64,000 nt of DNA, from positions 27,616-91,615 of the forward strand of contig JABFGJ010000014.1 of assembly GCA_013112545.1 (NCBI GenBank), given 5' to 3'. Position 1 is the first letter of the stretch. Each line of letters opens with the position of its first letter. The notes beneath the pieces were generated by a model. It searched no databases, was not told the origin of the DNA, and worked only from the letters and a program-made list of their open reading frames with translations. The stretch is from Bacteroidota bacterium (GTDB lineage: Bacteria > Bacteroidota > Bacteroidia > Flavobacteriales_E > Vicingaceae). This document shows positions 1-64,000 of this stretch, in pieces. Position numbers and translations under genes: made by a program.

Positions 1-1372
1 AAAACGAAGAAGTTGCTTGTGCACCAACATCAATTCTTGAGTTTTTATATGTAATGTATTCTGAAGTTCCAGTAATCACTACACCATAACCATAAGTACC
101 AGAACCACCATTTACATTTAAACTATCAATGGTCATATATGTCATGCCGTCAATAGTAACTGCTCCTCTCTCAGATGAATTTGTGGATCCATATTGTATG
201 GTATTTCCACCTCCATTGATGGTAAGGGTGTTTGTTGAACTTGTACCACTAATTCCTCTAAATATAACTTGCTCGTTATAAGGACCAGAATTCGGTGCTA
301 CATTAACAGTTATAGGTCCACATATTCCATCTGATACTAAATCATTAATAAAAGATTGAAAAGAAGTGTAAGTAGTAGCAGAAGCAGTACCGTTAGCATC
401 TATCGTATAAACACCAGATTTAGCAGGACTTAACGATAAACTTAAAGTATCATTAGTAAGATCCCCATCAACACCTCCGTTTGGTGCTGTAGTGTACATC
501 ATTACTGAATTAGAACCAGCAGCAATCAACTGAGAACCAAAGGTTATAGTCGTTGATGCTCCAGGATATATAGAACCTGCATAAGTTACAGAATCAACTA
601 AACTTCCATTATAGGCAAAATAACTTTTAAAGCTTGTCACCGTGTCAGTTCCCATATTTGTAACATCCAAAGCAAAAGGATAAGAACCTGCACAGGCAGG
701 AATTGAAGGAGAAGACAAAGCTGTTGCTTCTAAATCTAAGCCTGAAATCGCTGAAATTGAAAAATCATCCAATGCCATATCACTTCCAAACCCAGTTCCA
801 GAGATACCTCTAACCCTAATTTGCACAGAATCCTTTCCTACATAATTAGGATCAAATACTGAAATGGATTGCAATTGCCATACATCAAGATTATCTGTCC
901 AAGAAGGAATAAAATCCATTTGCCAAGCACCATTACCCTGACGTATATCAAAGTGCATAGTTCCCATGTCGGCACCATACATATGATACCAAAAGTCAAC
1001 TTTAACACCTGCCAAAGTTGACCAATTCATGTACGTACTTTCTAAATTCGTCGTTTTAGAATAGCAACCACTTGTTTCTATGTAAAGGTAATAACCAGCA
1101 GAAGTCCCTGGATTATGATCCGCTCCGCTATTAGCAGTAGGACCAGTGTTACTTGAACCGGTTCCACCTTTATCTGGGGACCAATCTGAATCGTCGCCTG
1201 TACCGTTTGAAAACACGGTGCTTGCTAAATTAATTGTTGTACTCTGTGCGCAGGATGTCGAACCTTGCGACTCTGACTCAAAATCTTCTGTCAATGGAAG
1301 TGTCGCTGTTTGCGAGAATCCTATTGTTGAAGTAAGAACGAGTGCAGCTAGAAGCTTGTATCTCTTTTTCAT
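1..1372 (-). CDS. Large secreted surface protein with MAM-like and beta-helix regions (5' part, runs off left edge)
   Basis: Partial reading frame on the minus strand that starts at ATG 1372-1370 and stays open to base 1, giving about 457 residues of an unfinished protein. The N-terminus MKKRYKLLAALVLTSTIGFSQ is a typical signal peptide. A MAM/jelly-roll-like module follows at roughly residues 70-200 (FWYHMYGADMGT and DMALDDF are its hallmarks). After it comes a CARDB-like stretch (residues ~210-300). The last part, containing GPITVNVAPNSGPYNEQV and rows of short polar strands, looks like the start of a right-handed beta-helix. The same MAM hallmark is found in the two giant cargo proteins at 1510-7986 and 15220-19581, so this is probably a third T9SS-exported adhesin-like protein. 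Its C-terminal sorting domain would lie outside the window. Function is unknown. Confidence 0.8.
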   Translation of the reverse strand, partial: MKKRYKLLAALVLTSTIGFSQTATLPLTEDFESESQGSTSCAQSTTINLASTVFSNGTGDDSDWSPDKGGTGSSNTGPTANSGADHNPGTSAGYYLYIETSGCYSKTTNLESTYMNWSTLAGVKVDFWYHMYGADMGTMHFDIRQGNGAWQMDFIPSWTDNLDVWQLQSISVFDPNYVGKDSVQIRVRGISGTGFGSDMALDDFSISAISGLDLEATALSSPSIPACAGSYPFALDVTNMGTDTVTSFKSYFAYNGSLVDSVTYAGSIYPGASTTITFGSQLIAAGSNSVMMYTTAPNGGVDGDLTNDTLSLSLSPAKSGVYTIDANGTASATTYTSFQSFINDLVSDGICGPITVNVAPNSGPYNEQVIFRGISGTSSTNTLTINGGGNTIQYGSTNSSERGAVTIDGMTYMTIDSLNVNGGSGTYGYGVVITGTSEYITYKNSRIDVGAQATSSF

Positions 1373-1460
1373 AAAGAATTATAATTGGTTAGTAAATAAA
1401 TTTATTAATTGAGGCCTAAAATTAGACCTTTTATGTTAAGAAAACTAAAAAAAAGGCACA

Positions 1461-1493
1461 AAAAAAAAGTGAAACGAAAGTTTCACTTTTTTT
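1461..1493 (-). terminator. Hairpin terminator after the giant cargo gene
   Basis: GTGAAAC (1469-1475), GAAA loop, GTTTCAC (1480-1486), flanked by eight A on the left and seven T on the right. It could work in both directions. It lies 17 bp past the stop of the minus-strand gene ending at 1510. Confidence 0.75.
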
Positions 1494-1509
1494 AAAATTA
1501 ATTAAGTAC

Positions 1510-4500
1510 TTAATTTTTAATTAGTTTCTTGACTATAATTTCATCTTCTGTTCGAATTTTAACAAGATAAATACCTTCAGAAAGCCCTGTCAAATCAATT
1601 TCATAATTCGAATTAGAAATGGCTAAGTTTCTTTTTGACCAAACTCGTTTTCCTTCCATCGATTGTATTTGAATATCTGCGTTTATGACAGAATTTCCAG
1701 AAAACTTAATATTCACTCGTTCATTAGTTGGATTAGGATACAATTCAAATTGTTTTGCCAATATGGGTTCTTCTATTCCAACAAAACAACTATCAGAAAT
1801 TGTAACATTAATTTCAGGTGAAATGGTTACGCATCCAAAATTACTCGTTACAGTTACCTTATACTTATATGTACTGTCTTTTTCAAGTTTTAATGGATTT
1901 ATACCAATTGTTTGTAATTTGCTAGAATCTTTATATCCATTAGGGCCCCACATTCTCCATAAATAATCATAACCAAAACCAGCTCCTGCGTTTAAGACTC
2001 TATTGGTGTCTTGGCAAAGGGTATCTTTAATCGCTCCTAATTCAACTATTGGGTAAGGATTCACCACTGCATAAACAGCACTACGTCCTAAGCTAGTACA
2101 ACTATCAATTACGCCTTCTAGCCAGAAAGTATCTGTAACACTGAAATTATCAGTATGCGTAAAAGGTGCATTAGTTGTAACTTTAAAAGGAGTGTCATCT
2201 GTTTCATTGTGATACCAATTTACTGCTTTCAAGTTATATACTGGCGCAGCATAAGCCTCAACAGTCATAGGGCCTCCTCCACATATAGTATCATGTATTG
2301 GGTCTGGGATTTTAACAACCGTCACATTTACTAAAACAGAATCGGAAACAACATCGGATCCACATATTCTAACTCTATACATTGCTGTAGTATCTGGTTG
2401 AACTGTGTAATTGGCAGCATCAGAACCAAAGCCAAATTCAGGTAACCAATATGAAGTTCCCCCAGGGCCATAATACTTTCTTTCCCATTTAGGCGCTCCA
2501 AAGAAATTTGATGCGGTTAATTTCACAATAGTACCGTTACAAATAGAATTATTGTCAACTACAACGTTTCCACCTGCAATTTGAGTTGTTATGTTTTTAC
2601 TTAGGTCATCATTATTGCTAACAGAATCTCTAGGAGAGGACGTGTGAACATTAAAAGTATAAGTTGCCCCAACATCACTCATATCAAAAGTTGAACTTCC
2701 GCTTGCAGAATTATTTACCCAAACAACTAAAGAAGAATCACTTGGAAATGGTGTTTTTGTACCCCCTACAAGATTGAAAAATATATTTGTATTAATGTTT
2801 CTAAACATTGTAGCGTGTTGTACACCATTTTTTAAGATATCTACAGTAACCAATACACTATCAAATGTAAAATCTAAAGCATTTGCTCCATAATTTAACA
2901 ATTTAACATGAACACTTTGAGTGTCTGAATAACAACTGAAATTATTATCTCCTGGAAGAACTAATTCAGTAGGCCCAACATCGTATTTCGATAAATCATA
3001 TAAAAATAAATCATCAATGGCCATGTTGCTTGCCGTTCCGTCTCCACGAACACTTCTAAATCGAAATTTAGCATATTGACCAGCAAAAGCCTGTAAATCT
3101 ATAGATGCTTTTTTCCAAGGACTTGCATTGTTAATTTGTTGTTCTCCGAAAATAGTATCAACTGGCACCCATCCTTTATCTGCATTTATGTCAACATAAA
3201 GTTCGCCCATATCTGCACCAAACATATGATACCAATAGCGAAGAGATGGCTTGTTCAATTGCGACATGTCGAAACAAGGCGTTTCAAGAATAGCAACTTC
3301 TCCAGCTTTTCCAACTGCCGAATTTGTAACAAAATACCTTCCCTGATTATTTCCTCTAGTGTGGTCTTTAGCTGGCCCAGTAGAACCTGCTCTATCCATT
3401 CCGCACTTAATTCTCCATTGATAGGTTTTATTTTCTCGTTTAAACCCATTGTTATAAATAGGACCTGCCGCATTACAAGGAATAGTTTCAAATCCATCTA
3501 TATGTGGAAATTGAATTGGAGCCCTATGTATTACTTTATAATCTGTTATTTTATTATCAACAAGATCTAAATCTCCATTCAATATCAGTTCAGCTGTAAT
3601 GTTATACTCTTTGTAATATGACATATTCACAGGAATAGGAACATTATATGTGTATAATTTTCCAGGAGCCCATGCTGGTGGAGTTGCTCCAGGATAAGCC
3701 CAAACTGTAGAATCTATTAATAAACCACTGTTTGCACCTCCAATGTTTGAAGTATCAATTTTTATTCGAACTTGTAATGAATCAATATTATTACTTCCGA
3801 GATTCTTCATTCGAACACGAATTGTTTCGGCAGTAGAATAAAAACATTGCTCTTGAATTGGGCGTAGAATACGCTCCATCTGTGCTTGATTAGGCGGAGG
3901 TGGAACCATACAGATATCATCAAGTGAATATGTAGCACCTGTTCTATAAGCTCTAAATCTCACATTTACAAAGTTTCCTGTATAATTCGCCAAGCTAATT
4001 CTTTTTAACTTCCAAGGTGAACTTGAATTTTGCTGTGGCTGACCTTTAATCGAATCAATTCTGTTTTGCCACAAATTACCATCAAAAAGATCAATATACA
4101 TCGTGTTATTTTGAGCCGACCCACCATATACATGATACCAGAATTCAAGGTTGGCAACTGCTACTGTAGTTAAATCAAAACAAGGAGAAGTATATATTGC
4201 GATATTCCCTGGGTCTCCATTTGTTGGATTTACAGTCATATACCTTGTTGGACCTGTTGGGGTGTGGTCGTTAGTTGGACCAGGTGAGACATTGGAAGTA
4301 TATTCCCAAGAAAATGCACCTTGATTTGTAAACCAATTGTTAGAAAATTTTCCACCCAACAAGTCTTCACCGGCATCTCCAATGTTATTTGTTAGGTTAC
4401 TATAGTCTTCACAGCTTGGAAATAAAATTGTTTCATTTATTACAGTTTGAAATAAAGTATCGTTGTTTTTATTAGAATCTCCAGGTAAATCAGCCCAAAT

Positions 4501-7500
4501 CTTAAAATTATAGCGACCTGGCGCAGACATATTTACACGATTAAGATTCATACAATAAGTAAAAGGAGCACCTGGTAGAATTGAAATAGCAGATTTAGAT
4601 TCAAAAACAGGAGCACTGCCATTAACACTATAGCCAACTGTAAGGCTTGTAATGCTCTGAGTTCCAAAATTCTCTACAACAACACAAATCAATTCATTTG
4701 GTGTTAAATCACATCCAGATTCAGGAGAGATTAATGAGTCCATTTTAGCATCTTGTGGTAATGGCTCGTAAATCAATATATCATCAATAGCCATGTCACC
4801 TTCAAAACCATTTCCTCTTATTGCTCTAAACCTAATTGATATTTCCTGACCTACAAATTGACCTAAAGAAACTGTTCTTTCTTTCCAAGGGTCAGTAGGG
4901 CTAGTATGGGTTTCACCAGGTATAAAATTAATGTTGTTAATCCAGTTTCCAGAGCCATTTTGAACATCTACAAAAAGATTTCCCATTTGCGAACCATATT
5001 TATGGTACCAGAAATTTAAAATTGCCCCATTAACATTGGTTAAATTAATACAAGGTAAAATTAACTCAGCCGGCCCTCCTGAATTCGATGCTTCGGTGTA
5101 AACATACATACCGTTTCCAGTTGTGTGATCTCCTGCAGGACCTGTATTTAATGAACTTGTAGAGCTTCCAGATCCTCCAGAACAGGTCCCTGATTGGACT
5201 TGCCAACCATAACCAGTGCTAGAAGTAACATACCAGCCTCCTGTATATACATCCCCAGTTGCAGTACCGCTACAACTTCCGTCGGTAAACGAATCAAAAT
5301 TATCTGAAAAACTTAATGTTTTTGTTTGGTTGGTAACAAACTCAATTAAGGTATCGTTCCCGTAATTGGAATCACCTGCTAAACTTGTCCAAGTTTTAAC
5401 TTTATAAGTTCTATTTGGAATTGATAAATCCGCTGTACCAACAAAATTATGATTAGCATTACCACCCAATGGTAAGGCAACGGCTAATGTTTCTGATACA
5501 ACAGGTCTATTATCTATTTGAAAGTTAACTTGAACTGAATTTGCAGAAATTGGTGAGGTTCCAAAATTTCCTACCTTTATACTAACTGGAGTTGTAGTTG
5601 ATAAACCACATGCATTTCCAGGGGCGTTTAAGTTTAGCAATTCAGCATCTTGAGGTAGCGGTTCATAAACAATAACATCATCAATTGCCATATCTCCTGC
5701 ACAGCAACCTTGACTTATAGCTCTAAATCTTACTTTAATACGTTTCCCTGCGTATGCAGATAAACTTATATTTACTTGCGTATATGGGCTTGTCCCCCCT
5801 GTTTGAGGCTTAGCTGAAATGGTTGAAACAGCGTTCGTCCATGAGACACCATCATATATATCTACAAATAAACTTCCCATTTGAGTTCCATAACGATGAT
5901 ACCAAAAGATTAAATTTGCTCCCTGAACTGCACCTAAATCCAAACATGGAGACTCTAGTGTTGCAACGTCTCCCGTTGAACCCGAAGATGCTTCTGTGTA
6001 CATAAAATACCCAGTCCCTGAGGTATGATCAGCATCAGGTCCAGTTGATGAAGATCTATTTTGTGTTCCTTCCCCAACTCTCCATGTATATGAGTTTGAA
6101 TTATTTGAATTTCTAGTCCACCCACCACTAATCGCATCGTTTGTGTTAGAAAATGTAGTACCAACAGTAAATCCATCAAAGTCTTCATTAAAAGGTGTTA
6201 ACTTGATAGTGCTTAATGTATTCACCACCGTTTGACTAAGAATACTATCATTAACATTAAATACATCATTTGCAGCTGTACCCCATACATCTACATTATA
6301 ATTTTTAATTGCACTAAAATTATAAGGAGTGGTAAACGTAAAAAGTTTAGTTGTATTAGGGGCAATAGTAGTTGTAAAGGTTTCGGTAACAGCAGCACCA
6401 TTATCAACACGGAATCCTATTACTGGGTTTACAATAGGATTTGCTCCTTTGTTTTCTACTTCAACTATTATATTTTCGATTCCAAACCCGCAAAGTGGTT
6501 GCCCTGCAGCAGAAGGAAAAACTAAGTTCCGCAAACTTAAATCATTTGCTTGTGGTTCTCTTAAAGAAATATTATCGATACCTACACCTTCTAAATTGGT
6601 TGAACCATCTGAACTAAAAACAAAACGCAATTTCACTTGAGATTGGCCAGCTAGTCCAGTAAGTATATTTTCTACAGCAACCCAAGTATTTTTAACCCCT
6701 TGCCAAGTTTTTGTAGCTGTACTATTATACCAGTTTGTAGGATTTCCTGCTGCTAAAACCTTAGTCCAAGTAAGTCCATTATCTATAGAAGATTCCATCC
6801 AAAAGCGATCATAAGGAGCCTCTGTTTGGTGTATGAATGCAAAGTTTAAAATTGGGTCTCCAATTAATGTAGAGAAATTATAACAAGGAGAAGTTAAATA
6901 AGAAAGCTCTGAATTGTTGTAAGGCCCAGTTAAGTTAGTCACAAAAGCTTTCTGTCCACTATAAGCGCTATTAATGATACCGTTGTTTGGTGTGCCGTGT
7001 TGCCAAGAAGCATTTGTACCAGAAACAGTCCATCCACCATTGCTTGCTTCAAAATCTTGAAAATAAGGCGTAGTATATAATTGCTCGTTTTCTACTATTC
7101 TTAACGCTGTATCATTTGAATGATTTCCGTCTGCAGCATAAATAGTATAAGCTCTTATATTATAAACACCTACTGTAGAAAGGTTAGCATTAGTTGTAAA
7201 GGTATAAACCAAAGAATCACCTCCTGCAATTGTTGCAGAAATGTTTTCAGAAACTGGTGTACCGTTATTTAAGGTATAGGCCACATTAAAATTAGTAGCT
7301 GGTAAGGAACCGATGTTTTTAATAACAGCGGTTATCGTCTCAGAATTTGTAAGACCACAACCTGAAAAAGGACTTGTTAATCTTGAAACTTGAAGATCGT
7401 TTGCTAAAGGGGAAGAGATTTTAATATTATCTAAAGCAGCATACCAACCCCAATCGTTACCGTCGAAATATCTAAATCTAACTTTGCACGCTGCATTGGC

Positions 7501-7986
7501 ATAAGCCCCAATATTAATAGAAGCGTGTGGAAAACCAGAAACACATGCCCCAAGATAGTTTCCGCAATTATCAACTACTACAGAATAAACTAAATGCCAA
7601 GAAGTGCCATCAAATACTTCTACAATTAAGCTATCATTTGCTGGCCCATATTGTCTAAAGTTAAAATCAAATTCTAAATTGGTAACGAGTGCGCCTGCAT
7701 TGTTGAAAGCAGGAGTAACTAATTCCGCAAAGTCATTTGTTGAACTTCCCAAGTGTTTACTATCGTCAAAATAGGCCATTGCCGTGCCATCAATATTGTT
7801 ATTTCCAGCATGATCAACCGAGCCATCTAGACCAAATTCCCAAACATGTGTACCAGTTACGGCATTGTTTGACCAACCGACTGGCAGGGCTGCACCATTA
7901 AAATTCTCATTCACATACACCGTTTGGGCGTAGGTAGAAAGGGCAAAAGACGTAATAAGGGATATAAACAGTAGTACTTTTTTCAT
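1510..7986 (-). CDS. Giant T9SS-secreted multidomain protein with six MAM-like/CARDB-like modules
   Basis: About 2158 residues. The start was placed at ATG 7986 because the signal peptide MKKVLLFISLITSFALSTYAQ begins there; an in-frame ATG at 8010 would add eight non-signal residues. Six modules of about 300 residues follow. Each has a MAM/jelly-roll-like domain (hallmarks FWYHxYGxxMG, VRFRA, AIDD) and then a CARDB-like domain opened by a short Cys-Gly-Leu type motif (for example CGLTNSE, CGLSTTT). After the sixth module come Ig/PKD-like segments. The last ~75 residues (LYPNPTNERVNIKFSG... to IVKKLIKN) form a type A sorting domain recognised by the type IX secretion system. The protein is therefore expected on the cell surface, possibly for adhesion or polymer binding. 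Its paralogue at 15220-19581 has the same module order. No catalytic domain is visible. Confidence 0.9.
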   Translation of the reverse strand: MKKVLLFISLITSFALSTYAQTVYVNENFNGAALPVGWSNNAVTGTHVWEFGLDGSVDHAGNNNIDGTAMAYFDDSKHLGSSTNDFAELVTPAFNNAGALVTNLEFDFNFRQYGPANDSLIVEVFDGTSWHLVYSVVVDNCGNYLGACVSGFPHASINIGAYANAACKVRFRYFDGNDWGWYAALDNIKISSPLANDLQVSRLTSPFSGCGLTNSETITAVIKNIGSLPATNFNVAYTLNNGTPVSENISATIAGGDSLVYTFTTNANLSTVGVYNIRAYTIYAADGNHSNDTALRIVENEQLYTTPYFQDFEASNGGWTVSGTNASWQHGTPNNGIINSAYSGQKAFVTNLTGPYNNSELSYLTSPCYNFSTLIGDPILNFAFIHQTEAPYDRFWMESSIDNGLTWTKVLAAGNPTNWYNSTATKTWQGVKNTWVAVENILTGLAGQSQVKLRFVFSSDGSTNLEGVGIDNISLREPQANDLSLRNLVFPSAAGQPLCGFGIENIIVEVENKGANPIVNPVIGFRVDNGAAVTETFTTTIAPNTTKLFTFTTPYNFSAIKNYNVDVWGTAANDVFNVNDSILSQTVVNTLSTIKLTPFNEDFDGFTVGTTFSNTNDAISGGWTRNSNNSNSYTWRVGEGTQNRSSSTGPDADHTSGTGYFMYTEASSGSTGDVATLESPCLDLGAVQGANLIFWYHRYGTQMGSLFVDIYDGVSWTNAVSTISAKPQTGGTSPYTQVNISLSAYAGKRIKVRFRAISQGCCAGDMAIDDVIVYEPLPQDAELLNLNAPGNACGLSTTTPVSIKVGNFGTSPISANSVQVNFQIDNRPVVSETLAVALPLGGNANHNFVGTADLSIPNRTYKVKTWTSLAGDSNYGNDTLIEFVTNQTKTLSFSDNFDSFTDGSCSGTATGDVYTGGWYVTSSTGYGWQVQSGTCSGGSGSSTSSLNTGPAGDHTTGNGMYVYTEASNSGGPAELILPCINLTNVNGAILNFWYHKYGSQMGNLFVDVQNGSGNWINNINFIPGETHTSPTDPWKERTVSLGQFVGQEISIRFRAIRGNGFEGDMAIDDILIYEPLPQDAKMDSLISPESGCDLTPNELICVVVENFGTQSITSLTVGYSVNGSAPVFESKSAISILPGAPFTYCMNLNRVNMSAPGRYNFKIWADLPGDSNKNNDTLFQTVINETILFPSCEDYSNLTNNIGDAGEDLLGGKFSNNWFTNQGAFSWEYTSNVSPGPTNDHTPTGPTRYMTVNPTNGDPGNIAIYTSPCFDLTTVAVANLEFWYHVYGGSAQNNTMYIDLFDGNLWQNRIDSIKGQPQQNSSSPWKLKRISLANYTGNFVNVRFRAYRTGATYSLDDICMVPPPPNQAQMERILRPIQEQCFYSTAETIRVRMKNLGSNNIDSLQVRIKIDTSNIGGANSGLLIDSTVWAYPGATPPAWAPGKLYTYNVPIPVNMSYYKEYNITAELILNGDLDLVDNKITDYKVIHRAPIQFPHIDGFETIPCNAAGPIYNNGFKRENKTYQWRIKCGMDRAGSTGPAKDHTRGNNQGRYFVTNSAVGKAGEVAILETPCFDMSQLNKPSLRYWYHMFGADMGELYVDINADKGWVPVDTIFGEQQINNASPWKKASIDLQAFAGQYAKFRFRSVRGDGTASNMAIDDLFLYDLSKYDVGPTELVLPGDNNFSCYSDTQSVHVKLLNYGANALDFTFDSVLVTVDILKNGVQHATMFRNINTNIFFNLVGGTKTPFPSDSSLVVWVNNSASGSSTFDMSDVGATYTFNVHTSSPRDSVSNNDDLSKNITTQIAGGNVVVDNNSICNGTIVKLTASNFFGAPKWERKYYGPGGTSYWLPEFGFGSDAANYTVQPDTTAMYRVRICGSDVVSDSVLVNVTVVKIPDPIHDTICGGGPMTVEAYAAPVYNLKAVNWYHNETDDTPFKVTTNAPFTHTDNFSVTDTFWLEGVIDSCTSLGRSAVYAVVNPYPIVELGAIKDTLCQDTNRVLNAGAGFGYDYLWRMWGPNGYKDSSKLQTIGINPLKLEKDSTYKYKVTVTSNFGCVTISPEINVTISDSCFVGIEEPILAKQFELYPNPTNERVNIKFSGNSVINADIQIQSMEGKRVWSKRNLAISNSNYEIDLTGLSEGIYLVKIRTEDEIIVKKLIKN

Positions 7987-8086
7987 AGTAGATTGCATAA
8001 AAAAATTCAAGTTCGAAAGTTAATAAATTTTAACTTTATAATTCGCTCTTTTCTTGACGTAATAAAAAGAGAAAAAGTTGCAAATA

Positions 8087-8115
8087 AAAAATGCACCTAT
8101 AAAAAGTGCATTTTT
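8087..8115 (-). terminator. Hairpin terminator after trxB
   Basis: AAAAATGCAC (8087-8096) pairs with GTGCATTTTT (8106-8115) around a 9-nt loop. On the minus strand it gives a stem followed by a U tract, 16 bp past the trxB stop. Confidence 0.7.
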
Positions 8116-8131
8116 AAAAAAGATATGCTCG

Positions 8132-9088
8132 TTAATGAGCTCCTATTTCTGTTAAATAACGTTCAGCATCTAGAGCAGCCATACAACCAGTCCCTGCAGC
8201 TGTAACAGCCTGACGATAAACCTTGTCTGCGGCATCGCCACTAGCAAAAACGCCTGGAATATTAGTTTTAGAGGTTCCAGGAATTACCTTTAAATAACCC
8301 ACTTCATCCATTTCTAACCAACCTTTAAATATATCAGTATTTGGTTTATGGCCAATGGCTACAAAAAATCCTGTAACATCTAATTTTATTTCTTCATTGG
8401 TTTTGTTGTTGTATGCTAAAACTCCTTCAACAGCATCTTTACCAAGAATTTCTTTTGTTTCATGATTATAAAGCACTTCAATGTTAGGAGAATTTAATAC
8501 ACGATCGGTCATAATTTTGGACGCTCTAAATTCATCTCTTCTGACCAGCATGTAAACTTTGTTGCAAAGTTTTGATAAATATGTTGCTTCTTCTGCTGCC
8601 GTATCCCCTGCTCCAACTATTGCCACATCTTGACCTTTATAAAAAAAGCCGTCACAAACTGCACAAGCACTAACTCCAAAACCATTTAATCGCTCTTCAG
8701 ATTCTATTCCCAACCATTTTGCAGCTGCGCCTGTAGATATAATAACTGCATCAGCTGTAATTTCTTTTTTGTCATCAACCCACACTTTATGAACAGGGCC
8801 TGTAAAGTCCACTTTAGTTACTAAACCAAATCTCACATCGGTGCCAAATCGTTCCGCTTGTTTTTGAAAATCCTGCATCATGGCTGGACCATTAATCCCA
8901 TCGGGATAGCCTGGGTAATTTTCAACATCGTTGGTAATGGTTAATTGTCCACCTGGCTGTAAACCTTGATACATTACAGGAGACATATCAGCTCTAGCAG
9001 CATATATGGCTGCTGTATATCCAGCAGGCCCAGAGCCAATGATTAAGCATTTTACATGTTCGATCTCTTGTTTATTTTTTTCTGACAT
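8132..9088 (-). CDS. trxB: Thioredoxin reductase
   Basis: 318 residues, the normal length for bacterial thioredoxin reductase, which passes electrons from NADPH through FAD to thioredoxin in the cytoplasm. The FAD-binding GSGPAG motif is at residues 18-23. The redox-active CAVC pair is at 142-145, inside the NADPH domain. The NADPH-binding GAGDTA is at 159-164, and a C-terminal ASGDAADKVYRQ segment makes the second FAD contact. A single gene, with a terminator after it and a TAnnTTTG element 20 bp upstream. It may support periplasmic thiol chemistry through the DsbD-type protein at 19607-22114, although that link is inference. Confidence 0.97.
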   Translation of the reverse strand: MSEKNKQEIEHVKCLIIGSGPAGYTAAIYAARADMSPVMYQGLQPGGQLTITNDVENYPGYPDGINGPAMMQDFQKQAERFGTDVRFGLVTKVDFTGPVHKVWVDDKKEITADAVIISTGAAAKWLGIESEERLNGFGVSACAVCDGFFYKGQDVAIVGAGDTAAEEATYLSKLCNKVYMLVRRDEFRASKIMTDRVLNSPNIEVLYNHETKEILGKDAVEGVLAYNNKTNEEIKLDVTGFFVAIGHKPNTDIFKGWLEMDEVGYLKVIPGTSKTNIPGVFASGDAADKVYRQAVTAAGTGCMAALDAERYLTEIGAH

Positions 9089-9107
9089 ATTCTAAAAATT
9101 TGGATTG

Positions 9108-9115
9108 CAAAGGTA
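9108..9115 (-). promoter_or_regulatory. -7 promoter element of trxB
   Basis: On the minus strand TACCTTTG, an exact match to the Bacteroidota TAnnTTTG element, 20 bp upstream of the trxB ATG. No good TTTG -33 partner was found. Confidence 0.45.
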
Positions 9116-9243
9116 TTGATAAGCTATCTAAAAAATACCATTTTATATTCAGATTTTTAAGCCTTTTTTCGTTTAAGTATTTTGCATTAATTGCTTGAAG
9201 GAATATATGTAGATTCACTTAATAAAACCCAAAATAGTTTATT

Positions 9244-9338
9244 CGGGATGTCACGCTGATGCGTTATAAATAGCTATCGATTTTAGTGCGCGCGTCTGAG
9301 GGGCGCAAGAGAGTCACGCCAAAGCGTGATCTTCCCGA
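9244..9338 (+). pseudogene. tRNA-Pro chimera A with palindromic hairpins
   Basis: Begins CGGGATGT like the 5' acceptor strand of the intact tRNA at 9969. It keeps a slightly diverged anticodon arm (GCGCGTCTGAGGGGCGC) and ends CCCGA like the 3' acceptor strand. The D-arm is replaced by TCACGCTGATGCG plus an AT-rich stretch. The T-arm is replaced by the perfect hairpin TCACGC-CAAA-GCGTGA (9314-9329). The left palindrome has decayed (GCGTTA instead of GCGTGA). It cannot be a normal tRNA because it has no TTCGAAT loop and no GG-containing D-loop. Confidence 0.8.
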
Positions 9339-9349
9339 CAATCCATACT

Positions 9350-9586
9350 ATGGAATATTGGACTTACATATTGTATAGTGAAACTCTAAATAAGTTTTAT
9401 ACCGGGCAAACAAACAACTTAGATGCTAGAATTGAAAGACATAATCTTGCTCTTGTTAAAAGCACAAAAAAAGGAATTCCATGGAAGCTAATTTACTCTA
9501 CAAAACAAAGTTCTAGGACAGAAGCAATCAAGCTAGAAACAAAAATTAAAAAAAGAGGTGCAAAACGCTTTTTAGAAGATCTATAA
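9350..9586 (+). CDS. Small GIY-YIG domain nuclease, copy A
   Basis: 78 residues if started at ATG 9350. An in-frame GTG at 9326 lies inside the palindrome and would add eight residues (MIFPTIHT), but the family normally starts at M-x-Y/W-x-Y-I-L, so ATG is preferred. It is a stand-alone GIY-YIG domain of the YhbQ/COG2827 type. The degenerate GIY strand is TYIL (5-8), the YIG strand is FYTGQT (16-21), the conserved arginine is R27 (ARIERH) and the likely metal-binding glutamate is E63 (LETKIKK). These proteins are metal-dependent DNA endonucleases or their relatives; the true substrate is unknown. It differs from copy B at one residue (K41 here, N41 there). It sits directly after a tRNA-derived chimera, which suggests it belongs to a mobile or repeat-maintaining unit. 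Confidence 0.88.
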   Translation: MEYWTYILYSETLNKFYTGQTNNLDARIERHNLALVKSTKKGIPWKLIYSTKQSSRTEAIKLETKIKKRGAKRFLEDL

Positions 9587-9605
9587 ACTTAATTTGCAGC
9601 CTATT

Positions 9606-9700
9606 CGGGATGTCACGCTAATGCGTGATAAATAGCTATCGATTTTAGTGTGCGCGTCTGGGGGGCGCGAGAGCGTCACGCCAAAGCGTGATCTTCCCGA
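9606..9700 (+). pseudogene. tRNA-Pro chimera B with two palindromic hairpins
   Basis: Same plan as chimera A but better preserved. The 5' CGGGATGT, then the hairpin TCACGC-TAAT-GCGTGA (9613-9628), an AT-rich linker, and then about 25 nt identical to the anticodon arm of the intact tRNA, including its GGG anticodon loop. After this come the hairpin TCACGC-CAAA-GCGTGA (9676-9691) and a TCCCGA end. The two palindromes stand exactly where a tRNA has its D- and T-arms, so the RNA could still fold as a four-armed structure with a 5-bp closing stem. Confidence 0.82.
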
Positions 9701-9711
9701 CAATCCATACT

Positions 9712-9948
9712 ATGGAATATTGGACTTACATATTGTATAGCGAAACTTTAAATAAGTTTTATACTGGGCAAACAAACAACTTAGATGCTAGAATTGAAAG
9801 ACATAATCTTGCTCTTGTTAAAAGCACAAAAAACGGAATTCCATGGAAGCTAATTTACTCTACAAAACAAAGTTCTAGGACAGAAGCAATCAAGCTAGAA
9901 ACAAAAATTAAAAAAAGAGGTGCAAAACGCTTTTTAGAAGATCTATAA
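9712..9948 (+). CDS. Small GIY-YIG domain nuclease, copy B
   Basis: 78 residues from ATG 9712, with the same motifs as copy A (TYIL, FYTGQT, R27, E63). It differs by K41N and a few synonymous changes. The stop codon is 20 bp before the intact tRNA-Pro, so a transcript entering from upstream could run through nuclease and tRNA together. Near-identity of the two proteins, while the first upstream chimera has begun to decay, suggests either recent duplication or selection on the protein. No other mobility gene is close by. Confidence 0.88.
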   Translation: MEYWTYILYSETLNKFYTGQTNNLDARIERHNLALVKSTKNGIPWKLIYSTKQSSRTEAIKLETKIKKRGAKRFLEDL

Positions 9949-9968
9949 ACTTAATTTTGCAGCCTATT

Positions 9969-10043
9969 CGGGATGTAGCTTAGTCCGGTTAAAGTGCGCG
10001 TCTGGGGGGCGCGAGAGCGGTGGTTCGAATCCACTCATCCCGA
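9969..10043 (+). tRNA. tRNA-Pro (anticodon GGG)
   Basis: 75-nt cloverleaf. The acceptor CGGGATG pairs perfectly with CATCCCG, and A is the discriminator base. D-arm is GCTT/AAGT with a GG-containing loop. The anticodon stem is CGCGT/GCGCG with loop CTGGGGG, so the anticodon is GGG. The T-arm is GGTGG-TTCGAAT-CCACT. CCA is not encoded; CTTT follows. It is the only intact tRNA in the window and probably the source of the two chimeras upstream. Confidence 0.95.
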
Positions 10044-10068
10044 CTTTATTAACCAAAACAACTATTAT

Positions 10069-10989
10069 TTAACGTATGCTTGCTGTAAAGACACCATTCG
10101 TTACGTTAATTGTCCCACCTGACACTAAATTAGCTCCAGTAAACGAGAATGTACCTTCTATTAATTTAGCTGAATTGTCAACTCTTGAAATAGTCAATGT
10201 TCCACTTCCCGAACCTATGTTTGAACCGTAAGTATCAGGAGTACCTGAAGTCAAATTTTCAAAATATGAGATATAATTTGTATTATCTAATGTATAAGTC
10301 TGAACAGTAAGGGGACTTCCGAGCTGGATAGTTATCGATTTGGTTGCACCAGTATTTGTAGCAGTAATAACTGTTTGCCCTCCTGTACTTACTGCAACAC
10401 AAGCATAAGACTGGAAGTTTTGCCCCCCAATAGTTGCAGTCATATTTCCAAAATTGGCATTCGAATTTTCTTGTACAAGAACGACATTATTAAACTTTCC
10501 ATTAGTAATACGTTTCGTTTGTTGTGTTGATAGTAATTTAGCTGTTCCAGAAAAAGTACCAGATACAGTTTTTGAACTACTATTATAATTAGTAATATCA
10601 ATTGTAGCATCTACTGGACTATTAAAGGTTGAAGAGTATGTACCATTTGATTCTGATAAATAGACACCATTTTTACCATCAACTGCACCTAAATAAGTAC
10701 CAGGAGTAACATTTGTAGTTGATATCCAAAGACTATCATTTGCAGAGTATGCAACAACTCCCATTACATTTCCTATTCTACGTCCTCTAAAAGAAACTAC
10801 ATTAAATGTATTCCCATCTACTTTAGCGCTAAAGGAAGCATTTGAATTAACGATATCAGAAACATTCTGCTTTACAGTAGGGTTAAAATACTCATTAATA
10901 GTGTATGATTCCTCTTTGGCACAAGACGTTAATGTCAATGAGATAACAAGGATACTGAATAATTCAAAAATTTTGTGTTTTAATTTCAT
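10069..10989 (-). CDS. Lipoprotein with two DUF6252-like domains
   Basis: 306 residues. It has a lipoprotein signal (MKLKHKIFELFSILVISLTLTSC, lipobox LTSC with Cys23). Two similar domains follow, at about residues 50-170 and 180-306. Both open with an F-x-A-x-(V/I)-x-G-x-x-F pattern (SFSAKVDGNTF, NMTATIGGQNF) and close with a strand pair such as VSGTFSGTA...ITNGKFNNV or IEGTFSFTG...VTNGVF. That layout resembles the DUF6252 family of Bacteroidota lipoproteins, whose function is unknown. It would be anchored to a membrane, most likely the outer membrane. A complete promoter lies upstream, so the gene is probably transcribed alone. Confidence 0.75.
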   Translation of the reverse strand: MKLKHKIFELFSILVISLTLTSCAKEESYTINEYFNPTVKQNVSDIVNSNASFSAKVDGNTFNVVSFRGRRIGNVMGVVAYSANDSLWISTTNVTPGTYLGAVDGKNGVYLSESNGTYSSTFNSPVDATIDITNYNSSSKTVSGTFSGTAKLLSTQQTKRITNGKFNNVVLVQENSNANFGNMTATIGGQNFQSYACVAVSTGGQTVITATNTGATKSITIQLGSPLTVQTYTLDNTNYISYFENLTSGTPDTYGSNIGSGSGTLTISRVDNSAKLIEGTFSFTGANLVSGGTINVTNGVFTASIR

Positions 10990-11018
10990 AAGGGTTTAGT
11001 TTACATTAATAATGGGAA

Positions 11019-11050
11019 CAAATTTATAAATAATAAAATAAATAATTCAA
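11019..11050 (-). promoter_or_regulatory. Promoter of the DUF6252-like lipoprotein gene
   Basis: On the minus strand a TTG (11050-11048) is followed after 21 bp by TAAATTTG (11026-11019). This matches the Bacteroidota TTTG/TAnnTTTG promoter with proper spacing and leaves a leader of about 20-25 nt. Confidence 0.6.
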
Positions 11051-11163
11051 TCAAGAAATATAAAAGGGCATAAATTTATTTTTTTCATCCAAAAACTGAT
11101 TCTCAATTGATTCTCATATTCAACCTAAATCTATTTCAACCTAAGTGATAGAGTGAAAAAAAA

Positions 11164-12702
11164 TTACCCTGCCCAGCCTTCTCGATCTAAACTTCTATAT
11201 TGTATGGCTTCGGCTAAATGGTTTGGCATGATGTCTATACTTTCATCCAAGTCGGCGATGGTTCTCGAAACTTTTAAAATTCGATCATAAGCTCTAGCAG
11301 ATAAGCCCAATTTTTCCATGGCATTTTTTAATAAGGTCTGCCCTGCTTCATCTATTCTGCATATTGCCCGCAATTGCTTAGAACCCATCATGGCATTGCT
11401 GTGCATGCCTTCATTGTCTTTATATCTTTCCTCTTGAATTTCTCTTGCTTTAATTACTCGTTTCCGAATTTCTTCGCTTTTTTCTGAGAGTCGTTTATCC
11501 GAAAGTTTTTCAAAATTAACCGGAGTCACTTCTACGTGTAAGTCGATGCGATCTAATAATGGTCCTGAAATTTTATTTAAGTATTTGTGAACCATGCCTG
11601 GCGCGCACATGCATTCTTTGTCAGGATGATTGTAATAACCACATGGACAAGGGTTCATTGAAGCGACTAGCATAAAAGAAGCAGGATAGTCAACTGTAAA
11701 GCGAGCCCTAGAAATAGTTACTTTCCGCTCTTCCATAGGCTGACGCATAACCTCTAAAACGGTTCTTTTAAACTCTGGTAATTCATCTAAAAACAAAACT
11801 CCGTTATGCGCTAAAGATATTTCACCAGGTTGGGGGAAGCCCCCACCACCAACTAAGGCTACATCGCTGATTGTGTGATGCGGCGACCTAAAAGGCCTAA
11901 GAGTTACAAGAGAAGCATCAGATTCCATTTTTCCGGCAACGGAATGAATTTTTGTGGTTTCTAAAGCCTCATGCAAATTTAAAGGTGGCAAAATAGTTGG
12001 CAATCGTTTGGCCAACATGGTTTTTCCAGCTCCTGGAGGTCCGATTAAAATCACATTGTGTCCACCAGCTGCTGCAATTTCTAAAGCTCGTTTAATGTTT
12101 TCTTGACCTTTAACATCTTCAAAATCAAACTCACTACTGCTCAAGTTTTTATAAAACTCCTCTCTCGTATTGATGGTAATTTTTTCTAAATCAGATTTTT
12201 CATCAAAAAAATCAATCACTTCTTTTATGTTTTCTACTCCATAAACATCTAAACCACTAACTATGGCTGCTTCTCTTGCATTCTGCTTTGGTAGAATAAT
12301 ACCTTTAAATCCTTCTTTTTTTGCTTGTATGGCGATGGGTAAAGCCCCTTTCATAGATTGTAAACTTCCATCCAGACTGAGTTCGCCCATGATAACATAT
12401 TCACTAACACGAATTGGATTAATTTGCTCTGAAGCGGCTAAAATTCCAACGGCAATCGTTAAATCATAAGCTGAACCTTCTTTACGAATATCAGCTGGTG
12501 CCATGTTAATTACCACTTTTTTCCCAGGAATTTTATAGCCGTTGTTTTTTAAGGCGGCTTCAATTCGTTGCTGACTTTCTTTTACTGCACTATCGGGAAG
12601 GCCAACCAGGTAAAAATTAATGCCTTGTCCAATGTTAACCTCTACTGTTATAGTAATGGCATCTACTCCTTGAACTGCACTTCCATAAGTTTTAACTAAC
12701 AT
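11164..12702 (-). CDS. comM: ComM/YifB-family Mg-chelatase-like AAA+ ATPase
   Basis: 512 residues from ATG 12702 (MLVKTYGSAVQGVDA, the standard family start). The longer frame to 12774 would overlap the divergent gene at 12755. The N-terminal ~190 residues form the Lon-protease-like fold of the ChlI/ComM family. The AAA+ core has Walker A GPPGAGKT (~221-228) and Walker B LFLDE (~303-307). A cysteine-rich MNPCPCG...CMC patch at ~349-366 and a C-terminal Mg-chelatase helix bundle follow. In naturally transformable bacteria ComM is a hexameric helicase that drives branch migration during DNA uptake; its role in Bacteroidota has not been established. It is divergent from the TonB_C gene. Confidence 0.93.
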   Translation of the reverse strand: MLVKTYGSAVQGVDAITITVEVNIGQGINFYLVGLPDSAVKESQQRIEAALKNNGYKIPGKKVVINMAPADIRKEGSAYDLTIAVGILAASEQINPIRVSEYVIMGELSLDGSLQSMKGALPIAIQAKKEGFKGIILPKQNAREAAIVSGLDVYGVENIKEVIDFFDEKSDLEKITINTREEFYKNLSSSEFDFEDVKGQENIKRALEIAAAGGHNVILIGPPGAGKTMLAKRLPTILPPLNLHEALETTKIHSVAGKMESDASLVTLRPFRSPHHTISDVALVGGGGFPQPGEISLAHNGVLFLDELPEFKRTVLEVMRQPMEERKVTISRARFTVDYPASFMLVASMNPCPCGYYNHPDKECMCAPGMVHKYLNKISGPLLDRIDLHVEVTPVNFEKLSDKRLSEKSEEIRKRVIKAREIQEERYKDNEGMHSNAMMGSKQLRAICRIDEAGQTLLKNAMEKLGLSARAYDRILKVSRTIADLDESIDIMPNHLAEAIQYRSLDREGWAG

Positions 12703-12754
12703 AATTCCGCTTGATTTATTTAACTTAGTGCCAAGATAACAATTCTTCTTCTTT

Positions 12755-13531
12755 ATGAAATATTTAATTGCCATTTTAATCTTTGTTTATTCAGCTGCTT
12801 GTTTCGGCCAAAACTCCCACTTGTTTCGAACTATCTATTATCCAGCTGAACCTTTTGGAGGAGAAAAAGAACTTAAAACTTTTATAAAGCAAGAATTCGT
12901 TTATCCAGATTCTGCTTTGCAAAATGGACTAGAAGGAGAAGCCTTTATCACGTTTAAGGTCAACAGCAAAGGGCATGTAATTTATAAAGAAGTAGCTAAG
13001 AATGTTCCTCTAATTCTTCAAAAAGAAGCCTCTCGAATTTTTGATAAGATAGTTTGGGAGCAAGACCCATCACGATCTGACCCTGATTTGGGATTTGAGA
13101 AACTACGCATAGATTTTAAAATCAAAAAATACCAAAAATTGATTAAAAAAAGAGGTTACGAGCATTTACCAAACATCGATAATCCCTATGTCTTGGAATC
13201 CAACTATTACAACATCAATCAAGTTGATATTAAGCCAGAATTTAATGCAGCAACAAATTTTAATAAATTTCTTAAAGAAAACTTCAATTACCCTAATATT
13301 GCTTTGCAGCAAGGAATATCTGGAAGAGTAACTGTGGAATTTATTATTGAACCTTATGGCTTAGCTTCTAATATTCGCATTAAAGAAGCGGTTGGCGGTG
13401 GCTGCAATGAAGAAACAGCGAGGTTAGTTCGATTAATGAAATGGAGTCCCGCCTTGAAAAATAATAAAGCTGTGCGTTGTTTGTATGAATATCAGCTCAA
13501 TTTTGTAAACCCAGGTGGTAGTGTTCGTTAG
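12755..13531 (+). CDS. Periplasmic protein with two TonB C-terminal domains
   Basis: 258 residues with a cleavable signal peptide ([19 protein letters not shown]). Two TonB_C-type domains follow: residues ~40-125 ([22 protein letters not shown]) and ~165-255 ([21 protein letters not shown]...GGGCNEET). The second keeps the pattern YPxxAxxxGxxGxVxVxFxI typical of energy transducers. Unlike a true TonB, it has no membrane anchor, no Pro-rich linker and no ExbB/D neighbours. It may bind TonB-dependent receptors or peptidoglycan in the periplasm, which is inference. The stop codon overlaps the end of gmhA by 4 bp in convergent orientation. Confidence 0.82.
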
Positions 13532-14106
13532 TTTTTGATATTCATTTCAACATAATGAATTAGAGAGTGTATAACTTTGATGTGAATCTCTTGGGCTCTA
13601 TCGGCATATTCAGAATGTGGTGCTCTAATTTCTACATCACAAAGAGCAGCCATTTGACCTCCATCTTTTCCTGTTAAGCCAATTACTTTTATGCCTATTG
13701 ATTTTGCAACTTCTATTGCTTTTATCACATTTTTAGAATTTCCAGATGTAGAAATCGCCAACAAAACATCCCCTTTAGTGCCAAGAGCACATAAATACCT
13801 CGAAAAAATTTCATCATATCCATAGTCATTTCCCACGCAAGTAATGTGTGAAGAATCTGAAATTGAAATGGCAGGAAGTGCTTTTCGATTATCTCTAAAT
13901 CGGCCAGTAAGTTCTTCGGCAAAGTGCATTGCATCGCACATGGACCCTCCATTGCCACAAGAAATTACTTTGTTTCCTTTAGAGAAAGCTTCAACCAATA
14001 AATCGGCTGCTTCTTGAATTTTCTTTAGATTTTTTTTATCTGCTACAAATTCATTTAAAATGTTTTGTGCTTGAATAAAATTTTGTTCAATAGTAGAATA
14101 ACTCAT
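13528..14106 (-). CDS. gmhA: Phosphoheptose isomerase
   Basis: 192 residues from ATG 14106; the longer frame adds an unlikely hydrophobic leader. GmhA converts sedoheptulose 7-phosphate to D-glycero-D-manno-heptose 7-phosphate, the first step of LPS heptose synthesis, in the cytoplasm. It is a SIS domain with CGNGGS at 50-55 and STSGNS at ~119-124. Residues H61, E65, Q172 and H180 occupy the zinc-ligand positions known for E. coli GmhA, and the length is the same. The gene fits with the other LPS genes in the window (kdsD, lptB). Confidence 0.93.
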
Positions 14107-14121
14107 GCGATAGAATTTCAA

Positions 14122-14129
14122 CAAAAATA
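14122..14129 (-). promoter_or_regulatory. -7 promoter element of gmhA
   Basis: TATTTTTG on the minus strand, an exact TAnnTTTG match 16 bp upstream of the gmhA ATG at 14106. A transcript starting here would exclude the longer frame that begins at 14139. Confidence 0.4.
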
Positions 14130-14187
14130 AAAGAAGCAATGAATAGATTGGTTCTTAAAGTATTTTTATTTTAGCAAAAAATATAAA

Positions 14188-14616
14188 ATGAAGAATCTAC
14201 TAATTGTTCTTGCACTAATTCTAAGTGCAAATTTATCCGCTCAGTCGGATCAAACTTGTTTTCAAAAATACGCTAAAGTATTTGAAATGAGAGGTGCAGA
14301 CCCAGTAAGCGATGGAACGTATAAAGATGTAATCGTAACGATACGAAAAGGCTCATTTGCCGATTGTTTTGTGGGAAAAGTAGTGGTAAAAAATGGCGCA
14401 ATTGATCGAAATTCTATTGCGTTAAGTTTTGTTGACAATACTTTTGAGCCTTTAAGAAGGTCATTTAAGGATAGTGATGTGGTCAATATTATCAATGGAA
14501 TGTCTAAAACCATGTTGACTGATGACGAGGAACTCATCAACATTATGTTTGTAAGTGCAATAAAACCTAAAAAGAAAGCCTTTAAGAAAGCGCCTGAGCC
14601 TTCTTTTGATTTATAA
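14188..14616 (+). CDS. Small secreted protein of unknown function
   Basis: 142 residues. It has a clear signal peptide (MKNLLIVLALILSANLSAQ, cleavage after AQ or SAQS) and a mature part of ~120 residues with two cysteines (SDQTCFQKY and SFADCFVGK), which could form a disulfide. The tail is Lys-rich (KPKKKAFKKAPEPSFDL). I do not recognise the family. The ATG is 9-10 bp after an imperfect TATTTTAG element. Its TAA stop directly abuts the stop of the convergent DUF922 gene, with no base between them and no hairpin. Confidence 0.75.
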   Translation: MKNLLIVLALILSANLSAQSDQTCFQKYAKVFEMRGADPVSDGTYKDVIVTIRKGSFADCFVGKVVVKNGAIDRNSIALSFVDNTFEPLRRSFKDSDVVNIINGMSKTMLTDDEELINIMFVSAIKPKKKAFKKAPEPSFDL

Positions 14617-15183
14617 TTATTTCTCAGTCGGAGAGATTATAATTTCATGGTTTGAATAAGCTGCAAGGCTTTCTAATTCTTCTTGAATTTTTGTGTCCCA
14701 GATTTCTTGCACGTCTTTTTTTATTGAATGGTTTGTAGCCTCGTCGTATTCGATTTGGAAGGCTCTCATCTCTTTATTTATATTGTTAACGATATCTGCA
14801 TAGGTTTTTTTAATTTCTTCTACATCATTTGAAAAGTTTGCTTGCTGAAATCGTTTTCTCATTTTACGCGCATAAATTTCACCTACATCAAAATGCTTTT
14901 GTTCGTGTTTCAATAAGTAAATGTTCTTCTTAGTTTTAGTCCAGGATTCTTTGGGGACAAAGTAACATTTAACCACGATGTCTATCATTACTCGATCATA
15001 GTAAAAAGAAGTTTCTATACCAACTGCTGAATTTGCAGTTGAGTTATAATTTGCTTTTACTTTTCCTTTAAAATCGGCCCAAGACAACATTTCACTTTCT
15101 GTCCAGAAAATCTTTTCCGCTGGCTTTTTAATTGAGGAACTCAATAAAAACAATCCGAATACTGAAAGTAATAATAGCCTCAT
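14617..15183 (-). CDS. DUF922 putative secreted Zn-dependent protease
   Basis: 188 residues. An N-terminal hydrophobic segment (MRLLLLSVFGLFLLSSS) is a signal peptide or anchor. The region FWTESEMLSWADFKGKV is typical of the family opening. The motif HEQKHFD at residues 93-99 matches the HExxHFD signature of DUF922, proposed to be secreted zinc peptidases; activity has not been shown for this family as far as I know. It probably acts in the periplasm. It lies 36 bp downstream of the giant cargo gene's stop-side boundary on the same strand, so a shared transcript is possible. Confidence 0.8.
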   Translation of the reverse strand: MRLLLLSVFGLFLLSSSIKKPAEKIFWTESEMLSWADFKGKVKANYNSTANSAVGIETSFYYDRVMIDIVVKCYFVPKESWTKTKKNIYLLKHEQKHFDVGEIYARKMRKRFQQANFSNDVEEIKKTYADIVNNINKEMRAFQIEYDEATNHSIKKDVQEIWDTKIQEELESLAAYSNHEIIISPTEK

Positions 15184-15219
15184 TTAATGGAACTCAAGGG
15201 TTTCCGTTATATTTTAAAT

Positions 15220-18200
15220 TTACTGAACAATAATTTTTTCTTTAAAAACTCCTACTTCACTTTTAACTTGAATAAAGTAAACCCCTTTTGATTGGTTAGA
15301 CAAATCCAATTGATAGTTTGTTGATTTTAATGCATTTTTATAAAACACGATCTTGCCTTGTATGTCCCTAACTTCCAATTGGGCGTTTTGCATCAAACTT
15401 GAAAAGGCAACATTAAATACTCCAGTAGATGGGTTTGGATAGATGGTAATGTTATTTCTTGAATTTGGCACTTCAATACCAACTAATACGGAATTAACAC
15501 AGACATTATCTATTGCTGCGTATTTAGCTGCACTATTAACTGCTTTTAGCCTAAACCTAAGTGTAATGTAATTTCCGACAAAACTTGATAAGTTAACCGT
15601 TTTATTCCCCCAAGCTGAGGTTAATGTAGGATTTGTATTTCCAACAATTGAATCAACTCCTAATATCCAATTTGTGCCATCATATACATCAATAAATAGT
15701 GTTCCTGACATATTTTGATGATATGCAAAAACCAAATTTGAAGAAGCAGCAGAAGTTAAATCTATGCAAGGACTGCTTAATAAATGAACTGGTTCGAAAG
15801 CTAATTCATATGCAACAAAATATTTTCCAGTACCGGATGAGCTTGCATCAGCAAATGGGCCTGGAGCGGCATTTCCATCGCTAAGCATCCAAGAATACCC
15901 AACTTTGTTTGTTTTCCAATAGTTAGAAAACTTGCCATCTATTACATCTTGACCACTAGTATTTGCTATTTCAACTAAAGAGTCAAAATTTTCGCAATAA
16001 GGTGTTGCCTGAGTTTCTATTATTACTTTATAAAAAGTTGTATCGTTGACTACGCTAGTATCTCCTACTGCTTTTACCCAAAATTTAAAGTTATAAATAC
16101 CGGGGTTTGATAAGTTAACTCGATTATTATTAAATGTATAATTTAGAGTAGCGCCTGGTATTATACTAATCGAATTTAGGGAATCAATTATTGCAGGATC
16201 ATTATTCAGCTGATACCCTATGTATATTTTTCCTGAAACAGTTGAATATCCAACATTCTCTATGTCAATACCAACTAATTCATTCGAAGACAAGGAGCAG
16301 CCAGAATATGTTGATTTATAGGACTGTAAAGAGGATAATTTCGTCTCCAAATCAAATTGTGGGGGTAAAAAAATAGAAATATCATCAATGGCCATATCGC
16401 CTTCAGAACCATTGCCTCTAACAGCTCTAAATCGCAATGATATCTCTTGTCCAACAAATTGCCCCAATCTTACTTGTTTATATTTCCAAGGATCGATTGG
16501 ACTGCTATGGGTTTCGCCAAGAATATAATCAATATTGTTTACCCAGACGCCTGCACCATTTTGTACATCAACATATAAATCTCCCATTTGAGCTCCATAT
16601 TTATGATACCAAAACCCTAATCTAGCACTAGCGACATTCGTTAAATTAATACAAGGCAAAACTAATACAGCAGGCCCTCCAGTGCTTGAAGATTCGGTGA
16701 ATAAGAAATTTCCATTTCCGTTAGTATGATCTCCTGCAGGTCCCGTATTTGAAGTAGGTGTACTACTTCCTGACCCACCTGAACAGTTAGCAGCATTTTG
16801 AATTTGCCATCCAAATCCTGTAGTTTGATTCACATACCAACCTCCTGTATATATATCACCAGTTGCACTGTTGCAATTACCGTCTGTAAATGATTCAAAA
16901 TCATCAACAAAACCTGGTGTTTTCGTTTGATTGATTAAAAATTTAATTAAGGTATCATTGCCATGATTTGAATCACCAGCTAAGCTTGTCCAAATTTTTA
17001 TTTTATAAGTTCTATTGGGTATCGATAAGTCGGCAGTTCCTATAAAGTTATAATTCGTAGAAACTCCTATAGCTAAAGCTACAGCTAAGGTTTCTGATAC
17101 AATTGGTCTATTGTCTATTTGATAATTCACTTGAATCGCATTTGCAGCGATAGCAGCTGTTCCGGAATTACCAACCGTAATACTAAGGAGTGAAGTTGAA
17201 GTTAAACCACAAGGATTTCCTGGAGCAAGAAAAGCACTCAGCTCTGCATCTTGGCTTATTGGATTATTAATTACAATATCATCAATAGCAATGTCCCCAG
17301 TAAAACTAGTTGTTCTACTGGCTCTAAAACGGATTTTTATTCTTTTTCCTGCAAAAGCGATTAAATTTACATTTTTTTGAAGCCAAGAAGAAGATGTGGA
17401 TATCTGTTGTTGACCTGTAATTGAATCGACATTATTTACCCAAGTTATGCCATCATAAATATCCACTGAAAGTGTTCCAATTGTAGCTCCATGCATGTGG
17501 TACCAAAAGGTTAATTCAGGGTTGTTTGCACCAGCTAAACTTATACATGGGCTTTCTAATTCAGCAGGAACTGTTGACATACTTGTAGAAGTTTCTATAT
17601 ACAAGTATTTACCTGTTGCCGTTCCTGTTGTATGATCAAAATCGGGGCCTGTAGCTGTTGAGGATGTAGGCCCTGCATTTACCCTCCAGGTTACTATATT
17701 GTTTGGGTTTGTTTGTACCCATCCATTCACAGAAGTATTTAAAGCTGATGCACTTTTTATATCATGCTCCCAGTTTTCTTTAAGTGGTAGTAAACTCAAA
17801 CTTACATTTGTGTTTTGAACTAATGAAACCATAGTATCATTGACATTATAAATATCATTAGTTGCAGTTCCCCATACTTTTAAATTGTAGTTTTTAAGTG
17901 CTGAAAAATTATATGGTGTAGTAAAGCTGAAATTTTGAGTCGTATTTGAAGCTATGGTCGTCATAAATGTTTCTGTAATGGCCGTTGCTTGATCAACGCT
18001 ATAAGCCATTATGGGATTAACAATGGGGTTGGCTCCTTTATTCTCTATTTGAATTTCTATGGTTTCTAGACCGTATCCACATAAACCTTGATATCCTACC
18101 GCCGGCCGTATAATTGAGTTAACACTTAAATCATTTGCTTGTGGTTCCCAGATAGTTATATAGTCAAACCCAATTCCCTCTAAGTGGGTTGAGCCATCTG

Positions 18201-19581
18201 ATTTAAAGGCCATTCTCAATCTCACTTTACTTTGACCTCCTAACCCTGTTAAGACATTTTCTACATTTAACCATCCATTGGAATTCCCTGACCAATTACC
18301 AACTGAAGTATTGTTGTACCAGTTTTTCGGAAATGCACCACCTGCTAGTAGTTTGGCCCAAGTAATTCCATTATCTAATGAGTATTCCATCCATGCATAA
18401 TCATATGGTGTTTCGGTTAGATAATATAAAGAAAAAGTAAGAATTGGATCTCCAACTGAAGTTGATAAATCAAGACAAGGTGATTCTAAATAAGAAATTT
18501 CTTGACCATTATAAACACCATTTAGATTGGTTATCCATGCGTTTTGACCATTTGTTGTCCCATTTATGCTATTACCATTTGGAATACCCCTCGCCCAAGA
18601 ACTGTTTTGCCCATAAGTAAACCAGCCTCCAGTTCCTGTTTCAAAACTTTCGATATAAGGTAAGCCCATTAACAGCGTATTCTGTATTTGCGTTTTACTT
18701 GTATCGTTTTGGTTATTTCCATCTGTGCTTAAATTGGTAAACGCTGTTAAATTATAAGTACCAATAGCAGATAAATTTGCTGTATTTGCAAACTTATATG
18801 TCATTGAATCTCCAGCATTCAGACTCTTACTTATCGTTTCAGATATAGGTGAATTCCCATTTAAAGCATAACTTACCGAAAAGTTATTAATGGCATTTGC
18901 CCCATAATTATTAATTACAAGCTCAATGGTATCGGTTGCTGTGAGACCGCAACTAGTAATTGGTCGAATGATTCTTGAAACTCCTGCATCATAAGGCAAG
19001 GGAGAAGTAACCTTAACATTGTCTAGCCCCACATACCAACTCCAATTATTGCCATCGAAATACTTGAATTTTACCCGACAATTGGCATTGGCATATTGCG
19101 AAATATTAATGCTTGCCTTTGGAAAATTACCATGGCAAAGACTTGATATATAACTACCGCAATCATCTGTCGTTTTAGAAAAAACTTGCACCCATGTTGT
19201 TCCGTCAAACACTTCAACAATAAAGCTATCGTTGGCAGGTCCATATTGCCTAAAATTATAATCAAACTCTATGGTAGTATTAGCATTAGTCACGTTGTTG
19301 AAAGCTGGGCTTATTAATTCCGCATAATCGTTTATTGAACTTCCAGTGTATTGCCCATCATCAAAATAAGCCATAGCAGTGCCATCGATGTTATTGTTTC
19401 CTGCGTGGTCAATAGAGCCATCTATTCCAAAACTCCAAACGTGGGTTCCAGTAATGGCATTTGTAGTCCAGCCACTTGGTAAAGTTCCCCCATTAAAGCT
19501 TTCGTTTACATGGTATTGTTGTGCATTGACATTCAAGAATAGTATTCCGAGAATTGCCGTGATAGTAGTTTTGATTTTCAT
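15220..19581 (-). CDS. Giant T9SS-secreted multidomain protein, paralogue of the 1510-7986 protein
   Basis: 1453 residues. The signal peptide is MKIKTTITAILGILFLNVNAQ. Five MAM-like domains alternate with four CARDB-like domains, in the same order and with the same wording as the first modules of the 2158-residue protein (GTHVWSFGIDGSIDHAGNNN, TETPYD, GPAGDHTNGNG and others have counterparts there). The last ~75 residues, from IYPNPSTGVFNVAFSS to EKIIVQ, are a type A sorting domain, so the protein should be exported by the T9SS and trimmed by PorU. Its start is only 25 bp after the DsbD-type gene, which suggests one transcript. The first domain of each protein is the best conserved. Confidence 0.9.
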   Translation of the reverse strand: MKIKTTITAILGILFLNVNAQQYHVNESFNGGTLPSGWTTNAITGTHVWSFGIDGSIDHAGNNNIDGTAMAYFDDGQYTGSSINDYAELISPAFNNVTNANTTIEFDYNFRQYGPANDSFIVEVFDGTTWVQVFSKTTDDCGSYISSLCHGNFPKASINISQYANANCRVKFKYFDGNNWSWYVGLDNVKVTSPLPYDAGVSRIIRPITSCGLTATDTIELVINNYGANAINNFSVSYALNGNSPISETISKSLNAGDSMTYKFANTANLSAIGTYNLTAFTNLSTDGNNQNDTSKTQIQNTLLMGLPYIESFETGTGGWFTYGQNSSWARGIPNGNSINGTTNGQNAWITNLNGVYNGQEISYLESPCLDLSTSVGDPILTFSLYYLTETPYDYAWMEYSLDNGITWAKLLAGGAFPKNWYNNTSVGNWSGNSNGWLNVENVLTGLGGQSKVRLRMAFKSDGSTHLEGIGFDYITIWEPQANDLSVNSIIRPAVGYQGLCGYGLETIEIQIENKGANPIVNPIMAYSVDQATAITETFMTTIASNTTQNFSFTTPYNFSALKNYNLKVWGTATNDIYNVNDTMVSLVQNTNVSLSLLPLKENWEHDIKSASALNTSVNGWVQTNPNNIVTWRVNAGPTSSTATGPDFDHTTGTATGKYLYIETSTSMSTVPAELESPCISLAGANNPELTFWYHMHGATIGTLSVDIYDGITWVNNVDSITGQQQISTSSSWLQKNVNLIAFAGKRIKIRFRASRTTSFTGDIAIDDIVINNPISQDAELSAFLAPGNPCGLTSTSLLSITVGNSGTAAIAANAIQVNYQIDNRPIVSETLAVALAIGVSTNYNFIGTADLSIPNRTYKIKIWTSLAGDSNHGNDTLIKFLINQTKTPGFVDDFESFTDGNCNSATGDIYTGGWYVNQTTGFGWQIQNAANCSGGSGSSTPTSNTGPAGDHTNGNGNFLFTESSSTGGPAVLVLPCINLTNVASARLGFWYHKYGAQMGDLYVDVQNGAGVWVNNIDYILGETHSSPIDPWKYKQVRLGQFVGQEISLRFRAVRGNGSEGDMAIDDISIFLPPQFDLETKLSSLQSYKSTYSGCSLSSNELVGIDIENVGYSTVSGKIYIGYQLNNDPAIIDSLNSISIIPGATLNYTFNNNRVNLSNPGIYNFKFWVKAVGDTSVVNDTTFYKVIIETQATPYCENFDSLVEIANTSGQDVIDGKFSNYWKTNKVGYSWMLSDGNAAPGPFADASSSGTGKYFVAYELAFEPVHLLSSPCIDLTSAASSNLVFAYHQNMSGTLFIDVYDGTNWILGVDSIVGNTNPTLTSAWGNKTVNLSSFVGNYITLRFRLKAVNSAAKYAAIDNVCVNSVLVGIEVPNSRNNITIYPNPSTGVFNVAFSSLMQNAQLEVRDIQGKIVFYKNALKSTNYQLDLSNQSKGVYFIQVKSEVGVFKEKIIVQ

Positions 19582-19606
19582 GGTTTTAGATTTTGATTAC
19601 ATTAAT

Positions 19607-22114
19607 TTATTGTTTAAAAGCTGATAAACCGCATTCTAAAAACTCGGCATATTCTTCCACACTTGGAGTGTAACCTACCGGATTATTTAAAAGCTTACCT
19701 TTAGGACTCAAAATTGCGTAATAAGGTTGCGAGTTGTTATTAAATACTTGCGTTTGAAAGGTCGCCCATTTGTTGCCAATGGTTTTAATTTTCTTTTTCT
19801 TCATTTCGCCAGCTACCTCATATTCAAAGACGCCTTGCATTTCTTCTGGCAATAAAACTTTATCGTCCACATAAAGCGAGACCAATACAAAATCTTCCTC
19901 TAGGCTCTTCTTAATCGACTCAACTGTCCAAACCGATTCTTCCATTTTTCGGCAGTTGACACAAGCCCATCCAGTGAAGTCAACCAAGATTGGTTTGTTC
20001 ACTTTTTGTGCTTCGGCCATGGCCAAATCAAAATCATCGAATGGTGCATGAAAAGTTTCTTTTTCGTACCAAGAATAAAAAGTCGGTGGAGGAAACCCAC
20101 TCAATAAATTATGATTCCATGGTGGGTTTTTCAAAATACCTGGTGCCATATAAATAGTAAAAACAAGCACTAATAATCCAAAAGACTTTCTAAAAGGCGA
20201 AAGTTTTTTTATTGGCGAATCGTGTGGAAATTTAATTAGTCCAAACAAGTACAAGGACAGTCCACCAAAAATAATAGTCCAAACCAAAAAGAATGTTTCT
20301 CTTTTAATCAGACCCCACTGCTCGACTAAATCTGCGTTGGATAAAAATTTAAGTGCTAAAGCAAGTTCGATAAAACCCAACACCACTTTCACTGCATTTA
20401 ACCAACCACCTGATTTTGGCAATTTGTTCATCATGCTTGGAAAGGCAGCAAATACAGCAAAGGGCAAGCCCAATGCAATACCAAAACCACTCATGGCTGC
20501 AGTAATTGGCCATGGCCCATTTTTAAGGGCGCTACCTAAAACAGTTCCTAAAATTGGCCCCGTACAAGAAAAAGAAACCAAGGCCAAAGTTAAAGCCATA
20601 AAAAATATTCCGATTGTTCCGCCAACTTGAGAGGCAGAATCCGCTTTGTTGGTAAATGAACTTGGCAAAGTGATTTCGAAGTAGCCAAAAAAGGAAATCG
20701 CAAAAACAACAAATACGATAAAGAATATAATGTTAAGTGCAACACTTGTAGCGATTTCGCTTAATACAGCAGGGTCGGCATTAAAATGAAAAGGAACACT
20801 TAAAATGGCATAAATGAAAAAGATAAAAAATCCATAAAGTACTGCTTTACCTAGGCCTTTACCTCCTCCATCGCCTTTAGTGAAAAAACTAACTGTAAGC
20901 GGAATCATTGGGAACACACAGGGTGTCAAAAGGGCAATTAAACCGCCAATAAAACCCATTAAAAAAACCACCCAAACATCATTGGTCGCTTCCTTTTCTT
21001 CTCCACAATTAGCTTCTGGGTTTTCTAAATCAACAAAAGGCAAATGTGGAATAATGCTTTCAACATCCAAATTGGCCACTTGGTCTGACTTTTCTAAAAC
21101 ATTAATTCCCTTTCCAGTTTTCAAATCAAATTCGACTTCAATCAATTCTGGTGGCAAACACATGGTGGCATTGCAAACAATAAATTCAAATTCAATGTTG
21201 TAGGTATCTCCACTAATGTTATCGAGTGTTGTTATAAATTCAACTTCATGCTCATAATAACTTAAGTCTAAATCAGCTGTTGGGTCAAAAGCGGTAATTA
21301 TTTCTCCTTTTTCTTCAAAACCTCCACTTGGTTCTAAGGCTTTGTTCAAATAGAACTTCGTAGCCATTACCTGCTCTTCTTCGCTTTTTTGTTTTTGAGC
21401 ATACAAGTGCCACCCTTCACCAATTTTTGCTTTAAAATGAAATTCATAACTTGAAGTACTGGCATCTTTTGAAACAACCGAGTACTCCCATTCTGTAGCA
21501 TTGAGATAATCTTCGCTTACCTCAGATTCTGATTCTACTTGATTTGTATTGCTTTCTTCGATTGCAGCTGCTGTATTAGAAGTCTCTTTCTTAGATTCTT
21601 TTGGGGCTTCAATACTGCCAGATTCCATCGGCCGTTCTTGGCTTGTTGTGCCGTTTCCAACGATTTTAAATGCTAAATCAACATATTCGGGAGGCAGGCA
21701 TTTTTCGGCATCACAAACCATGAAATAGGCTTCTGCAACGATGTTAATATCACCTGGATTTTTTGGTTTAACCTGTTGAATAAAAGTAACTGACTCCTTA
21801 AAGAAATTTAAATCCATGTCAAAATTAGGATCGTATTCTGTGAGTGCTTTAGGTTCTTTTACTTTTCCAATTAACTCGTAATTGGCGTTTTTCTTAAAGG
21901 TAAATTCTGTAGCGATAGGACCATCGTCGCTTGGTAAGTTTTGCGAATACAAATGCCAGCCTTTATCAATTTTGGCTTTCATTTCTAAATTAAACGTACC
22001 ATCTTGGTTATTCACCACCTTGGTTGACCACGAAACTGGGTTAAAAATTTGGGCTGGTGCTGTAATCACTACAAGCATCAATAGCAGTGATACAATGGTT
22101 CCTTTTATTTTCAT
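19607..22114 (-). CDS. DsbD-type thiol:disulfide interchange protein with duplicated N-terminal domain
   Basis: 835 residues. It carries electrons from cytoplasmic thioredoxin across the inner membrane to periplasmic proteins. A signal peptide is followed by two DsbD_N-like immunoglobulin domains (~25-160 and ~205-330), each with GWHLYSQ or GWHLYAQ and a C(D/N)AxxCLPPE motif. The linker between them is Ser/Glu-rich. The central DsbD transmembrane region (~385-660) has the Cys-containing LTPCVFPMIP and SFSCTGP motifs. The C-terminal thioredoxin domain has GWACVNC at about 718-721. All three redox cysteine pairs are present. The usual form has one N-terminal domain; here it is doubled. The giant secreted protein follows 25 bp downstream and may depend on this chemistry, which is inference. 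Confidence 0.93.
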   Translation of the reverse strand: MKIKGTIVSLLLMLVVITAPAQIFNPVSWSTKVVNNQDGTFNLEMKAKIDKGWHLYSQNLPSDDGPIATEFTFKKNANYELIGKVKEPKALTEYDPNFDMDLNFFKESVTFIQQVKPKNPGDINIVAEAYFMVCDAEKCLPPEYVDLAFKIVGNGTTSQERPMESGSIEAPKESKKETSNTAAAIEESNTNQVESESEVSEDYLNATEWEYSVVSKDASTSSYEFHFKAKIGEGWHLYAQKQKSEEEQVMATKFYLNKALEPSGGFEEKGEIITAFDPTADLDLSYYEHEVEFITTLDNISGDTYNIEFEFIVCNATMCLPPELIEVEFDLKTGKGINVLEKSDQVANLDVESIIPHLPFVDLENPEANCGEEKEATNDVWVVFLMGFIGGLIALLTPCVFPMIPLTVSFFTKGDGGGKGLGKAVLYGFFIFFIYAILSVPFHFNADPAVLSEIATSVALNIIFFIVFVVFAISFFGYFEITLPSSFTNKADSASQVGGTIGIFFMALTLALVSFSCTGPILGTVLGSALKNGPWPITAAMSGFGIALGLPFAVFAAFPSMMNKLPKSGGWLNAVKVVLGFIELALALKFLSNADLVEQWGLIKRETFFLVWTIIFGGLSLYLFGLIKFPHDSPIKKLSPFRKSFGLLVLVFTIYMAPGILKNPPWNHNLLSGFPPPTFYSWYEKETFHAPFDDFDLAMAEAQKVNKPILVDFTGWACVNCRKMEESVWTVESIKKSLEEDFVLVSLYVDDKVLLPEEMQGVFEYEVAGEMKKKKIKTIGNKWATFQTQVFNNNSQPYYAILSPKGKLLNNPVGYTPSVEEYAEFLECGLSAFKQ

Positions 22115-22136
22115 ATAATCTATTTATTGGGAAACT

Positions 22137-22167
22137 CAAAAATAAGACTATCAATCAAATAAATCAA
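22137..22167 (-). promoter_or_regulatory. Promoter of the DsbD-type gene and the giant cargo gene
   Basis: On the minus strand TTG (22167-22165), 20 bp, then TATTTTTG (22144-22137). It matches the Bacteroidota promoter pattern and lies 22 bp before the start at 22114. Confidence 0.6.
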
Positions 22168-22220
22168 TGAAACTAGCTTAGAATGCACCAAGGGTCAAAC
22201 GCAAAATTAGATTCTAAAAA

Positions 22221-22895
22221 TCAGTCTTTTATTTCTTCGTTTTCTTGCAGGTTTAGCTGTTTTCTTATAATGGCCACAAACAAATATAAAAAGGGAGTGT
22301 CTATGGCAGCAATAATTACTTTAAAAAGGAATCCACTAAAAAGTAAGACCCCAAATTTGTTCCACTCAATAGCACCAAAGAGGCACAGTAAAAACAAAAC
22401 TGAGGATGTATCAATCAATTGAGAAGTCATGGTGGAAGCATTATTTCTCAGCCATAATTTTTTGCCATTGGTAAAATTTTTCCAAAAATGATAAATGCGA
22501 ATATCAATCAGCTGAGCCAATAAATAAGCCAGCATAGATGCTGTAACTGCAACACCCGTTAAGCCAAAAACTTGGTTAAATGTAGTGTCGCCTACTGGCG
22601 ACCAAGCAGTTGCCGAAACATGATTTGCAGCCAATACAATCCCCAACACAAAAATGATTGCAAACAAACCAGCAATTACAACTTGATTCGCTCTTCGCTT
22701 GCCGTATATCTCTGAAATTAGGTCAGTTATTAAAAATGTAAGTGGATAGGGCAAAATGCCCACTGATATTTCGAAGGTATAAATTCCAAAAAAATCCCAA
22801 TAGAAAAACTTTTGAAAAATAAGGTTACCAGCAACTAAGGAGGCAATAAACAAGCCCGCTAAAATCAGATATATGCGCTCTGCTTTTTTTCCCAT
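22221..22895 (-). CDS. yhhQ: Queuosine precursor transporter (YhhQ/VUT family)
   Basis: 224 residues with six predicted membrane segments. The family (DUF165) imports 7-cyano-7-deazaguanine, a precursor of the tRNA base queuosine. Family features visible are the first segment (LILAGLFIASLVAGNLIFQKFF), the LPYPLTFLITDLISEIYGK stretch at ~50-67 that defines the family, and the LIDIRIYHFWK segment at ~130. It begins 3 bp after tilS, another tRNA modification gene, and ends an operon with pabB and tilS. A supply of precursor for tRNA modification fits this neighbourhood. Confidence 0.9.
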   Translation of the reverse strand: MGKKAERIYLILAGLFIASLVAGNLIFQKFFYWDFFGIYTFEISVGILPYPLTFLITDLISEIYGKRRANQVVIAGLFAIIFVLGIVLAANHVSATAWSPVGDTTFNQVFGLTGVAVTASMLAYLLAQLIDIRIYHFWKNFTNGKKLWLRNNASTMTSQLIDTSSVLFLLCLFGAIEWNKFGVLLFSGFLFKVIIAAIDTPFLYLFVAIIRKQLNLQENEEIKD

Positions 22896-22898
22896 TAA

Positions 22899-24218
22899 CT
22901 AGTGTTCTAATTCTATTTTTAAAACTTGGTTAGTATGCTTATTTACTTTAAACTCTTCGCTGATTTTATAACCCACAAGCCAAACTATTTTGCGGTTTGA
23001 TAGTAAAACCCAAATGGAATCTTTTTGACTTAAAGGCACTTTTAAATCGATCAAAATGTCGCTTATTTTCTTTTGCCCTTTCATGCCTATAGGTTTCATT
23101 TTATCGCCTTTTTCCCATTTCCTCAATTGCATTGGAAAAGACAATTGGTCAAAATCAACATATTCTGTGCTACTGTTATTTACATAAGTTAAATCTAATT
23201 TACTTATCAAATCAAATTTGAGTTTTATGGGACTTTCCAATCGATTTTGATACCTAAAAATTTCCACTTCTTGAGCTAATGACTCAAGTGACAATTCTTT
23301 GATAAAAACAAGTTCACGATCAAGATTTAGCGAATAATTCGCGCTGTTAAATGTCAATCCTATTTGTCGGTTTTCGATGCCTTGTTTTAGGTTTTGAATC
23401 TGAGTTTCAGAAAAGCCATAAGCTCCCAAAAGTTCAAATAAACTCTCTTCTTTAAATTCCAATAAATGATAATTCTTTATTGAAAAAAGCCCCTTTTTTA
23501 ATTCCAATCGAATGGCTTTCAAATCATTTTGTATGGCTTTTTGATATACGTTTCCAGCAGCAGCTAAATGCTCTAAATTTTTGGCCATCGTTTTTTCAAA
23601 TGCCGGATTTCTGGTCTTCCATTCCTTCAACATGGTATTTCGAAACCAATTTCTCTGGTATTTGATATCTTCATTCGATGCATCTTCTCGATAGCTGACC
23701 TCATTTGTTAAGGCATATGTTTTTAATTCATCTTTCGCAAACGAAATTAGCGGCCTTAGTACGTTTTCTTGACTGCTGATACCCATTAACCCTTTTATAC
23801 CAGTTCCGCGATCTAAATTGATAAAAAAGGTTTCTATGCTATCGTTCAAATGATGTGCTGTAGCTAAAAAATTAAGGTCGTTTTCTTGCATTAATTCTTT
23901 AAACCAATCGTAACGAATTTCTCTTGCAGCCATTTGAATAGAAATGCCTTGCTCTGTGGCAACTTGTTTGGTATCCGCTTGTTTTACAAAACAGGGAACA
24001 GCTCTTTTCAAAGCTGTCTCTCGCACTAGATTTTCATCGCCATCACTGGCTTCTCCTCTCAATTGAAAATTGACATGCGCTACCGCATAATCCAATTTAA
24101 GTTGGTGAAACAAATGCCATAAAACCATAGAATCTAATCCTCCGCTAACGGCCAACAAAAATTTTTGCTTGCCATTCCAGGCATTTTCTTTCAAGTGATT
24201 TTTTACAGCTTCTTTCAT
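22899..24218 (-). CDS. tilS: tRNA(Ile)-lysidine synthase
   Basis: 439 residues from ATG 24218. A TTG at 24233 would give five extra residues and overlap pabB, so ATG is preferred. TilS uses ATP and lysine to modify the wobble C of tRNA-Ile(CAU). The PP-loop SGGLDS is at residues 25-30. The N-terminal ATPase domain runs to ~215 (ATAHHLNDSIETFFINLDRGTGIKG is a family hallmark). The C-terminal part has the TilS_C domain (RKWEKGDKMKPIGMKGQKKISDILID). The start is 1 bp past the pabB stop, so the two are probably translationally coupled. Confidence 0.95.
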   Translation of the reverse strand: MKEAVKNHLKENAWNGKQKFLLAVSGGLDSMVLWHLFHQLKLDYAVAHVNFQLRGEASDGDENLVRETALKRAVPCFVKQADTKQVATEQGISIQMAAREIRYDWFKELMQENDLNFLATAHHLNDSIETFFINLDRGTGIKGLMGISSQENVLRPLISFAKDELKTYALTNEVSYREDASNEDIKYQRNWFRNTMLKEWKTRNPAFEKTMAKNLEHLAAAGNVYQKAIQNDLKAIRLELKKGLFSIKNYHLLEFKEESLFELLGAYGFSETQIQNLKQGIENRQIGLTFNSANYSLNLDRELVFIKELSLESLAQEVEIFRYQNRLESPIKLKFDLISKLDLTYVNNSSTEYVDFDQLSFPMQLRKWEKGDKMKPIGMKGQKKISDILIDLKVPLSQKDSIWVLLSNRKIVWLVGYKISEEFKVNKHTNQVLKIELEH

Positions 24219-24219
24219 C

Positions 24220-25482
24220 TTATTCTTTGTCAAAAATAGCTTTTGCTTTCAACAAACACTCTTCGTATTCCTTTTCTGGGTCAGACATAATGGTTATTGC
24301 ACCGCCAACACTCAAGGAAAGATATTGTTTTTGAGCATTATAAACCAAACTACGAATAACAACATTAAAGTCAAAATCGGCTTCTGGGCTAATGTAACCA
24401 AGTGCGCCAGAATACAAACCCCTCCTACTCTTCTCATGGGTTTCGCAAAGTTTCATTGCCGAAAGTTTAGGTGCGCCTGTCATCGAACCCATGGGAAAGG
24501 AGTTTTTAATTACATCGCTAAAGTGCAAGCCTTTTTTCAATTTGCTTTTCACCGTAGAAATGAGTTGATGCACTTGCGGAAAAGTATAAACGCCAAACAG
24601 CTCTTCTACCTCAACACTGCCTTTTTCTGCAGTTCGCGAAAGGTCATTGCGAACCAAATCTACAATCATCACATTTTCTGTTTGCTCTTTTAAATCATTT
24701 TTTAATTGGGTTTTAATGGCTTCATCTTCGACCTCATTTGAGCCACGTTTTGCCGTTCCCTTTATAGGCTGAGAGATTAATTCCTCGCCTCGTTTTGCTA
24801 AATACCTTTCGGGAGAAGCGCATAATAAATAGTCTTTTTTGTTTTTGTAAAAAGCCGAAAAAGGGGTTTTCGATTTAGACCTCAATTTTAAATATCCAGC
24901 ATATGGGTTAAATTCAACTTGCTCTTTATAAAACTCTTGGCAATAATTAATTTCATAAATATTGCCATATTGAATTTCTGCTTTTAGGGTTTTAATTGCC
25001 GCCAAATACTCTTGATGACTCATTTTTGCTTGAAGCTTTGGAAATGCTTTTAAGGCCGTTTCCATTTCCTGAAATAAAGACACCAAGACAGACTCTGACA
25101 CATGCTCATTTAAGTAAACACTCAAAACACCAGAATCCTTTTCTTGTATAAGTAGTACTTGAGGTTCGAAAAAACACAAATTATCTATTGAAAAATGATT
25201 GGTATGGTTGGATTCTAATTTCTCTAATTCATTTTTTAAATCATAGCTCAAATGACCAAACAACCAACTTGGTTTTTCTTCAAATTGCCTTTTCAAATTT
25301 TCAAATGGCTGTTCCTCGATCGCTATAATTCGATGCGCTCCAAAACCTGCAAGTATTTCATATTTGCCATACTTGTCTTTATACACATTACTCGATAATA
25401 TGCTGGCATGAGAAAACTGTTTCGCAAATTCCACTAAACTTCCAATTAAGTCGGGAATTGATTCAACTTGGTATTCTCTCAT
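24220..25482 (-). CDS. pabB: Aminodeoxychorismate synthase component I
   Basis: 420 residues from ATG 25482. The longer frame adds a stretch unlike the family, and the promoter element at 25496-25503 lies inside it. PabB turns chorismate plus ammonia into 4-amino-4-deoxychorismate for folate synthesis. The chorismate-binding domain occupies the C-terminal ~270 residues, with PIKGTAKRG, DLVRNDLSR and SMTGAPKLSAMKLCE motifs, and GGAITIMSDPEKEYEECLLKA at the end. The N-terminal ~130 residues are short and poorly conserved. Anthranilate synthase TrpE is the alternative, but the gene neighbours and PIKGT favour PabB. The glutaminase partner PabA is not in the window. Confidence 0.88.
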   Translation of the reverse strand: MREYQVESIPDLIGSLVEFAKQFSHASILSSNVYKDKYGKYEILAGFGAHRIIAIEEQPFENLKRQFEEKPSWLFGHLSYDLKNELEKLESNHTNHFSIDNLCFFEPQVLLIQEKDSGVLSVYLNEHVSESVLVSLFQEMETALKAFPKLQAKMSHQEYLAAIKTLKAEIQYGNIYEINYCQEFYKEQVEFNPYAGYLKLRSKSKTPFSAFYKNKKDYLLCASPERYLAKRGEELISQPIKGTAKRGSNEVEDEAIKTQLKNDLKEQTENVMIVDLVRNDLSRTAEKGSVEVEELFGVYTFPQVHQLISTVKSKLKKGLHFSDVIKNSFPMGSMTGAPKLSAMKLCETHEKSRRGLYSGALGYISPEADFDFNVVIRSLVYNAQKQYLSLSVGGAITIMSDPEKEYEECLLKAKAIFDKE

Positions 25483-25495
25483 TTTTTTCACCAAA

Positions 25496-25503
25496 CAAAA
25501 GTA
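25496..25503 (-). promoter_or_regulatory. -7 promoter element of the pabB-tilS-yhhQ operon
   Basis: TACTTTTG on the minus strand, an exact TAnnTTTG match 14 bp upstream of the chosen pabB start. Confidence 0.4.
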
Positions 25504-25569
25504 GAAGAATTTGAACAGATATAAGGTTTGTGTCAATCGCTAATATTAATATTGCTTTCACAACAAAAA

Positions 25570-26013
25570 ATGATTGACAAAACAGCATATATCGACTCCA
25601 TTATTCAGAAATTGAAACTGCAATTGGCAGAACTGGAAGCGGAACTCAATTCGATTGATGAAGAAATTGGCAATGAAACCAAAAGCAGTGCTGGCGATAA
25701 ATTTGAAACGAGCCGCGAAATGATGAGTCAGGTTAGAGCGAGAGTTGGAGAGCGAATTGAAGCCATTGCCATGCAATTGAGAAACATCAACCAAGTTGAA
25801 AAGCAGCTGAATGTCGTTCAACATGGCGCTTTAGTAAAAAGCAATCGAGGATTTTTCTTTTTTGGCCTAGCCATTGAAAAGCATCATTTTGAAGGAAATC
25901 CAGTATTTAATCTTTCTATACATTCGCCAATCGGACAAGCATTTGCCAATAAAACCAAAGGAGATGAAATTGATTTCAGAGGCAATATGTATCAACTAAT
26001 TGACATCGCATAA
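25570..26013 (+). CDS. GreA/GreB-like protein
   Basis: 147 residues from ATG 25570 (MIDKTAYIDSI); a TTG 42 bp upstream is less likely. The first ~85 residues form a long helical, probably coiled-coil region (QKLKLQLAELEAELNSIDEEIGNETKSSAGDKFETSREMM). It is followed by a small beta domain ending FANKTKGDEIDFRGNMYQLIDI. That layout is the one of GreA/GreB transcript-cleavage factors (coiled coil plus FKBP-like C-terminal domain with a KGD-x-x-x-F-x-G motif). The tip acidic pair of true Gre factors is not clear, so it may only bind RNA polymerase. Relatives are often mis-labelled 3-oxoacyl-ACP synthase. Divergent from pabB. Confidence 0.72.
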   Translation: MIDKTAYIDSIIQKLKLQLAELEAELNSIDEEIGNETKSSAGDKFETSREMMSQVRARVGERIEAIAMQLRNINQVEKQLNVVQHGALVKSNRGFFFFGLAIEKHHFEGNPVFNLSIHSPIGQAFANKTKGDEIDFRGNMYQLIDIA

Positions 26014-26028
26014 TTCATCTGCTTTTAA

Positions 26029-26036
26029 TAGTTTTG
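26029..26036 (+). promoter_or_regulatory. -7 promoter element of the acyltransferase gene
   Basis: TAGTTTTG, an exact TAnnTTTG match, 17 bp before the ATG at 26054 and after the GreA/B-like stop. Confidence 0.4.
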
Positions 26037-26053
26037 CAGCTTAGAAAAAAGAC

Positions 26054-26935
26054 ATGGGAACAAAAATTTTATATTACTTCATACTGATTCCCATCTCTAA
26101 ATTGCCTTTTTTCTTCATCTATTTACTTTCCGATTTTCTTTACTTGGTTATTTACAAGCTGGTTGGTTACCGAAAAGCTGTAGTTCGCCAAAACATAAAA
26201 AATTCTTTTCCTGAAAAATCAGAATCAGAAATCAAAGCCATAGAATCTAAGTTTTATCGTCATTTATGCGACTTGGTTGTCGAAAGTATCAAGGCATTTA
26301 CCATCTCGAAAGAAGAAGCACAAAAACGCATGGTGGACCGAAATATAGAATTGGTGAACCAGTATAAAAAGAAAGGGAAACATGTAGTTTTAGCCGGTGG
26401 GCATTATGGCAATTGGGAATTATTTGCCATAACGATTGGAGAAGCTTTAGACTATAAATCCATCGCTTTATTTACACCACTCAAAAATAAATTTATGAAC
26501 GATAAAATCACATCTAGTCGTTCTAAATACGGTTTAGAAATGCTTCCCATTAAATCCATAAAAGAAAAGCTCTATCATTTAGATGGAGAGCTTTACACCA
26601 TTATTTTTGGCGCTGATCAATCGCCAAGAAAAGGACAACGTGCCTATTGGATGACTTTTTTAAATCAAGAAACTGGGGTGCAGTTTGGCACAGAAAAATT
26701 CGCTGTGGAATTTGATGCCGTTGTGGTTTTTGCCAACATTTATAAAATTAAAAGAGGTTATTATGAAGTGGCCTATGAAGTGATTTGCGAAAATGCCAAA
26801 GAAACGGAATATGGTTTTATCAGCCAGGAGCATACAAAGCGTTTAGAAAAAGTGATACAAGCCCAACCAGAATATTGGTTGTGGAGCCACAAACGCTGGA
26901 AGCATAAAAGACCCGAAGGAGAGGTTTTGAATTGA
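26054..26935 (+). CDS. Lysophospholipid/lipid A acyltransferase (LpxL/HtrB family)
   Basis: 293 residues, the normal length for the family. An N-terminal hydrophobic helix (FILIPISKLPFFFIYLLSDFLYLVIY) anchors it to the inner membrane. The acyltransferase motif HYGNWE at ~118-123 (H-x4-E) is the catalytic site. Other family segments are VVRQNIKNSFP, GADQSPRKGQ and the C-terminal QPEYWLWSHKRWKHKRP. LpxL-type enzymes add secondary acyl chains to lipid A; in Bacteroidota some relatives make ornithine or glycine lipids, so the acceptor is not certain. The gene stands alone. Confidence 0.9.
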   Translation: MGTKILYYFILIPISKLPFFFIYLLSDFLYLVIYKLVGYRKAVVRQNIKNSFPEKSESEIKAIESKFYRHLCDLVVESIKAFTISKEEAQKRMVDRNIELVNQYKKKGKHVVLAGGHYGNWELFAITIGEALDYKSIALFTPLKNKFMNDKITSSRSKYGLEMLPIKSIKEKLYHLDGELYTIIFGADQSPRKGQRAYWMTFLNQETGVQFGTEKFAVEFDAVVVFANIYKIKRGYYEVAYEVICENAKETEYGFISQEHTKRLEKVIQAQPEYWLWSHKRWKHKRPEGEVLN

Positions 26936-26938
26936 TTC

Positions 26939-27160
26939 ATTTCTATTTATTCGCAACTCCATATATCTCTTTAATTCAACTTATTAACCCTTTTTTTGTA
27001 ACAAAAAGGGGGTAAATTTCAGGGTTTCTTGTAATAGAATGGGGGTAAATTGGGGATTAGATTGTATTTGAGTAAAATTTTGGGACAGTGTCCCAAGAAT
27101 GTTATTTATACTCTAAACATTTGAGTGCATCAGATTATCATCACTTCCAAAACAACTATT
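26939..27160. other. Intergenic stretch with a near-palindrome and GGGGGTAAAT repeats
   Basis: No gene seen. It contains an inverted repeat around 26987-27012 (ACCCTTTTT...AAAAAGGG). The string GGGGGTAAAT occurs twice, once at the right edge of the palindrome and again near 27041. No T run follows the hairpin on the plus strand, so a terminator role is doubtful. Confidence 0.5.
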
Positions 27161-27580
27161 CTAAACCTTCTCAAATCCCTTTGAATTAGAAGTAACCTTA
27201 TATGCAAATGGTCCCTTTTCCTTTTTAATTATGGTTAAAAGTTCCGGCCAATGTTTAACAAAAAGCTTTACGATAGACCAATAATCAAAACCTGTTTTTG
27301 AAGGTGGTCGAAAATAAAACATGCCTAACTTAAATTTTTCACACAGTTCTTTTTGATGACTAAATCTTTGTATATTATAATCTTGCGTCAATACAAAAGC
27401 CTTGTCTTTGCCAGCAAGTGGTACCCAATCTTCATCTTTTGCCCCTTGACCAAATTCTTTTTTTATCGACCTCAACTCTAAGCCAAAACCGTATTTTTTA
27501 GAAGGCAACAATTTCGATTGAAGCAAACTAAAAGCTTCTACTAATACAGGTGGTAAATTTTCGTCAATGTAAAGAATCAT
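27161..27580 (-). CDS. DUF5615-type PIN-like toxin
   Basis: 139 residues. The start MILYIDENLPPVLVEAF has the first acidic cluster of Mut7-C/DUF5615 PIN-like proteins (a D-E-N pair). AKDEDWVPLA at ~72-81 and AFVLTQDYN at ~89-97 carry further acidic positions, consistent with a metal-dependent ribonuclease core. DUF5615 proteins commonly pair with DUF433 proteins as toxin-antitoxin modules. The start codon overlaps the DUF433 gene's stop by 4 bp (ATGA), so the two are coupled. Activity is inferred from family and context only. Confidence 0.8.
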   Translation of the reverse strand: MILYIDENLPPVLVEAFSLLQSKLLPSKKYGFGLELRSIKKEFGQGAKDEDWVPLAGKDKAFVLTQDYNIQRFSHQKELCEKFKLGMFYFRPPSKTGFDYWSIVKLFVKHWPELLTIIKKEKGPFAYKVTSNSKGFEKV

Positions 27581-28275
27581 GCGGCTGTTTTACAATAAGC
27601 AATTGCATCCATAACTAACTTTTCGTCCACTTCATAAATGGATGCAATGTATTTGTTACTTTCTCCTGCTTTATGCAAACTGTAAAACGTTTCCGGATAA
27701 ATATTGGTTTCTCCAACAACTGCACTTCCAAACTTTCTTTGAGGGTCAATTACTATAGCACTCTCTTTACCTCTTGGATAAAATCGCACAGCAATATTGT
27801 CATCAAAATCTATAGCCGGTATTAAGAAGGATTTTATAAAGTCAAAGTTCCATTGTTCTGAGCCATCTGCATTTATAAAAGACTCATTAATTTTAGCAAT
27901 TAAACTTTTACCACTAACACTTAGTAGTTTCAATACTGTTTTGTCTGCGAAAGGGTGAGGAGAATTATATTGCTTACTTAAATAAGAATGTGTTTTTACA
28001 ATTTGTTGTGTACTTGCGCCTTGCTCAGAAAGACGAAACATAGTTACCAACTCTAACATGGTTTGGAAGTTAACTGCCTTGCTTCGGCTACCTTCTATTG
28101 TCCAAGAGTAATTTCGTTTAAATTCTTTCGCAAAACGGTCGTCAAAAAAGGTAGTAATCCAACGATTAATTTTTTCAGCTGGCTGTTTTAAAATATGCGC
28201 TAATTCAGGAACGGTGTAAATTCCTTCGCCTATGGTTGCTTTTGTTTCGAAGTCTGTAAATTTAGATTTTATCAA
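27577..28275 (-). CDS. DUF433-type antitoxin with N-terminal HTH-like region
   Basis: 232 residues if the TTG at 28275 is the start. The N-terminal half holds a helix-turn-helix-like stretch (YTVPELAHILKQPAEKINRWI) and the C-terminal ~50 residues (FGSAVVGETNIYPETFYSLHKAGESNKYIASIYEVDEKLVMDAIAYC) are a DUF433 domain. It is longer than a plain DUF433 antitoxin (~75 residues). The N-terminal part could bind its own promoter. The start is uncertain: the TTG lies within the promoter motif TAACTTTG, and no ATG follows in the early frame. Confidence 0.8.
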   Translation of the reverse strand: MIKSKFTDFETKATIGEGIYTVPELAHILKQPAEKINRWITTFFDDRFAKEFKRNYSWTIEGSRSKAVNFQTMLELVTMFRLSEQGASTQQIVKTHSYLSKQYNSPHPFADKTVLKLLSVSGKSLIAKINESFINADGSEQWNFDFIKSFLIPAIDFDDNIAVRFYPRGKESAIVIDPQRKFGSAVVGETNIYPETFYSLHKAGESNKYIASIYEVDEKLVMDAIAYCKTAA

Positions 28276-28280
28276 AGTTA
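28273..28280 (-). promoter_or_regulatory. -7 promoter element of the DUF433/DUF5615 pair
   Basis: TAACTTTG on the minus strand, an exact TAnnTTTG match, with a TTG about 23 bp upstream. It overlaps the apparent TTG start codon at 28275, which makes that start doubtful. Confidence 0.45.
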
Positions 28281-28339
28281 TATAATTTGGCGGAGGTTTA
28301 ATACAATTTTAAACAAAATTTGGCATTTCGGTTTTGGAA

Positions 28340-29353
28340 CTAAACCCTAGCTCTCACCATATCTTCCAAGGCATCAATCCAGATTGGGTGGTCGTTTAAG
28401 CTTTCAACTAATTGCACTTTTTCGCCGCCATGTTCTTCAAAAATCTCTTGGTATTCCGAGCCTATTTCAACGGTTGTTTCTAAGCAATCAGCAATAAAAG
28501 CTGGGCTAAAAGCCAGAATTTTTTTATCGCCTTTTTTGGCTCTTTCTTCTACCACTTTATCTGAAAATGGCTCTAGCCAATTTTTATCTAAACGAGATTG
28601 AAAAGCTACGGTGTATTTTTCTTTAGGAATGTTCAATCGCTCTGCTAATAGTCGGGTTGTTGCAAAGCAAGTGGCTTTATAGCAATACTTGTTGTCTTCT
28701 GTTATTTCCGTCTCACAATCGTGATCATCGCATGGCTTTCCATCATCATATACCTTGTCCACTTGCCTCACTGGCAAACCGTGATAACTAAAAAGTACAT
28801 GGTCGTAATCTTCAATTTTATACTGATTGGCTCTAGCCACAAATGCATCGATAAATTTCGGATGATCCCAAAATTGACTCATCATAGAGATTTCAGGTAT
28901 AACCCACCATTTACTGATAATTCTTAAGGCTTTTTCCATGGCCGAACCTGAACTAGCAGATGCATAATGAGGGAATAAAGGAATGATGATGATTTTATTA
29001 TAATTCAATAAGCGCATTTCTCCCAAAACTTTTTCTAAGCTAGGATTTTGATAACGCATGGCTAAATGAACGCCAAACTCACCGCCCAATTGATTTTGCA
29101 ATTTCTCTTTTACACTTTCACCATGATACATCAAAGGCGAGCCTTTTTCTGTCCACAATTCTTTGTATATTTTGGTTGAACCCTTGGCCCTAAAGGGAAC
29201 AATAATGAGGTTAACCAAAAGTTTTCTAGCTAACCAAGAAATGTCAATTACCCGAGGGTCATTTAAAAATTCCGATAAATATCGCCTAACGGCTCCTATT
29301 TTCGCATCGTCTGGCGTGCCTAAATTGATTAATAATACTCCCGTTTTTGACAT
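28340..29353 (-). CDS. hemH: Ferrochelatase
   Basis: 337 residues. Inserts Fe2+ into protoporphyrin IX to make haem. Family signatures are the start VLLINLGTPDDA, the conserved FSYHGLPVRQVDK (~188-200, with the catalytic His) and the C-terminal AFSPAFIADCLETTVEIGSEY with a glutamate of the active site. It also has a row of cysteines (PCDDHDC and KYCYKATC) close to the active-site loop, which are frequent in Bacteroidota homologues but whose role I cannot state. A free-standing gene, with 127 bp to lpdA downstream of that gene's end. Confidence 0.96.
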   Translation of the reverse strand: MSKTGVLLINLGTPDDAKIGAVRRYLSEFLNDPRVIDISWLARKLLVNLIIVPFRAKGSTKIYKELWTEKGSPLMYHGESVKEKLQNQLGGEFGVHLAMRYQNPSLEKVLGEMRLLNYNKIIIIPLFPHYASASSGSAMEKALRIISKWWVIPEISMMSQFWDHPKFIDAFVARANQYKIEDYDHVLFSYHGLPVRQVDKVYDDGKPCDDHDCETEITEDNKYCYKATCFATTRLLAERLNIPKEKYTVAFQSRLDKNWLEPFSDKVVEERAKKGDKKILAFSPAFIADCLETTVEIGSEYQEIFEEHGGEKVQLVESLNDHPIWIDALEDMVRARV

Positions 29354-29480
29354 TTCAATATTTTATATAAATACAGCATACTTCAGCAAGCTCAGTATCC
29401 TCTATACTCAAGTACAAGTTTAGCTTAGTAAACTATCTTCATTACAGAATGTTCAAGCTATTATCTAAAAAGTTTGTTTA

Positions 29481-30884
29481 TTAGATATGAATTGCTCTTT
29501 TGCCAGTTGCGTCTAAGGTTGCTTCTCTAAATGCTTCTGTAAAAGTTGGATGCGCATGGCTCATTCTAGAAATATCTTCGGCTGTTGCTCTAAATTCCAT
29601 ACCTACAACTGCTTCTGCAATCATATCCGCAGCTCGTGGACCGCACATGTGAACTCCTAAAATTTCATCGGTATCTGCATTTGCTAACACTTTTATCAAT
29701 CCATCGGTATCCATGCTTGCTCTTGCTCTACCACTAGCTTTAAACGGAAAAGAACCTACTTTATAATTCACCTTTGCCTCTTTCAACTGCTCTTCTGTTT
29801 TACCAACAGCGGCAACTTCTGGCCAAGTATAAACAACCCCTGGAATTAAGTTATAATCAATGTGAGGTTTCTCTCCATTCATCACTTCTGCTACAAATGT
29901 TCCTTCTTCTTCGGCTTTATGCGCTAACATAGCTCCTTTTATTACATCACCGATAGCATAAATATAAGGCACATTGGTCTGCAATTGCTCATTCACCTCT
30001 ACTCTACCTCTGTTATCTAATTTTACCCCTACGTTTTCTAAACCCAGTTTATCGGTGTAAGGTATTCTGCCCACAGCTACTAAACAATAATCGGCTTCAA
30101 AAGAAACTTCCGTTCCTTTCTTGTCATCCGCTTTTACTAGAACTGTTTTGCCTTTATTGGTCACTTCTTTTACTTTATGGCTTAAGGCAAATTTCATCCC
30201 GAGCTTTTTCAAGGACTTGGTTAATTCTTTACCCATTGTACTATCCATGGTTGGAATAATTCCGTCCATATATTCAACTACCGTTACTTCCGTTCCTAAT
30301 CGAGCATAAACAGAACCTAATTCAAGGCCGATAACACCACCGCCAATAACAATTAATTTCTTAGGCAATTCGTTTAATTCCAATGCTTCTGTAGAAGTAA
30401 TTACTCTTTTCTTATCTATTTTGATAAATGGCAAAGAACCCGGTTTAGAACCAGTGGCAATAACAACCCTTGCGGCTTCTACTTTTGTTTCTTTAGAATC
30501 GTCACCTGTGATTTTAATCACATTAGCACTTTCGAAAGAACCCATGCCATGTAAAACGTCAATCTTGTTTTTCTTCATCAAATAATCGATTCCACCAACA
30601 GTTTGTTCAACCACTTCTCTTTTCCGCTGAACCATTTGCTTGAAGTTTACTTTCAAGTCTTTTAGGTCAATACCATGCGTTGTGAAGTCGGTTTTTGCTT
30701 TGTGAAAATGCTCTGAAGAGTCTAATAATGCTTTGGAAGGAATACATCCGACATTCAAACAAGTTCCGCCTAAGGCATTGTATTTTTCAATCAAGGCCGT
30801 TTTCATTCCCAATTGGGCACATCTAATCGCACACACATATCCTCCAGGTCCTGACCCAATTATTACTACATCATACTTTTCCAT
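29481..30884 (-). CDS. lpdA: Dihydrolipoyl dehydrogenase
   Basis: 467 residues, the usual length. It is the FAD- and NAD-dependent E3 subunit shared by 2-oxo-acid dehydrogenase complexes. The FAD motif GSGPGG is at 10-15. The redox cysteines are C42 and C47 in GGTCLNVGCIPSK. The NAD motif GGGVIGLELGS lies at ~181-191. The C-terminal active-site His-Glu pair is in HAHPTFTEAFREA. No other subunit of the complexes is in the window. It lies downstream of lnt with its own TAnnTTTG element, so it is likely a separate transcript. Confidence 0.97.
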   Translation of the reverse strand: MEKYDVVIIGSGPGGYVCAIRCAQLGMKTALIEKYNALGGTCLNVGCIPSKALLDSSEHFHKAKTDFTTHGIDLKDLKVNFKQMVQRKREVVEQTVGGIDYLMKKNKIDVLHGMGSFESANVIKITGDDSKETKVEAARVVIATGSKPGSLPFIKIDKKRVITSTEALELNELPKKLIVIGGGVIGLELGSVYARLGTEVTVVEYMDGIIPTMDSTMGKELTKSLKKLGMKFALSHKVKEVTNKGKTVLVKADDKKGTEVSFEADYCLVAVGRIPYTDKLGLENVGVKLDNRGRVEVNEQLQTNVPYIYAIGDVIKGAMLAHKAEEEGTFVAEVMNGEKPHIDYNLIPGVVYTWPEVAAVGKTEEQLKEAKVNYKVGSFPFKASGRARASMDTDGLIKVLANADTDEILGVHMCGPRAADMIAEAVVGMEFRATAEDISRMSHAHPTFTEAFREATLDATGKRAIHI

Positions 30885-30917
30885 GTTGTCTTTCTTTTGT
30901 TATGTAAAATATCGCGG

Positions 30918-30925
30918 CAAATTTA
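30918..30925 (-). promoter_or_regulatory. -7 promoter element of lpdA
   Basis: TAAATTTG on the minus strand, an exact TAnnTTTG match, 34 bp upstream of the lpdA ATG and just after the lnt stop. Confidence 0.45.
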
Positions 30926-30932
30926 CCCAAAC

Positions 30933-32549
30933 TTAAGCCTTGGTTTTAGTTAAATGCCCATCAGTTTTCTTCATTTTTCTCACTAAGGTTAATAGCAACA
31001 ATAATGGAGCGACAAATCCCGCAGTTCGGCCAATATAATCGCCGTACTTAACATAAAAAGTTATTTTATCATTGCTCTTTATTTCGCCTTTTATTACTGC
31101 ATTTGTCCACCATGCTGTTGTTTGGCTAATTTCTCCTTTTTGGTTTATAAATGCAGAAGTACCTGTATTGGCCGATCTCGCAATGCTTCTTCGGTTTTCT
31201 ATGGCACGCAAACTAGCATAAGCTAAATGTTGTTTGTATCCTGGCGTGTCGCCCCACCAACCATCGTTGGTAATTATGGTAAATAAATTAGCTCCTTGAG
31301 AGGTGTATTGCGTCACATATTCTCCGTAAATGGATTCATAACAAATAATGGGAGCAATTACAGCATTGCTGTGAATCGACTTAAAAACACTAGGCTTTTC
31401 TTGCGAACCCAATTGACCAGATGAACCGCCTAGTTTTATCGATAGCTTTTTCATAAAAGGCAGAATGTCTAAAAAGGGAACTTTCTCAACACCTAAGACT
31501 AATTTCGATTTATGGTGAATTTGAATATGCTCAGAAGAATCTATGCAAATGGAAGTGTTGAAGTTTTCATAAAATCCACCTCCTGGAATGCTGTATGCGC
31601 CTTTCGGCAAATTGACATCGTTGGGGTAAAAAACTGAGCTCAACATGCCTATCTCTGCTGTTAGCTTTGGATAATCTGCTATCAATTTTCTAATTTCTTC
31701 GGTGGCATACATAAAGTCAATGGTATGCTCCCATTCTGGTTCTGGAATAGCTGTTTCGGGGAAAATCAGATAATCCGTTTCTGCGTTTAATTCCTGTTTT
31801 GCCAAGTTTATCATCTTGTCAATTTGGTCAGAGGGGGCTAAACTCCCAAACTTCTCATGATAAGGATCGATATTGGGCTGAACAACAACAAATTCATAAG
31901 ATTCTCCATTTTCTTCATAATTGGAATAAATGTATCTCCCAATTAAAATAGGAACTAACATTAGTGTCAATGTCAAGCCAATGGATTTTACATTTACTTT
32001 ACCCATTTCTCGATAGGATTTAAAATTTAGAAAAAGCAATACATTGACGGCTAAAACCCATAAAGAACCGCCTAAAACTCCTGTATATTCATACCATTGT
32101 ATGCTTTTAATGGAAGTAGCGAATGCATTTCCAAAGGTTAACCAAGTCCAAGAAAGCTCCCAATTGAGATGCAGGTATTCAAAAGCTAACCAATAGATAA
32201 TCAGCCCTATATAACCTTCCTTTTTCCCAATGTGCTTTTTGGTAAAATGGAACAACCAAAACACGGTAGCCATAAAAAAACTATTGCAAAGAATAGCCAT
32301 GATGGCGCCCATCAAATCGGCATTCTTAATCCACCAAGTTGTGCTGATGTTAAACACAAAAAAGGCTAAATAAGCATATAAAAATACAGATAGGGCACTT
32401 TTGCCTTTTTCACTAAGTTGACTTTCAACCCATAATAAAGGAATAAAAGCGAAAAAAATCAAAAAGTTAAAATCTCCAATTGCAGGCCAAGCAAGTGTAA
32501 AAAGCACACCCGATAATATTGACCCAAATAATAAATTAACTTTTTTCAC
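30933..32549 (-). CDS. lnt: Apolipoprotein N-acyltransferase
   Basis: 538 residues. Lnt adds the third acyl chain to lipoproteins at the periplasmic face of the inner membrane. The N-terminal ~200 residues contain about seven membrane segments. The nitrilase domain carries the catalytic triad Glu ~265 (LIFPETAIPEP), Lys ~346 (HHKSKLVLGVEKVPF) and Cys ~401 (PIICYESIYGEY). Near the C-terminus lie NRRSIARSANTGTS and a last membrane helix. The start codon is GTG (minus strand 32549-32547). Many lipoproteins, including GldK, depend on this pathway. Confidence 0.95.
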   Translation of the reverse strand: MKKVNLLFGSILSGVLFTLAWPAIGDFNFLIFFAFIPLLWVESQLSEKGKSALSVFLYAYLAFFVFNISTTWWIKNADLMGAIMAILCNSFFMATVFWLFHFTKKHIGKKEGYIGLIIYWLAFEYLHLNWELSWTWLTFGNAFATSIKSIQWYEYTGVLGGSLWVLAVNVLLFLNFKSYREMGKVNVKSIGLTLTLMLVPILIGRYIYSNYEENGESYEFVVVQPNIDPYHEKFGSLAPSDQIDKMINLAKQELNAETDYLIFPETAIPEPEWEHTIDFMYATEEIRKLIADYPKLTAEIGMLSSVFYPNDVNLPKGAYSIPGGGFYENFNTSICIDSSEHIQIHHKSKLVLGVEKVPFLDILPFMKKLSIKLGGSSGQLGSQEKPSVFKSIHSNAVIAPIICYESIYGEYVTQYTSQGANLFTIITNDGWWGDTPGYKQHLAYASLRAIENRRSIARSANTGTSAFINQKGEISQTTAWWTNAVIKGEIKSNDKITFYVKYGDYIGRTAGFVAPLLLLLTLVRKMKKTDGHLTKTKA

Positions 32550-32584
32550 CGCTGATTTTTAAGGACAACAAAAATATTAATAAT

Positions 32585-32592
32585 TAAGTTTG
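32585..32592 (+). promoter_or_regulatory. -7 promoter element of the endonuclease gene
   Basis: TAAGTTTG, an exact TAnnTTTG match, 20 bp before the ATG at 32613. Confidence 0.45.
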
Positions 32593-32612
32593 TACCTCAT
32601 TTAAGATAAAGC

Positions 32613-34244
32613 ATGAAAAATCTCCTAATTGCCCTGTTACTATTTCCCATAATTTTAACTGCACAAGCTGTAAAGCCAAGCACAAATCAAATCAATTTTG
32701 GCAATGTGTATGAAGGGACAACAGACAGTGTGCAAATTGTTTTACACAACAAAGAACCGAGAGATTTAATCATTACTGGGTTTAAGTTTTATACCATTTA
32801 TAACAAAACGCCGTTTTTTGTCAAGCAAAATAATTTCACCATCCCTTTTCAAGGTTCTCAATCGGTGTGGGTTTATTTTTCGCCTAAGCAAAACATTTTA
32901 CACAACAGTGAAATGATAATTATGCACAATGGAACTAGTGCATATGAACCAATTGATTTAATTGGCCAAGGAAAATTTTCGAATACCTATTATAATTCTA
33001 CAGAAAATCTTAGCGAAGAAGCTTTGAAAACGGCTTTAAAAACACGTTTGGGCCAAGGATATAATTCTTTGGGATATAACAATGGCAGAGACCTCATCTT
33101 TATGACCATTGACAATAAGAAAACCAATGGTCAAGGAGCATCAGTCAATACTTTAGAGTGCGTTTATACAGGGACAACTATTACAGGTTATGCTAGTAGA
33201 TCTGCAGCCCAAAGCGGCAACCCTCAGTTTAACACAGAGCATACTTTTCCTCAAGGTCATTTCAATTCAAATGAACCTATGAAGAGTGATATCCATCATT
33301 TGTTTCCAACAACTAATAATTCAAATTCGCAAAGAGGTAACAAACCTTTTGGGAATATTAGCGGTGGAACAGCCTCAGGTGGTGGTTCATTTTACAATAA
33401 CACAACTTATGAACCTAGAGATGCACAAAAAGGGAGAACAGCTAGAGCACTGATGTATTTTGTTATTCGTTATCAAGATTATTCCAGTCATTTTGCAGGC
33501 TCTGAAACGGTTTTAAGACAGTGGCACAACGCTTTTCCAGTTGATGCGATTGATAGAAAAAGGAACAATGATATTTATGCAGCGCAAAACAATCGAAACC
33601 CTTTTATCGATTATCCGCAGTTTGAAGAGCGAATCACCAACTTTGTTAGCAATTCTGTAGCACCGCAAAGTTTTGGTTTAGATGTATTGCAAAGCTCCAT
33701 CAATTTTGGAGCTGTAATTAGAGCACAAGCTGATACTTTTGATTATGTGTTGGTCAATAGAGGAAATAAAGACATCTTGTTTTCAAACTTTAGCCTAAGC
33801 AATACTTCCGACTTTTCTTTTGCTGCCAATTCAGGAGTTAATTCTACCTTGCTTCCTGGAGAAGCATTACAAATTTCAGTAATAGTTAATGCAGCGAATA
33901 CCGGAACAATTACAGGCAATTTAAACTTCAACACGAACATACCTGGGGGTCAGTCTAGTTTTGTAATTCCCATTACAGCACAGTCAATTATTGTTTCTGT
34001 TGATGAGCAAAGTCTAAGTAATCAGCTTTCTGTATATCCAAATCCCATGCAAGAAAAACTGTTTATTCGATACGAAGGAAATGAGAAATTAGACATTCGT
34101 TTGTTAGACGCTATTGGAAAACAAGTAGAATTGGATTATGTGATTAGCAATGGATTTATTTCAACCAAAGATTTGCTTCATGGTGTTTACTTTTTAGAAA
34201 TCAAAAAAGGAGATAAACGAATCGTAAAGAAGTTGGTTAAGTAA
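32613..34244 (+). CDS. T9SS-secreted endonuclease I family nuclease
   Basis: 543 residues. It has a signal peptide (MKNLLIALLLFPIILTAQ), then a HYDIN/ASPM-like beta domain at ~20-125 (INFGNVYEGTTDSV... VWVYFSPKQ). The endonuclease I domain covers about residues 130-345, with NTEHTFPQGHFN and KSDIHHLFPTTNNSNSQRGN as the Endonuclease_1 motifs (the HxxP and H-H residues hold the metal and active site). A second HYDIN/ASPM-like domain is at ~345-455. The C-terminal ~75 residues (VYPNPMQEKLF... to IVKKLVK) form a type A sorting domain. It is therefore predicted to be exported to the surface, where it could degrade extracellular DNA for food or matrix turnover. Confidence 0.93.
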   Translation: MKNLLIALLLFPIILTAQAVKPSTNQINFGNVYEGTTDSVQIVLHNKEPRDLIITGFKFYTIYNKTPFFVKQNNFTIPFQGSQSVWVYFSPKQNILHNSEMIIMHNGTSAYEPIDLIGQGKFSNTYYNSTENLSEEALKTALKTRLGQGYNSLGYNNGRDLIFMTIDNKKTNGQGASVNTLECVYTGTTITGYASRSAAQSGNPQFNTEHTFPQGHFNSNEPMKSDIHHLFPTTNNSNSQRGNKPFGNISGGTASGGGSFYNNTTYEPRDAQKGRTARALMYFVIRYQDYSSHFAGSETVLRQWHNAFPVDAIDRKRNNDIYAAQNNRNPFIDYPQFEERITNFVSNSVAPQSFGLDVLQSSINFGAVIRAQADTFDYVLVNRGNKDILFSNFSLSNTSDFSFAANSGVNSTLLPGEALQISVIVNAANTGTITGNLNFNTNIPGGQSSFVIPITAQSIIVSVDEQSLSNQLSVYPNPMQEKLFIRYEGNEKLDIRLLDAIGKQVELDYVISNGFISTKDLLHGVYFLEIKKGDKRIVKKLVK

Positions 34245-34290
34245 GGGGATTTTAGGAGTTATTCGGAATTCATAAATAAATGCCCAAGTC

Positions 34291-34908
34291 TTATTTTGAC
34301 CATTCTCCTTCATTTTTGTTTTTATTAAACTTCCAATAAAGAGATTCATGTGACTTTAGCTTTCCATTTTTATAATATTTAATAATTGTTCTTTCATGGT
34401 TTGTTTCTAATATATCTATCTGCTTTATCTTCCCGTTTTTATACCAATATCTGGAATTTTCATTAACTATTTGATATTTGTAATTGCCATTTTTATAGAA
34501 TTCGATTTTATCATTTTTGGGGTATCGAATTATTTTTATGCTTCCACTATGATAATAAGCAGTATCTATTGGGACTCCCTCCAAAACAAAAGAATCATTA
34601 GGTGGAATTTTGCTTAATAGGATTTCATGTGGATATTGAATCCCTTTTAATGAAATAGTCTTTGAAATATAATTTGATTGTGCGATATTCAGAGTAAGAG
34701 ATTCATTTGAACATACCTCTATGCTAAAATTTCCATCAAAATCAGAAGTTGTCATGTATAGTGAATCTAAATATATTGTAGCAAAAGGTATTGGGCTTCT
34801 TTCGATACTGTCAAGCAAAGTTCCAATTAAGTATATCTTATCGACTTTTTCCTGGCTATAAGAATAACAACACAATAAACAAAGCATTAAACAGAAATGG
34901 GTTCTCAT
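34291..34908 (-). CDS. Exported protein with carboxypeptidase-regulatory-like domain and MORN-like repeats
   Basis: 205 residues. The signal peptide is MRTHFCLMLCLLCCYSYSQ. Residues ~25-95 form a CarboxypepD_reg-like beta sandwich (GTLLDSIERSPIPFATIYLDSLYMTTSDFDGNFSIEV). The C-terminal ~70 residues have several short Tyr-Lys-Asn-Gly units (FYKNGNYKYQ, WYKNGKIKQI, YYKNGKLKSHE), similar to the MORN or toxin-antitoxin YwqK-type repeats. It probably sits in the periplasm or at the surface. Function is unknown. The 117-bp repeat begins 43 bp upstream of its start. Confidence 0.75.
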   Translation of the reverse strand: MRTHFCLMLCLLCCYSYSQEKVDKIYLIGTLLDSIERSPIPFATIYLDSLYMTTSDFDGNFSIEVCSNESLTLNIAQSNYISKTISLKGIQYPHEILLSKIPPNDSFVLEGVPIDTAYYHSGSIKIIRYPKNDKIEFYKNGNYKYQIVNENSRYWYKNGKIKQIDILETNHERTIIKYYKNGKLKSHESLYWKFNKNKNEGEWSK

Positions 34909-34951
34909 TTTTTAGGTACTTAAAAATAAACGTTCATGCGTATTTATTATA

Positions 34952-35068
34952 TTTCATATCGACCAAATTAGTTAAATCTACTTAACAGTTTAATGAACGT
35001 GTGAAAAGTGAGCTATAAGTCTTCAAGCCTATGCGGTTCAGGTTGTATTATGTTCTTTTGGCTTGAAC
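34952..35068. repeat. 117-bp direct repeat, copy 1
   Basis: The sequence starting TTTCATATCGACCAAATTAG recurs at 36314-36430, offset 1362 bp, with five mismatches seen by eye (about 96% identity). It ends ...GGCTTGAAC. Both copies lie directly upstream of a minus-strand gene. Confidence 0.9.
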
Positions 35069-35086
35069 CAAAATGAACCAAAAATT

Positions 35087-35146
35087 CAAGACAAAAAAAT
35101 GCTCGATAAGTTTATCCCGAGTTTATCGAGGGGCTTTTATGTCTTG
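35087..35146. repeat. 60-bp imperfect palindrome next to repeat copy 1
   Basis: Outer arms CAAGACA (35087-35093) and TGTCTTG (35140-35146). Inner arms CTCGATAA (35102-35109) and TTATCGAG (35123-35130). The segments between the arms also partly pair (A-rich against GGGCTTTT). It resembles a REP-like element and is absent from repeat copy 2. Confidence 0.7.
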
Positions 35147-35260
35147 CCGCCCCGACCTGTTTAATAATTGGACTGCAAGATTTTTGAGTTACTGGATTCT
35201 TCAATTGACAGTTTAACGTTTGTGATTTTTGAATTGTTGAAGAATATTAGGGAGGAATAG

Positions 35261-35284
35261 CCGCAGGGTTGCAAACCCATGCGG
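35261..35284. repeat. Short palindrome at the 5' end of the ParE-like gene
   Basis: CCGCA (35261-35265), GGGTT-GCA-AACCC (35266-35278), then A and TGCGG (35280-35284): a 10-bp stem with one bulge. It covers the region in which the start codon of the toxin gene should lie. Confidence 0.6.
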
Positions 35285-35550
35285 AGCGGGCAGACTATGC
35301 CCTAAAGGAGTTAGCAGATACATACGAATATTTGGAATTGAATTTTAGTCAAAAAGAATTAAATAAACTATCAGTAGAAATTGAAAGAGTCCTGAGATTA
35401 ATATCTAAAAACCCAAAACTCTTTCCTAAATCTGAACCCAATAATATCAGAAGGATTGTAATTAAAAGGTTTAATACAATGTATTACCGTGAGGTTGGGT
35501 CAAGAATTGAAATTTTGTCTTTCTTCTCTAATAGACAAGAACCAAAGTAA
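35269..35550 (+). CDS. ParE/RelE-like toxin lacking a visible antitoxin (5' end probably altered)
   Basis: 93 residues from a TTG at 35269. An in-frame TAG at 35248 limits any longer frame, and there is no nearby ATG. From residue 7 the sequence reads like a RelE/ParE toxin: ERADYALKELADTYEYLE opens the family fold, LISKNPKLFPKSE is in the middle, and IRRIVIKRFNTMYYREVGSRIEILSFFSNRQEP is the typical end. The first residues (MQTHA) do not match the family opening and are encoded by a palindrome. No antitoxin reading frame was found just upstream or downstream. It is either an orphan with a weak start or a 5'-truncated relic. Confidence 0.65.
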   Translation: MQTHAERADYALKELADTYEYLELNFSQKELNKLSVEIERVLRLISKNPKLFPKSEPNNIRRIVIKRFNTMYYREVGSRIEILSFFSNRQEPK

Positions 35551-35802
35551 TATTATTGAATTTTGCAATCCGTCTTCATAACCATTAAAAACATTGAAAT
35601 TCAAATCATTGTAAGCTGAAAAGTCCAACTTTTAAGAAAATTTAGCCTTGTAGGTTATCAATTTGAAATTCAGAAAATAGCTATTTTTTTTTTCTAAAAA
35701 TCAATCTTTCCGAAATTGGCGTAGTCAAAAAGTAATGTAATCAATTTTAAAGCTGGGTAAGTTGTCAAGCCTTTATTTAAATGAGTTTAGAATAAAATTT
35801 AG
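35551..35802. other. Intergenic, nothing recognised
   Basis: AT-rich, no open frame with family features, no clear hairpin. Confidence 0.5.
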
Positions 35803-36264
35803 TTATGATATACCATACTTACTTTTCCATTCATTTAAAGTATTGAGTAATTCAGTTTGATCTGTTCCAAAAAGATGTGGGAGAGCAGCATGACTGTTTG
35901 TTGGTTTTTTAGATATTTTTTTACTCAATTCATACTGTCGATGTTCATCAATAAAATCGAAGTAGATAGTCTTGTTTGCTCCTAAATACCCGCAATTAAA
36001 AGATTCGACTACGTCCCAAGATGTAAAGTGACTTCGAAAAAGTGTTGTTGTTGTAAATCCATTTTTTGATAATTTTAACTCAGTACAACCAGGAATTAAT
36101 TGACAGACAAAAATCAAAAAACATAGTCCAAAAAAGATGATTGGGAAATAACCAAGTAGGTTATCATCCGCTACCATTAAAATGCTACCATAAATAAAGA
36201 CACAACTAACGAGTAGATAAAATATCGACTTTGAATTTTTAGGTTTAATAATTAATTCGTTCAT
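35803..36264 (-). CDS. STM3941-like small membrane protein
   Basis: 153 residues from ATG 36264 (MNELIIKPKNSKS); an upstream in-frame start at 36300 adds an unlikely MGCLFDCCEAIE leader. Two membrane helices at ~15-32 and ~38-58 are followed by a cytoplasmic PH-like beta domain (CTELKLSKNGFTTTTLFRSHFTSWDVVESF) and an end reading ALPHLFGTDQTELLNTLNEWKSKY. This matches the general plan of the STM3941 family, whose function is unknown. It is preceded by the second copy of the 117-bp repeat. Confidence 0.65.
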   Translation of the reverse strand: MNELIIKPKNSKSIFYLLVSCVFIYGSILMVADDNLLGYFPIIFFGLCFLIFVCQLIPGCTELKLSKNGFTTTTLFRSHFTSWDVVESFNCGYLGANKTIYFDFIDEHRQYELSKKISKKPTNSHAALPHLFGTDQTELLNTLNEWKSKYGIS

Positions 36265-36313
36265 TTCAATGGCTTCACAACAATCAAATAAACACCCCAA
36301 TACGTTTATTCAT

Positions 36314-36430
36314 TTTCATATTGACCAAATTAGTTAAATCTACTTAACAGTTTAATGAACGAGTGAAAAGTGAGCTATAAGTCTTCAAGCCCATGCGGTT
36401 CAAGTTATATTATGTTCTTTTGGCTTGAAC
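36314..36430. repeat. 117-bp direct repeat, copy 2
   Basis: Second copy of the repeat at 34952-35068, with five single-base differences. The copies enclose the ParE-like gene and the STM3941-like gene. Downstream flanks differ (copy 1 continues CAAAATGAACC, copy 2 TGAAAATTCAG). Confidence 0.9.
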
Positions 36431-36634
36431 TGAAAATTCAGTCTATCGTCACGAACCTGAAGGGTTCGCAGTTTTATAAAAAAAAAGGAAACAAATAGAA
36501 ACCGACTCTGGAGGAGACGCACTCTTTTTTAGCATGGTTTTATTCGTCCCATTGAGCACTTTTTGATCTCTGATTTATATAGTTGTTCAAATCCTTCAGG
36601 TTTTATTGACACGAATAGCACTTTGAAATATTGC
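36431..36634. other. Intergenic, small hairpin only
   Basis: Holds a small hairpin CGAACC-TGAAG-GGTTCG at 36452-36468 after the repeat. No gene is recognised. Confidence 0.5.
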
Positions 36635-36911
36635 TTATCTCCAAATTTGAGAATTTCTACTTGTATGAAGTACCGCCAAAACAATAATGTTGTTATGATC
36701 GACTAAATAATGAATCCCAAAATTAAAAGTTGAAGTTAATTCTAGTTTTTCGATAACGAATTTGAAAAGATTTAGGATTATTGAGGATTTCTTTTATTGA
36801 TAAATCTATAGCTTCAAGTAAATCTTCTCCTAAGCCAACCTTTTGCTATTCATGCCAAACAAAAGGCTCAAGTATATCTTTTTCTGCCTCTGGCTTAAGA
36901 TTTACATTCAT
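36635..36911 (-). pseudogene. Broken ParE/RelE toxin gene
   Basis: Read on the minus strand from ATG 36911: MNVNLKPEAEKDILEPFVWHE, then an in-frame TAG, then QKVGLGEDLLEAIDLSIKEI, LNNPKSFQIRYRKTRIN. After a frameshift it continues FGIHYLVDHNNIIVLAVLHTSRNSQIW before the stop at 36635. All are typical stretches of RelE/ParE toxins. The start overlaps the antitoxin stop by ATGA. One stop codon and one frameshift make it inactive. Confidence 0.8.
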
Positions 36912-37066
36912 TTAATTGAGGTAATTCCCTGTTTTACTTCCTTCCAATTACTTCCAGCATCTGGATTAGTATGATGATTTTTTATCCGTTCATCAATAAT
37001 AGATTTGTGTTTTGCACTTAAAGTGAAAGATTCGTTATCTTTAATATTCTCGTCAACCTGATGCAT
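36908..37066 (-). pseudogene. Remnant of an addiction-module antitoxin
   Basis: The 52-codon frame from ATG 37066 carries FTLSAKHKSIIDERIKNHHTNP and GSNWKEVKQGI, the C-terminal pattern of small addiction-module antitoxins (about 70-75 residues normally). Upstream DNA to about 37140 encodes AEKLDLIQWLVKV, the likely N-terminal helix, in another frame with a stop between. The N-terminal part is thus frameshifted. It stands directly before the broken ParE gene, as in an intact pair. Confidence 0.7.
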
Positions 37067-37233
37067 TCTTTCATTTCGCAAAACTTTTATTTATTGATTA
37101 TACCTTCACTAACCATTGAATTAAATCCAGTTTTTCTGCTTAACCATCCATGTCCTTGTTATTTTTCACCATTCAAATTTAAGCCTTCTTTAAAACTTAC
37201 AATCCTATAGAATTGTAAAACTCATCAACTCCC

Positions 37234-40200
37234 TTACCTCAACAAATACATCTTCCCGAAATCTTTCACAAAAAACTGGTCGAGTTTAGAATCTCGTTTT
37301 TCTAAATTATTGCCATTTAGTTTCGCTCGAACTCGATACAAGTAAACGCCATTGGCCAACTGGTCGCCGTATTCGTCTTTGCCGTCCCAAGCATATTGGC
37401 TGATGTTGTTTCCAATGTGAATTGGACCTAATTCATACTGGTCAATTTCTTTGACAACCTTGCCAGTAACAGTTAAAATTTGAATTTGAATTTGCTCCGG
37501 AATTTCAGAACCAGTTAGGGTAAAAACAAATCGCGTAGAGGTTGAAAAAGGGTTGGGGTAATTCACCATGTTCGTAATACTCGACTTGGTGACCACTTCA
37601 AACTCAACTAAATAATCTTCTCCACCTGAGGCATTTCCCGACTTATCGTAGGCCTGAATTCGAATAGCATAAACTCCATCTTCAGTAAGATTAGGTTTTA
37701 ATCTAGCCAAGGCAGTATTGTTGGGTAAACTAGCTGGAATAAATTCCATAGTACCAGCTGCTGAGCCAAAATTCATTAATTCCTCTTTCCGATTAGGATA
37801 CCTCAAAAACACAGAAAAAACAGAGGTGTCATCTAAGGCTAAGTATTGGTTCTCATCTTTCAATTGAATCACAATTTCTGGTTGAGCAGATACGATTTCT
37901 CGATTCAAAATGTGACGACCATCAAAAGTGACATCAATCAAAGGGTTTAATCGATCTTCGATCACTTTAAAGTCCAGTTGCCCTATGTTATTAAAACTAT
38001 GTTGTTCTGCTTGATCTTGATTTGGATTTACGGTAATAATCAATTTGTTATTGCCCGTTAAATTGCGAGTAGGAATAGCTATTTTGCTAATCAAGAGACT
38101 GTCCGCTTTCAAAGGAGCCTGACGCTTATATGGTAAAGTAATAACTTGATTTAAGCTATTGATTATCTGAAATTGCACCAACAAGCTGTCTCCATCTATT
38201 TCAGAACAATTTTTTATTCCAATTTCTAATTCAAGATTATCTCCTTCATTTAAACTTTCATTGTTTAATTTAAAATGCAAGTTTGGAGCTAAAGCAAAAT
38301 CTGGGAATTCATCAAAACTAACTTGCCAACGTTCTAGTTGAGGCGGAGTTTGATGGGTTTGATCCTTGCCTTTAAAATCCATTTGTAAGCCTCGATAATT
38401 GTTGTTATTTACAACGTTCGCAATACTTGTATCGACTTTATAATCATAGAATTGCATTAAATATTTCAAAGCGCCGTTTTGCTCAATGGCGTTTAAAGTA
38501 ACTTCAATCTCATCATCAGAATTGGCCTCCAATGATTTAAATGCATAAGCCAAGCGACTAAAATTTGTAGAAGGACCAATTTCTATACTCGTTATCTCTC
38601 CAAAATCTGCGCTGATGGTTAAGACCCTTCTCAATTCAATTTCTGAAGTTGTAGTAGCTCCTACAATTTCTTGCGCTGAATTTATTTTTCCTTTCTTACA
38701 CGTAAAAATAAAGGGAATATGATCGTTTAATCCTGGTATTAAATTACTTCCCAAACTTTCAAAAGCTTTTAAAACTGTGGAATCTCTGTTTCTTATGGTC
38801 GAATAGTTTATATTTTGCCAAGAATAAGCGACGATATAACTTCCATCAGGGATAACTTGAGTTAGAAATTCTTTCATGCGCTGCATTTGTATGGAGTCGT
38901 TTGCTCTAAATAGGAAGAATTTTTCTGATCGAGTTCGATTTGTACCACAATAATTAAACTTATTATCCTGACCAAAATCATTTTGCAGATTTTCGTTTCC
39001 ATAAGGAGTTTCCCATGATTCAAGCGTTAGAGAATCTAAGACAGCAATAAGAAATGCTGCACCTGGCCCACAGGCATTTCGCTCGCGAACATCGGCATCA
39101 ATAGAGTATCGAATTTCAAAATTTTGACTCGTGCTAGGCGAACCAGCATTAAACACATAAAGCTCCTTTACGTTGTCAACAAATTCAAATTTTTTACTTG
39201 AGTGATTTTGAGAAATAAAAGAATACTTGTTTTCACTAAATTGATCAAAGTGATCTTGCGCCCAACCTGATTCGTTGGCAATGTATTGAAATGAAGATGT
39301 TCTCCAGTTGTAAGCCTCGCCAGCTTTAGGAACTTTACTCACTCTCCAAAAATAAACCATGCTATCAGGCATGTTATTCAATAAACTTGGAGCCCATTCT
39401 ACAAGTCCTCCACTGCTTGAAATTGTAGTTGTTGGTTTTAAAAGACTATTAAATGCAGCAGAAGTGTCTAACTCAAAAACATAAGAATATTCCTTTTCTA
39501 AAGCAAAAGCAGTTGATGCTTTTAAAGTTATCCCTTGCTGTCCAACAATAGAATAATTATAAGGGTAAACTGGAATTATTTCTCCTGAGCGAATTAAGAC
39601 ATCAAAATCTAAGCGATTGTTTAATTCATTTAATTCGGGTATAGCATTGTTGGGGTCTATAATTAAACTAAAAGAGTTTAGCCCTGTTGAATTAAGTGCT
39701 GCTATGGGTATATTAAATGTCAGCAATCCATTAAATCCTATATAGGGAATTACTTTCAAGTAATTGGTATCTGGAGCTTGGTTATTGGGGAATTGACGTG
39801 TCAATTGAACTAAAACTTCATTAGGAACAGATTTTCCTAAATTATAACAATTCACTTTAATTTGAAACGAATCTAAATCAGTGGTAACATCATCTGGTAA
39901 CACTTTTACGCTAGTTTGATCTAGCATATAATCAGGCAAAGCTTGAGAATTCAACTTTAATGCTGGATCTCCTTGCATAGTCATTTCCATACAGACCAAG
40001 CGTAAACTTGCATAGGGATTAGTACCTTGTATGTCTTTCACCGTCTGAACCATATTTTCAGCCATCGATCTACCATAATTATCATTGGCAACATTTCTAT
40101 AAAAGGCATCTGAATATAGATTTAATGTGGAAGGGTATCCTAAGTTACCTGAAGCAATAAATGCTATTGCACCTTTATTTTTTTCCAAAACATATTGTTC

Positions 40201-42210
40201 TGCAACACTCAAGACACCCGATTGATGGTAATTTCCTGAAAAGCAAGAATTGGCCAAAATGGTCGGGTATTTTCCTTTGTTGTTTAATTTTTCGGGAGAA
40301 TCAATACTGATATCAAATCCTCCAGTAGTTGAGGCATGACCAAAGAAAGTCATTAATGAAACCCCTGAGTTAATTAAGGTTCGTATCGAGTCTGAAAGCG
40401 TTGTTTGGATTGGTACAGAAGTACTTTTCTTAAACAAAAAAGTTTTACCACCCATGGGGTCTGAAACAAAATAATTGCTATAATTTCCAAGATAATTCTC
40501 ATACCTATTCGACTCTGACAAGGACAAGCCGCCGGCAAAATGTAAGGCTTTTTTCATCCACAAAGCAGGTGGTGCAGATTCATATTGTATAACTTTATCT
40601 AAATAGTTACGCACCTCTATGAGGTATTTTGCACTTAATCTTCCAGTGGGAATAGCAGATTCTAAGCGTGTACCATTAAGACCGGAGGTTAACAAATTAT
40701 CAACTGTTGGATTTCCAAATGAGGGTACAAGGTTTTCTGCATTTATAAGCGGATTTTTTCTTGCATCTTTTTGATTTACTGATTTTCCCAGCAAAAACAA
40801 ATAACTCGGATTGGCAGTTTTAAAGGTTGTGGAAATAAAGTTTCGAATAGCCAATGGGTTTTTTGAAATACCAAATCCATATTGATGATACAGTTGCTCA
40901 ATGTCAAGAATGATTGGATTATACCCTTTACTGGCTCGATAAGTAGCATAGCGTGTTGCTTCGGAGTACAATGAATTATGCGTAACAATAAGAAAAGCAG
41001 AATCTAAATTGTATGCCTGATAGTCGATAAATTGATGATTGTTTCCAATTGATTTTAATTGAACTGATTTCACATTTGATTCAGCCGTAATCAAACACTT
41101 TTTTCGACCATTAGCATTGGGAACCAAAGCGCGATAAGTAGTTAGGGTTTCAATTACTTTAATTCGTTTCCCATTGCTTAAATCATATAGTATGGGTGCA
41201 TTACCGCCATTAAAATTAATTAAGTCGATGTAGCTTGCGCTTTGATTGATTTGGTCATCTAGTTGAAAATAAAATTCATTTGCATTGTTTAAGACCAAGG
41301 TATGCGGATAAGAGTATTTAATGTAGGCAACTGCCGAACGATCAACAGCGACATTTCTATCATTCACACTTTTATACTTTACAATAAAATCTCCACTAAC
41401 TACTTCGGTAGGAGAAAAACTAGTGCTCATTTTTCGAAGCTTATAACCTTCAAATATATCGTCAATCTGATTGCCTCCAACTTCAATGTTAATGTGGTGG
41501 TCTCCATCGTTTCGCTGCGCCCAATCTGACTGGCCGGCATAAGCAATTTCAAAATTTACATAAGGTCCAGAATTATATCTATTCTTAAAAGAAATGGGAT
41601 AATTGCTTGTTTTGCCCAAGGTTGTTGCCGAACTCATCCAGCCTTCTGTTGGAACATATTCTGGGTCGGTGGCATTACTCAAAATGGTTTGACCATCATA
41701 GTATTGATTATTGTAGGTATAAATATTCTCTTTCCAGATATAGTAAGCGGGAAAATAATTCCCAAAATCAACAGCATTTTCCTCTTGTATTCGTTTGTTG
41801 TTTGTTTTGTTATTCCATGTTAAGTAATAATTGATGGTATCACTCAAAATACTGTAATGTGGGTTGGGTTGATTGGCTCTGCCCTTATAAAATACTGAAT
41901 CTATCCAGCCATCGTTTTTCTGACCATAAAACTCGATAAAGTCTGTTGCGTCAAAAACACCATCATTTTCTCCTTTTAAATAAATTGGAATTTCATTGCC
42001 CCTTGCAAATATTTGTAGGGTTTTAGGGTTAATGGTGGCAAGTGGAATATTTGCAGCAATTAGGTCTTGATAGCTAATTCGATAAATACCATTTTCTGAA
42101 ATTTTAAAGCTATAATAGTTTTGAGAATAATCAATCCACTCATTTCCATTTGGTTGACTATACCCAAATTGACTTATAATCAAAAATAGAAATGGGATTA
42201 ACTTTTTCAC
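37234..42210 (-). CDS. porU: T9SS C-terminal sortase PorU
   Basis: 1658 residues. PorU is a gingipain-family (C25) cysteine protease at the cell surface that removes the sorting domain of T9SS cargo and joins the cargo to LPS. The signal peptide is MKKLIPFLFLIISQFGYSQ. The peptidase domain spans roughly residues 400-750; catalytic His ~625 is in FFGHASTTGG and catalytic Cys ~655 in LANSCFSGNYHQSG. CARDB-like and Ig-like domains follow. The C-terminus has a FlgD-like sorting-type domain (MVNYPNPFSTSTRF, ANGVYLYRVRAKL). The start codon is GTG; it overlaps the porV stop by one base (TAGTG), indicating coupling. The porU-porV pair is conserved in T9SS genomes. Confidence 0.95.
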   Translation of the reverse strand: MKKLIPFLFLIISQFGYSQPNGNEWIDYSQNYYSFKISENGIYRISYQDLIAANIPLATINPKTLQIFARGNEIPIYLKGENDGVFDATDFIEFYGQKNDGWIDSVFYKGRANQPNPHYSILSDTINYYLTWNNKTNNKRIQEENAVDFGNYFPAYYIWKENIYTYNNQYYDGQTILSNATDPEYVPTEGWMSSATTLGKTSNYPISFKNRYNSGPYVNFEIAYAGQSDWAQRNDGDHHINIEVGGNQIDDIFEGYKLRKMSTSFSPTEVVSGDFIVKYKSVNDRNVAVDRSAVAYIKYSYPHTLVLNNANEFYFQLDDQINQSASYIDLINFNGGNAPILYDLSNGKRIKVIETLTTYRALVPNANGRKKCLITAESNVKSVQLKSIGNNHQFIDYQAYNLDSAFLIVTHNSLYSEATRYATYRASKGYNPIILDIEQLYHQYGFGISKNPLAIRNFISTTFKTANPSYLFLLGKSVNQKDARKNPLINAENLVPSFGNPTVDNLLTSGLNGTRLESAIPTGRLSAKYLIEVRNYLDKVIQYESAPPALWMKKALHFAGGLSLSESNRYENYLGNYSNYFVSDPMGGKTFLFKKSTSVPIQTTLSDSIRTLINSGVSLMTFFGHASTTGGFDISIDSPEKLNNKGKYPTILANSCFSGNYHQSGVLSVAEQYVLEKNKGAIAFIASGNLGYPSTLNLYSDAFYRNVANDNYGRSMAENMVQTVKDIQGTNPYASLRLVCMEMTMQGDPALKLNSQALPDYMLDQTSVKVLPDDVTTDLDSFQIKVNCYNLGKSVPNEVLVQLTRQFPNNQAPDTNYLKVIPYIGFNGLLTFNIPIAALNSTGLNSFSLIIDPNNAIPELNELNNRLDFDVLIRSGEIIPVYPYNYSIVGQQGITLKASTAFALEKEYSYVFELDTSAAFNSLLKPTTTISSSGGLVEWAPSLLNNMPDSMVYFWRVSKVPKAGEAYNWRTSSFQYIANESGWAQDHFDQFSENKYSFISQNHSSKKFEFVDNVKELYVFNAGSPSTSQNFEIRYSIDADVRERNACGPGAAFLIAVLDSLTLESWETPYGNENLQNDFGQDNKFNYCGTNRTRSEKFFLFRANDSIQMQRMKEFLTQVIPDGSYIVAYSWQNINYSTIRNRDSTVLKAFESLGSNLIPGLNDHIPFIFTCKKGKINSAQEIVGATTTSEIELRRVLTISADFGEITSIEIGPSTNFSRLAYAFKSLEANSDDEIEVTLNAIEQNGALKYLMQFYDYKVDTSIANVVNNNNYRGLQMDFKGKDQTHQTPPQLERWQVSFDEFPDFALAPNLHFKLNNESLNEGDNLELEIGIKNCSEIDGDSLLVQFQIINSLNQVITLPYKRQAPLKADSLLISKIAIPTRNLTGNNKLIITVNPNQDQAEQHSFNNIGQLDFKVIEDRLNPLIDVTFDGRHILNREIVSAQPEIVIQLKDENQYLALDDTSVFSVFLRYPNRKEELMNFGSAAGTMEFIPASLPNNTALARLKPNLTEDGVYAIRIQAYDKSGNASGGEDYLVEFEVVTKSSITNMVNYPNPFSTSTRFVFTLTGSEIPEQIQIQILTVTGKVVKEIDQYELGPIHIGNNISQYAWDGKDEYGDQLANGVYLYRVRAKLNGNNLEKRDSKLDQFFVKDFGKMYLLR

Positions 42211-43283
42211 TATTTCCTAGTAATATCAATTCGCAAAGAAAACACATTAGAATACAAAGCAACAGAACGGTCTCCTATATCAGTTAAAGCATAATCTATT
42301 GAAAACCTGTTAAGCTTCACACCAATACCAAAGTTGGGTTGAAAGCTAGTAATTCGGTTCCCATCTATATCTGTTGTGACTTGGAAGTTGCCAATTCCTC
42401 CTCTTAGATAAATCACATCGGCATAAGTTGCTTCTATTCCTATACTCGGGTCTATTGAAATTGGATCAGAATTCACCAAAACATTTCTTTTTCCATCGAA
42501 GGTGTTTTTTAAATCTAACTCTGCTCGCATGCCTATTTTTTCAGAAAAAATAAACTTTCTACTTATTCCCAGCACCAATTCAGGTAAAGTAACCTCCACT
42601 GAGTTTTCTGGCAACTCATTTCCTGTTAAGATAAAAACCTCTTCAGTTTCTTTGTCTAAATTAGAACTCCAAGCGTTAAAGGTTGAAGTAATATCTCTTC
42701 CTGTTGCCGCAAAAATCCATTTATCTTTCACTAATTGTGTTCCCACATCAAAACCAAAACCCCAAGCTTTGGCAAAATCGCCAACTGATCTGTGAATTAT
42801 TTTCACATTGGCACCATAACTCAACCCTTCAATTCCAGATTTTCTAGCGTAGGTAATTAAGCCGGCATAATCAGCTGCTGAAAAAGAAGAGACACGGTTG
42901 AAATCAATGTTTCCTTCAGCATCAATTAATTGGGTGGTGTTGGGTATATCGTCAACACCAAATCGAATAAATGAAAAACCAATTGCGCTATTGCTGTCTA
43001 ACTTTGTTGCTAAAGCAGCGTAGTCGTAAGCTGCAATGCCTGCAAAGTATTCGCTATGCATTAAAGAAAATTGAAAATCGGAATTTAATCGAGTCAAACC
43101 AGCGGGATTCCAATAGCCAGAAGTAACATCGTCGGCAGAAGCCACAAATGCGTTTGACATTCCTAGAGCTCTTGCTCCTACTCCAATTTTCAGAAATTCA
43201 TTACTGTATTTGGCTGTTTGAGAAAAACCAGAGATACTAATTGTAATTAAGGCGAAAAAGCCAGCTATTTTAATTTGATTCAT
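42210..43283 (-). CDS. porV: T9SS outer membrane protein PorV
   Basis: 357 residues from ATG 43283 (signal peptide MNQIKIAGFFALITISISGFSQ). The longer frame to 43346 lies across a promoter element. It is a predicted 14-strand outer-membrane barrel of the FadL/PorV type. The opening mature region KYSNEFLKIGVGARALGMSNAFVA with SGYWNPAGL is the family signature, and the protein ends in barrel strands (FSLRIDITRK). PorV shuttles cargo from the translocon to the PorU sortase. It is encoded directly before porU, with the stop and start overlapping. Confidence 0.94.
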   Translation of the reverse strand: MNQIKIAGFFALITISISGFSQTAKYSNEFLKIGVGARALGMSNAFVASADDVTSGYWNPAGLTRLNSDFQFSLMHSEYFAGIAAYDYAALATKLDSNSAIGFSFIRFGVDDIPNTTQLIDAEGNIDFNRVSSFSAADYAGLITYARKSGIEGLSYGANVKIIHRSVGDFAKAWGFGFDVGTQLVKDKWIFAATGRDITSTFNAWSSNLDKETEEVFILTGNELPENSVEVTLPELVLGISRKFIFSEKIGMRAELDLKNTFDGKRNVLVNSDPISIDPSIGIEATYADVIYLRGGIGNFQVTTDIDGNRITSFQPNFGIGVKLNRFSIDYALTDIGDRSVALYSNVFSLRIDITRK

Positions 43284-43339
43284 AAGTGCTTTGCTTAATA
43301 ATTGACTTATTAAACCGTAAAATTGTTTTATTATTTTCT

Positions 43340-43347
43340 CAAACATA
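43340..43347 (-). promoter_or_regulatory. -7 promoter element of the porV-porU operon
   Basis: TATGTTTG on the minus strand, an exact TAnnTTTG match, about 57 bp before the porV ATG. It overlaps the alternative start at 43346, arguing for the shorter PorV. Confidence 0.45.
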
Positions 43348-43447
43348 GTAAAAGAAATAAAATTCGTTGTTTTTGTTCGATTTTCAGGAATTTAAAGAAT
43401 GATATTTTTTAATGCTTTATTAATTTTACTTTTATCAAAATTTTGAT

Positions 43448-44176
43448 TTGAAAAAACACATCCCTAATTTAATTACTTCTTGCAACTTATTGTGTGGTTG
43501 TATCGCCATTACAGAAATTGCTCAAGGAAATTTAATAACAGCATCTTTATTGGTTTTACTCGGTGCTTTTTTTGATTTTTTTGACGGTATGGCTGCAAGG
43601 CTTTTAAATGTTGGTTCACCCATGGGAGCAGAATTAGATTCCCTTGCCGATGTTGTAACCTTTGGCATAGTGCCGGCTTATTTAGCGCATATTTTCTTAA
43701 TTGAAAACAACATGAGTGGAGTTTTAGCCTACTTCCCTTTTATTTTAGCAGCTTTTTCTGCCATCCGATTGGCAAAATTCAATATAGATACACGTCAAAG
43801 CACTTCCTTCATTGGGCTTCCAACTCCAGCAAATGCACTTTTTTGGATTTCAATTCCGCTTATAGGCTGGCAAGTAGAACAAAATATTGGAGTATTATCT
43901 GCAGATAATATTCTTGGCTTTTTATCAGCTCCTTGGTTCATTCTAACTGCTTCAGTGCTTTTCTCTTATTTGATGGTTGCTGAACTTCCTCTTTTGGCTT
44001 TGAAATTTAAAAACCTAAAATGGTCGAGTAATAAGTATCGTTGGATTTTAATTTTAAGTTCTGTGGTATTATTATCTGTTTTATTTTTCGCAGCTATTCC
44101 ATTTATCCTAATTTTGTACATCTTATTATCTATAGTAGAAAACAAGCACATTACACAACATGAAATTCAAAGCTGA
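43448..44176 (+). CDS. pssA: CDP-diacylglycerol-serine O-phosphatidyltransferase
   Basis: 242 residues. It makes phosphatidylserine from CDP-diacylglycerol and serine in the inner membrane, the first step towards phosphatidylethanolamine. The CDP-alcohol phosphotransferase motif is complete: D46, G47, A50, R51, G60, D64 and D68 (DGMAAR...GAELDSLAD). Several membrane helices follow. The start codon is TTG at 43448; no ATG or GTG is available in frame upstream, and the family start MKKHIPNLITSCNLLCG fits it exactly. The end overlaps purS by 17 bp. Confidence 0.95.
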   Translation: MKKHIPNLITSCNLLCGCIAITEIAQGNLITASLLVLLGAFFDFFDGMAARLLNVGSPMGAELDSLADVVTFGIVPAYLAHIFLIENNMSGVLAYFPFILAAFSAIRLAKFNIDTRQSTSFIGLPTPANALFWISIPLIGWQVEQNIGVLSADNILGFLSAPWFILTASVLFSYLMVAELPLLALKFKNLKWSSNKYRWILILSSVVLLSVLFFAAIPFILILYILLSIVENKHITQHEIQS

Positions 44177-44414
44177 AATTGACATAATGCCATTAAAAGC
44201 CTTACTAGACCCTCAAGGAAAGGCAGTTACATCTAGTCTTAAAAATATAAACCTAGGTGAAATTGAAAATGTAAGAATTGGGAAACACATTACCTTAGAA
44301 ATTGAGGCTTCATCAGAAGCAATAGCACGTGAAAAGGTAGAAGAAGCTTGTAAAAACTTATTAGCAAACCACCTGATGGAAAGTTTTGAGTTTACATTAG
44401 AAAAAATTTCTTAG
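44160..44414 (+). CDS. purS: Phosphoribosylformylglycinamidine synthase subunit PurS
   Basis: 84 residues, the normal size. PurS is the small dimeric bridge between PurL and PurQ in the fourth step of purine synthesis. The sequence [23 protein letters not shown] fits the family, including the [16 protein letters not shown] strand and the [16 protein letters not shown] end. It starts within the last 17 bp of pssA in another frame, so expression is linked with phospholipid synthesis. purL and purQ are not in the window. It overlaps the end of lptB by 4 bp in convergent orientation. Confidence 0.92.
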
Positions 44415-45148
44415 GAAGTTTTTGTTCTTTTTAACTCAAAGTTTTTACCTAAATATACTTTTCTAACTTGTTCATCATTGGCAAGTTCTTCTGCTGTTCC
44501 AGCTTTAAGTATATTTCCTTCAAACAACAAATAGGCACGGTCGGTAATGGCCAATGTTTCATTTACATTGTGGTCAGTAATTAATATGCCGATGTTTTTG
44601 TTTTTCAATGTGGCTACAATACCTTGAATGTCCTCTACTGCAATGGGGTCAACTCCTGCAAATGGTTCATCTAGTAAAATGAACTTTGGGTCAGTTGCCA
44701 ATGCTCTTGCTATTTCAGTTCTCCTTCGCTCACCACCAGACAGTAAATCACCTCTATTTTTGCGAACATGGTGCAAATTAAACTCATCTAATAAGCTTTC
44801 CAGCTTGGCTTTTTGCTCTTTTTTAGAAAGTTTAGTCATTTCTAAGATGGCTAAAATATTGTCTTCAACAGAAAGTTTACGAAAAACAGAAGCTTCTTGA
44901 GCTAAATACCCAATTCCCAACTGTGCTCTTTTGTACATGGGCATAGAGGTAATGTCTTGGTCATCCAAATAAATTTCTCCTTCATTTGGGGTCACTAAAC
45001 CAACTATCATATAAAACGAAGTTGTTTTTCCTGCTCCGTTAGGGCCCAATAAACCAACTATTTCACCTTGACTAACTTCTACAGAAACTCCTTTAACTAC
45101 AGTCCTTTTCTTGTATCTTTTTACAATATTTTCAGCTCTTAATTTCAT
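44411..45148 (-). CDS. lptB: LPS export ABC transporter ATP-binding protein
   Basis: 245 residues from ATG 45148 ([21 protein letters not shown]); an upstream frame start would overlap the gene before. LptB powers extraction of LPS from the inner membrane with LptFG. Walker A GPNGAGKT is at residues 35-42, the signature [15 protein letters not shown] is near 138-152 and Walker [14 protein letters not shown] near 157-170. [19 protein letters not shown] is the characteristic LptB Q-loop wording. It is the last gene of a group kdsD-tatC-DUF5686 gene-lptB. Confidence 0.95.
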
Positions 45149-45152
45149 AATC

Positions 45153-47630
45153 TTAAAACGAAAATTCAAATGATGCTCTAATTCCAAACTTAGCAATATC
45201 TGGATGATCTAAATAATTTAAACGCCACATAGCATCAATTCTTATCAATTTGAAAATATTTTCTATGCCTATTCCTGCTTCCATATAAGGTTGGTGCAGT
45301 TCAAAAATATTTGATGGAAAAACCAACTCTTTACGGTGTTTATCTTGCAATCTTCCGGCAACAGTTCTAAAGCTAGCTACTTCCCTCCACTTCAATTTGC
45401 GAAGTAAAGGCATTTTATTTAAAAAGAAACCGTCAAAATGATGAGTAAGCATCAAAGTGGCGTATTCATCACTAATAAATTCGAAGTAATTCATCAAATT
45501 AAAGGACTGTTTGTCGTAAAAATAAGATTCATTCCCATTGTGAATTTCTAATAATGCATAAGGTAAAGTTCCCAAGTATTTTCCTGCAGTTGTTCTAAAT
45601 TCAGTTTTACCATATATTCCAACTTTAACGATGTCGCTAATGGCTAATTCAAATTTTTGATAATTATAATCGCTACCAAAGAAATCTTTAACTCCAAAAC
45701 CTACCTGTAATTCTAATATTGGATACTTACTACCTAGGCTTATGCGCTCAAATTCACCTTCAACAAATTTCTCCTTGTGGGCAAACCTTGTGTATAAGCT
45801 TAGTTCAGTTGTTGTTAATTTGGGCACATCAATAAAACCAATCTCTGGATCGGGAATAAAGCTTTTATAATTTAAGGAGCCTAAAGGCATCATGCCCCTT
45901 CTTTTAAAAAAGAACTTACTAGACAATCCTGTTATCCATTCTTGCTCATAAGTTACTTTATATTCTTCTACATCTGTTAACTTGTTGTTTGGGTTTCTTC
46001 TTAAAAAAGAGGACAAAATATTGTCTTGAGAAAATGCATTTTGACTTAAGCCCAATTGCTCTACATCTCTAGTATATTGAGCTTCTACAAACCGTCTCGG
46101 ATTTTGATTTATTTTATATTGAAACCCTCCACTATACTTAAATCTTTTATCTTTAAATCCGTATGCAGCATAGGCATTTAACTGCAAGTTCGTACTAAAT
46201 TCATTGCTTGTTCTACCACCAAACCTTAGCCGATGCCCTTCAACTTGATTATAGCTATATAACTTAAAGTATGGGCCTATCTCAATTTTTCCAAATTCTT
46301 TATATCCAGTGAAAACTAATTTAATAATATCAACAAAGGTTTTAAATGCAGGAACATTCTTAACTGAATCTATCATTTCATAAATTCCCTTTTGGTTGGC
46401 AGTTAACGAGTCGTGTCTAACATTCACCCAGTAATCATGGTTTTTTTTATTGGCATTTTTTAATACCACCACATTGTCAATTCCTTGGTAAAGTGAATCA
46501 GGAAAATCTTTATTTACTTTTATATTTTTATATGAAGTTGCTTTTCTCCCATATAAACCCATTACTTTCTCGCCAATTTGAAAATCAACTATCAGTTCAT
46601 CTTTTTTCAACATCCAATATTTTCCATCTACTTGGGTGTATTCTTGCTTGACTTCAAATCCGTTTACAAAATTGATGTTGGCTTGCTTGGCAATGTTAGC
46701 TTCTATTCTTTTAATGGCATAAGTGGTGTCGTTAATCCACATAGTTCCAGAAAAAACAGGCTCTTGAGGTAATTTTGGCACGAAATCAATTTCATAACAA
46801 TAGCTTCCATCAATAATCACACTATCTTTCAAGTAATAGCGATAATAAATCAATCCAAAATCGGCAATTGGACTTACAAATGATTTCCCAAAAACATCGA
46901 TATAATTTTCATATACATTCACTTTTTGATACATATCACCCATAAATTGGGTAATGCTTTCATTGGATGTTCCTGAAACCTGAACAGCTTTTATATATTC
47001 TTTTTCTGACTTCGGATTTCGTCTATAATATAAATCTGATAAAGACTCTGTCATAAACATCGGAAGGTATTCTTTTCCACCAGTGGTATCCGTATAATCA
47101 AATATAAATTGAAAGTTCTTAAACACTTTCTTATTCTTAAACTCCTCAGTAATGTTATTAATGTCGAATTCTACTTTATTATATACCTCATACCCATAAG
47201 AATCATATTTTTCTCGATTGTTGGCAGCTTTATTCCGTTTTACTCTTGCTAAAATTGCATGTGCTGGGTTCCCTTTATATTTTATTACAACCTCTTCTAA
47301 GTCAACTCCGCCTGACTGCAACTTAAAGTTTATTGTTTGGTCAATATCTTGTTTAACACGCATGGCTTTAGACTTATAGCCTAAATAAGATGCAATTAAT
47401 GAATCGGTTGCATAGTAAGTTTCAATAAGAAAATTTCCGTTAATATCTGAAGAGGCTCCGACTTTTGAATCTTTAAAAATCAGGTTAACAAAAGGCAATG
47501 TTTCGCCTGTAGAAGCATCTGTAATTTTTCCACGAACTATTGTTTTTTGAGCCAACAGTAGTGCAGGACTGCAAAAAAGCATACATACAAAAAGGATTAA
47601 GTTTTTATTATTTCTAAGAATCAAGTTCAT
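45153..47630 (-). CDS. DUF5686 and carboxypeptidase-regulatory-like domain protein
   Basis: 825 residues. The signal peptide ([28 protein letters not shown]) is followed by a CarboxypepD_reg domain at ~30-110 ([37 protein letters not shown]). The rest is a DUF5686 region, rich in beta strands, with [24 protein letters not shown] and [23 protein letters not shown]; it ends in a barrel-like C-terminus ([11 protein letters not shown] with terminal Phe). It is probably an outer membrane barrel with a periplasmic plug-like domain. The function in Bacteroidota is not known to me. lptB starts 5 bp downstream. Confidence 0.85.
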
Positions 47631-47681
47631 GGATTATCGATGGACTAAAATACTTATTAAGTCTATAACTACGTGTTTGAA

Positions 47682-48509
47682 TTATTGAGAAGATTCATTT
47701 TTCTTTTGCACGGCTCTGGATATCCAAATACTAATCTCGTATAGCACAAACAAAGGCATAGAAACCAAAACTTGACTCATAACATCGGGAGGAGTTATGA
47801 TAGCAGCTAAAATTAAAACAACAACCACTGAATGTTTTCGATATGTTTTTAATAATTGCGGTGTAACAATTCCCAATTTGGATAAAAAATAAACAACTAT
47901 GGGTAATTGAAAAATAATACCACACGATAGTGTAATTGTAGTAATAGTAGAGATATATGAATTTAAACTAATCTGATTTTTAACCAAGTCGCTAACCGTA
48001 TATCCACCCAAAAATTGAACAGAAAGTGGAGTGATTAAATAATAGCCAAATGCCACTCCAGTCAAAAACAAAAATGATCCCCAAAACACGATTCCCCTTG
48101 CAAATGAGTGCTCACTTTTTTTCAAAGCTGGTTTTAAAAAGCGCCATACTTCAAAAAGTATATATGGAAAAGCGAGAATTATACCTGAAACTATGGATAC
48201 AATTAGGTGCATAGTAAACTGGCCTGCCATACTTATATTGATGACATTAAATTGCATAGAATCAAAGCAAAGTTTATCACCAAAGCCAACAAAATAGGAG
48301 AATTTACAAAAATACAAGTAGGTGATAAACGAATCATTAGTTGGTGCTAAAACGATGGTATCAAAAACTATCGATTTAAACACAAAAGCTAAGATAGTTC
48401 CGATGAAAATAGCTATTACGCTACGAATTAAATGCCATCGCAGCACTTCTAAATGATCTAAGAATGACATTTTTTTGTCATCCTCTTCAAATTGTTGATC
48501 TAAGCTCAA
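47682..48509 (-). CDS. tatC: Twin-arginine translocase subunit TatC
   Basis: 275 residues with six membrane helices. TatC is the signal-peptide receptor that exports folded proteins through the inner membrane. The N-terminus MSFLDHLEVLRWHLIRSV carries the conserved charged HLxELRxR-like patch; here it reads HLEVLRWHLIR. A periplasmic loop contains FGFGDKLCFDSMQ and the last helices include IVTPQLLKTYRKHSVVVVLILAAIITPPDVMSQ, the TatC hallmark. The start is 1 bp past the kdsD stop. TatA/B partners are not in the window. Confidence 0.94.
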   Translation of the reverse strand: MSLDQQFEEDDKKMSFLDHLEVLRWHLIRSVIAIFIGTILAFVFKSIVFDTIVLAPTNDSFITYLYFCKFSYFVGFGDKLCFDSMQFNVINISMAGQFTMHLIVSIVSGIILAFPYILFEVWRFLKPALKKSEHSFARGIVFWGSFLFLTGVAFGYYLITPLSVQFLGGYTVSDLVKNQISLNSYISTITTITLSCGIIFQLPIVVYFLSKLGIVTPQLLKTYRKHSVVVVLILAAIITPPDVMSQVLVSMPLFVLYEISIWISRAVQKKNESSQ

Positions 48510-48510
48510 T

Positions 48511-49476
48511 TTAAATTAGTCCTTCTTTTAATAAATCGTGAAAATGAACGATACCTAAATATTTTTTATTTTCTGCTACAATCAATTGAGAAATATTATT
48601 GCTTCGCATTAGTTTAACTGCTTCAACAGCCATAACTTCAGGCCCAATTACTCTCGGACTTGTAGTCATAATATCTTTTGCGTTTACGGTATTAAAATCT
48701 AAGTCTTTCGATAACATTCTTCTTAAATCTCCATCGGTTATAATTCCAACCAATTCCCCATTTTCCTCAACTGCAGTTACTCCCATTCTTTTACTAGAAA
48801 TTTCAACTATCACTTCTTTTAGTGAGCTAAATGTATTAACACTTGGTCTTTCATTATTTGGATAGATATCTGAAATTCTTAAATACAACTTTTTGCCTAA
48901 AGCTCCACCAGGATGATATTTTGCAAAATCTGCGCTTCCAAAATCCCTACATTCAATCAAGCAAACAGCAAGGGCGTCTCCCATAACCATTTGTGCAGTT
49001 GTGCTATTTGTTGGTGCTAAATTATTTGGACAAGCTTCTTTATCTACCGCACAACTAATTCTTAAATCGGCATATTCTCCTAGATAAGAATCAAAGTTTC
49101 CTGTTAAGGCTATTAATTTATTACCCATATTTTTTAAAAGTGGAACAAGCACCTTAACTTCTGGTGTATCACCACTTTTAGAAATTAAGATTACGACATC
49201 GTCTTGTTGAACCATCCCAAGGTCTCCATGTATGGCATCAGCAGCATGTAAAAACAATGCAGGAGTGCCAGTAGAATTAAAGGTTGCAACAATTTTTTGT
49301 GCAATTATAGCACTCTTGCCGATACCACTCACTACAACTCTTCCCTTAGAGTTATAAATTGCTAGTACAGATTCAGCAAAATCATCATCTATTGAATTGA
49401 TTAGTTGATGAATAGAATCACGCTCAATTTCTAAGGTTTTTCGAGCTATTATTTTAATTTCATTTGTATCTTTCAA
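48511..49476 (-). CDS. kdsD: Arabinose-5-phosphate isomerase
   Basis: 321 residues. It converts ribulose 5-phosphate to arabinose 5-phosphate, the first step of Kdo synthesis for LPS. The SIS domain (residues ~30-180) has SGIGKSA, DVVILISKSGDTPE and PTNSTTAQMVMGDALA. Two CBS domains cover ~205-321 (VITDGDLRRML, GIVHFHDLLKEG). The same architecture is shared by KdsD, GutQ and KpsF; in this LPS context KdsD is the best name. The first gene of the kdsD-tatC-lptB group. Confidence 0.93.
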   Translation of the reverse strand: MKDTNEIKIIARKTLEIERDSIHQLINSIDDDFAESVLAIYNSKGRVVVSGIGKSAIIAQKIVATFNSTGTPALFLHAADAIHGDLGMVQQDDVVILISKSGDTPEVKVLVPLLKNMGNKLIALTGNFDSYLGEYADLRISCAVDKEACPNNLAPTNSTTAQMVMGDALAVCLIECRDFGSADFAKYHPGGALGKKLYLRISDIYPNNERPSVNTFSSLKEVIVEISSKRMGVTAVEENGELVGIITDGDLRRMLSKDLDFNTVNAKDIMTTSPRVIGPEVMAVEAVKLMRSNNISQLIVAENKKYLGIVHFHDLLKEGLI

Positions 49477-49583
49477 AAAACAAAAATTTATTTTTTTAAC
49501 TGTGAATTTTTCCTAAATTAGATTCAAATTCTGGAAGTAAAATTCCATCACAAAAGTAACTGAAATAAAGTAAAAGACAATTA

Positions 49584-51764
49584 ATGGAAATCGCATCTAT
49601 GCCATTAACCGACCATCTGAAAAAGTTTTTCGGTTTTAATAGCTTTAAAGGAGAACAAGAAGCTGTTATTAAAAGTATTTTAGAAGGTACAGACACCTTT
49701 GTAATCATGCCTACTGGTGGCGGAAAATCTATGTGTTATCAATTGCCAGCACTAATCATGGATGGTACTGCAATAGTAGTTTCTCCATTAATTGCGTTGA
49801 TGAAAAATCAAGTTGATGCCATTCGAGGTTTTTCCTCTGGTAATCACATTGCTCATTTCATGAATTCTTCATTAAATAAAACCGAATTAGGTATTGTTAA
49901 AGAAGACTTAGAGAGTGGCAAAACGAAACTATTATATGTAGCACCTGAAACATTAACCAAACAAGTAAATATTGATTTTTTCAAAACAATAAACATTTCG
50001 TTTTTTGCAATTGATGAAGCACATTGTATTTCAGAATGGGGTCATGACTTTAGACCTGAATATAGAAGATTAAGAGAAATTATTGAAGCGATTGACCGAG
50101 TTCCAATAATAGCATTAACTGCTACTGCAACACCAAAAGTGCAGCAAGACATTCAAAAGAATTTAGGAATGGCTGATGCGAATGTTTTCAAAGCTTCATT
50201 TAATAGACCAAATTTATATTATGAAGTAAATCCTAAAAAAGAAGCAAATTCCCAAATCGTTAAATGCATCAATCAATACAAAGGAAAATCTGGTATTGTT
50301 TATTGTTTGAGTAGAAAAAAAGTAGAGGAATTAGCTGAAACACTTCAGGTAAATGGAATAAAAGCATTGCCATATCATGCAGGTTTAGATGCAGCCACTA
50401 GAGCGAAACACCAAGATATGTTTTTGATGGAAGATGCTGATGTTATTGTAGCAACCATCGCTTTTGGGATGGGAATAGATAAGCCTGATGTACGATTTGT
50501 AATCCACCATGATATCCCAAAAAGTTTAGAGGGATATTATCAAGAAACTGGTAGAGCAGGTAGAGATGGTGGCGAAGGTAGATGCATAGCTTTTTATAGC
50601 TATAAAGACATTGAGAAGTTAGAGAAATTTTTACAAGGCAAACCCGTAGCAGAGCAAGAAATTGGAAGGCAATTGATTTTTGAAACCGTTTCTTATGCTG
50701 AAACAGCTGTTTGCCGAAGAAAGCAATTACTACATTATTTTGGGGAAACCTATCAAGAAAACAATTGTGGATGTTGTGATAATTGCCTAAACCCGAGGAC
50801 AGAATTCGACGCAAAAGATCATGTGAAATTACTTTTAGAAGCAATTCTTGATTTAAAAGAGAACTTTAAAGCTAATTATATTTCAAATTTCTTGGCTGGT
50901 AATGTGACTAGTGAAATTAAAACGCTTCGTAATGATGAACATAAATTATTTGCAGCTGGTAAAAACACTGAAGAGATTAAGTGGAACTCAATTATTAGAC
51001 AAGCAATTATTAATGACATTATAATTAAAGAAATTGAAAACTATGGCGTTTTAAAGGTTAGTGAAAAAGGGAAAAATTTCATTAAAAACCCTACTTCTAT
51101 CATGATGGTAGAGCCTAAAAAATACGATGCAAAGTCGAGTGCAGAAATCGCTTCTAATAAAGGAGGTGCAGCAGCCGATGAAGAGCTTTACAAAATATTA
51201 AAAGAGCTATGCCGTGAAGTTGCCAAAGAGGAAGATTTACCTCCCTATGTGATATTCTCTGAGCCTTCTTTGCAAGATATGGCAACACAGTATCCCATCA
51301 ATATGGAAGAGCTGACTAATATTTCTGGTGTAGGGCAAGGTAAGGCTGAAAAATTTGGTGAACCATTTCTAGCTACCATTCAAGAATATGTTGAAGAAAA
51401 CGAAATAGAAAGACCTAATGATTTAATAGTTAAATCGGTAGTTAACAAATCTGGCTTAAAGGTTTTTATCATACAAAGCGTCGATAGAAAACTACCATTG
51501 GAAGACATAGCACGTTCTAAAGGAAAAGATGTGGACTTCGTTCTTAATGAAATTGAGCACATTGTAGCAAGCGGAACTCGCGTTAATTTAGATTATATTA
51601 TAGATCAGCTTCTGGATGAAGAATACCAAGAGGAGATATTTGATTATTTCAGAGAAACAGAAGAAGACTCATTAGAAGATGCTCTTGAAGAGTTTGACGG
51701 TGTTTATTCAGAAGAAGAATTGAGAATGATGCGAATAAAATTCTTATCCATTATGGGCAATTAA
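49584..51764 (+). CDS. recQ: RecQ family DNA helicase
   Basis: 726 residues, longer than the ~610 of E. coli RecQ. It is a 3'-to-5' helicase for recombination and repair. Motif I is MPTGGGKSMCYQLPA (about residues 48-62). The DEAH box is IDEAHCISEWGHDF, and motif VI is QETGRAGRDGGEGRC. The zinc-binding region is CRRKQLLHYFGE...CGCCDNCL, followed by a winged helix and an HRDC domain (~540-620). The extra C-terminal ~110 residues are acidic and include a helix-turn-helix-like part (LPLEDIARSKGKDVDFVLNEI), common in Bacteroidota RecQ. Two in-frame ATGs at 49584 and 49599 are both possible. Confidence 0.95.
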   Translation: MEIASMPLTDHLKKFFGFNSFKGEQEAVIKSILEGTDTFVIMPTGGGKSMCYQLPALIMDGTAIVVSPLIALMKNQVDAIRGFSSGNHIAHFMNSSLNKTELGIVKEDLESGKTKLLYVAPETLTKQVNIDFFKTINISFFAIDEAHCISEWGHDFRPEYRRLREIIEAIDRVPIIALTATATPKVQQDIQKNLGMADANVFKASFNRPNLYYEVNPKKEANSQIVKCINQYKGKSGIVYCLSRKKVEELAETLQVNGIKALPYHAGLDAATRAKHQDMFLMEDADVIVATIAFGMGIDKPDVRFVIHHDIPKSLEGYYQETGRAGRDGGEGRCIAFYSYKDIEKLEKFLQGKPVAEQEIGRQLIFETVSYAETAVCRRKQLLHYFGETYQENNCGCCDNCLNPRTEFDAKDHVKLLLEAILDLKENFKANYISNFLAGNVTSEIKTLRNDEHKLFAAGKNTEEIKWNSIIRQAIINDIIIKEIENYGVLKVSEKGKNFIKNPTSIMMVEPKKYDAKSSAEIASNKGGAAADEELYKILKELCREVAKEEDLPPYVIFSEPSLQDMATQYPINMEELTNISGVGQGKAEKFGEPFLATIQEYVEENEIERPNDLIVKSVVNKSGLKVFIIQSVDRKLPLEDIARSKGKDVDFVLNEIEHIVASGTRVNLDYIIDQLLDEEYQEEIFDYFRETEEDSLEDALEEFDGVYSEEELRMMRIKFLSIMGN

Positions 51765-53716
51765 TCCAATTCGTTTAGTTTTTCTTGACTTTCTTCTAGT
51801 TCTATAGCAACACTTTCCCACTTTTTCATATGTTGTTGCAATAAATCATTGGTTTGTTGCCATTTTTCTATCATATCTCTATTGTTTGGATTGCTGTAAG
51901 CTTCTGGCTCCTTTAATTTTTCATTAAAGACCTCTAACTCTTTTTCTAAATTTGCAATTTTCTTTTCAATAGTGTTAAGCGAGTTTTGTATTGTACGGAC
52001 TTCCTTTTTTAAGTCTTTTTTAACTTGATATAGATTTATATTAGCGTTTTTATCATGGGGTTGTTTTTCGACTTTTGGTTTCTTCTCTTGTTCCCATTCT
52101 TTAAAATCTTCAACTGATTTTTTCTTTAAAAATGCCTCAATACCACCTAAGTGCTCTTTTACATTTTTATTAGAAAATTCATATAGTTTATCTGTCAATC
52201 CTTTCAAGAAATCTCGATCATGTGAAATAATAATTAATGTACCATCATATCGCAGCAGAGCATCTTTTAAAATATCTTTCGATTTTATGTCTAAATGATT
52301 AGTAGGCTCATCAAGGATCAACAAATTAATAGGTTCTAACATGAGTTTACATAATGCTAAACGCGCCCGCTCACCCCCAGAGAGCACTTTAACCTTTTTA
52401 TCTACTTCTTCTCCGCTAAACAAAAATGAACCCAATAGAGCCCTTACTTTAGTCCTCACATCACCTCTTGCTACATCATCGATTACTTGAAAAACAGTTT
52501 TTTCCTTGTCAAGAATTTCTGCTTGGTTTTGAGCGTAATATCCAATTTGAACTTGAAACCCTAAATCAATTTTCCCTTGAGTTAATTTTTCGCCTATTAT
52601 TAGTCTTGAAAAGGTAGATTTTCCTTCACCGTTTTTACCTACAAAAGCTACTTTTTCTCCACGTTCTATACTAAGATTTACATTCGAAAAGACCTCTTTA
52701 TCTCCATAGAATTTCCCAACATTTTCTGCTAAAAGGCTAACTTTTCCACTATGTGGAGCAGGTGGAAACGAGAAGCGCATAGCCGAAGTATCTTCGACTT
52801 CAATTTCTATTCGATCTAATCGATTTAACTGCTTGATTCTTGATTGAACCTGAACTGCTTTTGTTGCTTTAGCACGAAAACGATCGATAAATTCTTCTGT
52901 TTGTTTAATTTGTTTCTGCTGATTGGAGTATGCAGCTAATTCTTGTTCTCTTCTTTCTTTTCTTAATTCCAGGTATTTAGTATAAGGTGCAGGATAATCA
53001 TAAATTCTACCTAAAGTTATTTCTATAGTACGATTAGTTAAGTTATCTAAAAATGCACGATCATGCGATATTAATACGACAGCTCCTGGGTAGGATTTTA
53101 AAAAATCTTCAAGCCATTGAATAGATTCTATATCTAAATGATTTGTAGGCTCATCAAGTAATAATAAATCAGATTTCTGCAATAAAATTTTGGCAAGCTC
53201 TATTCTCATTCGCCAGCCACCGCTAAACTCATCAGTCTGTCGTTCAAAATCTGCATTTGTAAACCCTAAACCCAAGAGTATCTTTTCGATTTCTGCCTCC
53301 ATGGTATCAATCCCGAGCAAAATCAATTTTTCGTTTAATTCAGATAAATCATCCAATAGTTTTAAATAAGATTCAGACTCATAGTCTTCCCTTACAGCCA
53401 ATTGATGATTAATTACATCTATCTTATTCTTTATACTTAAAGTTTCACTAAAAGAAGTTTCAGTTTCATTCCAAACGGTTCTTCCGGACACAAAATCCAT
53501 ATCTTGAGGAAGATACCCCATAGTTAAACCAGTAGGAGTAGAGATTGTACCAGAATCTATTTTTTGAATTTTGGCCAACGCTTTTAGCATAGTAGATTTA
53601 CCTGCACCGTTTTTTCCGACTAATCCTATTCTATCTTGCTTATTTATGATGAAATTGATATCATTAAATAGCGCTCTATCTGCAAAAAATAAACTGACAT
53701 TATTCACTCCAACCAT
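51761..53716 (-). CDS. ABC-F family ATPase
   Basis: 651 residues. It has two ABC domains in one chain and no membrane part, as in the EttA/Uup/YheS group that acts on the ribosome. First Walker A is GKNGAGKST at ~34-42, signature EFSGGWRMRIELAK at ~165-178. The second Walker A is GKNGEGKST at ~360 and the signature is LSGGERARLALCKLM. The linker between them (FIDRFRAKATKAVQVQSRIKQL) is the ABC-F P-site tRNA-interaction motif region. The C-terminal ~90 residues form a coiled coil as in Uup. The exact subfamily is not certain. It overlaps recQ by 4 bp (convergent). Confidence 0.92.
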   Translation of the reverse strand: MVGVNNVSLFFADRALFNDINFIINKQDRIGLVGKNGAGKSTMLKALAKIQKIDSGTISTPTGLTMGYLPQDMDFVSGRTVWNETETSFSETLSIKNKIDVINHQLAVREDYESESYLKLLDDLSELNEKLILLGIDTMEAEIEKILLGLGFTNADFERQTDEFSGGWRMRIELAKILLQKSDLLLLDEPTNHLDIESIQWLEDFLKSYPGAVVLISHDRAFLDNLTNRTIEITLGRIYDYPAPYTKYLELRKERREQELAAYSNQQKQIKQTEEFIDRFRAKATKAVQVQSRIKQLNRLDRIEIEVEDTSAMRFSFPPAPHSGKVSLLAENVGKFYGDKEVFSNVNLSIERGEKVAFVGKNGEGKSTFSRLIIGEKLTQGKIDLGFQVQIGYYAQNQAEILDKEKTVFQVIDDVARGDVRTKVRALLGSFLFSGEEVDKKVKVLSGGERARLALCKLMLEPINLLILDEPTNHLDIKSKDILKDALLRYDGTLIIISHDRDFLKGLTDKLYEFSNKNVKEHLGGIEAFLKKKSVEDFKEWEQEKKPKVEKQPHDKNANINLYQVKKDLKKEVRTIQNSLNTIEKKIANLEKELEVFNEKLKEPEAYSNPNNRDMIEKWQQTNDLLQQHMKKWESVAIELEESQEKLNELD

Positions 53717-53751
53717 ATTGCAAAAATAACAATTCTAAACCCCTAAAAATT

Positions 53752-53759
53752 TATCTTTG
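53752..53759 (+). promoter_or_regulatory. -7 promoter element next to the esterase start
   Basis: TATCTTTG, an exact TAnnTTTG match, ends only 4 bp before the ATG at 53764, so the mRNA could be nearly leaderless. Confidence 0.4.
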
Positions 53760-53763
53760 GTAT

Positions 53764-54405
53764 ATGTTAAGAAATGAAATTAAGGTTACAAAAACTGCAC
53801 ATTATTATACTTTTAATGCAGATAAAAACATTGATACAATCTTGTATGTTTTTCATGGGTATGCCCAATTAGCATCCATATTTATTACAGAATTTGATTA
53901 TTTAAAGGAATCTAATGTCTTGGTTATTGCACCTGAAGGCTTGTCTCTATTTTATGGCCGTGATAGAACTCCTGTTAGCTCTTGGATGACTAGCCATGAA
54001 AGAGAAGATGAGATACAGGATCAAATTGAATACCTAAATAATTTACATCTCCGAATAAAAAGCCAATTTCCAGATAAAAAACTTGTGATGCTTGGTTTTT
54101 CTCAAGGTGTTTCCGCATTAATGCGTTGGTTAAATCAACTCAACGAAAAAAATGTCGAACTCCATCTATGCTGTGGTAGTATTCCGCCTGAGATAATCCG
54201 AAATGAACTTTTCTCTACTAAGATAAATGAAGCATACTATTATTATGGAAGCAATGATCGACTTATGAAAAGAAATCAAGCGGAATCGGCTTTACTAAAA
54301 ATGAAAGAATTATCTATTAATCATACTTACATTCCGTTTATAGGAATACATGAAGTTCCCTATGAAACACACAAAAACCTCGAAAAACTAAACAAAGGAA
54401 AATAA
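53764..54405 (+). CDS. Phospholipase/carboxylesterase-like alpha/beta hydrolase
   Basis: 213 residues. The nucleophile elbow GFSQG holds Ser113. The oxyanion-loop strand VFHGYAQLA is at ~29-37. The catalytic Asp is likely in YYGSNDRLM (~171-175) and the His in YIPFIGIHEVPYETH (~195). This is the plan of the phospholipase/carboxylesterase (YpfH/COG0400-like) family. It is probably cytoplasmic, as no signal peptide is seen. The substrate is unknown. A strong bidirectional terminator separates it from gldN. Confidence 0.85.
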   Translation: MLRNEIKVTKTAHYYTFNADKNIDTILYVFHGYAQLASIFITEFDYLKESNVLVIAPEGLSLFYGRDRTPVSSWMTSHEREDEIQDQIEYLNNLHLRIKSQFPDKKLVMLGFSQGVSALMRWLNQLNEKNVELHLCCGSIPPEIIRNELFSTKINEAYYYYGSNDRLMKRNQAESALLKMKELSINHTYIPFIGIHEVPYETHKNLEKLNKGK

Positions 54406-54410
54406 AGCAA

Positions 54411-54447
54411 AAAAAATCCCGCATTGAAGTTCAATGCGGGATTTTTT
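54411..54447. terminator. Bidirectional terminator between the esterase gene and gldN
   Basis: Perfect 11-bp stem TCCCGCATTGA (54417-54427) / TCAATGCGGGA (54431-54441) with a 3-nt loop. Six A lie on the left and six T on the right, so it serves both convergent genes. Confidence 0.9.
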
Positions 54448-54463
54448 ATTGGATTGTATAATT

Positions 54464-55318
54464 TTAATACTGCCACATATCGTGCTCAGTGTTTATTATT
54501 TCTTCTTCAATTCTTCTTGATTCTAGCAACATATCAATACCAGTGGTATAATCCATCAATAAACGATTTGAATATACATTCGTTTCTGAAGTGACATAAG
54601 AAGAGAAGATTCTTTTTCTAAAATAGTCTTCAAAAGTTAATCTCGCCCCATCATTTCCAGGGTTATAAACTTCATGATTTGCAAAAACAAACCGAGCTTC
54701 AGGAAAATATATCCAATATGAACCAGCAGGAGCTCTATCAGTTCCATCATCATTCATTGACATATAAATCGGTTGTAATCCAATAATTCTAACTTCCATC
54801 ACCGACCTTTCACGATCAAAAAACCAATCCTCCTTCAATTCATATCCTATAATACGATCTGCAGTAATTGGTTCATTTTTTGTTTCTGTTATAAACTCTC
54901 CAGTTACCGGATCCTCTCTATCAATAGTTATTTCTTGAGCTAACTTACCTTCAGCTTCGCTCTTAGTGAGCGGTTGTTGAAAATCTTCATTTTGATATGC
55001 AGTTAAAGTCCCTTCGGTTACACCTTGTTGAATAATATCAATCAAAGGCATTCTAACATAACCAATCTCTTTAATTGCTTTATCTGGATAATATAAAGGA
55101 AAATTTAATTTTTGTTTTAAATCAATTCTACGAGTCAAACGTTTGTAATACATTACATCTGCCTCTCTAACGTGAGTATATGGCACAACTCTTTTTGTTG
55201 GAGCTGTTTGTTTAATAAATACCCCATCCAATACTTTATTCTCTTGCGCATCTACATGAGCAAAACACAACATTAAAAATGCAATAGAAAGTATTTTAAA
55301 TAAATTTTTAAGTGCCAT
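54464..55318 (-). CDS. gldN: T9SS ring component GldN
   Basis: 284 residues. GldN (PorN) is periplasmic and forms, with GldK, the large ring of the T9SS beneath the outer membrane. The signal peptide is MALKNLFKILSIAFLMLCFAHVDAQ. The family stretch MYYKRLTRRIDLKQKLNFPLYYP (~55-80) is well conserved, as is DWFFDRERSVMEVRIIGLQPIY. It ends in a Met/Trp-rich tail. The last gene of gldKLMN, 11 bp after gldM. Confidence 0.95.
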   Translation of the reverse strand: MALKNLFKILSIAFLMLCFAHVDAQENKVLDGVFIKQTAPTKRVVPYTHVREADVMYYKRLTRRIDLKQKLNFPLYYPDKAIKEIGYVRMPLIDIIQQGVTEGTLTAYQNEDFQQPLTKSEAEGKLAQEITIDREDPVTGEFITETKNEPITADRIIGYELKEDWFFDRERSVMEVRIIGLQPIYMSMNDDGTDRAPAGSYWIYFPEARFVFANHEVYNPGNDGARLTFEDYFRKRIFSSYVTSETNVYSNRLLMDYTTGIDMLLESRRIEEEIINTEHDMWQY

Positions 55319-55329
55319 AATAATAAATA

Positions 55330-56970
55330 TTAAAGTAATTTAAAACTAACAGTAGGTAATGTTCTAGTTGTTCCGTCTGGTAACCTTGCTTTGATATTAT
55401 CAAAGTAAATTCTGTCTCCAACACGAGCATCTCTAATTACATCCTTAACAAGATTTGTTAAATTCCCGCCGTTAATATCTTCAGTAGCTAATAAGCCTCT
55501 TTTCACATAACTAATTGAGTATGAAACAACTTCTGCCTTAACATCAAAGTCGAAATTTTCTAATTCTGCTCTTACTGTAGCAGCGGCTTGTAATTGGGCT
55601 TTTCGAATCGTCCCTCCTGTTTGTCCACCAATTTTACCTATAGGATCTGGAATTTTCTTAACTCTAAATTCCATTTGTCCCATATTTTGAGATCCCCCAT
55701 CAACTTCAGCTGCTACTTTTATAATAGCTGTACCAGGTGAAGTTACTCTTACTACCCAATCGCCACCAGAAGCTTTTGAAATAGAACCACTCGAAATAGA
55801 AGGTCTTATCTTATCTTTCGCAACTCCAGGTGCTGAAATATCTACTGGATTATCAACTCCTATGTAAAACACGTTCATTTTAGTAGCAGATATAGTTGTA
55901 CTTGGTTTTGCTACTTTATACTCAGTAGTAAATGGATAATAATTAAATTCTCCAGAAGGTCCTTTATATTTAATTACTCCATTATAGGTAAAATCTCCTT
56001 CACTTCTTGCTGGAATTTTGATATAACCTTTTCCTAATTGAATGTCAACTGGAATTTCATTCCCACCAACCTCATGACTGATTGAATCATAAGTATCTCC
56101 TAAGAATATTTCAGGATTTTTAGTATCATCAAATGCAGCTAAGAAAACTTTTGCATAAAATGTATCTCCAACTAACACATAATTAGATGGTGAAATAACT
56201 GCAGATTCAAGTACATTAAATTTATACGATGCTGCATCAACTTGAGAGTATAGGTATTTTATTACATCAGACTCCGCATTTCTAACATCTGTTTGTATTT
56301 TGGTTAACAAAGTCAATGTAGCAGCTGCTGGCACTCCATAAAAATTATAAGCAGGCCAATTCTCAACAACACCAGATGCGTTCTTTTTGTCTTCGAAGCT
56401 AAAGGTTTTATCTAGAGATCTATAGATAGAACCGTCTTTTGCGACATTCCCTTTTAAATCCTCTCTCAATGCCTCTAACTTTGTTTTTAATTCAATAGCA
56501 GAATACTCTCCATCCTTTGGAGATCCTGGTTCTGGCCCAACTAACAATGCAGTTGAAAAGATATAATTATCCTTCACCTTTACTTGCATCATATTTAAAA
56601 TTGTGTCAACTCCATTTTCATCTTTCCCTCTAATTTGGTCTTTAGGGATAGTATGTTCAATACCCCCGATAATTTCAACTTTGATATCATCGATGTATTT
56701 CACTAATTCATCTGCTCTTTTTTGAACTTCTTGTGCTTTTGTCCAATATGGGCCAACTTTCACTTTATTTTCTGAGTAAGCACTTGCAAAATCATTATAC
56801 TGATCCTGATTTTTTGCTCTAAAGTTATTTTTGGTTCTTTCTAAACCATCGTTTACAGTAACGAAAGCATTCAAGATATCCTTTGATACGTTCATCGCTA
56901 ATAGCGCTGTTAGTACCAAGTACATCATCCCAATCATTTTCTGCCGTGGTGGTAATTTGCCTCCTGCCAT
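55330..56970 (-). CDS. gldM: T9SS motor protein GldM
   Basis: 546 residues. GldM (PorM) forms the periplasmic shaft of the proton-driven T9SS motor with GldL. A short cytoplasmic start (MAGGKLPPRQKMIG) is followed by one membrane helix (MMYLVLTALLAMNVS, ~14-30). The rest is periplasmic: a helical D1 domain to ~225 and three beta domains. The N-terminal wording KMIGMMYLVLTALLALNVSK-like is a strong family mark. gldL is 37 bp upstream and gldN 11 bp downstream. Confidence 0.96.
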   Translation of the reverse strand: MAGGKLPPRQKMIGMMYLVLTALLAMNVSKDILNAFVTVNDGLERTKNNFRAKNQDQYNDFASAYSENKVKVGPYWTKAQEVQKRADELVKYIDDIKVEIIGGIEHTIPKDQIRGKDENGVDTILNMMQVKVKDNYIFSTALLVGPEPGSPKDGEYSAIELKTKLEALREDLKGNVAKDGSIYRSLDKTFSFEDKKNASGVVENWPAYNFYGVPAAATLTLLTKIQTDVRNAESDVIKYLYSQVDAASYKFNVLESAVISPSNYVLVGDTFYAKVFLAAFDDTKNPEIFLGDTYDSISHEVGGNEIPVDIQLGKGYIKIPARSEGDFTYNGVIKYKGPSGEFNYYPFTTEYKVAKPSTTISATKMNVFYIGVDNPVDISAPGVAKDKIRPSISSGSISKASGGDWVVRVTSPGTAIIKVAAEVDGGSQNMGQMEFRVKKIPDPIGKIGGQTGGTIRKAQLQAAATVRAELENFDFDVKAEVVSYSISYVKRGLLATEDINGGNLTNLVKDVIRDARVGDRIYFDNIKARLPDGTTRTLPTVSFKLL

Positions 56971-57007
56971 TCTATCTTAATATTTGAATTATTAAATAAT
57001 TGGATTA

Positions 57008-57841
57008 TTATGCATTATTTCTATTTCCCATGCCAGCATTCATTGCATTTAGCATATTGCCATAGATGGTATTTAGTGAACTTAAATTCTTAGCTAATTC
57101 TGTGATATTTTCTTTGTACTCTTCTGTACTTTTCACTGAGCTTTGTAAATTATTCATTAATGAGTCCATACCAGCAAAAGCTTGATTACTTGACTCCATG
57201 TGCTCGCTTGCTGCTTTTAATTGCAATTCATACACATTGTTTAATTCACTTAGTTTAGAACTAATACTTTTTAAACTTGATGCGTAAGAATTACTATCTT
57301 CACTAGATATAGACAAACCAGTTAAAGTTTCAGATGCTTTTTCATAAGAATCAGACAATACACTCATTTTACTAGACGCAGATTTTACATTTGTAACATA
57401 TTCTTCAGTTGCAACAGAAGCGTCTGAAATATTATTCAATTTAGCTGTGTGCTCCGATAAATTCTTAAAGCCTGATCCTAAACTTTCAATTAATTCGGGG
57501 CCAATTTTAGCTTCTTCTAACATTCTATCTAATTCTTGTGAAACGGCATCACCTGAGCCAACCTTCTTTCTTGTTGCTGCAGTTAATTGATCTTCTTCAA
57601 TTCCAGCCAATTCAGGATAAGCTAGAGTCCAATCTACATCGGTATGGGGGGGTTCAAATGCTGAAACAGCAAAAATCAAAGCTTCTGTTCCGAGACCAAC
57701 AATTAACATTTCTGATGCTCCAGGCCAGTGTTCAATCTTAAAAAGTGCACCAATAATTACAACTGCTGCTCCTAGACCATATAGAAGGCCCATTACTTTT
57801 TTCCCTTTTTTTGTTTCAAATAAAAATTCTACTATTCCCAT
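57008..57841 (-). CDS. gldL: T9SS motor protein GldL
   Basis: 277 residues. GldL (PorL) is the inner-membrane stator of the T9SS/gliding motor. Two membrane helices lie at ~15-35 and ~43-62 (LLYGLGAAVVIIGALFKIEHWPG, LIVGLGTEALIFAVSAFEP). Glutamates E44 and E53 lie in or next to the second helix, where the family has its proton-path glutamate. The ~200-residue cytoplasmic tail is Ser/Asn-rich and predicted helical. gldK is 48 bp upstream. Confidence 0.95.
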   Translation of the reverse strand: MGIVEFLFETKKGKKVMGLLYGLGAAVVIIGALFKIEHWPGASEMLIVGLGTEALIFAVSAFEPPHTDVDWTLAYPELAGIEEDQLTAATRKKVGSGDAVSQELDRMLEEAKIGPELIESLGSGFKNLSEHTAKLNNISDASVATEEYVTNVKSASSKMSVLSDSYEKASETLTGLSISSEDSNSYASSLKSISSKLSELNNVYELQLKAASEHMESSNQAFAGMDSLMNNLQSSVKSTEEYKENITELAKNLSSLNTIYGNMLNAMNAGMGNRNNA

Positions 57842-57889
57842 TAGTTTTTGATTTAATTAATTAATTAGTTATTGAAGTTAAAATTATAG

Positions 57890-59188
57890 TTAAAGTTCTT
57901 CGTTATTTTCAGGTCTTCCTAAATATGACATTACATTACGGAATCCAATATAACATTTTGCGGTATCTTGATATTCAAAAATTCTTGTTCCATTATGTAA
58001 GTAATAGGCTACATCTTTCCATGAACCACCTCTTATTACTTTTCTTTTTAAAGCTGGAGGATCTGAATCTTTCGCTTCATATGTATAGTCAGCGTTTAAA
58101 TCATGTTGGAAGTCATAAGCAGCTTCATCAAAAGCGTTGCTAGTCCATTCTGCAACATTTCCAGCCATACAAAATAAACCGTAATCATTAGGGTTGTATG
58201 CATATGCCTTAACAGTTTGCAAGCCACCATCGTCAACATAATTCCCTCTTAGTGGTTTAAAGTTTCCTAAGAAACAACCAGCGGTATTTCTAATATATGG
58301 TCCACCCCAAGGATATTGATTGTTGTCTAAACCTCCACGAGAAGCCCATTCCCATTCAGATTCAGTTGGTAATCTAAAATATTGAACATCGGTAAGTCCT
58401 CTTTGTCTTAAAAAGTTATTCATCAATTGCGTTCTCCAAATCGAAAAAGCTCTTGCTTGTTTCCAGTTGACACCAACAACAGGATAATCATCATATGCTG
58501 GGTGCCAAAAATATGCGTTTGTCAACGGCTCATTAAATGAATATGTAAAGTCATGAACCCATGATAAAGTATCTGGATACACATTGATGATGTCATCTTT
58601 AATAAAGACTGATCTATCTAGCTGACCTTGCTCTCTTTGAAATCTAGAAGCAGCTGTTTTATAGTCAATCCAGAAATACTCAAACATTAATTTACGAGTA
58701 TCGATTTGCTTCGCATTGTAAAAACGCTCATAATCCGGTAAAAACATTACTTCTAATGCTTCTCTTTCTTCTTCACCATTCCAATTAACCTTTGCATACC
58801 AGTTAATTGTTGGAGGATCGATGTCTTCTCCGTAAGCATTCACTGTATTTAAATACTCTTCTTCACTTACTTCCTCGCCTAAAATTTTACGAGCGATTGA
58901 ATCCCTTACCCAATATACAAATTGGCGGTATTCATTATTTGTAATCTCTGTTTGATCCATATAAAATGAAGCAACAGAAACTACTTTCGTTTTGGATAAA
59001 CGGGCATTTGGAACATCTTGATCAGTATTTCCCATGGTATAACTTCCTTGAGGAATTAATAACATACCATACGGGACAGGCTGATAAAACTCCGGTCTTC
59101 CCATTACTCCGATTAGCTCTCCATTGCTCTGATCACAAGAGCTAAGTGCTAATACTATCATTGATATTATAAAGGTCAACTTTCTCAT
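57890..59188 (-). CDS. gldK: T9SS lipoprotein GldK
   Basis: 432 residues from ATG 59188, chosen because the lipoprotein signal MRKLTFIISMIVLALSSC (Cys18) begins there; the longer frame adds a non-signal leader. GldK (PorK) is the outer-membrane lipoprotein that forms the T9SS ring with GldN. It has a formylglycine-generating-enzyme (SUMF1) fold: GSYTMGNTDQDVPN near residue 50, NEYRQFVYWVRDS, VVGVNWKQARAFSIWR, LPTESEWEWASRGG and NVAEWTSNAF, ending VIRGGSWKD. First gene of gldKLMN. Confidence 0.95.
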   Translation of the reverse strand: MRKLTFIISMIVLALSSCDQSNGELIGVMGRPEFYQPVPYGMLLIPQGSYTMGNTDQDVPNARLSKTKVVSVASFYMDQTEITNNEYRQFVYWVRDSIARKILGEEVSEEEYLNTVNAYGEDIDPPTINWYAKVNWNGEEEREALEVMFLPDYERFYNAKQIDTRKLMFEYFWIDYKTAASRFQREQGQLDRSVFIKDDIINVYPDTLSWVHDFTYSFNEPLTNAYFWHPAYDDYPVVGVNWKQARAFSIWRTQLMNNFLRQRGLTDVQYFRLPTESEWEWASRGGLDNNQYPWGGPYIRNTAGCFLGNFKPLRGNYVDDGGLQTVKAYAYNPNDYGLFCMAGNVAEWTSNAFDEAAYDFQHDLNADYTYEAKDSDPPALKRKVIRGGSWKDVAYYLHNGTRIFEYQDTAKCYIGFRNVMSYLGRPENNEEL

Positions 59189-59284
59189 GGCCTTGAATTT
59201 TAAAATCACAAAAACAAGATTGTGATTACATTCGAACTTGCAATTATACTTTATTTTTTTCAAAATGTTGCGATTTCTTAAAAT

Positions 59285-60241
59285 TTACAAGAATCGAACA
59301 CTCTTATAACGTTGTATTTTTTCTTTTCTTACTATCTTATAGCAATAATTTATCATAAACTCTAAACTGCCATCATTATAGTCGCTTAATGCAGATATAT
59401 TATAGTCATATGCCATACCAACTCTTAAACCTTCGAATCTAGGCACATTCACACCAGCTAAAAAGGCAACCGCATCATTTAATCTATAGCTTAATCCAGC
59501 CCAAATCAAATCATTGTACAGCACATTTGCATTAATATCAACCTGTGTTGAGATAGCATCTGTTTTTGTAAAGATAGAAGGCTGAAGGGTAAACATAGAG
59601 TTCAATTCATAATCGTAGCCCGCCATAACGTAATAATGACGCACTTGTTTGAATACATATTTATCATCTCCACTCCCCTTTCCATTGATTAATGGTTGAT
59701 TTAAATGGGTTGATGATAAACCGACATATAATTCTTTGGTATAATAATAAATTCCACCACCTAAGTCAAATTTGTAGCCACCAGCATCTGAATTTGGAAT
59801 AGCAGCATCTTCAGTCCCGTCAAAATTCCCACTTGAAGTTCTCCACTTAGCTGTAATAGATTGATTGGCTATTCCAGCATCAAAACCTAGTGCTAAAATT
59901 CCTTGTTTAATTCTATGATGATATGATAAGCCCAATTTTGCGTTTGTCGTTTGAATAGGACCAATTTCGTCTTGAATAACAGTAAGACCTGCTCCAAATT
60001 GATATTGTTGAGCAATTTTAAATGCTCCATCTGCACTAAAAACAGTAGTTCTTGGGTTCCCCTCAAATCCCATCCACTGCTCTCTAGTTAATAATGTTCC
60101 ACAAATAGACCCATTTGAACCAGCATAAGCAGGATTAACTGCCAAGCGATTGAACATATTTTGTGTAAATTGAGGGTCTTGTTGTGCACTTAGCTCACTT
60201 AAGCAAAACAAAGACAAAGAAATTAATAGAATTCTTTTCAT
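59285..60241 (-). CDS. PorP/SprF family T9SS outer membrane protein
   Basis: 318 residues. The signal peptide is MKRILLISLSLFCLSELSAQ. The mature start QDPQFTQNMFNRLAVNPAYAGSNG is the family mark. The remainder is barrel-like beta strands ending in YKSVRFL. PorP/SprF proteins link the GldLM motor to the outer membrane or assist secretion and anchoring of particular cargo. The family is large in each genome; this copy next to gldK is the one most likely to be the core PorP. The gap to gldK is 96 bp. Confidence 0.92.
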   Translation of the reverse strand: MKRILLISLSLFCLSELSAQQDPQFTQNMFNRLAVNPAYAGSNGSICGTLLTREQWMGFEGNPRTTVFSADGAFKIAQQYQFGAGLTVIQDEIGPIQTTNAKLGLSYHHRIKQGILALGFDAGIANQSITAKWRTSSGNFDGTEDAAIPNSDAGGYKFDLGGGIYYYTKELYVGLSSTHLNQPLINGKGSGDDKYVFKQVRHYYVMAGYDYELNSMFTLQPSIFTKTDAISTQVDINANVLYNDLIWAGLSYRLNDAVAFLAGVNVPRFEGLRVGMAYDYNISALSDYNDGSLEFMINYCYKIVRKEKIQRYKSVRFL

Positions 60242-60356
60242 ATTAAGGGATTCAGAGAATTTTATACTTTTTTAACACTAAATTAGTGGCCTAAAATAAT
60301 CAAATTTTCATTTATTCAAGTTTTTTTTAACTGCTTAAATTAAAATTTTAACAAAG

Positions 60357-61517
60357 CTACTTTAATTTTTTAAAGGTTTGAAACCATCGTTCAGGAATTT
60401 CATTTTCTGTAGCTATCAGATAATCAGCATAACTACAGGGCAACATTAAATGTCTTTCATATTTTTTTCTATAATTGTGGTGATATGGAACGTCCATCCA
60501 CCAACGATCGCTCTTTGGACTCTTGTAAAAAGTTAATTCTTGTTCGCCATCGTCAATAGCTACTGTATATTTTATGTATTCATTTTTATTACAAGCGGGA
60601 AAATCTTGTTTTCGGTTGTAAAAGCCATCCACAAAATACCATAACATTTGTGCTAATAAATGCGCTGTTTGATCATTATCATTAACCAATGGGTTAAATT
60701 CGTAAAACCCAATTGAGCTTAATTTATCACTCATGCCAGCATATCGAGCCATTTGACATGCTTGCTCACCATTAAATCCATTTGGAGAAGCATTCTTATT
60801 GGCTGGAGCATGCACTTGCGAAATGGCATCCATTGAAAAAGAAATCATATCCGCATTGCGAATAATTGGCTCTGCAATTTGAATATTAGATTTAATTAGT
60901 CCCAAGCGATAAATGTCAAAAAATAATTCTTCGATTAAACTTAGTTCAGTTTGGTCAATAAAATAAGTTTGATATCCTATGTTGCTATAATTGAATAAAA
61001 TATTGGGTTGGTGAAATAAAATCTTACTCAAATAGTTGTGAGCATTAATTACATCATCGGTATTGCCCAATGAAAATTTAGAGTCAACACTAACGATGTT
61101 GACAGTTTGTTCTTGTTTAGAATAAGCGGCATAATTAGCGTAGGTTAAATCTTTGCTTCCTCCAATAATAATAGGAATTACTTTATTTTTAATCAAATAA
61201 TTTACGCTTTCTTGAACTGCAAAATAAGTATCTGTAATTGATTCTCCAGGTTGAATTGAACCTAAATCTGCAATTTTAACTGAATAGTTGCCTTGCATTA
61301 AATCATATAAGTATTCGCGAACTAAATTTGCACCATTAGCACTGCCTTTATTAGTTGCTGAACCTCTGTCATCATGCACACTAAAGATAGCCAAATCTAT
61401 ATGATCAAGTGATTCGGGGCTGAAAACTATTTTTGAACCCAACTGACGTTCTTGATATACTTTACCTAATGCGATTCGCTCTAGGTCAACTGGTTGGAAG
61501 AAATCAGCAATTTCCAT
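60357..61517 (-). CDS. Arginase-family (formimidoylglutamase-like) protein with degenerate metal site
   Basis: 386 residues. It has the arginase/deacetylase fold: the opening ...SPESLDHIDLAIFSVHDDRGSATNKGSANGANLVREYLYDL, the core strand VIPIIIGGSKDLTYANY and the C-terminal FNPLVNDNDQTAHLLAQMLWYFVDGF. The metal-ligand motifs are changed: GGGHD reads GGSKD, DAHxD reads DSKFS, and SxDxDxxDP reads SFSMDAIS. With these lost it probably cannot hold the two-manganese centre. It is likely a non-enzymatic relative. It starts 3 bp after topA and lies between topA and the T9SS genes, so it may be linked to their expression. Confidence 0.82.
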   Translation of the reverse strand: MEIADFFQPVDLERIALGKVYQERQLGSKIVFSPESLDHIDLAIFSVHDDRGSATNKGSANGANLVREYLYDLMQGNYSVKIADLGSIQPGESITDTYFAVQESVNYLIKNKVIPIIIGGSKDLTYANYAAYSKQEQTVNIVSVDSKFSLGNTDDVINAHNYLSKILFHQPNILFNYSNIGYQTYFIDQTELSLIEELFFDIYRLGLIKSNIQIAEPIIRNADMISFSMDAISQVHAPANKNASPNGFNGEQACQMARYAGMSDKLSSIGFYEFNPLVNDNDQTAHLLAQMLWYFVDGFYNRKQDFPACNKNEYIKYTVAIDDGEQELTFYKSPKSDRWWMDVPYHHNYRKKYERHLMLPCSYADYLIATENEIPERWFQTFKKLK

Positions 61518-61520
61518 CTC

Positions 61521-63881
61521 TTATTTCTTAGTTTTTGTTTTCGGTTTCGCTTTAGCTTTTGCCTTTGGTTTAGCCGCCGATTTTGCTTTTCCTTTTTTTT
61601 CAGGTGCTGCAGCTGCAAGTTTCTTACATTCCTCAAGTGTTAAAGACTCAGGTTCTACATCTTTTGGAATCTTAATGTTCTTCTTGCCAAACTTTATATA
61701 TGGCCCATATCGACCATTTAGAACTTGAATTGTTTTATCTTCTTCAAATACTTTTATGTATTTGTTCTTTTCTTGTTCGATTTTTATTTTTATTAGCTCT
61801 TCGGCTCTTTTCATGTCAACGGTCATTGGATCATCACCTTCAGCTTTTTTCAACGAAACAAATAAATTGTTCCAACGGATATAAGGCCCAAAGCGACCAA
61901 TTGCAGCAACAACTGTTTTGCCTTCATACTCACCTACAGTTCGAGGTAGCTTAAACAACTCTAATGCTTCTTCTAGTGTAATGGTTTCTATACTTTGATC
62001 ACTAAGTAAAGATGCAAATTGAGGTTTGTCCTCATCATCTGCTTCTCCTATTTGAGCCATAGGGCCGAATCGTCCAATTCTAACTATTAAAGGCTTTCCA
62101 GACGCAGGATCTATTCCAAGTTTTCTTTCACCACTCGCTCGTTCAGCGTTTTCTAAAGTATTTTCAACTGATTTATGAAATGGGTTATAGAAACTTTTAA
62201 TCATTTCAGTCCATTTTTTTAAGCCATCAGCTATATCATCAAATTGTTTTTCTACATCAGCAGTAAAACTATAATCCATGATGTTTTCAAAGTGCTCAGT
62301 CAAAAAATCAGTAACAACCATGCCTATATCGGTTGGAAATAATTTATTTTTTTCAGCTCCTGTTTTTTCTACTTTAAGCTCCTCTTCTATTCCAGATTCT
62401 GTTAAGTTTAGCACTTTATAACTTCTATCCTCGCCTTCTCTTGACTCTTTAACAACGTAGCCTCTTTTTTGGATTGTAGAAATTGTTGGCGCATATGTTG
62501 ATGGCCTTCCGATACCAAGCTCTTCTAATTTTTTTACCAAAGCCGCTTCTTGATATCTTGCAGGTGCTTTGGTAAATCGTTGAGTTGATGTAATGATTTG
62601 ACGATGCAACTCATCTCCTTTTTTCATAGCTGGCAACATGCCTTCTTGTTCTTCATCATTTTCATCATCTGTAGATTCTAAATAAACCTTTAAGAAACCT
62701 TCAAATTTAATAACCTCACCTTTTGCAACGAAGTTATATTTAGATTCAGAAACAGCTATTGTAGCCGTTGTTCTTTCAATTTTGGCATTGCTCATTTGAG
62801 AAGCCAAAGCTCTTTTCCATATTAAATCATACAAGCGAGCTTCTTGGCCAGAGCCAGTTGAGGATACACTCATATTGGTAGGTCTAATGGCTTCGTGCGC
62901 TTCTTGTGCGCCCTTGCTTTTATTGGTGAAATTTCTAGGCTCAGAATACTCTGTTCCAAAAGTAGCTACGATATGAGATTTGGCTTCATCTTTCGCAAAA
63001 TCAGATAAGCTTACTGAGTCAGTTCTCATGTATGTTATTTTCCCAGCCTCATATAGTTTTTGAGCTACCATCATAGTTTGTGCAACAGAGAACCCCAACT
63101 TTCTACTTGCTTCCTGCTGAAGCGTAGAAGTTGTGAAAGGAGCTGCAGGGGATTTAGTAGCTGGTTTTTTTACTACATCAGAAACTGAAAAATTTGATTT
63201 TTGACAATCTTCTAAAAAACTTTTTGCCTCTTCATAAGTATCAAAACGATTAGAGACTTCTGCTTTAAAAGACATGCCATCTTTAAGTTTGAAAACTCCT
63301 ACTATTCGATAAAAGGCATTTGAATTAAACTCAGAAATCTCTCGTTCACGTTCAACGATTAGTCGAACCGTAACCGATTGCACACGACCTGCGGATAATG
63401 AAGGTTTAACTTTTTTCCATAAAACAGGAGAAAGCTCATAACCAACCAAACGGTCTAAGATTCTTCTGGCTTGTTGTGCGTCAACTAAATTCTTGTTTAG
63501 TTTTCTGGGGTTTTCGATAGCACTTGTAATAGCTTTTTTTGTTATTTCGTGAAAAACTATTCGCTCTGTTTCACTTTCTTTAAGCCCCAAAGCTTCAATT
63601 AAGTGCCAAGAGATTGCTTCTCCTTCTCGATCCTCATCCGTTGCTAACCAAACCTTATTAGCCGATTTTGCACTCTTCTTTAATTCTGCTACTATTTTCT
63701 TTTTATCGTCTGAGATAACATAGTTGGGTTCAAAATTATTTTCAATATCGATTGAAATATTTTTTCCAGGAAGATCCCTTATGTGTCCAAAACTCGATTT
63801 TACTGTGAAATCTTTACCCAAAAAACCTTCTATTGTCTTAGCTTTTGCAGGTGACTCAACGATTACTAAATTCTTCGCCAT
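61521..63881 (-). CDS. topA: DNA topoisomerase I
   Basis: 786 residues. Type IA topoisomerase that relaxes negative supercoils. The TOPRIM domain starts MAKNLVIVESPAKAKTI and includes TDEDREGE (~81-88). The catalytic Tyr is near residue 283 in KITYMRTDSVSLSDF. The C-terminal part has three GRxGP-type repeats (IGRFGPMAQIG, IGRFGPYIRWN, NGRYGPYIKFG) instead of the tetracysteine zinc fingers found in E. coli. The end is a Lys/Ala/Pro-rich tail (AKAKAKPKTKTKK) probably binding DNA. The arginase-like gene follows 3 bp later. Confidence 0.96.
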   Translation of the reverse strand: MAKNLVIVESPAKAKTIEGFLGKDFTVKSSFGHIRDLPGKNISIDIENNFEPNYVISDDKKKIVAELKKSAKSANKVWLATDEDREGEAISWHLIEALGLKESETERIVFHEITKKAITSAIENPRKLNKNLVDAQQARRILDRLVGYELSPVLWKKVKPSLSAGRVQSVTVRLIVEREREISEFNSNAFYRIVGVFKLKDGMSFKAEVSNRFDTYEEAKSFLEDCQKSNFSVSDVVKKPATKSPAAPFTTSTLQQEASRKLGFSVAQTMMVAQKLYEAGKITYMRTDSVSLSDFAKDEAKSHIVATFGTEYSEPRNFTNKSKGAQEAHEAIRPTNMSVSSTGSGQEARLYDLIWKRALASQMSNAKIERTTATIAVSESKYNFVAKGEVIKFEGFLKVYLESTDDENDEEQEGMLPAMKKGDELHRQIITSTQRFTKAPARYQEAALVKKLEELGIGRPSTYAPTISTIQKRGYVVKESREGEDRSYKVLNLTESGIEEELKVEKTGAEKNKLFPTDIGMVVTDFLTEHFENIMDYSFTADVEKQFDDIADGLKKWTEMIKSFYNPFHKSVENTLENAERASGERKLGIDPASGKPLIVRIGRFGPMAQIGEADDEDKPQFASLLSDQSIETITLEEALELFKLPRTVGEYEGKTVVAAIGRFGPYIRWNNLFVSLKKAEGDDPMTVDMKRAEELIKIKIEQEKNKYIKVFEEDKTIQVLNGRYGPYIKFGKKNIKIPKDVEPESLTLEECKKLAAAAPEKKGKAKSAAKPKAKAKAKPKTKTKK

Positions 63882-64000
63882 TTATTTTTTATTATTTGAT
63901 TGAATGTCTTCAATCAAAAATTTCGGGGCAAATAAAGTCATATTTAAGACTGTTTCATAATTGTTGCACAAAAAATAATTTAAAATATTCTCTATATTAT

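Follow-up and report, generated by a model that had tools for sequence, protein, structure and literature searches.

Tandem repeats of broken tRNA genes, lineage-specific palindromes and a small GIY-YIG gene in Bacteroidota: a candidate selfish repeat

Why should a lone tRNA-Pro(GGG) gene in a Bacteroidota genome be preceded by two nearly identical units, each made of a disfigured copy of a tRNA-Pro and a gene for a bare GIY-YIG domain? The arrangement lies in a 64-kb stretch of DNA, called the window here, and the positions of its features are collected in Table 1. We describe the units, follow their relatives through other genomes and weigh the explanations that the evidence brings into play.

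Two repeat units beside a single tRNA-Pro gene

The original prediction was of two tRNA-Pro chimeras, with TCACGC-N4-GCGTGA hairpins for D and T arms, each leading into a 78-codon GIY-YIG gene. The sequence and the PF01541 matches bear this out, with a mismatch in one of the four hairpins. The units measure 362 nt each and agree in 352 of 363 aligned columns, and the direct repeat of this period is 97% identical over 300 nt. The 5' end of the tRNA, TCGGGATG, is found at 9243, 9605 and 9968, and the 3' end of the chimera, CTTCCCGA, at 9331 and 9693; the anticodon-arm segment forms a 31-nt direct-repeat family, whose other two members match the copy at 9645 with identities of 87% and 94%. The gene that serves as syntenic anchor is called trxB-like from its sequence rather than by a family search.

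Table 1. Positions, strands and supporting matches of the features at the locus
Feature	Position	Strand	Evidence
trxB-like gene, syntenic anchor, outside the unit	8132..9088	-	
Repeat unit 1: chimeric tRNA-Pro copy, GIY-YIG gene and linker	9240..9601	+	direct repeat
Chimeric tRNA-Pro copy 1: acceptor ends and anticodon arm retained, D and T arms substituted	9243..9338	+	
Palindrome at D-arm position, unit 1, one mismatch	9251..9266	.	
Palindrome TCACGC-CAAA-GCGTGA at T-arm position, unit 1, perfect	9314..9329	.	
GIY-YIG gene 1, 78 aa, ATG start	9350..9586	+	PF01541, E 1.6e-15
Repeat unit 2, same make-up as unit 1	9602..9963	+	direct repeat
Chimeric tRNA-Pro copy 2, same make-up as copy 1	9605..9700	+	
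Palindrome TCACGC-TAAT-GCGTGA at D-arm position, unit 2, perfect	9613..9628	.	
Palindrome TCACGC-N4-GCGTGA at T-arm position, unit 2, perfect	9676..9691	.	
GIY-YIG gene 2, 78 aa, ATG start, one residue different from gene 1	9712..9948	+	PF01541, E 1.9e-15
Intact tRNA-Pro(GGG)	9969..10044	+	ARAGORN; Rfam RF00005, 60.2 bits

ARAGORN calls neither chimera a tRNA, its sole call there being 9969-10044, and no other tRNA-Pro(GGG) appears in the 32 source-genome tRNAs, out of 34, that were read. Across 9000-10200 at E ≤ 1, Rfam likewise matches the intact tRNA and neither chimera, a result on which a group I or group II intron or another known RNA was rejected and which sets the locus apart from mobile introns of those groups. 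Each chimera folds as RNA into a single long hairpin (about -42 kcal/mol; z -4.0 and -3.8), and by these energies and z-scores the long imperfect inverted repeat that the outer arms had been said to form is real. Perfect palindromes of the TCACGC-N4-GCGTGA type are confined within the window to the three in the units, a concentration that exceeds chance. The whole 3.27-Mb genome holds four exact sites, the sole one outside the units lying near a tRNA-Trp, and 400 kb contains three palindromes of the core type; a genome-wide REP family was rejected on this copy number.

A GIY-YIG family linked to tRNA genes

PF01541 is the only Pfam family matched by the 78-residue proteins, and NCBIfam returned no family for them. 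In one set of proteins, 19 of whose 20 members were drawn from tRNA loci or their arrays, Y6, Y17, G19, R27, E63 and K67 are invariant; in a second set Y17, R27, E63 and K67 are invariant, with Y6 and G19 almost so. We take these residues to be catalytic. Median dN/dS is 0.17, with values below 0.5 in 30 of 31 non-overlapping pairs and one further pair undefined, and on these comparisons of coding sequence the protein is shown to be under purifying selection. An AlphaFold2 model gives a compact domain (pLDDT 96, pTM 0.83) whose closest fold is the UPF0213 structure 1zg2 (E 4.6e-4), also the best PDB match by sequence (E 9e-4), so that the predicted protein shares the single-domain fold of the small UPF0213-type proteins, which presumably correspond to COG2827 (UPF0213 being the name in PDB titles). 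Likeness to the branched-DNA nuclease Slx1 is weak by Foldseek (E 4e-3 to 2e-2, TM about 0.7). A second domain is absent, and specificity would therefore reside in the bare domain or its multimer. The window protein had no match in 50,697 phage records, and the search of viral contigs with two query proteins yielded no confirmed relative; a phage or viral carrier was rejected on these records and contigs. Searched by text, the survey of the GIY-YIG superfamily in PMC1564403 nowhere mentions COG2827, UPF0213 or YhbQ, and the sources consulted record neither a function nor a link to tRNA for these small proteins.

A protein-guided scan of named genomes returned 73 loci, by record title from Bacteroidota and close kin (Balneolaceae and Melioribacteraceae among them). 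A same-strand tRNA-Pro lies within 350 nt at 49 of them and any tRNA at 55, many of the others stopping at a contig edge; where the tRNA-Pro follows the matched stretch it does so after 0-15 nt in 27 of 33 cases, and where it precedes it the distance is 17-101 nt in 17 of 19. Among the loci read, many have a chimera for their upstream tRNA copy as well: Aquimarina, Arenibacter, Flavivirga and Hyunsoonleella carry TCACGC..GCGTGA in place of its T arm, and at others the D or the anticodon arm is substituted. The pairing of chimera and GIY-YIG gene, for which confinement to this one locus had been considered, thus occurs elsewhere. Within the source genome, four more loci have GIY-YIG genes that directly adjoin a tRNA gene, one at tRNA-Arg, one at tRNA-Asn and two at tRNA-Met, and three of the four also contain broken tRNA copies together with other palindromes.

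The wider census of small GIY-YIG genes covered the same family (46 genomes, and 32 genomes at least 90% complete whose remaining matches were fetched) and the same class (247 genomes, 74 of them positive at E ≤ 1e-22, from which 30 loci and 60 further regions were taken among the best matches listed). It counts loci fetched rather than all matches, with residual duplicate arrays possible after sequence dereplication, and comprises 265 dereplicated arrays, 194 high-scoring (at least 66 bits) and 71 low-scoring; the 350-nt and 66-bit limits, like the palindrome classes used below, were set after the data had been seen. An intact same-strand tRNA stands within 350 nt in 154 of the 194 high-scoring arrays (opposite strand in 2) and a tRNA fragment in 32 of the other 40, so that the predicted linkage to tRNA genes holds for 186 of 194, with no tRNA trace in the remaining 8. 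Low-scoring arrays show a same-strand tRNA in 11 of 71 and a fragment in 3 of the other 60 (14/71 in total); five of those 11, in the family of the source organism, are interrupted genes. When high-scoring arrays with at least 600 nt on both sides are considered, 115 of 134 have a complete tRNA within 350 nt and 19 have none.

Fifteen amino-acid types are linked (Pro, Met, Val, Asn, Ala, Ser, Asp, His, Leu, Arg, Phe, Thr, Lys, Gln and Glu, some of them once), and the arrangement is accordingly not particular to tRNA-Pro, as had been supposed; "isotype" is used here for the closest tRNA on the same strand, and the broken copies may descend from another tRNA. By our own reading, the Met targets appear to carry the GGG/CCC anticodon stem of the initiator tRNA. 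On a FastTree phylogeny of 243 proteins, linked versus unlinked status takes 2 changes (n = 202; least of 200 shuffles, 41), isotype 37 changes (n = 149; least of the shuffles, 87) or, once loci of the 73-locus scan are left out, 31 (n = 101; least, 62), and palindrome class 17 (n = 101, unclassed palindromes excluded; least, 44). Judged on this tree, the nuclease lineage is shown to be faithful to tRNA isotype and to palindrome class.

The trxB-like anchor allowed the locus itself to be compared among related genomes: 30 of 39 matching loci were fetched, and 14 have tRNA-Pro(GGG) nearby. GIY-YIG sequence is present in five of the 14, namely in the source genome (G000), in G040 and G043, and in damaged form in G013 and G034. 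G029 has a solo chimera with the gene absent, and both gene and chimera are absent from the other eight, among which G030 stops 25 nt past the tRNA, the tRNA is inverted in G038, G031 and G032, and G031 retains a palindrome remnant. A fifteenth locus, in G036 (L124), has a chimera with D and T arms both substituted, its acceptor ends still matching by eye, and a GIY-YIG gene of which the contig holds only the beginning before it stops. The order in G043 is a tRNA 5' part with a palindrome, the complete tRNA, the GIY-YIG gene, and then the same palindrome with a tRNA 3' part; in its congener G044 the tRNA is plain and agrees at 75 of 75 nt with the complete tRNA of G043. Anchored in this way, the locus is shown to exist in occupied, relic and empty states among related genomes.

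Broken tRNA copies, palindromes and arrays without a nuclease gene

Partial copies of the intact tRNA accompany it in 146 of the 165 arrays (both score groups) that have one. When the intact tRNA stands before the gene, 129 of 207 partial copies retain the 3' end and 52 the 5' end; when it stands after the gene, 40 of 74 retain the 5' end and 18 the 3' end, a polarity that suggests duplication or insertion within the tRNA. The same counts bear on whether the chimera might act as RNA (as a leader, a processing signal, a decoy for tRNA-attacking toxins or a guide for the nuclease), its arms having been exchanged to keep a fold without tRNA function. Both window chimeras fold strongly and lie on the strand of the gene and close to it, and the G036 chimera, with matching acceptor ends and both arms substituted, would suit such a role. 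However, the retained tRNA parts differ and include 3' as well as 5' halves, the gene comes after the intact tRNA in 102 of the 154 high-scoring arrays that have one, where broken copies mostly retain the 3' end, and arrays without a GIY-YIG gene occur; we therefore hold a function as RNA to be very improbable.

Internal replacements are strongly palindromic: of 112 unique cases, 95 have a hairpin whose stem is 5 bp or longer, where shuffles predict 11.2, and 88 one of 6 bp or longer, where they predict 2.5, compared with 17% and 7%, respectively, of random windows of the same loci. Since whole-arm swaps make up only 19 of the 88 palindromic replacements, the others covering part of an arm or running across or between arms, "hairpin for hairpin" is a loose description; nor is replacement restricted to D and T arms, as the original prediction had it, the anticodon arm or part of an arm being often substituted (tRNAs with long variable arms were excluded from position counts). 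Pro arrays have CACGC in 39 of 55 cases and Met arrays have TCCG in 20 of 27, YCCCG accounts for most Asn and Ala palindromes, Val is mixed, and the palindromes of the seven Leu arrays and of most Arg arrays fall outside all four classes. The inner stems at Met vary together with their partners (TCCGCC/GGCGGA, TCCGTC/GACGGA, TCCGGC/GCCGGA, TCCGTT/AACGGA), although this covariation is no independent test because the stems were selected as palindromes.

Where the copies break brings in the main rival to the reading that we prefer. The phage enzyme SegB is a GIY-YIG nuclease that, according to PMC13096335, cuts inside tRNA genes at the motif RAWTSGAAC and drives tandem amplification; by our own reading, the complement of this motif appears to match the T-loop. 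A nuclease of this type would cut the intact cognate tRNA gene, for instance in the T arm, repair would yield tandem segmental duplication or homing, and the palindrome would be a mere scar or a block to re-cutting of surplus copies. With the phage precedent go the findings that 36 of 63 copies with a 5' end stop within the T arm, that the replaced interval at tRNA-Met begins at positions 37-39 in 18 of 24 listed palindromic cases, and that nuclease lineage follows isotype, Pro-clade genes being located at GGG, TGG and CGG tRNA-Pro genes. Outside tRNA-Met, however, the interval is not constant (33-43 in 4 of 11 tRNA-Asn cases), and the intact tRNA beside the nuclease in G043 is that of its empty relative G044, so that under this model the target would stay cuttable. 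Nor does cutting of the intact gene explain the match between palindrome stem and lineage or the sharing of a palindrome with an array that lacks the nuclease gene, and we regard it as rather unlikely. Arrays, isotype fidelity and a surviving tRNA are predicted in common by this model and by cutting at the palindrome.

Repeats also mark the surroundings of these genes. A direct repeat is common to both flanks of the gene in 105 of 141 linked arrays and, for low-scoring GIY-YIG genes without a tRNA, in 33 of 52, versus 12 of 250 control stretches, the controls coming from the source genome only. A control for flank duplication built on 16 tRNAs was unusable, with a duplicated flank at 10 of them; many source-genome tRNAs themselves bear arrays. 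Near the tRNAs of that genome, GC-rich non-terminator palindromes give 39 rows, 26 of them distinct once overlapping neighbourhoods are removed, in less than 47.3 kb, and the comparison is 32 in 400 kb. Small GIY-YIG genes outside the tRNA-linked clade lie within other sorts of local palindromic repeat. There may be a wider system that pairs GIY-YIG genes with palindromes, of which the tRNA-linked clade would be a single branch.

At least two GIY-YIG genes are present in 43 of the 194 high-scoring arrays, the largest being ten units at a tRNA-Met (L145, period 457 nt) and eight at another (L147), and the tRNA-Asn array L146 has five units, the last one shortened. Other arrays have no GIY-YIG gene: the source genome has four palindrome-bearing copies at tRNA-Pro(TGG), nine 37-nt copies at tRNA-Ala(GGC) and three copies at tRNA-Gly. 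Its further repeated tRNA pieces (Gln, His, Leu and Ser(GGA)) do not all include a palindrome, a search of the gene-less arrays at Gln, His and Ser(GGA) finding none.

Five genomes were compared for tandem broken tRNA copies, which occur at 17 of 96 tRNAs where the genome has linked GIY-YIG genes (three genomes) and at 0 of 61 where it has none (two genomes); this is a correlation, in which the tRNAs of one genome are not independent and 13 of the 17 come from the source genome. By genome, tRNAs with a tandem partial copy number 13 of 32 in G000 (34 tRNAs in total, four having no locus of their own and two of these being read inside other loci), 3 of 33 in G002, 1 of 31 in G044, 0 of 29 in G042 and 0 of 32 in G045, and of these 4, 2 and 1 lie beside a GIY-YIG gene in G000, G002 and G044, respectively. 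A stricter threshold for partial copies, which misses arrays with short pieces, gives 10 of 32 in G000, 0 of 29 in G042 and 1 of 31 in G044. Ten of the 17 affected tRNAs have no GIY-YIG gene beside them. The nuclease could be a passenger, tRNA neighbourhoods being duplicated by ordinary recombination or replication slippage and the gene simply being carried with them at sites that tolerate insertions and offer expression from tRNA promoters. The 9 of 13 source-genome arrays without an adjoining GIY-YIG gene fit this well, as does the orientation of linked genes, almost all of which point in the direction of the tRNA; it is nonetheless an improbable account, given the absence of arrays from the two genomes without linked genes, the fidelity to isotype and palindrome class, the purifying selection on the protein, and the repeats that likewise flank small GIY-YIG genes with no tRNA.

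The gene-less arrays also touch on a possible failing of the original prediction, namely that the hairpins might be a repeat present without the nuclease. Hairpin-bearing tRNA copies with no neighbouring gene do exist, but among the five genomes only in those with tRNA-linked GIY-YIG genes. One palindrome connects the two kinds of array directly: the 14-mer TTCGCCGCGGCGAA occurs at exactly four places in the 3.27-Mb genome, one of them in a tRNA-Met unit that adjoins a GIY-YIG gene, the other three in the gene-less tRNA-Gly array, and its reversed control has no site in the whole genome. This sharing gives the strongest hint that palindrome and nuclease belong together and that arrays may be served in trans, an argument built on one exact palindrome in one genome together with the five-genome comparison; plain recombination could also place an identical palindrome at two tRNA genes.

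A possible mechanism and its place among known systems

We favour the reading, at about even odds (a probability of roughly 0.5), that the predicted nuclease acts at the palindrome of its own lineage and that repair multiplies the tRNA-derived repeats. Cutting at the palindrome is preferred because the intact tRNA beside the nuclease is unaltered and the palindrome is bound to the lineage. On this account the units are tandem copies of a repeat put together from the neighbouring tRNA-Pro gene, palindromes particular to the lineage and the GIY-YIG gene, the encoded protein would be an active DNA nuclease, and its site would be the palindrome, which might take the form of an extruded hairpin or cruciform. 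Breaks there would start duplications, with repair copying the neighbouring repeats, and arrays without a GIY-YIG gene would be acted on in trans. A palindrome in place of an arm, or part of one, would both silence the surplus tRNA copy and make it a substrate, and the complete tRNA would survive through selection because each anticodon read occurs once in the genome (CAT three times). The arrangement is likely a selfish repeat multiplied by its nuclease.

A more far-reaching version is doubtful. Each GIY-YIG lineage would own a palindrome and place it, acting both in cis and in trans, in the hairpin arms of tRNA genes that have been duplicated. A natural break-and-rescue element would in this way parasitise tRNA genes that are present once and are often essential, destroying the copy it invades and bringing a complete tRNA along as the replacement; enzymes of this family with other palindromes as their targets would drive the scattered REP-type repeats of Bacteroidota.

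How does this compare with what has been described? As in REP/RAYT systems (TnpAREP, REPtrons; PMC8266576), a small gene for a predicted DNA-acting enzyme lies among short lineage-specific palindromes, and solo palindromes without the gene also occur. Unlike there, the enzyme is GIY-YIG by Pfam and predicted fold rather than a Y1/HUH transposase, and the repeats are tRNA-derived tandem units near tRNA genes, few per genome. The idea of a tRNA-born, REP/RAYT-like unit with its own nuclease stands in part: recurrence in Bacteroidota, a lineage-bound palindrome and a palindrome common to a gene-less array speak for it, and REP-like copy number is lacking. The likeness to SegB extends to a GIY-YIG gene beside tRNA genes and to a tRNA/nuclease segment in tandem (PMC13096335 and the T4 review PMC2988022), as well as to a GIY-YIG domain with conserved, presumably catalytic, residues encoded in a tRNA region in nearly all high-scoring arrays. 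The present genes differ from SegB in being chromosomal, in encoding a bare 78-residue domain, in fidelity to isotype (PMC13096335 reports no isotype preference for SegB) and in the broken tRNA copies with lineage-specific palindromes. Integrative elements at tRNA attachment sites, whose integration yields tRNA fragments (PMC9897764), resemble the units in having an insert flanked by one complete and one partial tRNA copy; they differ in that the 362-nt unit has neither recombinase nor cargo, the GIY-YIG gene being the only gene seen.

The open-access literature, with subscription papers and preprints outside the search, yielded no description of chromosomal tRNA-linked GIY-YIG genes, in agreement with the original prediction, which knew of no system of this design. 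We regard the system as one that would work like REP/RAYT and SegB while being a member of neither, because the enzyme and copy number that define REP/RAYT are absent and the genes are not phage-borne. Such a role would be given to a family whose members, among the best 120 of 389 homologs, are labelled, if at all, "GIY-YIG nuclease family protein", "GIY-YIG domain-containing", "putative endonuclease" or "hypothetical protein". If the reading is true, it would represent a second, unrelated solution to the REP/RAYT design, living on tRNA genes, and would account for the odd palindromes that broken tRNA copies of these genomes contain. Its enzymes and their palindromes form dozens of natural pairs in which one could ask by what means a bare 78-residue domain locates its DNA.

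Partial tRNA copies and palindromes elsewhere in the source genome

Downstream of one tRNA-Ala(GGC) gene in the source genome, the 3' end of the tRNA is repeated in tandem as nine copies of 37 nt, in which ACCACGCCCAAAGCGTGGT stands in place of the T arm, and this array (L345) is without a GIY-YIG gene. Partial tRNA-Ala copies also accompany a palindrome with the CACGC core, ACCACGCTATGGCGTGGT, around tRNA-Ile and tRNA-Ala (L329). The palindrome that replaces the D and T arms in the chimeric tRNA-Pro copies, TCACGC-N4-GCGTGA, was found in exact form only once in this genome beyond the window (L011), at a single intergenic site near tRNA-Trp where it is placed like a terminator.

Features of the source genome and their locations
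Feature	Location	Strand	Setting
Array of broken tRNA-Ala copies (L345)	C1, ~525.9 kb		3' of tRNA-Ala(GGC)
ACCACGCTATGGCGTGGT (L329)	C17		Vicinity of tRNA-Ile and tRNA-Ala
Exact TCACGC-N4-GCGTGA (L011)	C15:84585		Between tRNA-Trp and the following gene
GIY-YIG gene without tRNA (L007)	C13:18321-18545		Within tandem repeats
Gene for 2166-aa repetitive, secreted-looking protein	Window 1510-8010	-	

The large repetitive protein of the window

The C-terminus of the 2166-aa protein may resemble a type IX secretion sorting domain.

GIY-YIG genes in a possibly interrupted array and in other repeats

In another genome (G001, contig C20), about 1.4 kb separates a shortened GIY-YIG copy near tRNA-Pro(TGG) from two more copies (L149), and this intervening stretch is possibly a mobile insertion. 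The repeats around the tRNA-free gene L007 are up to ~370 nt long and contain GTCATTGCGAGGAGG; the motif GTCATTGCGA was absent from 400 kb of sampled background of the same genome. Five further small GIY-YIG genes not linked to tRNA (L187, L188, L201, L209 and L232) are surrounded by other REP-type palindromic repeat arrays, exemplified by GTCATTGCGAGG..CGAAGCAATC and TTCGAGAGCCTCAGTGAACAG. Among low-scoring GIY-YIG genes (<66 bits, a cut-off set after the data had been seen), direct repeats lie on both sides of the gene in 33 of the 52 with sufficient flank.
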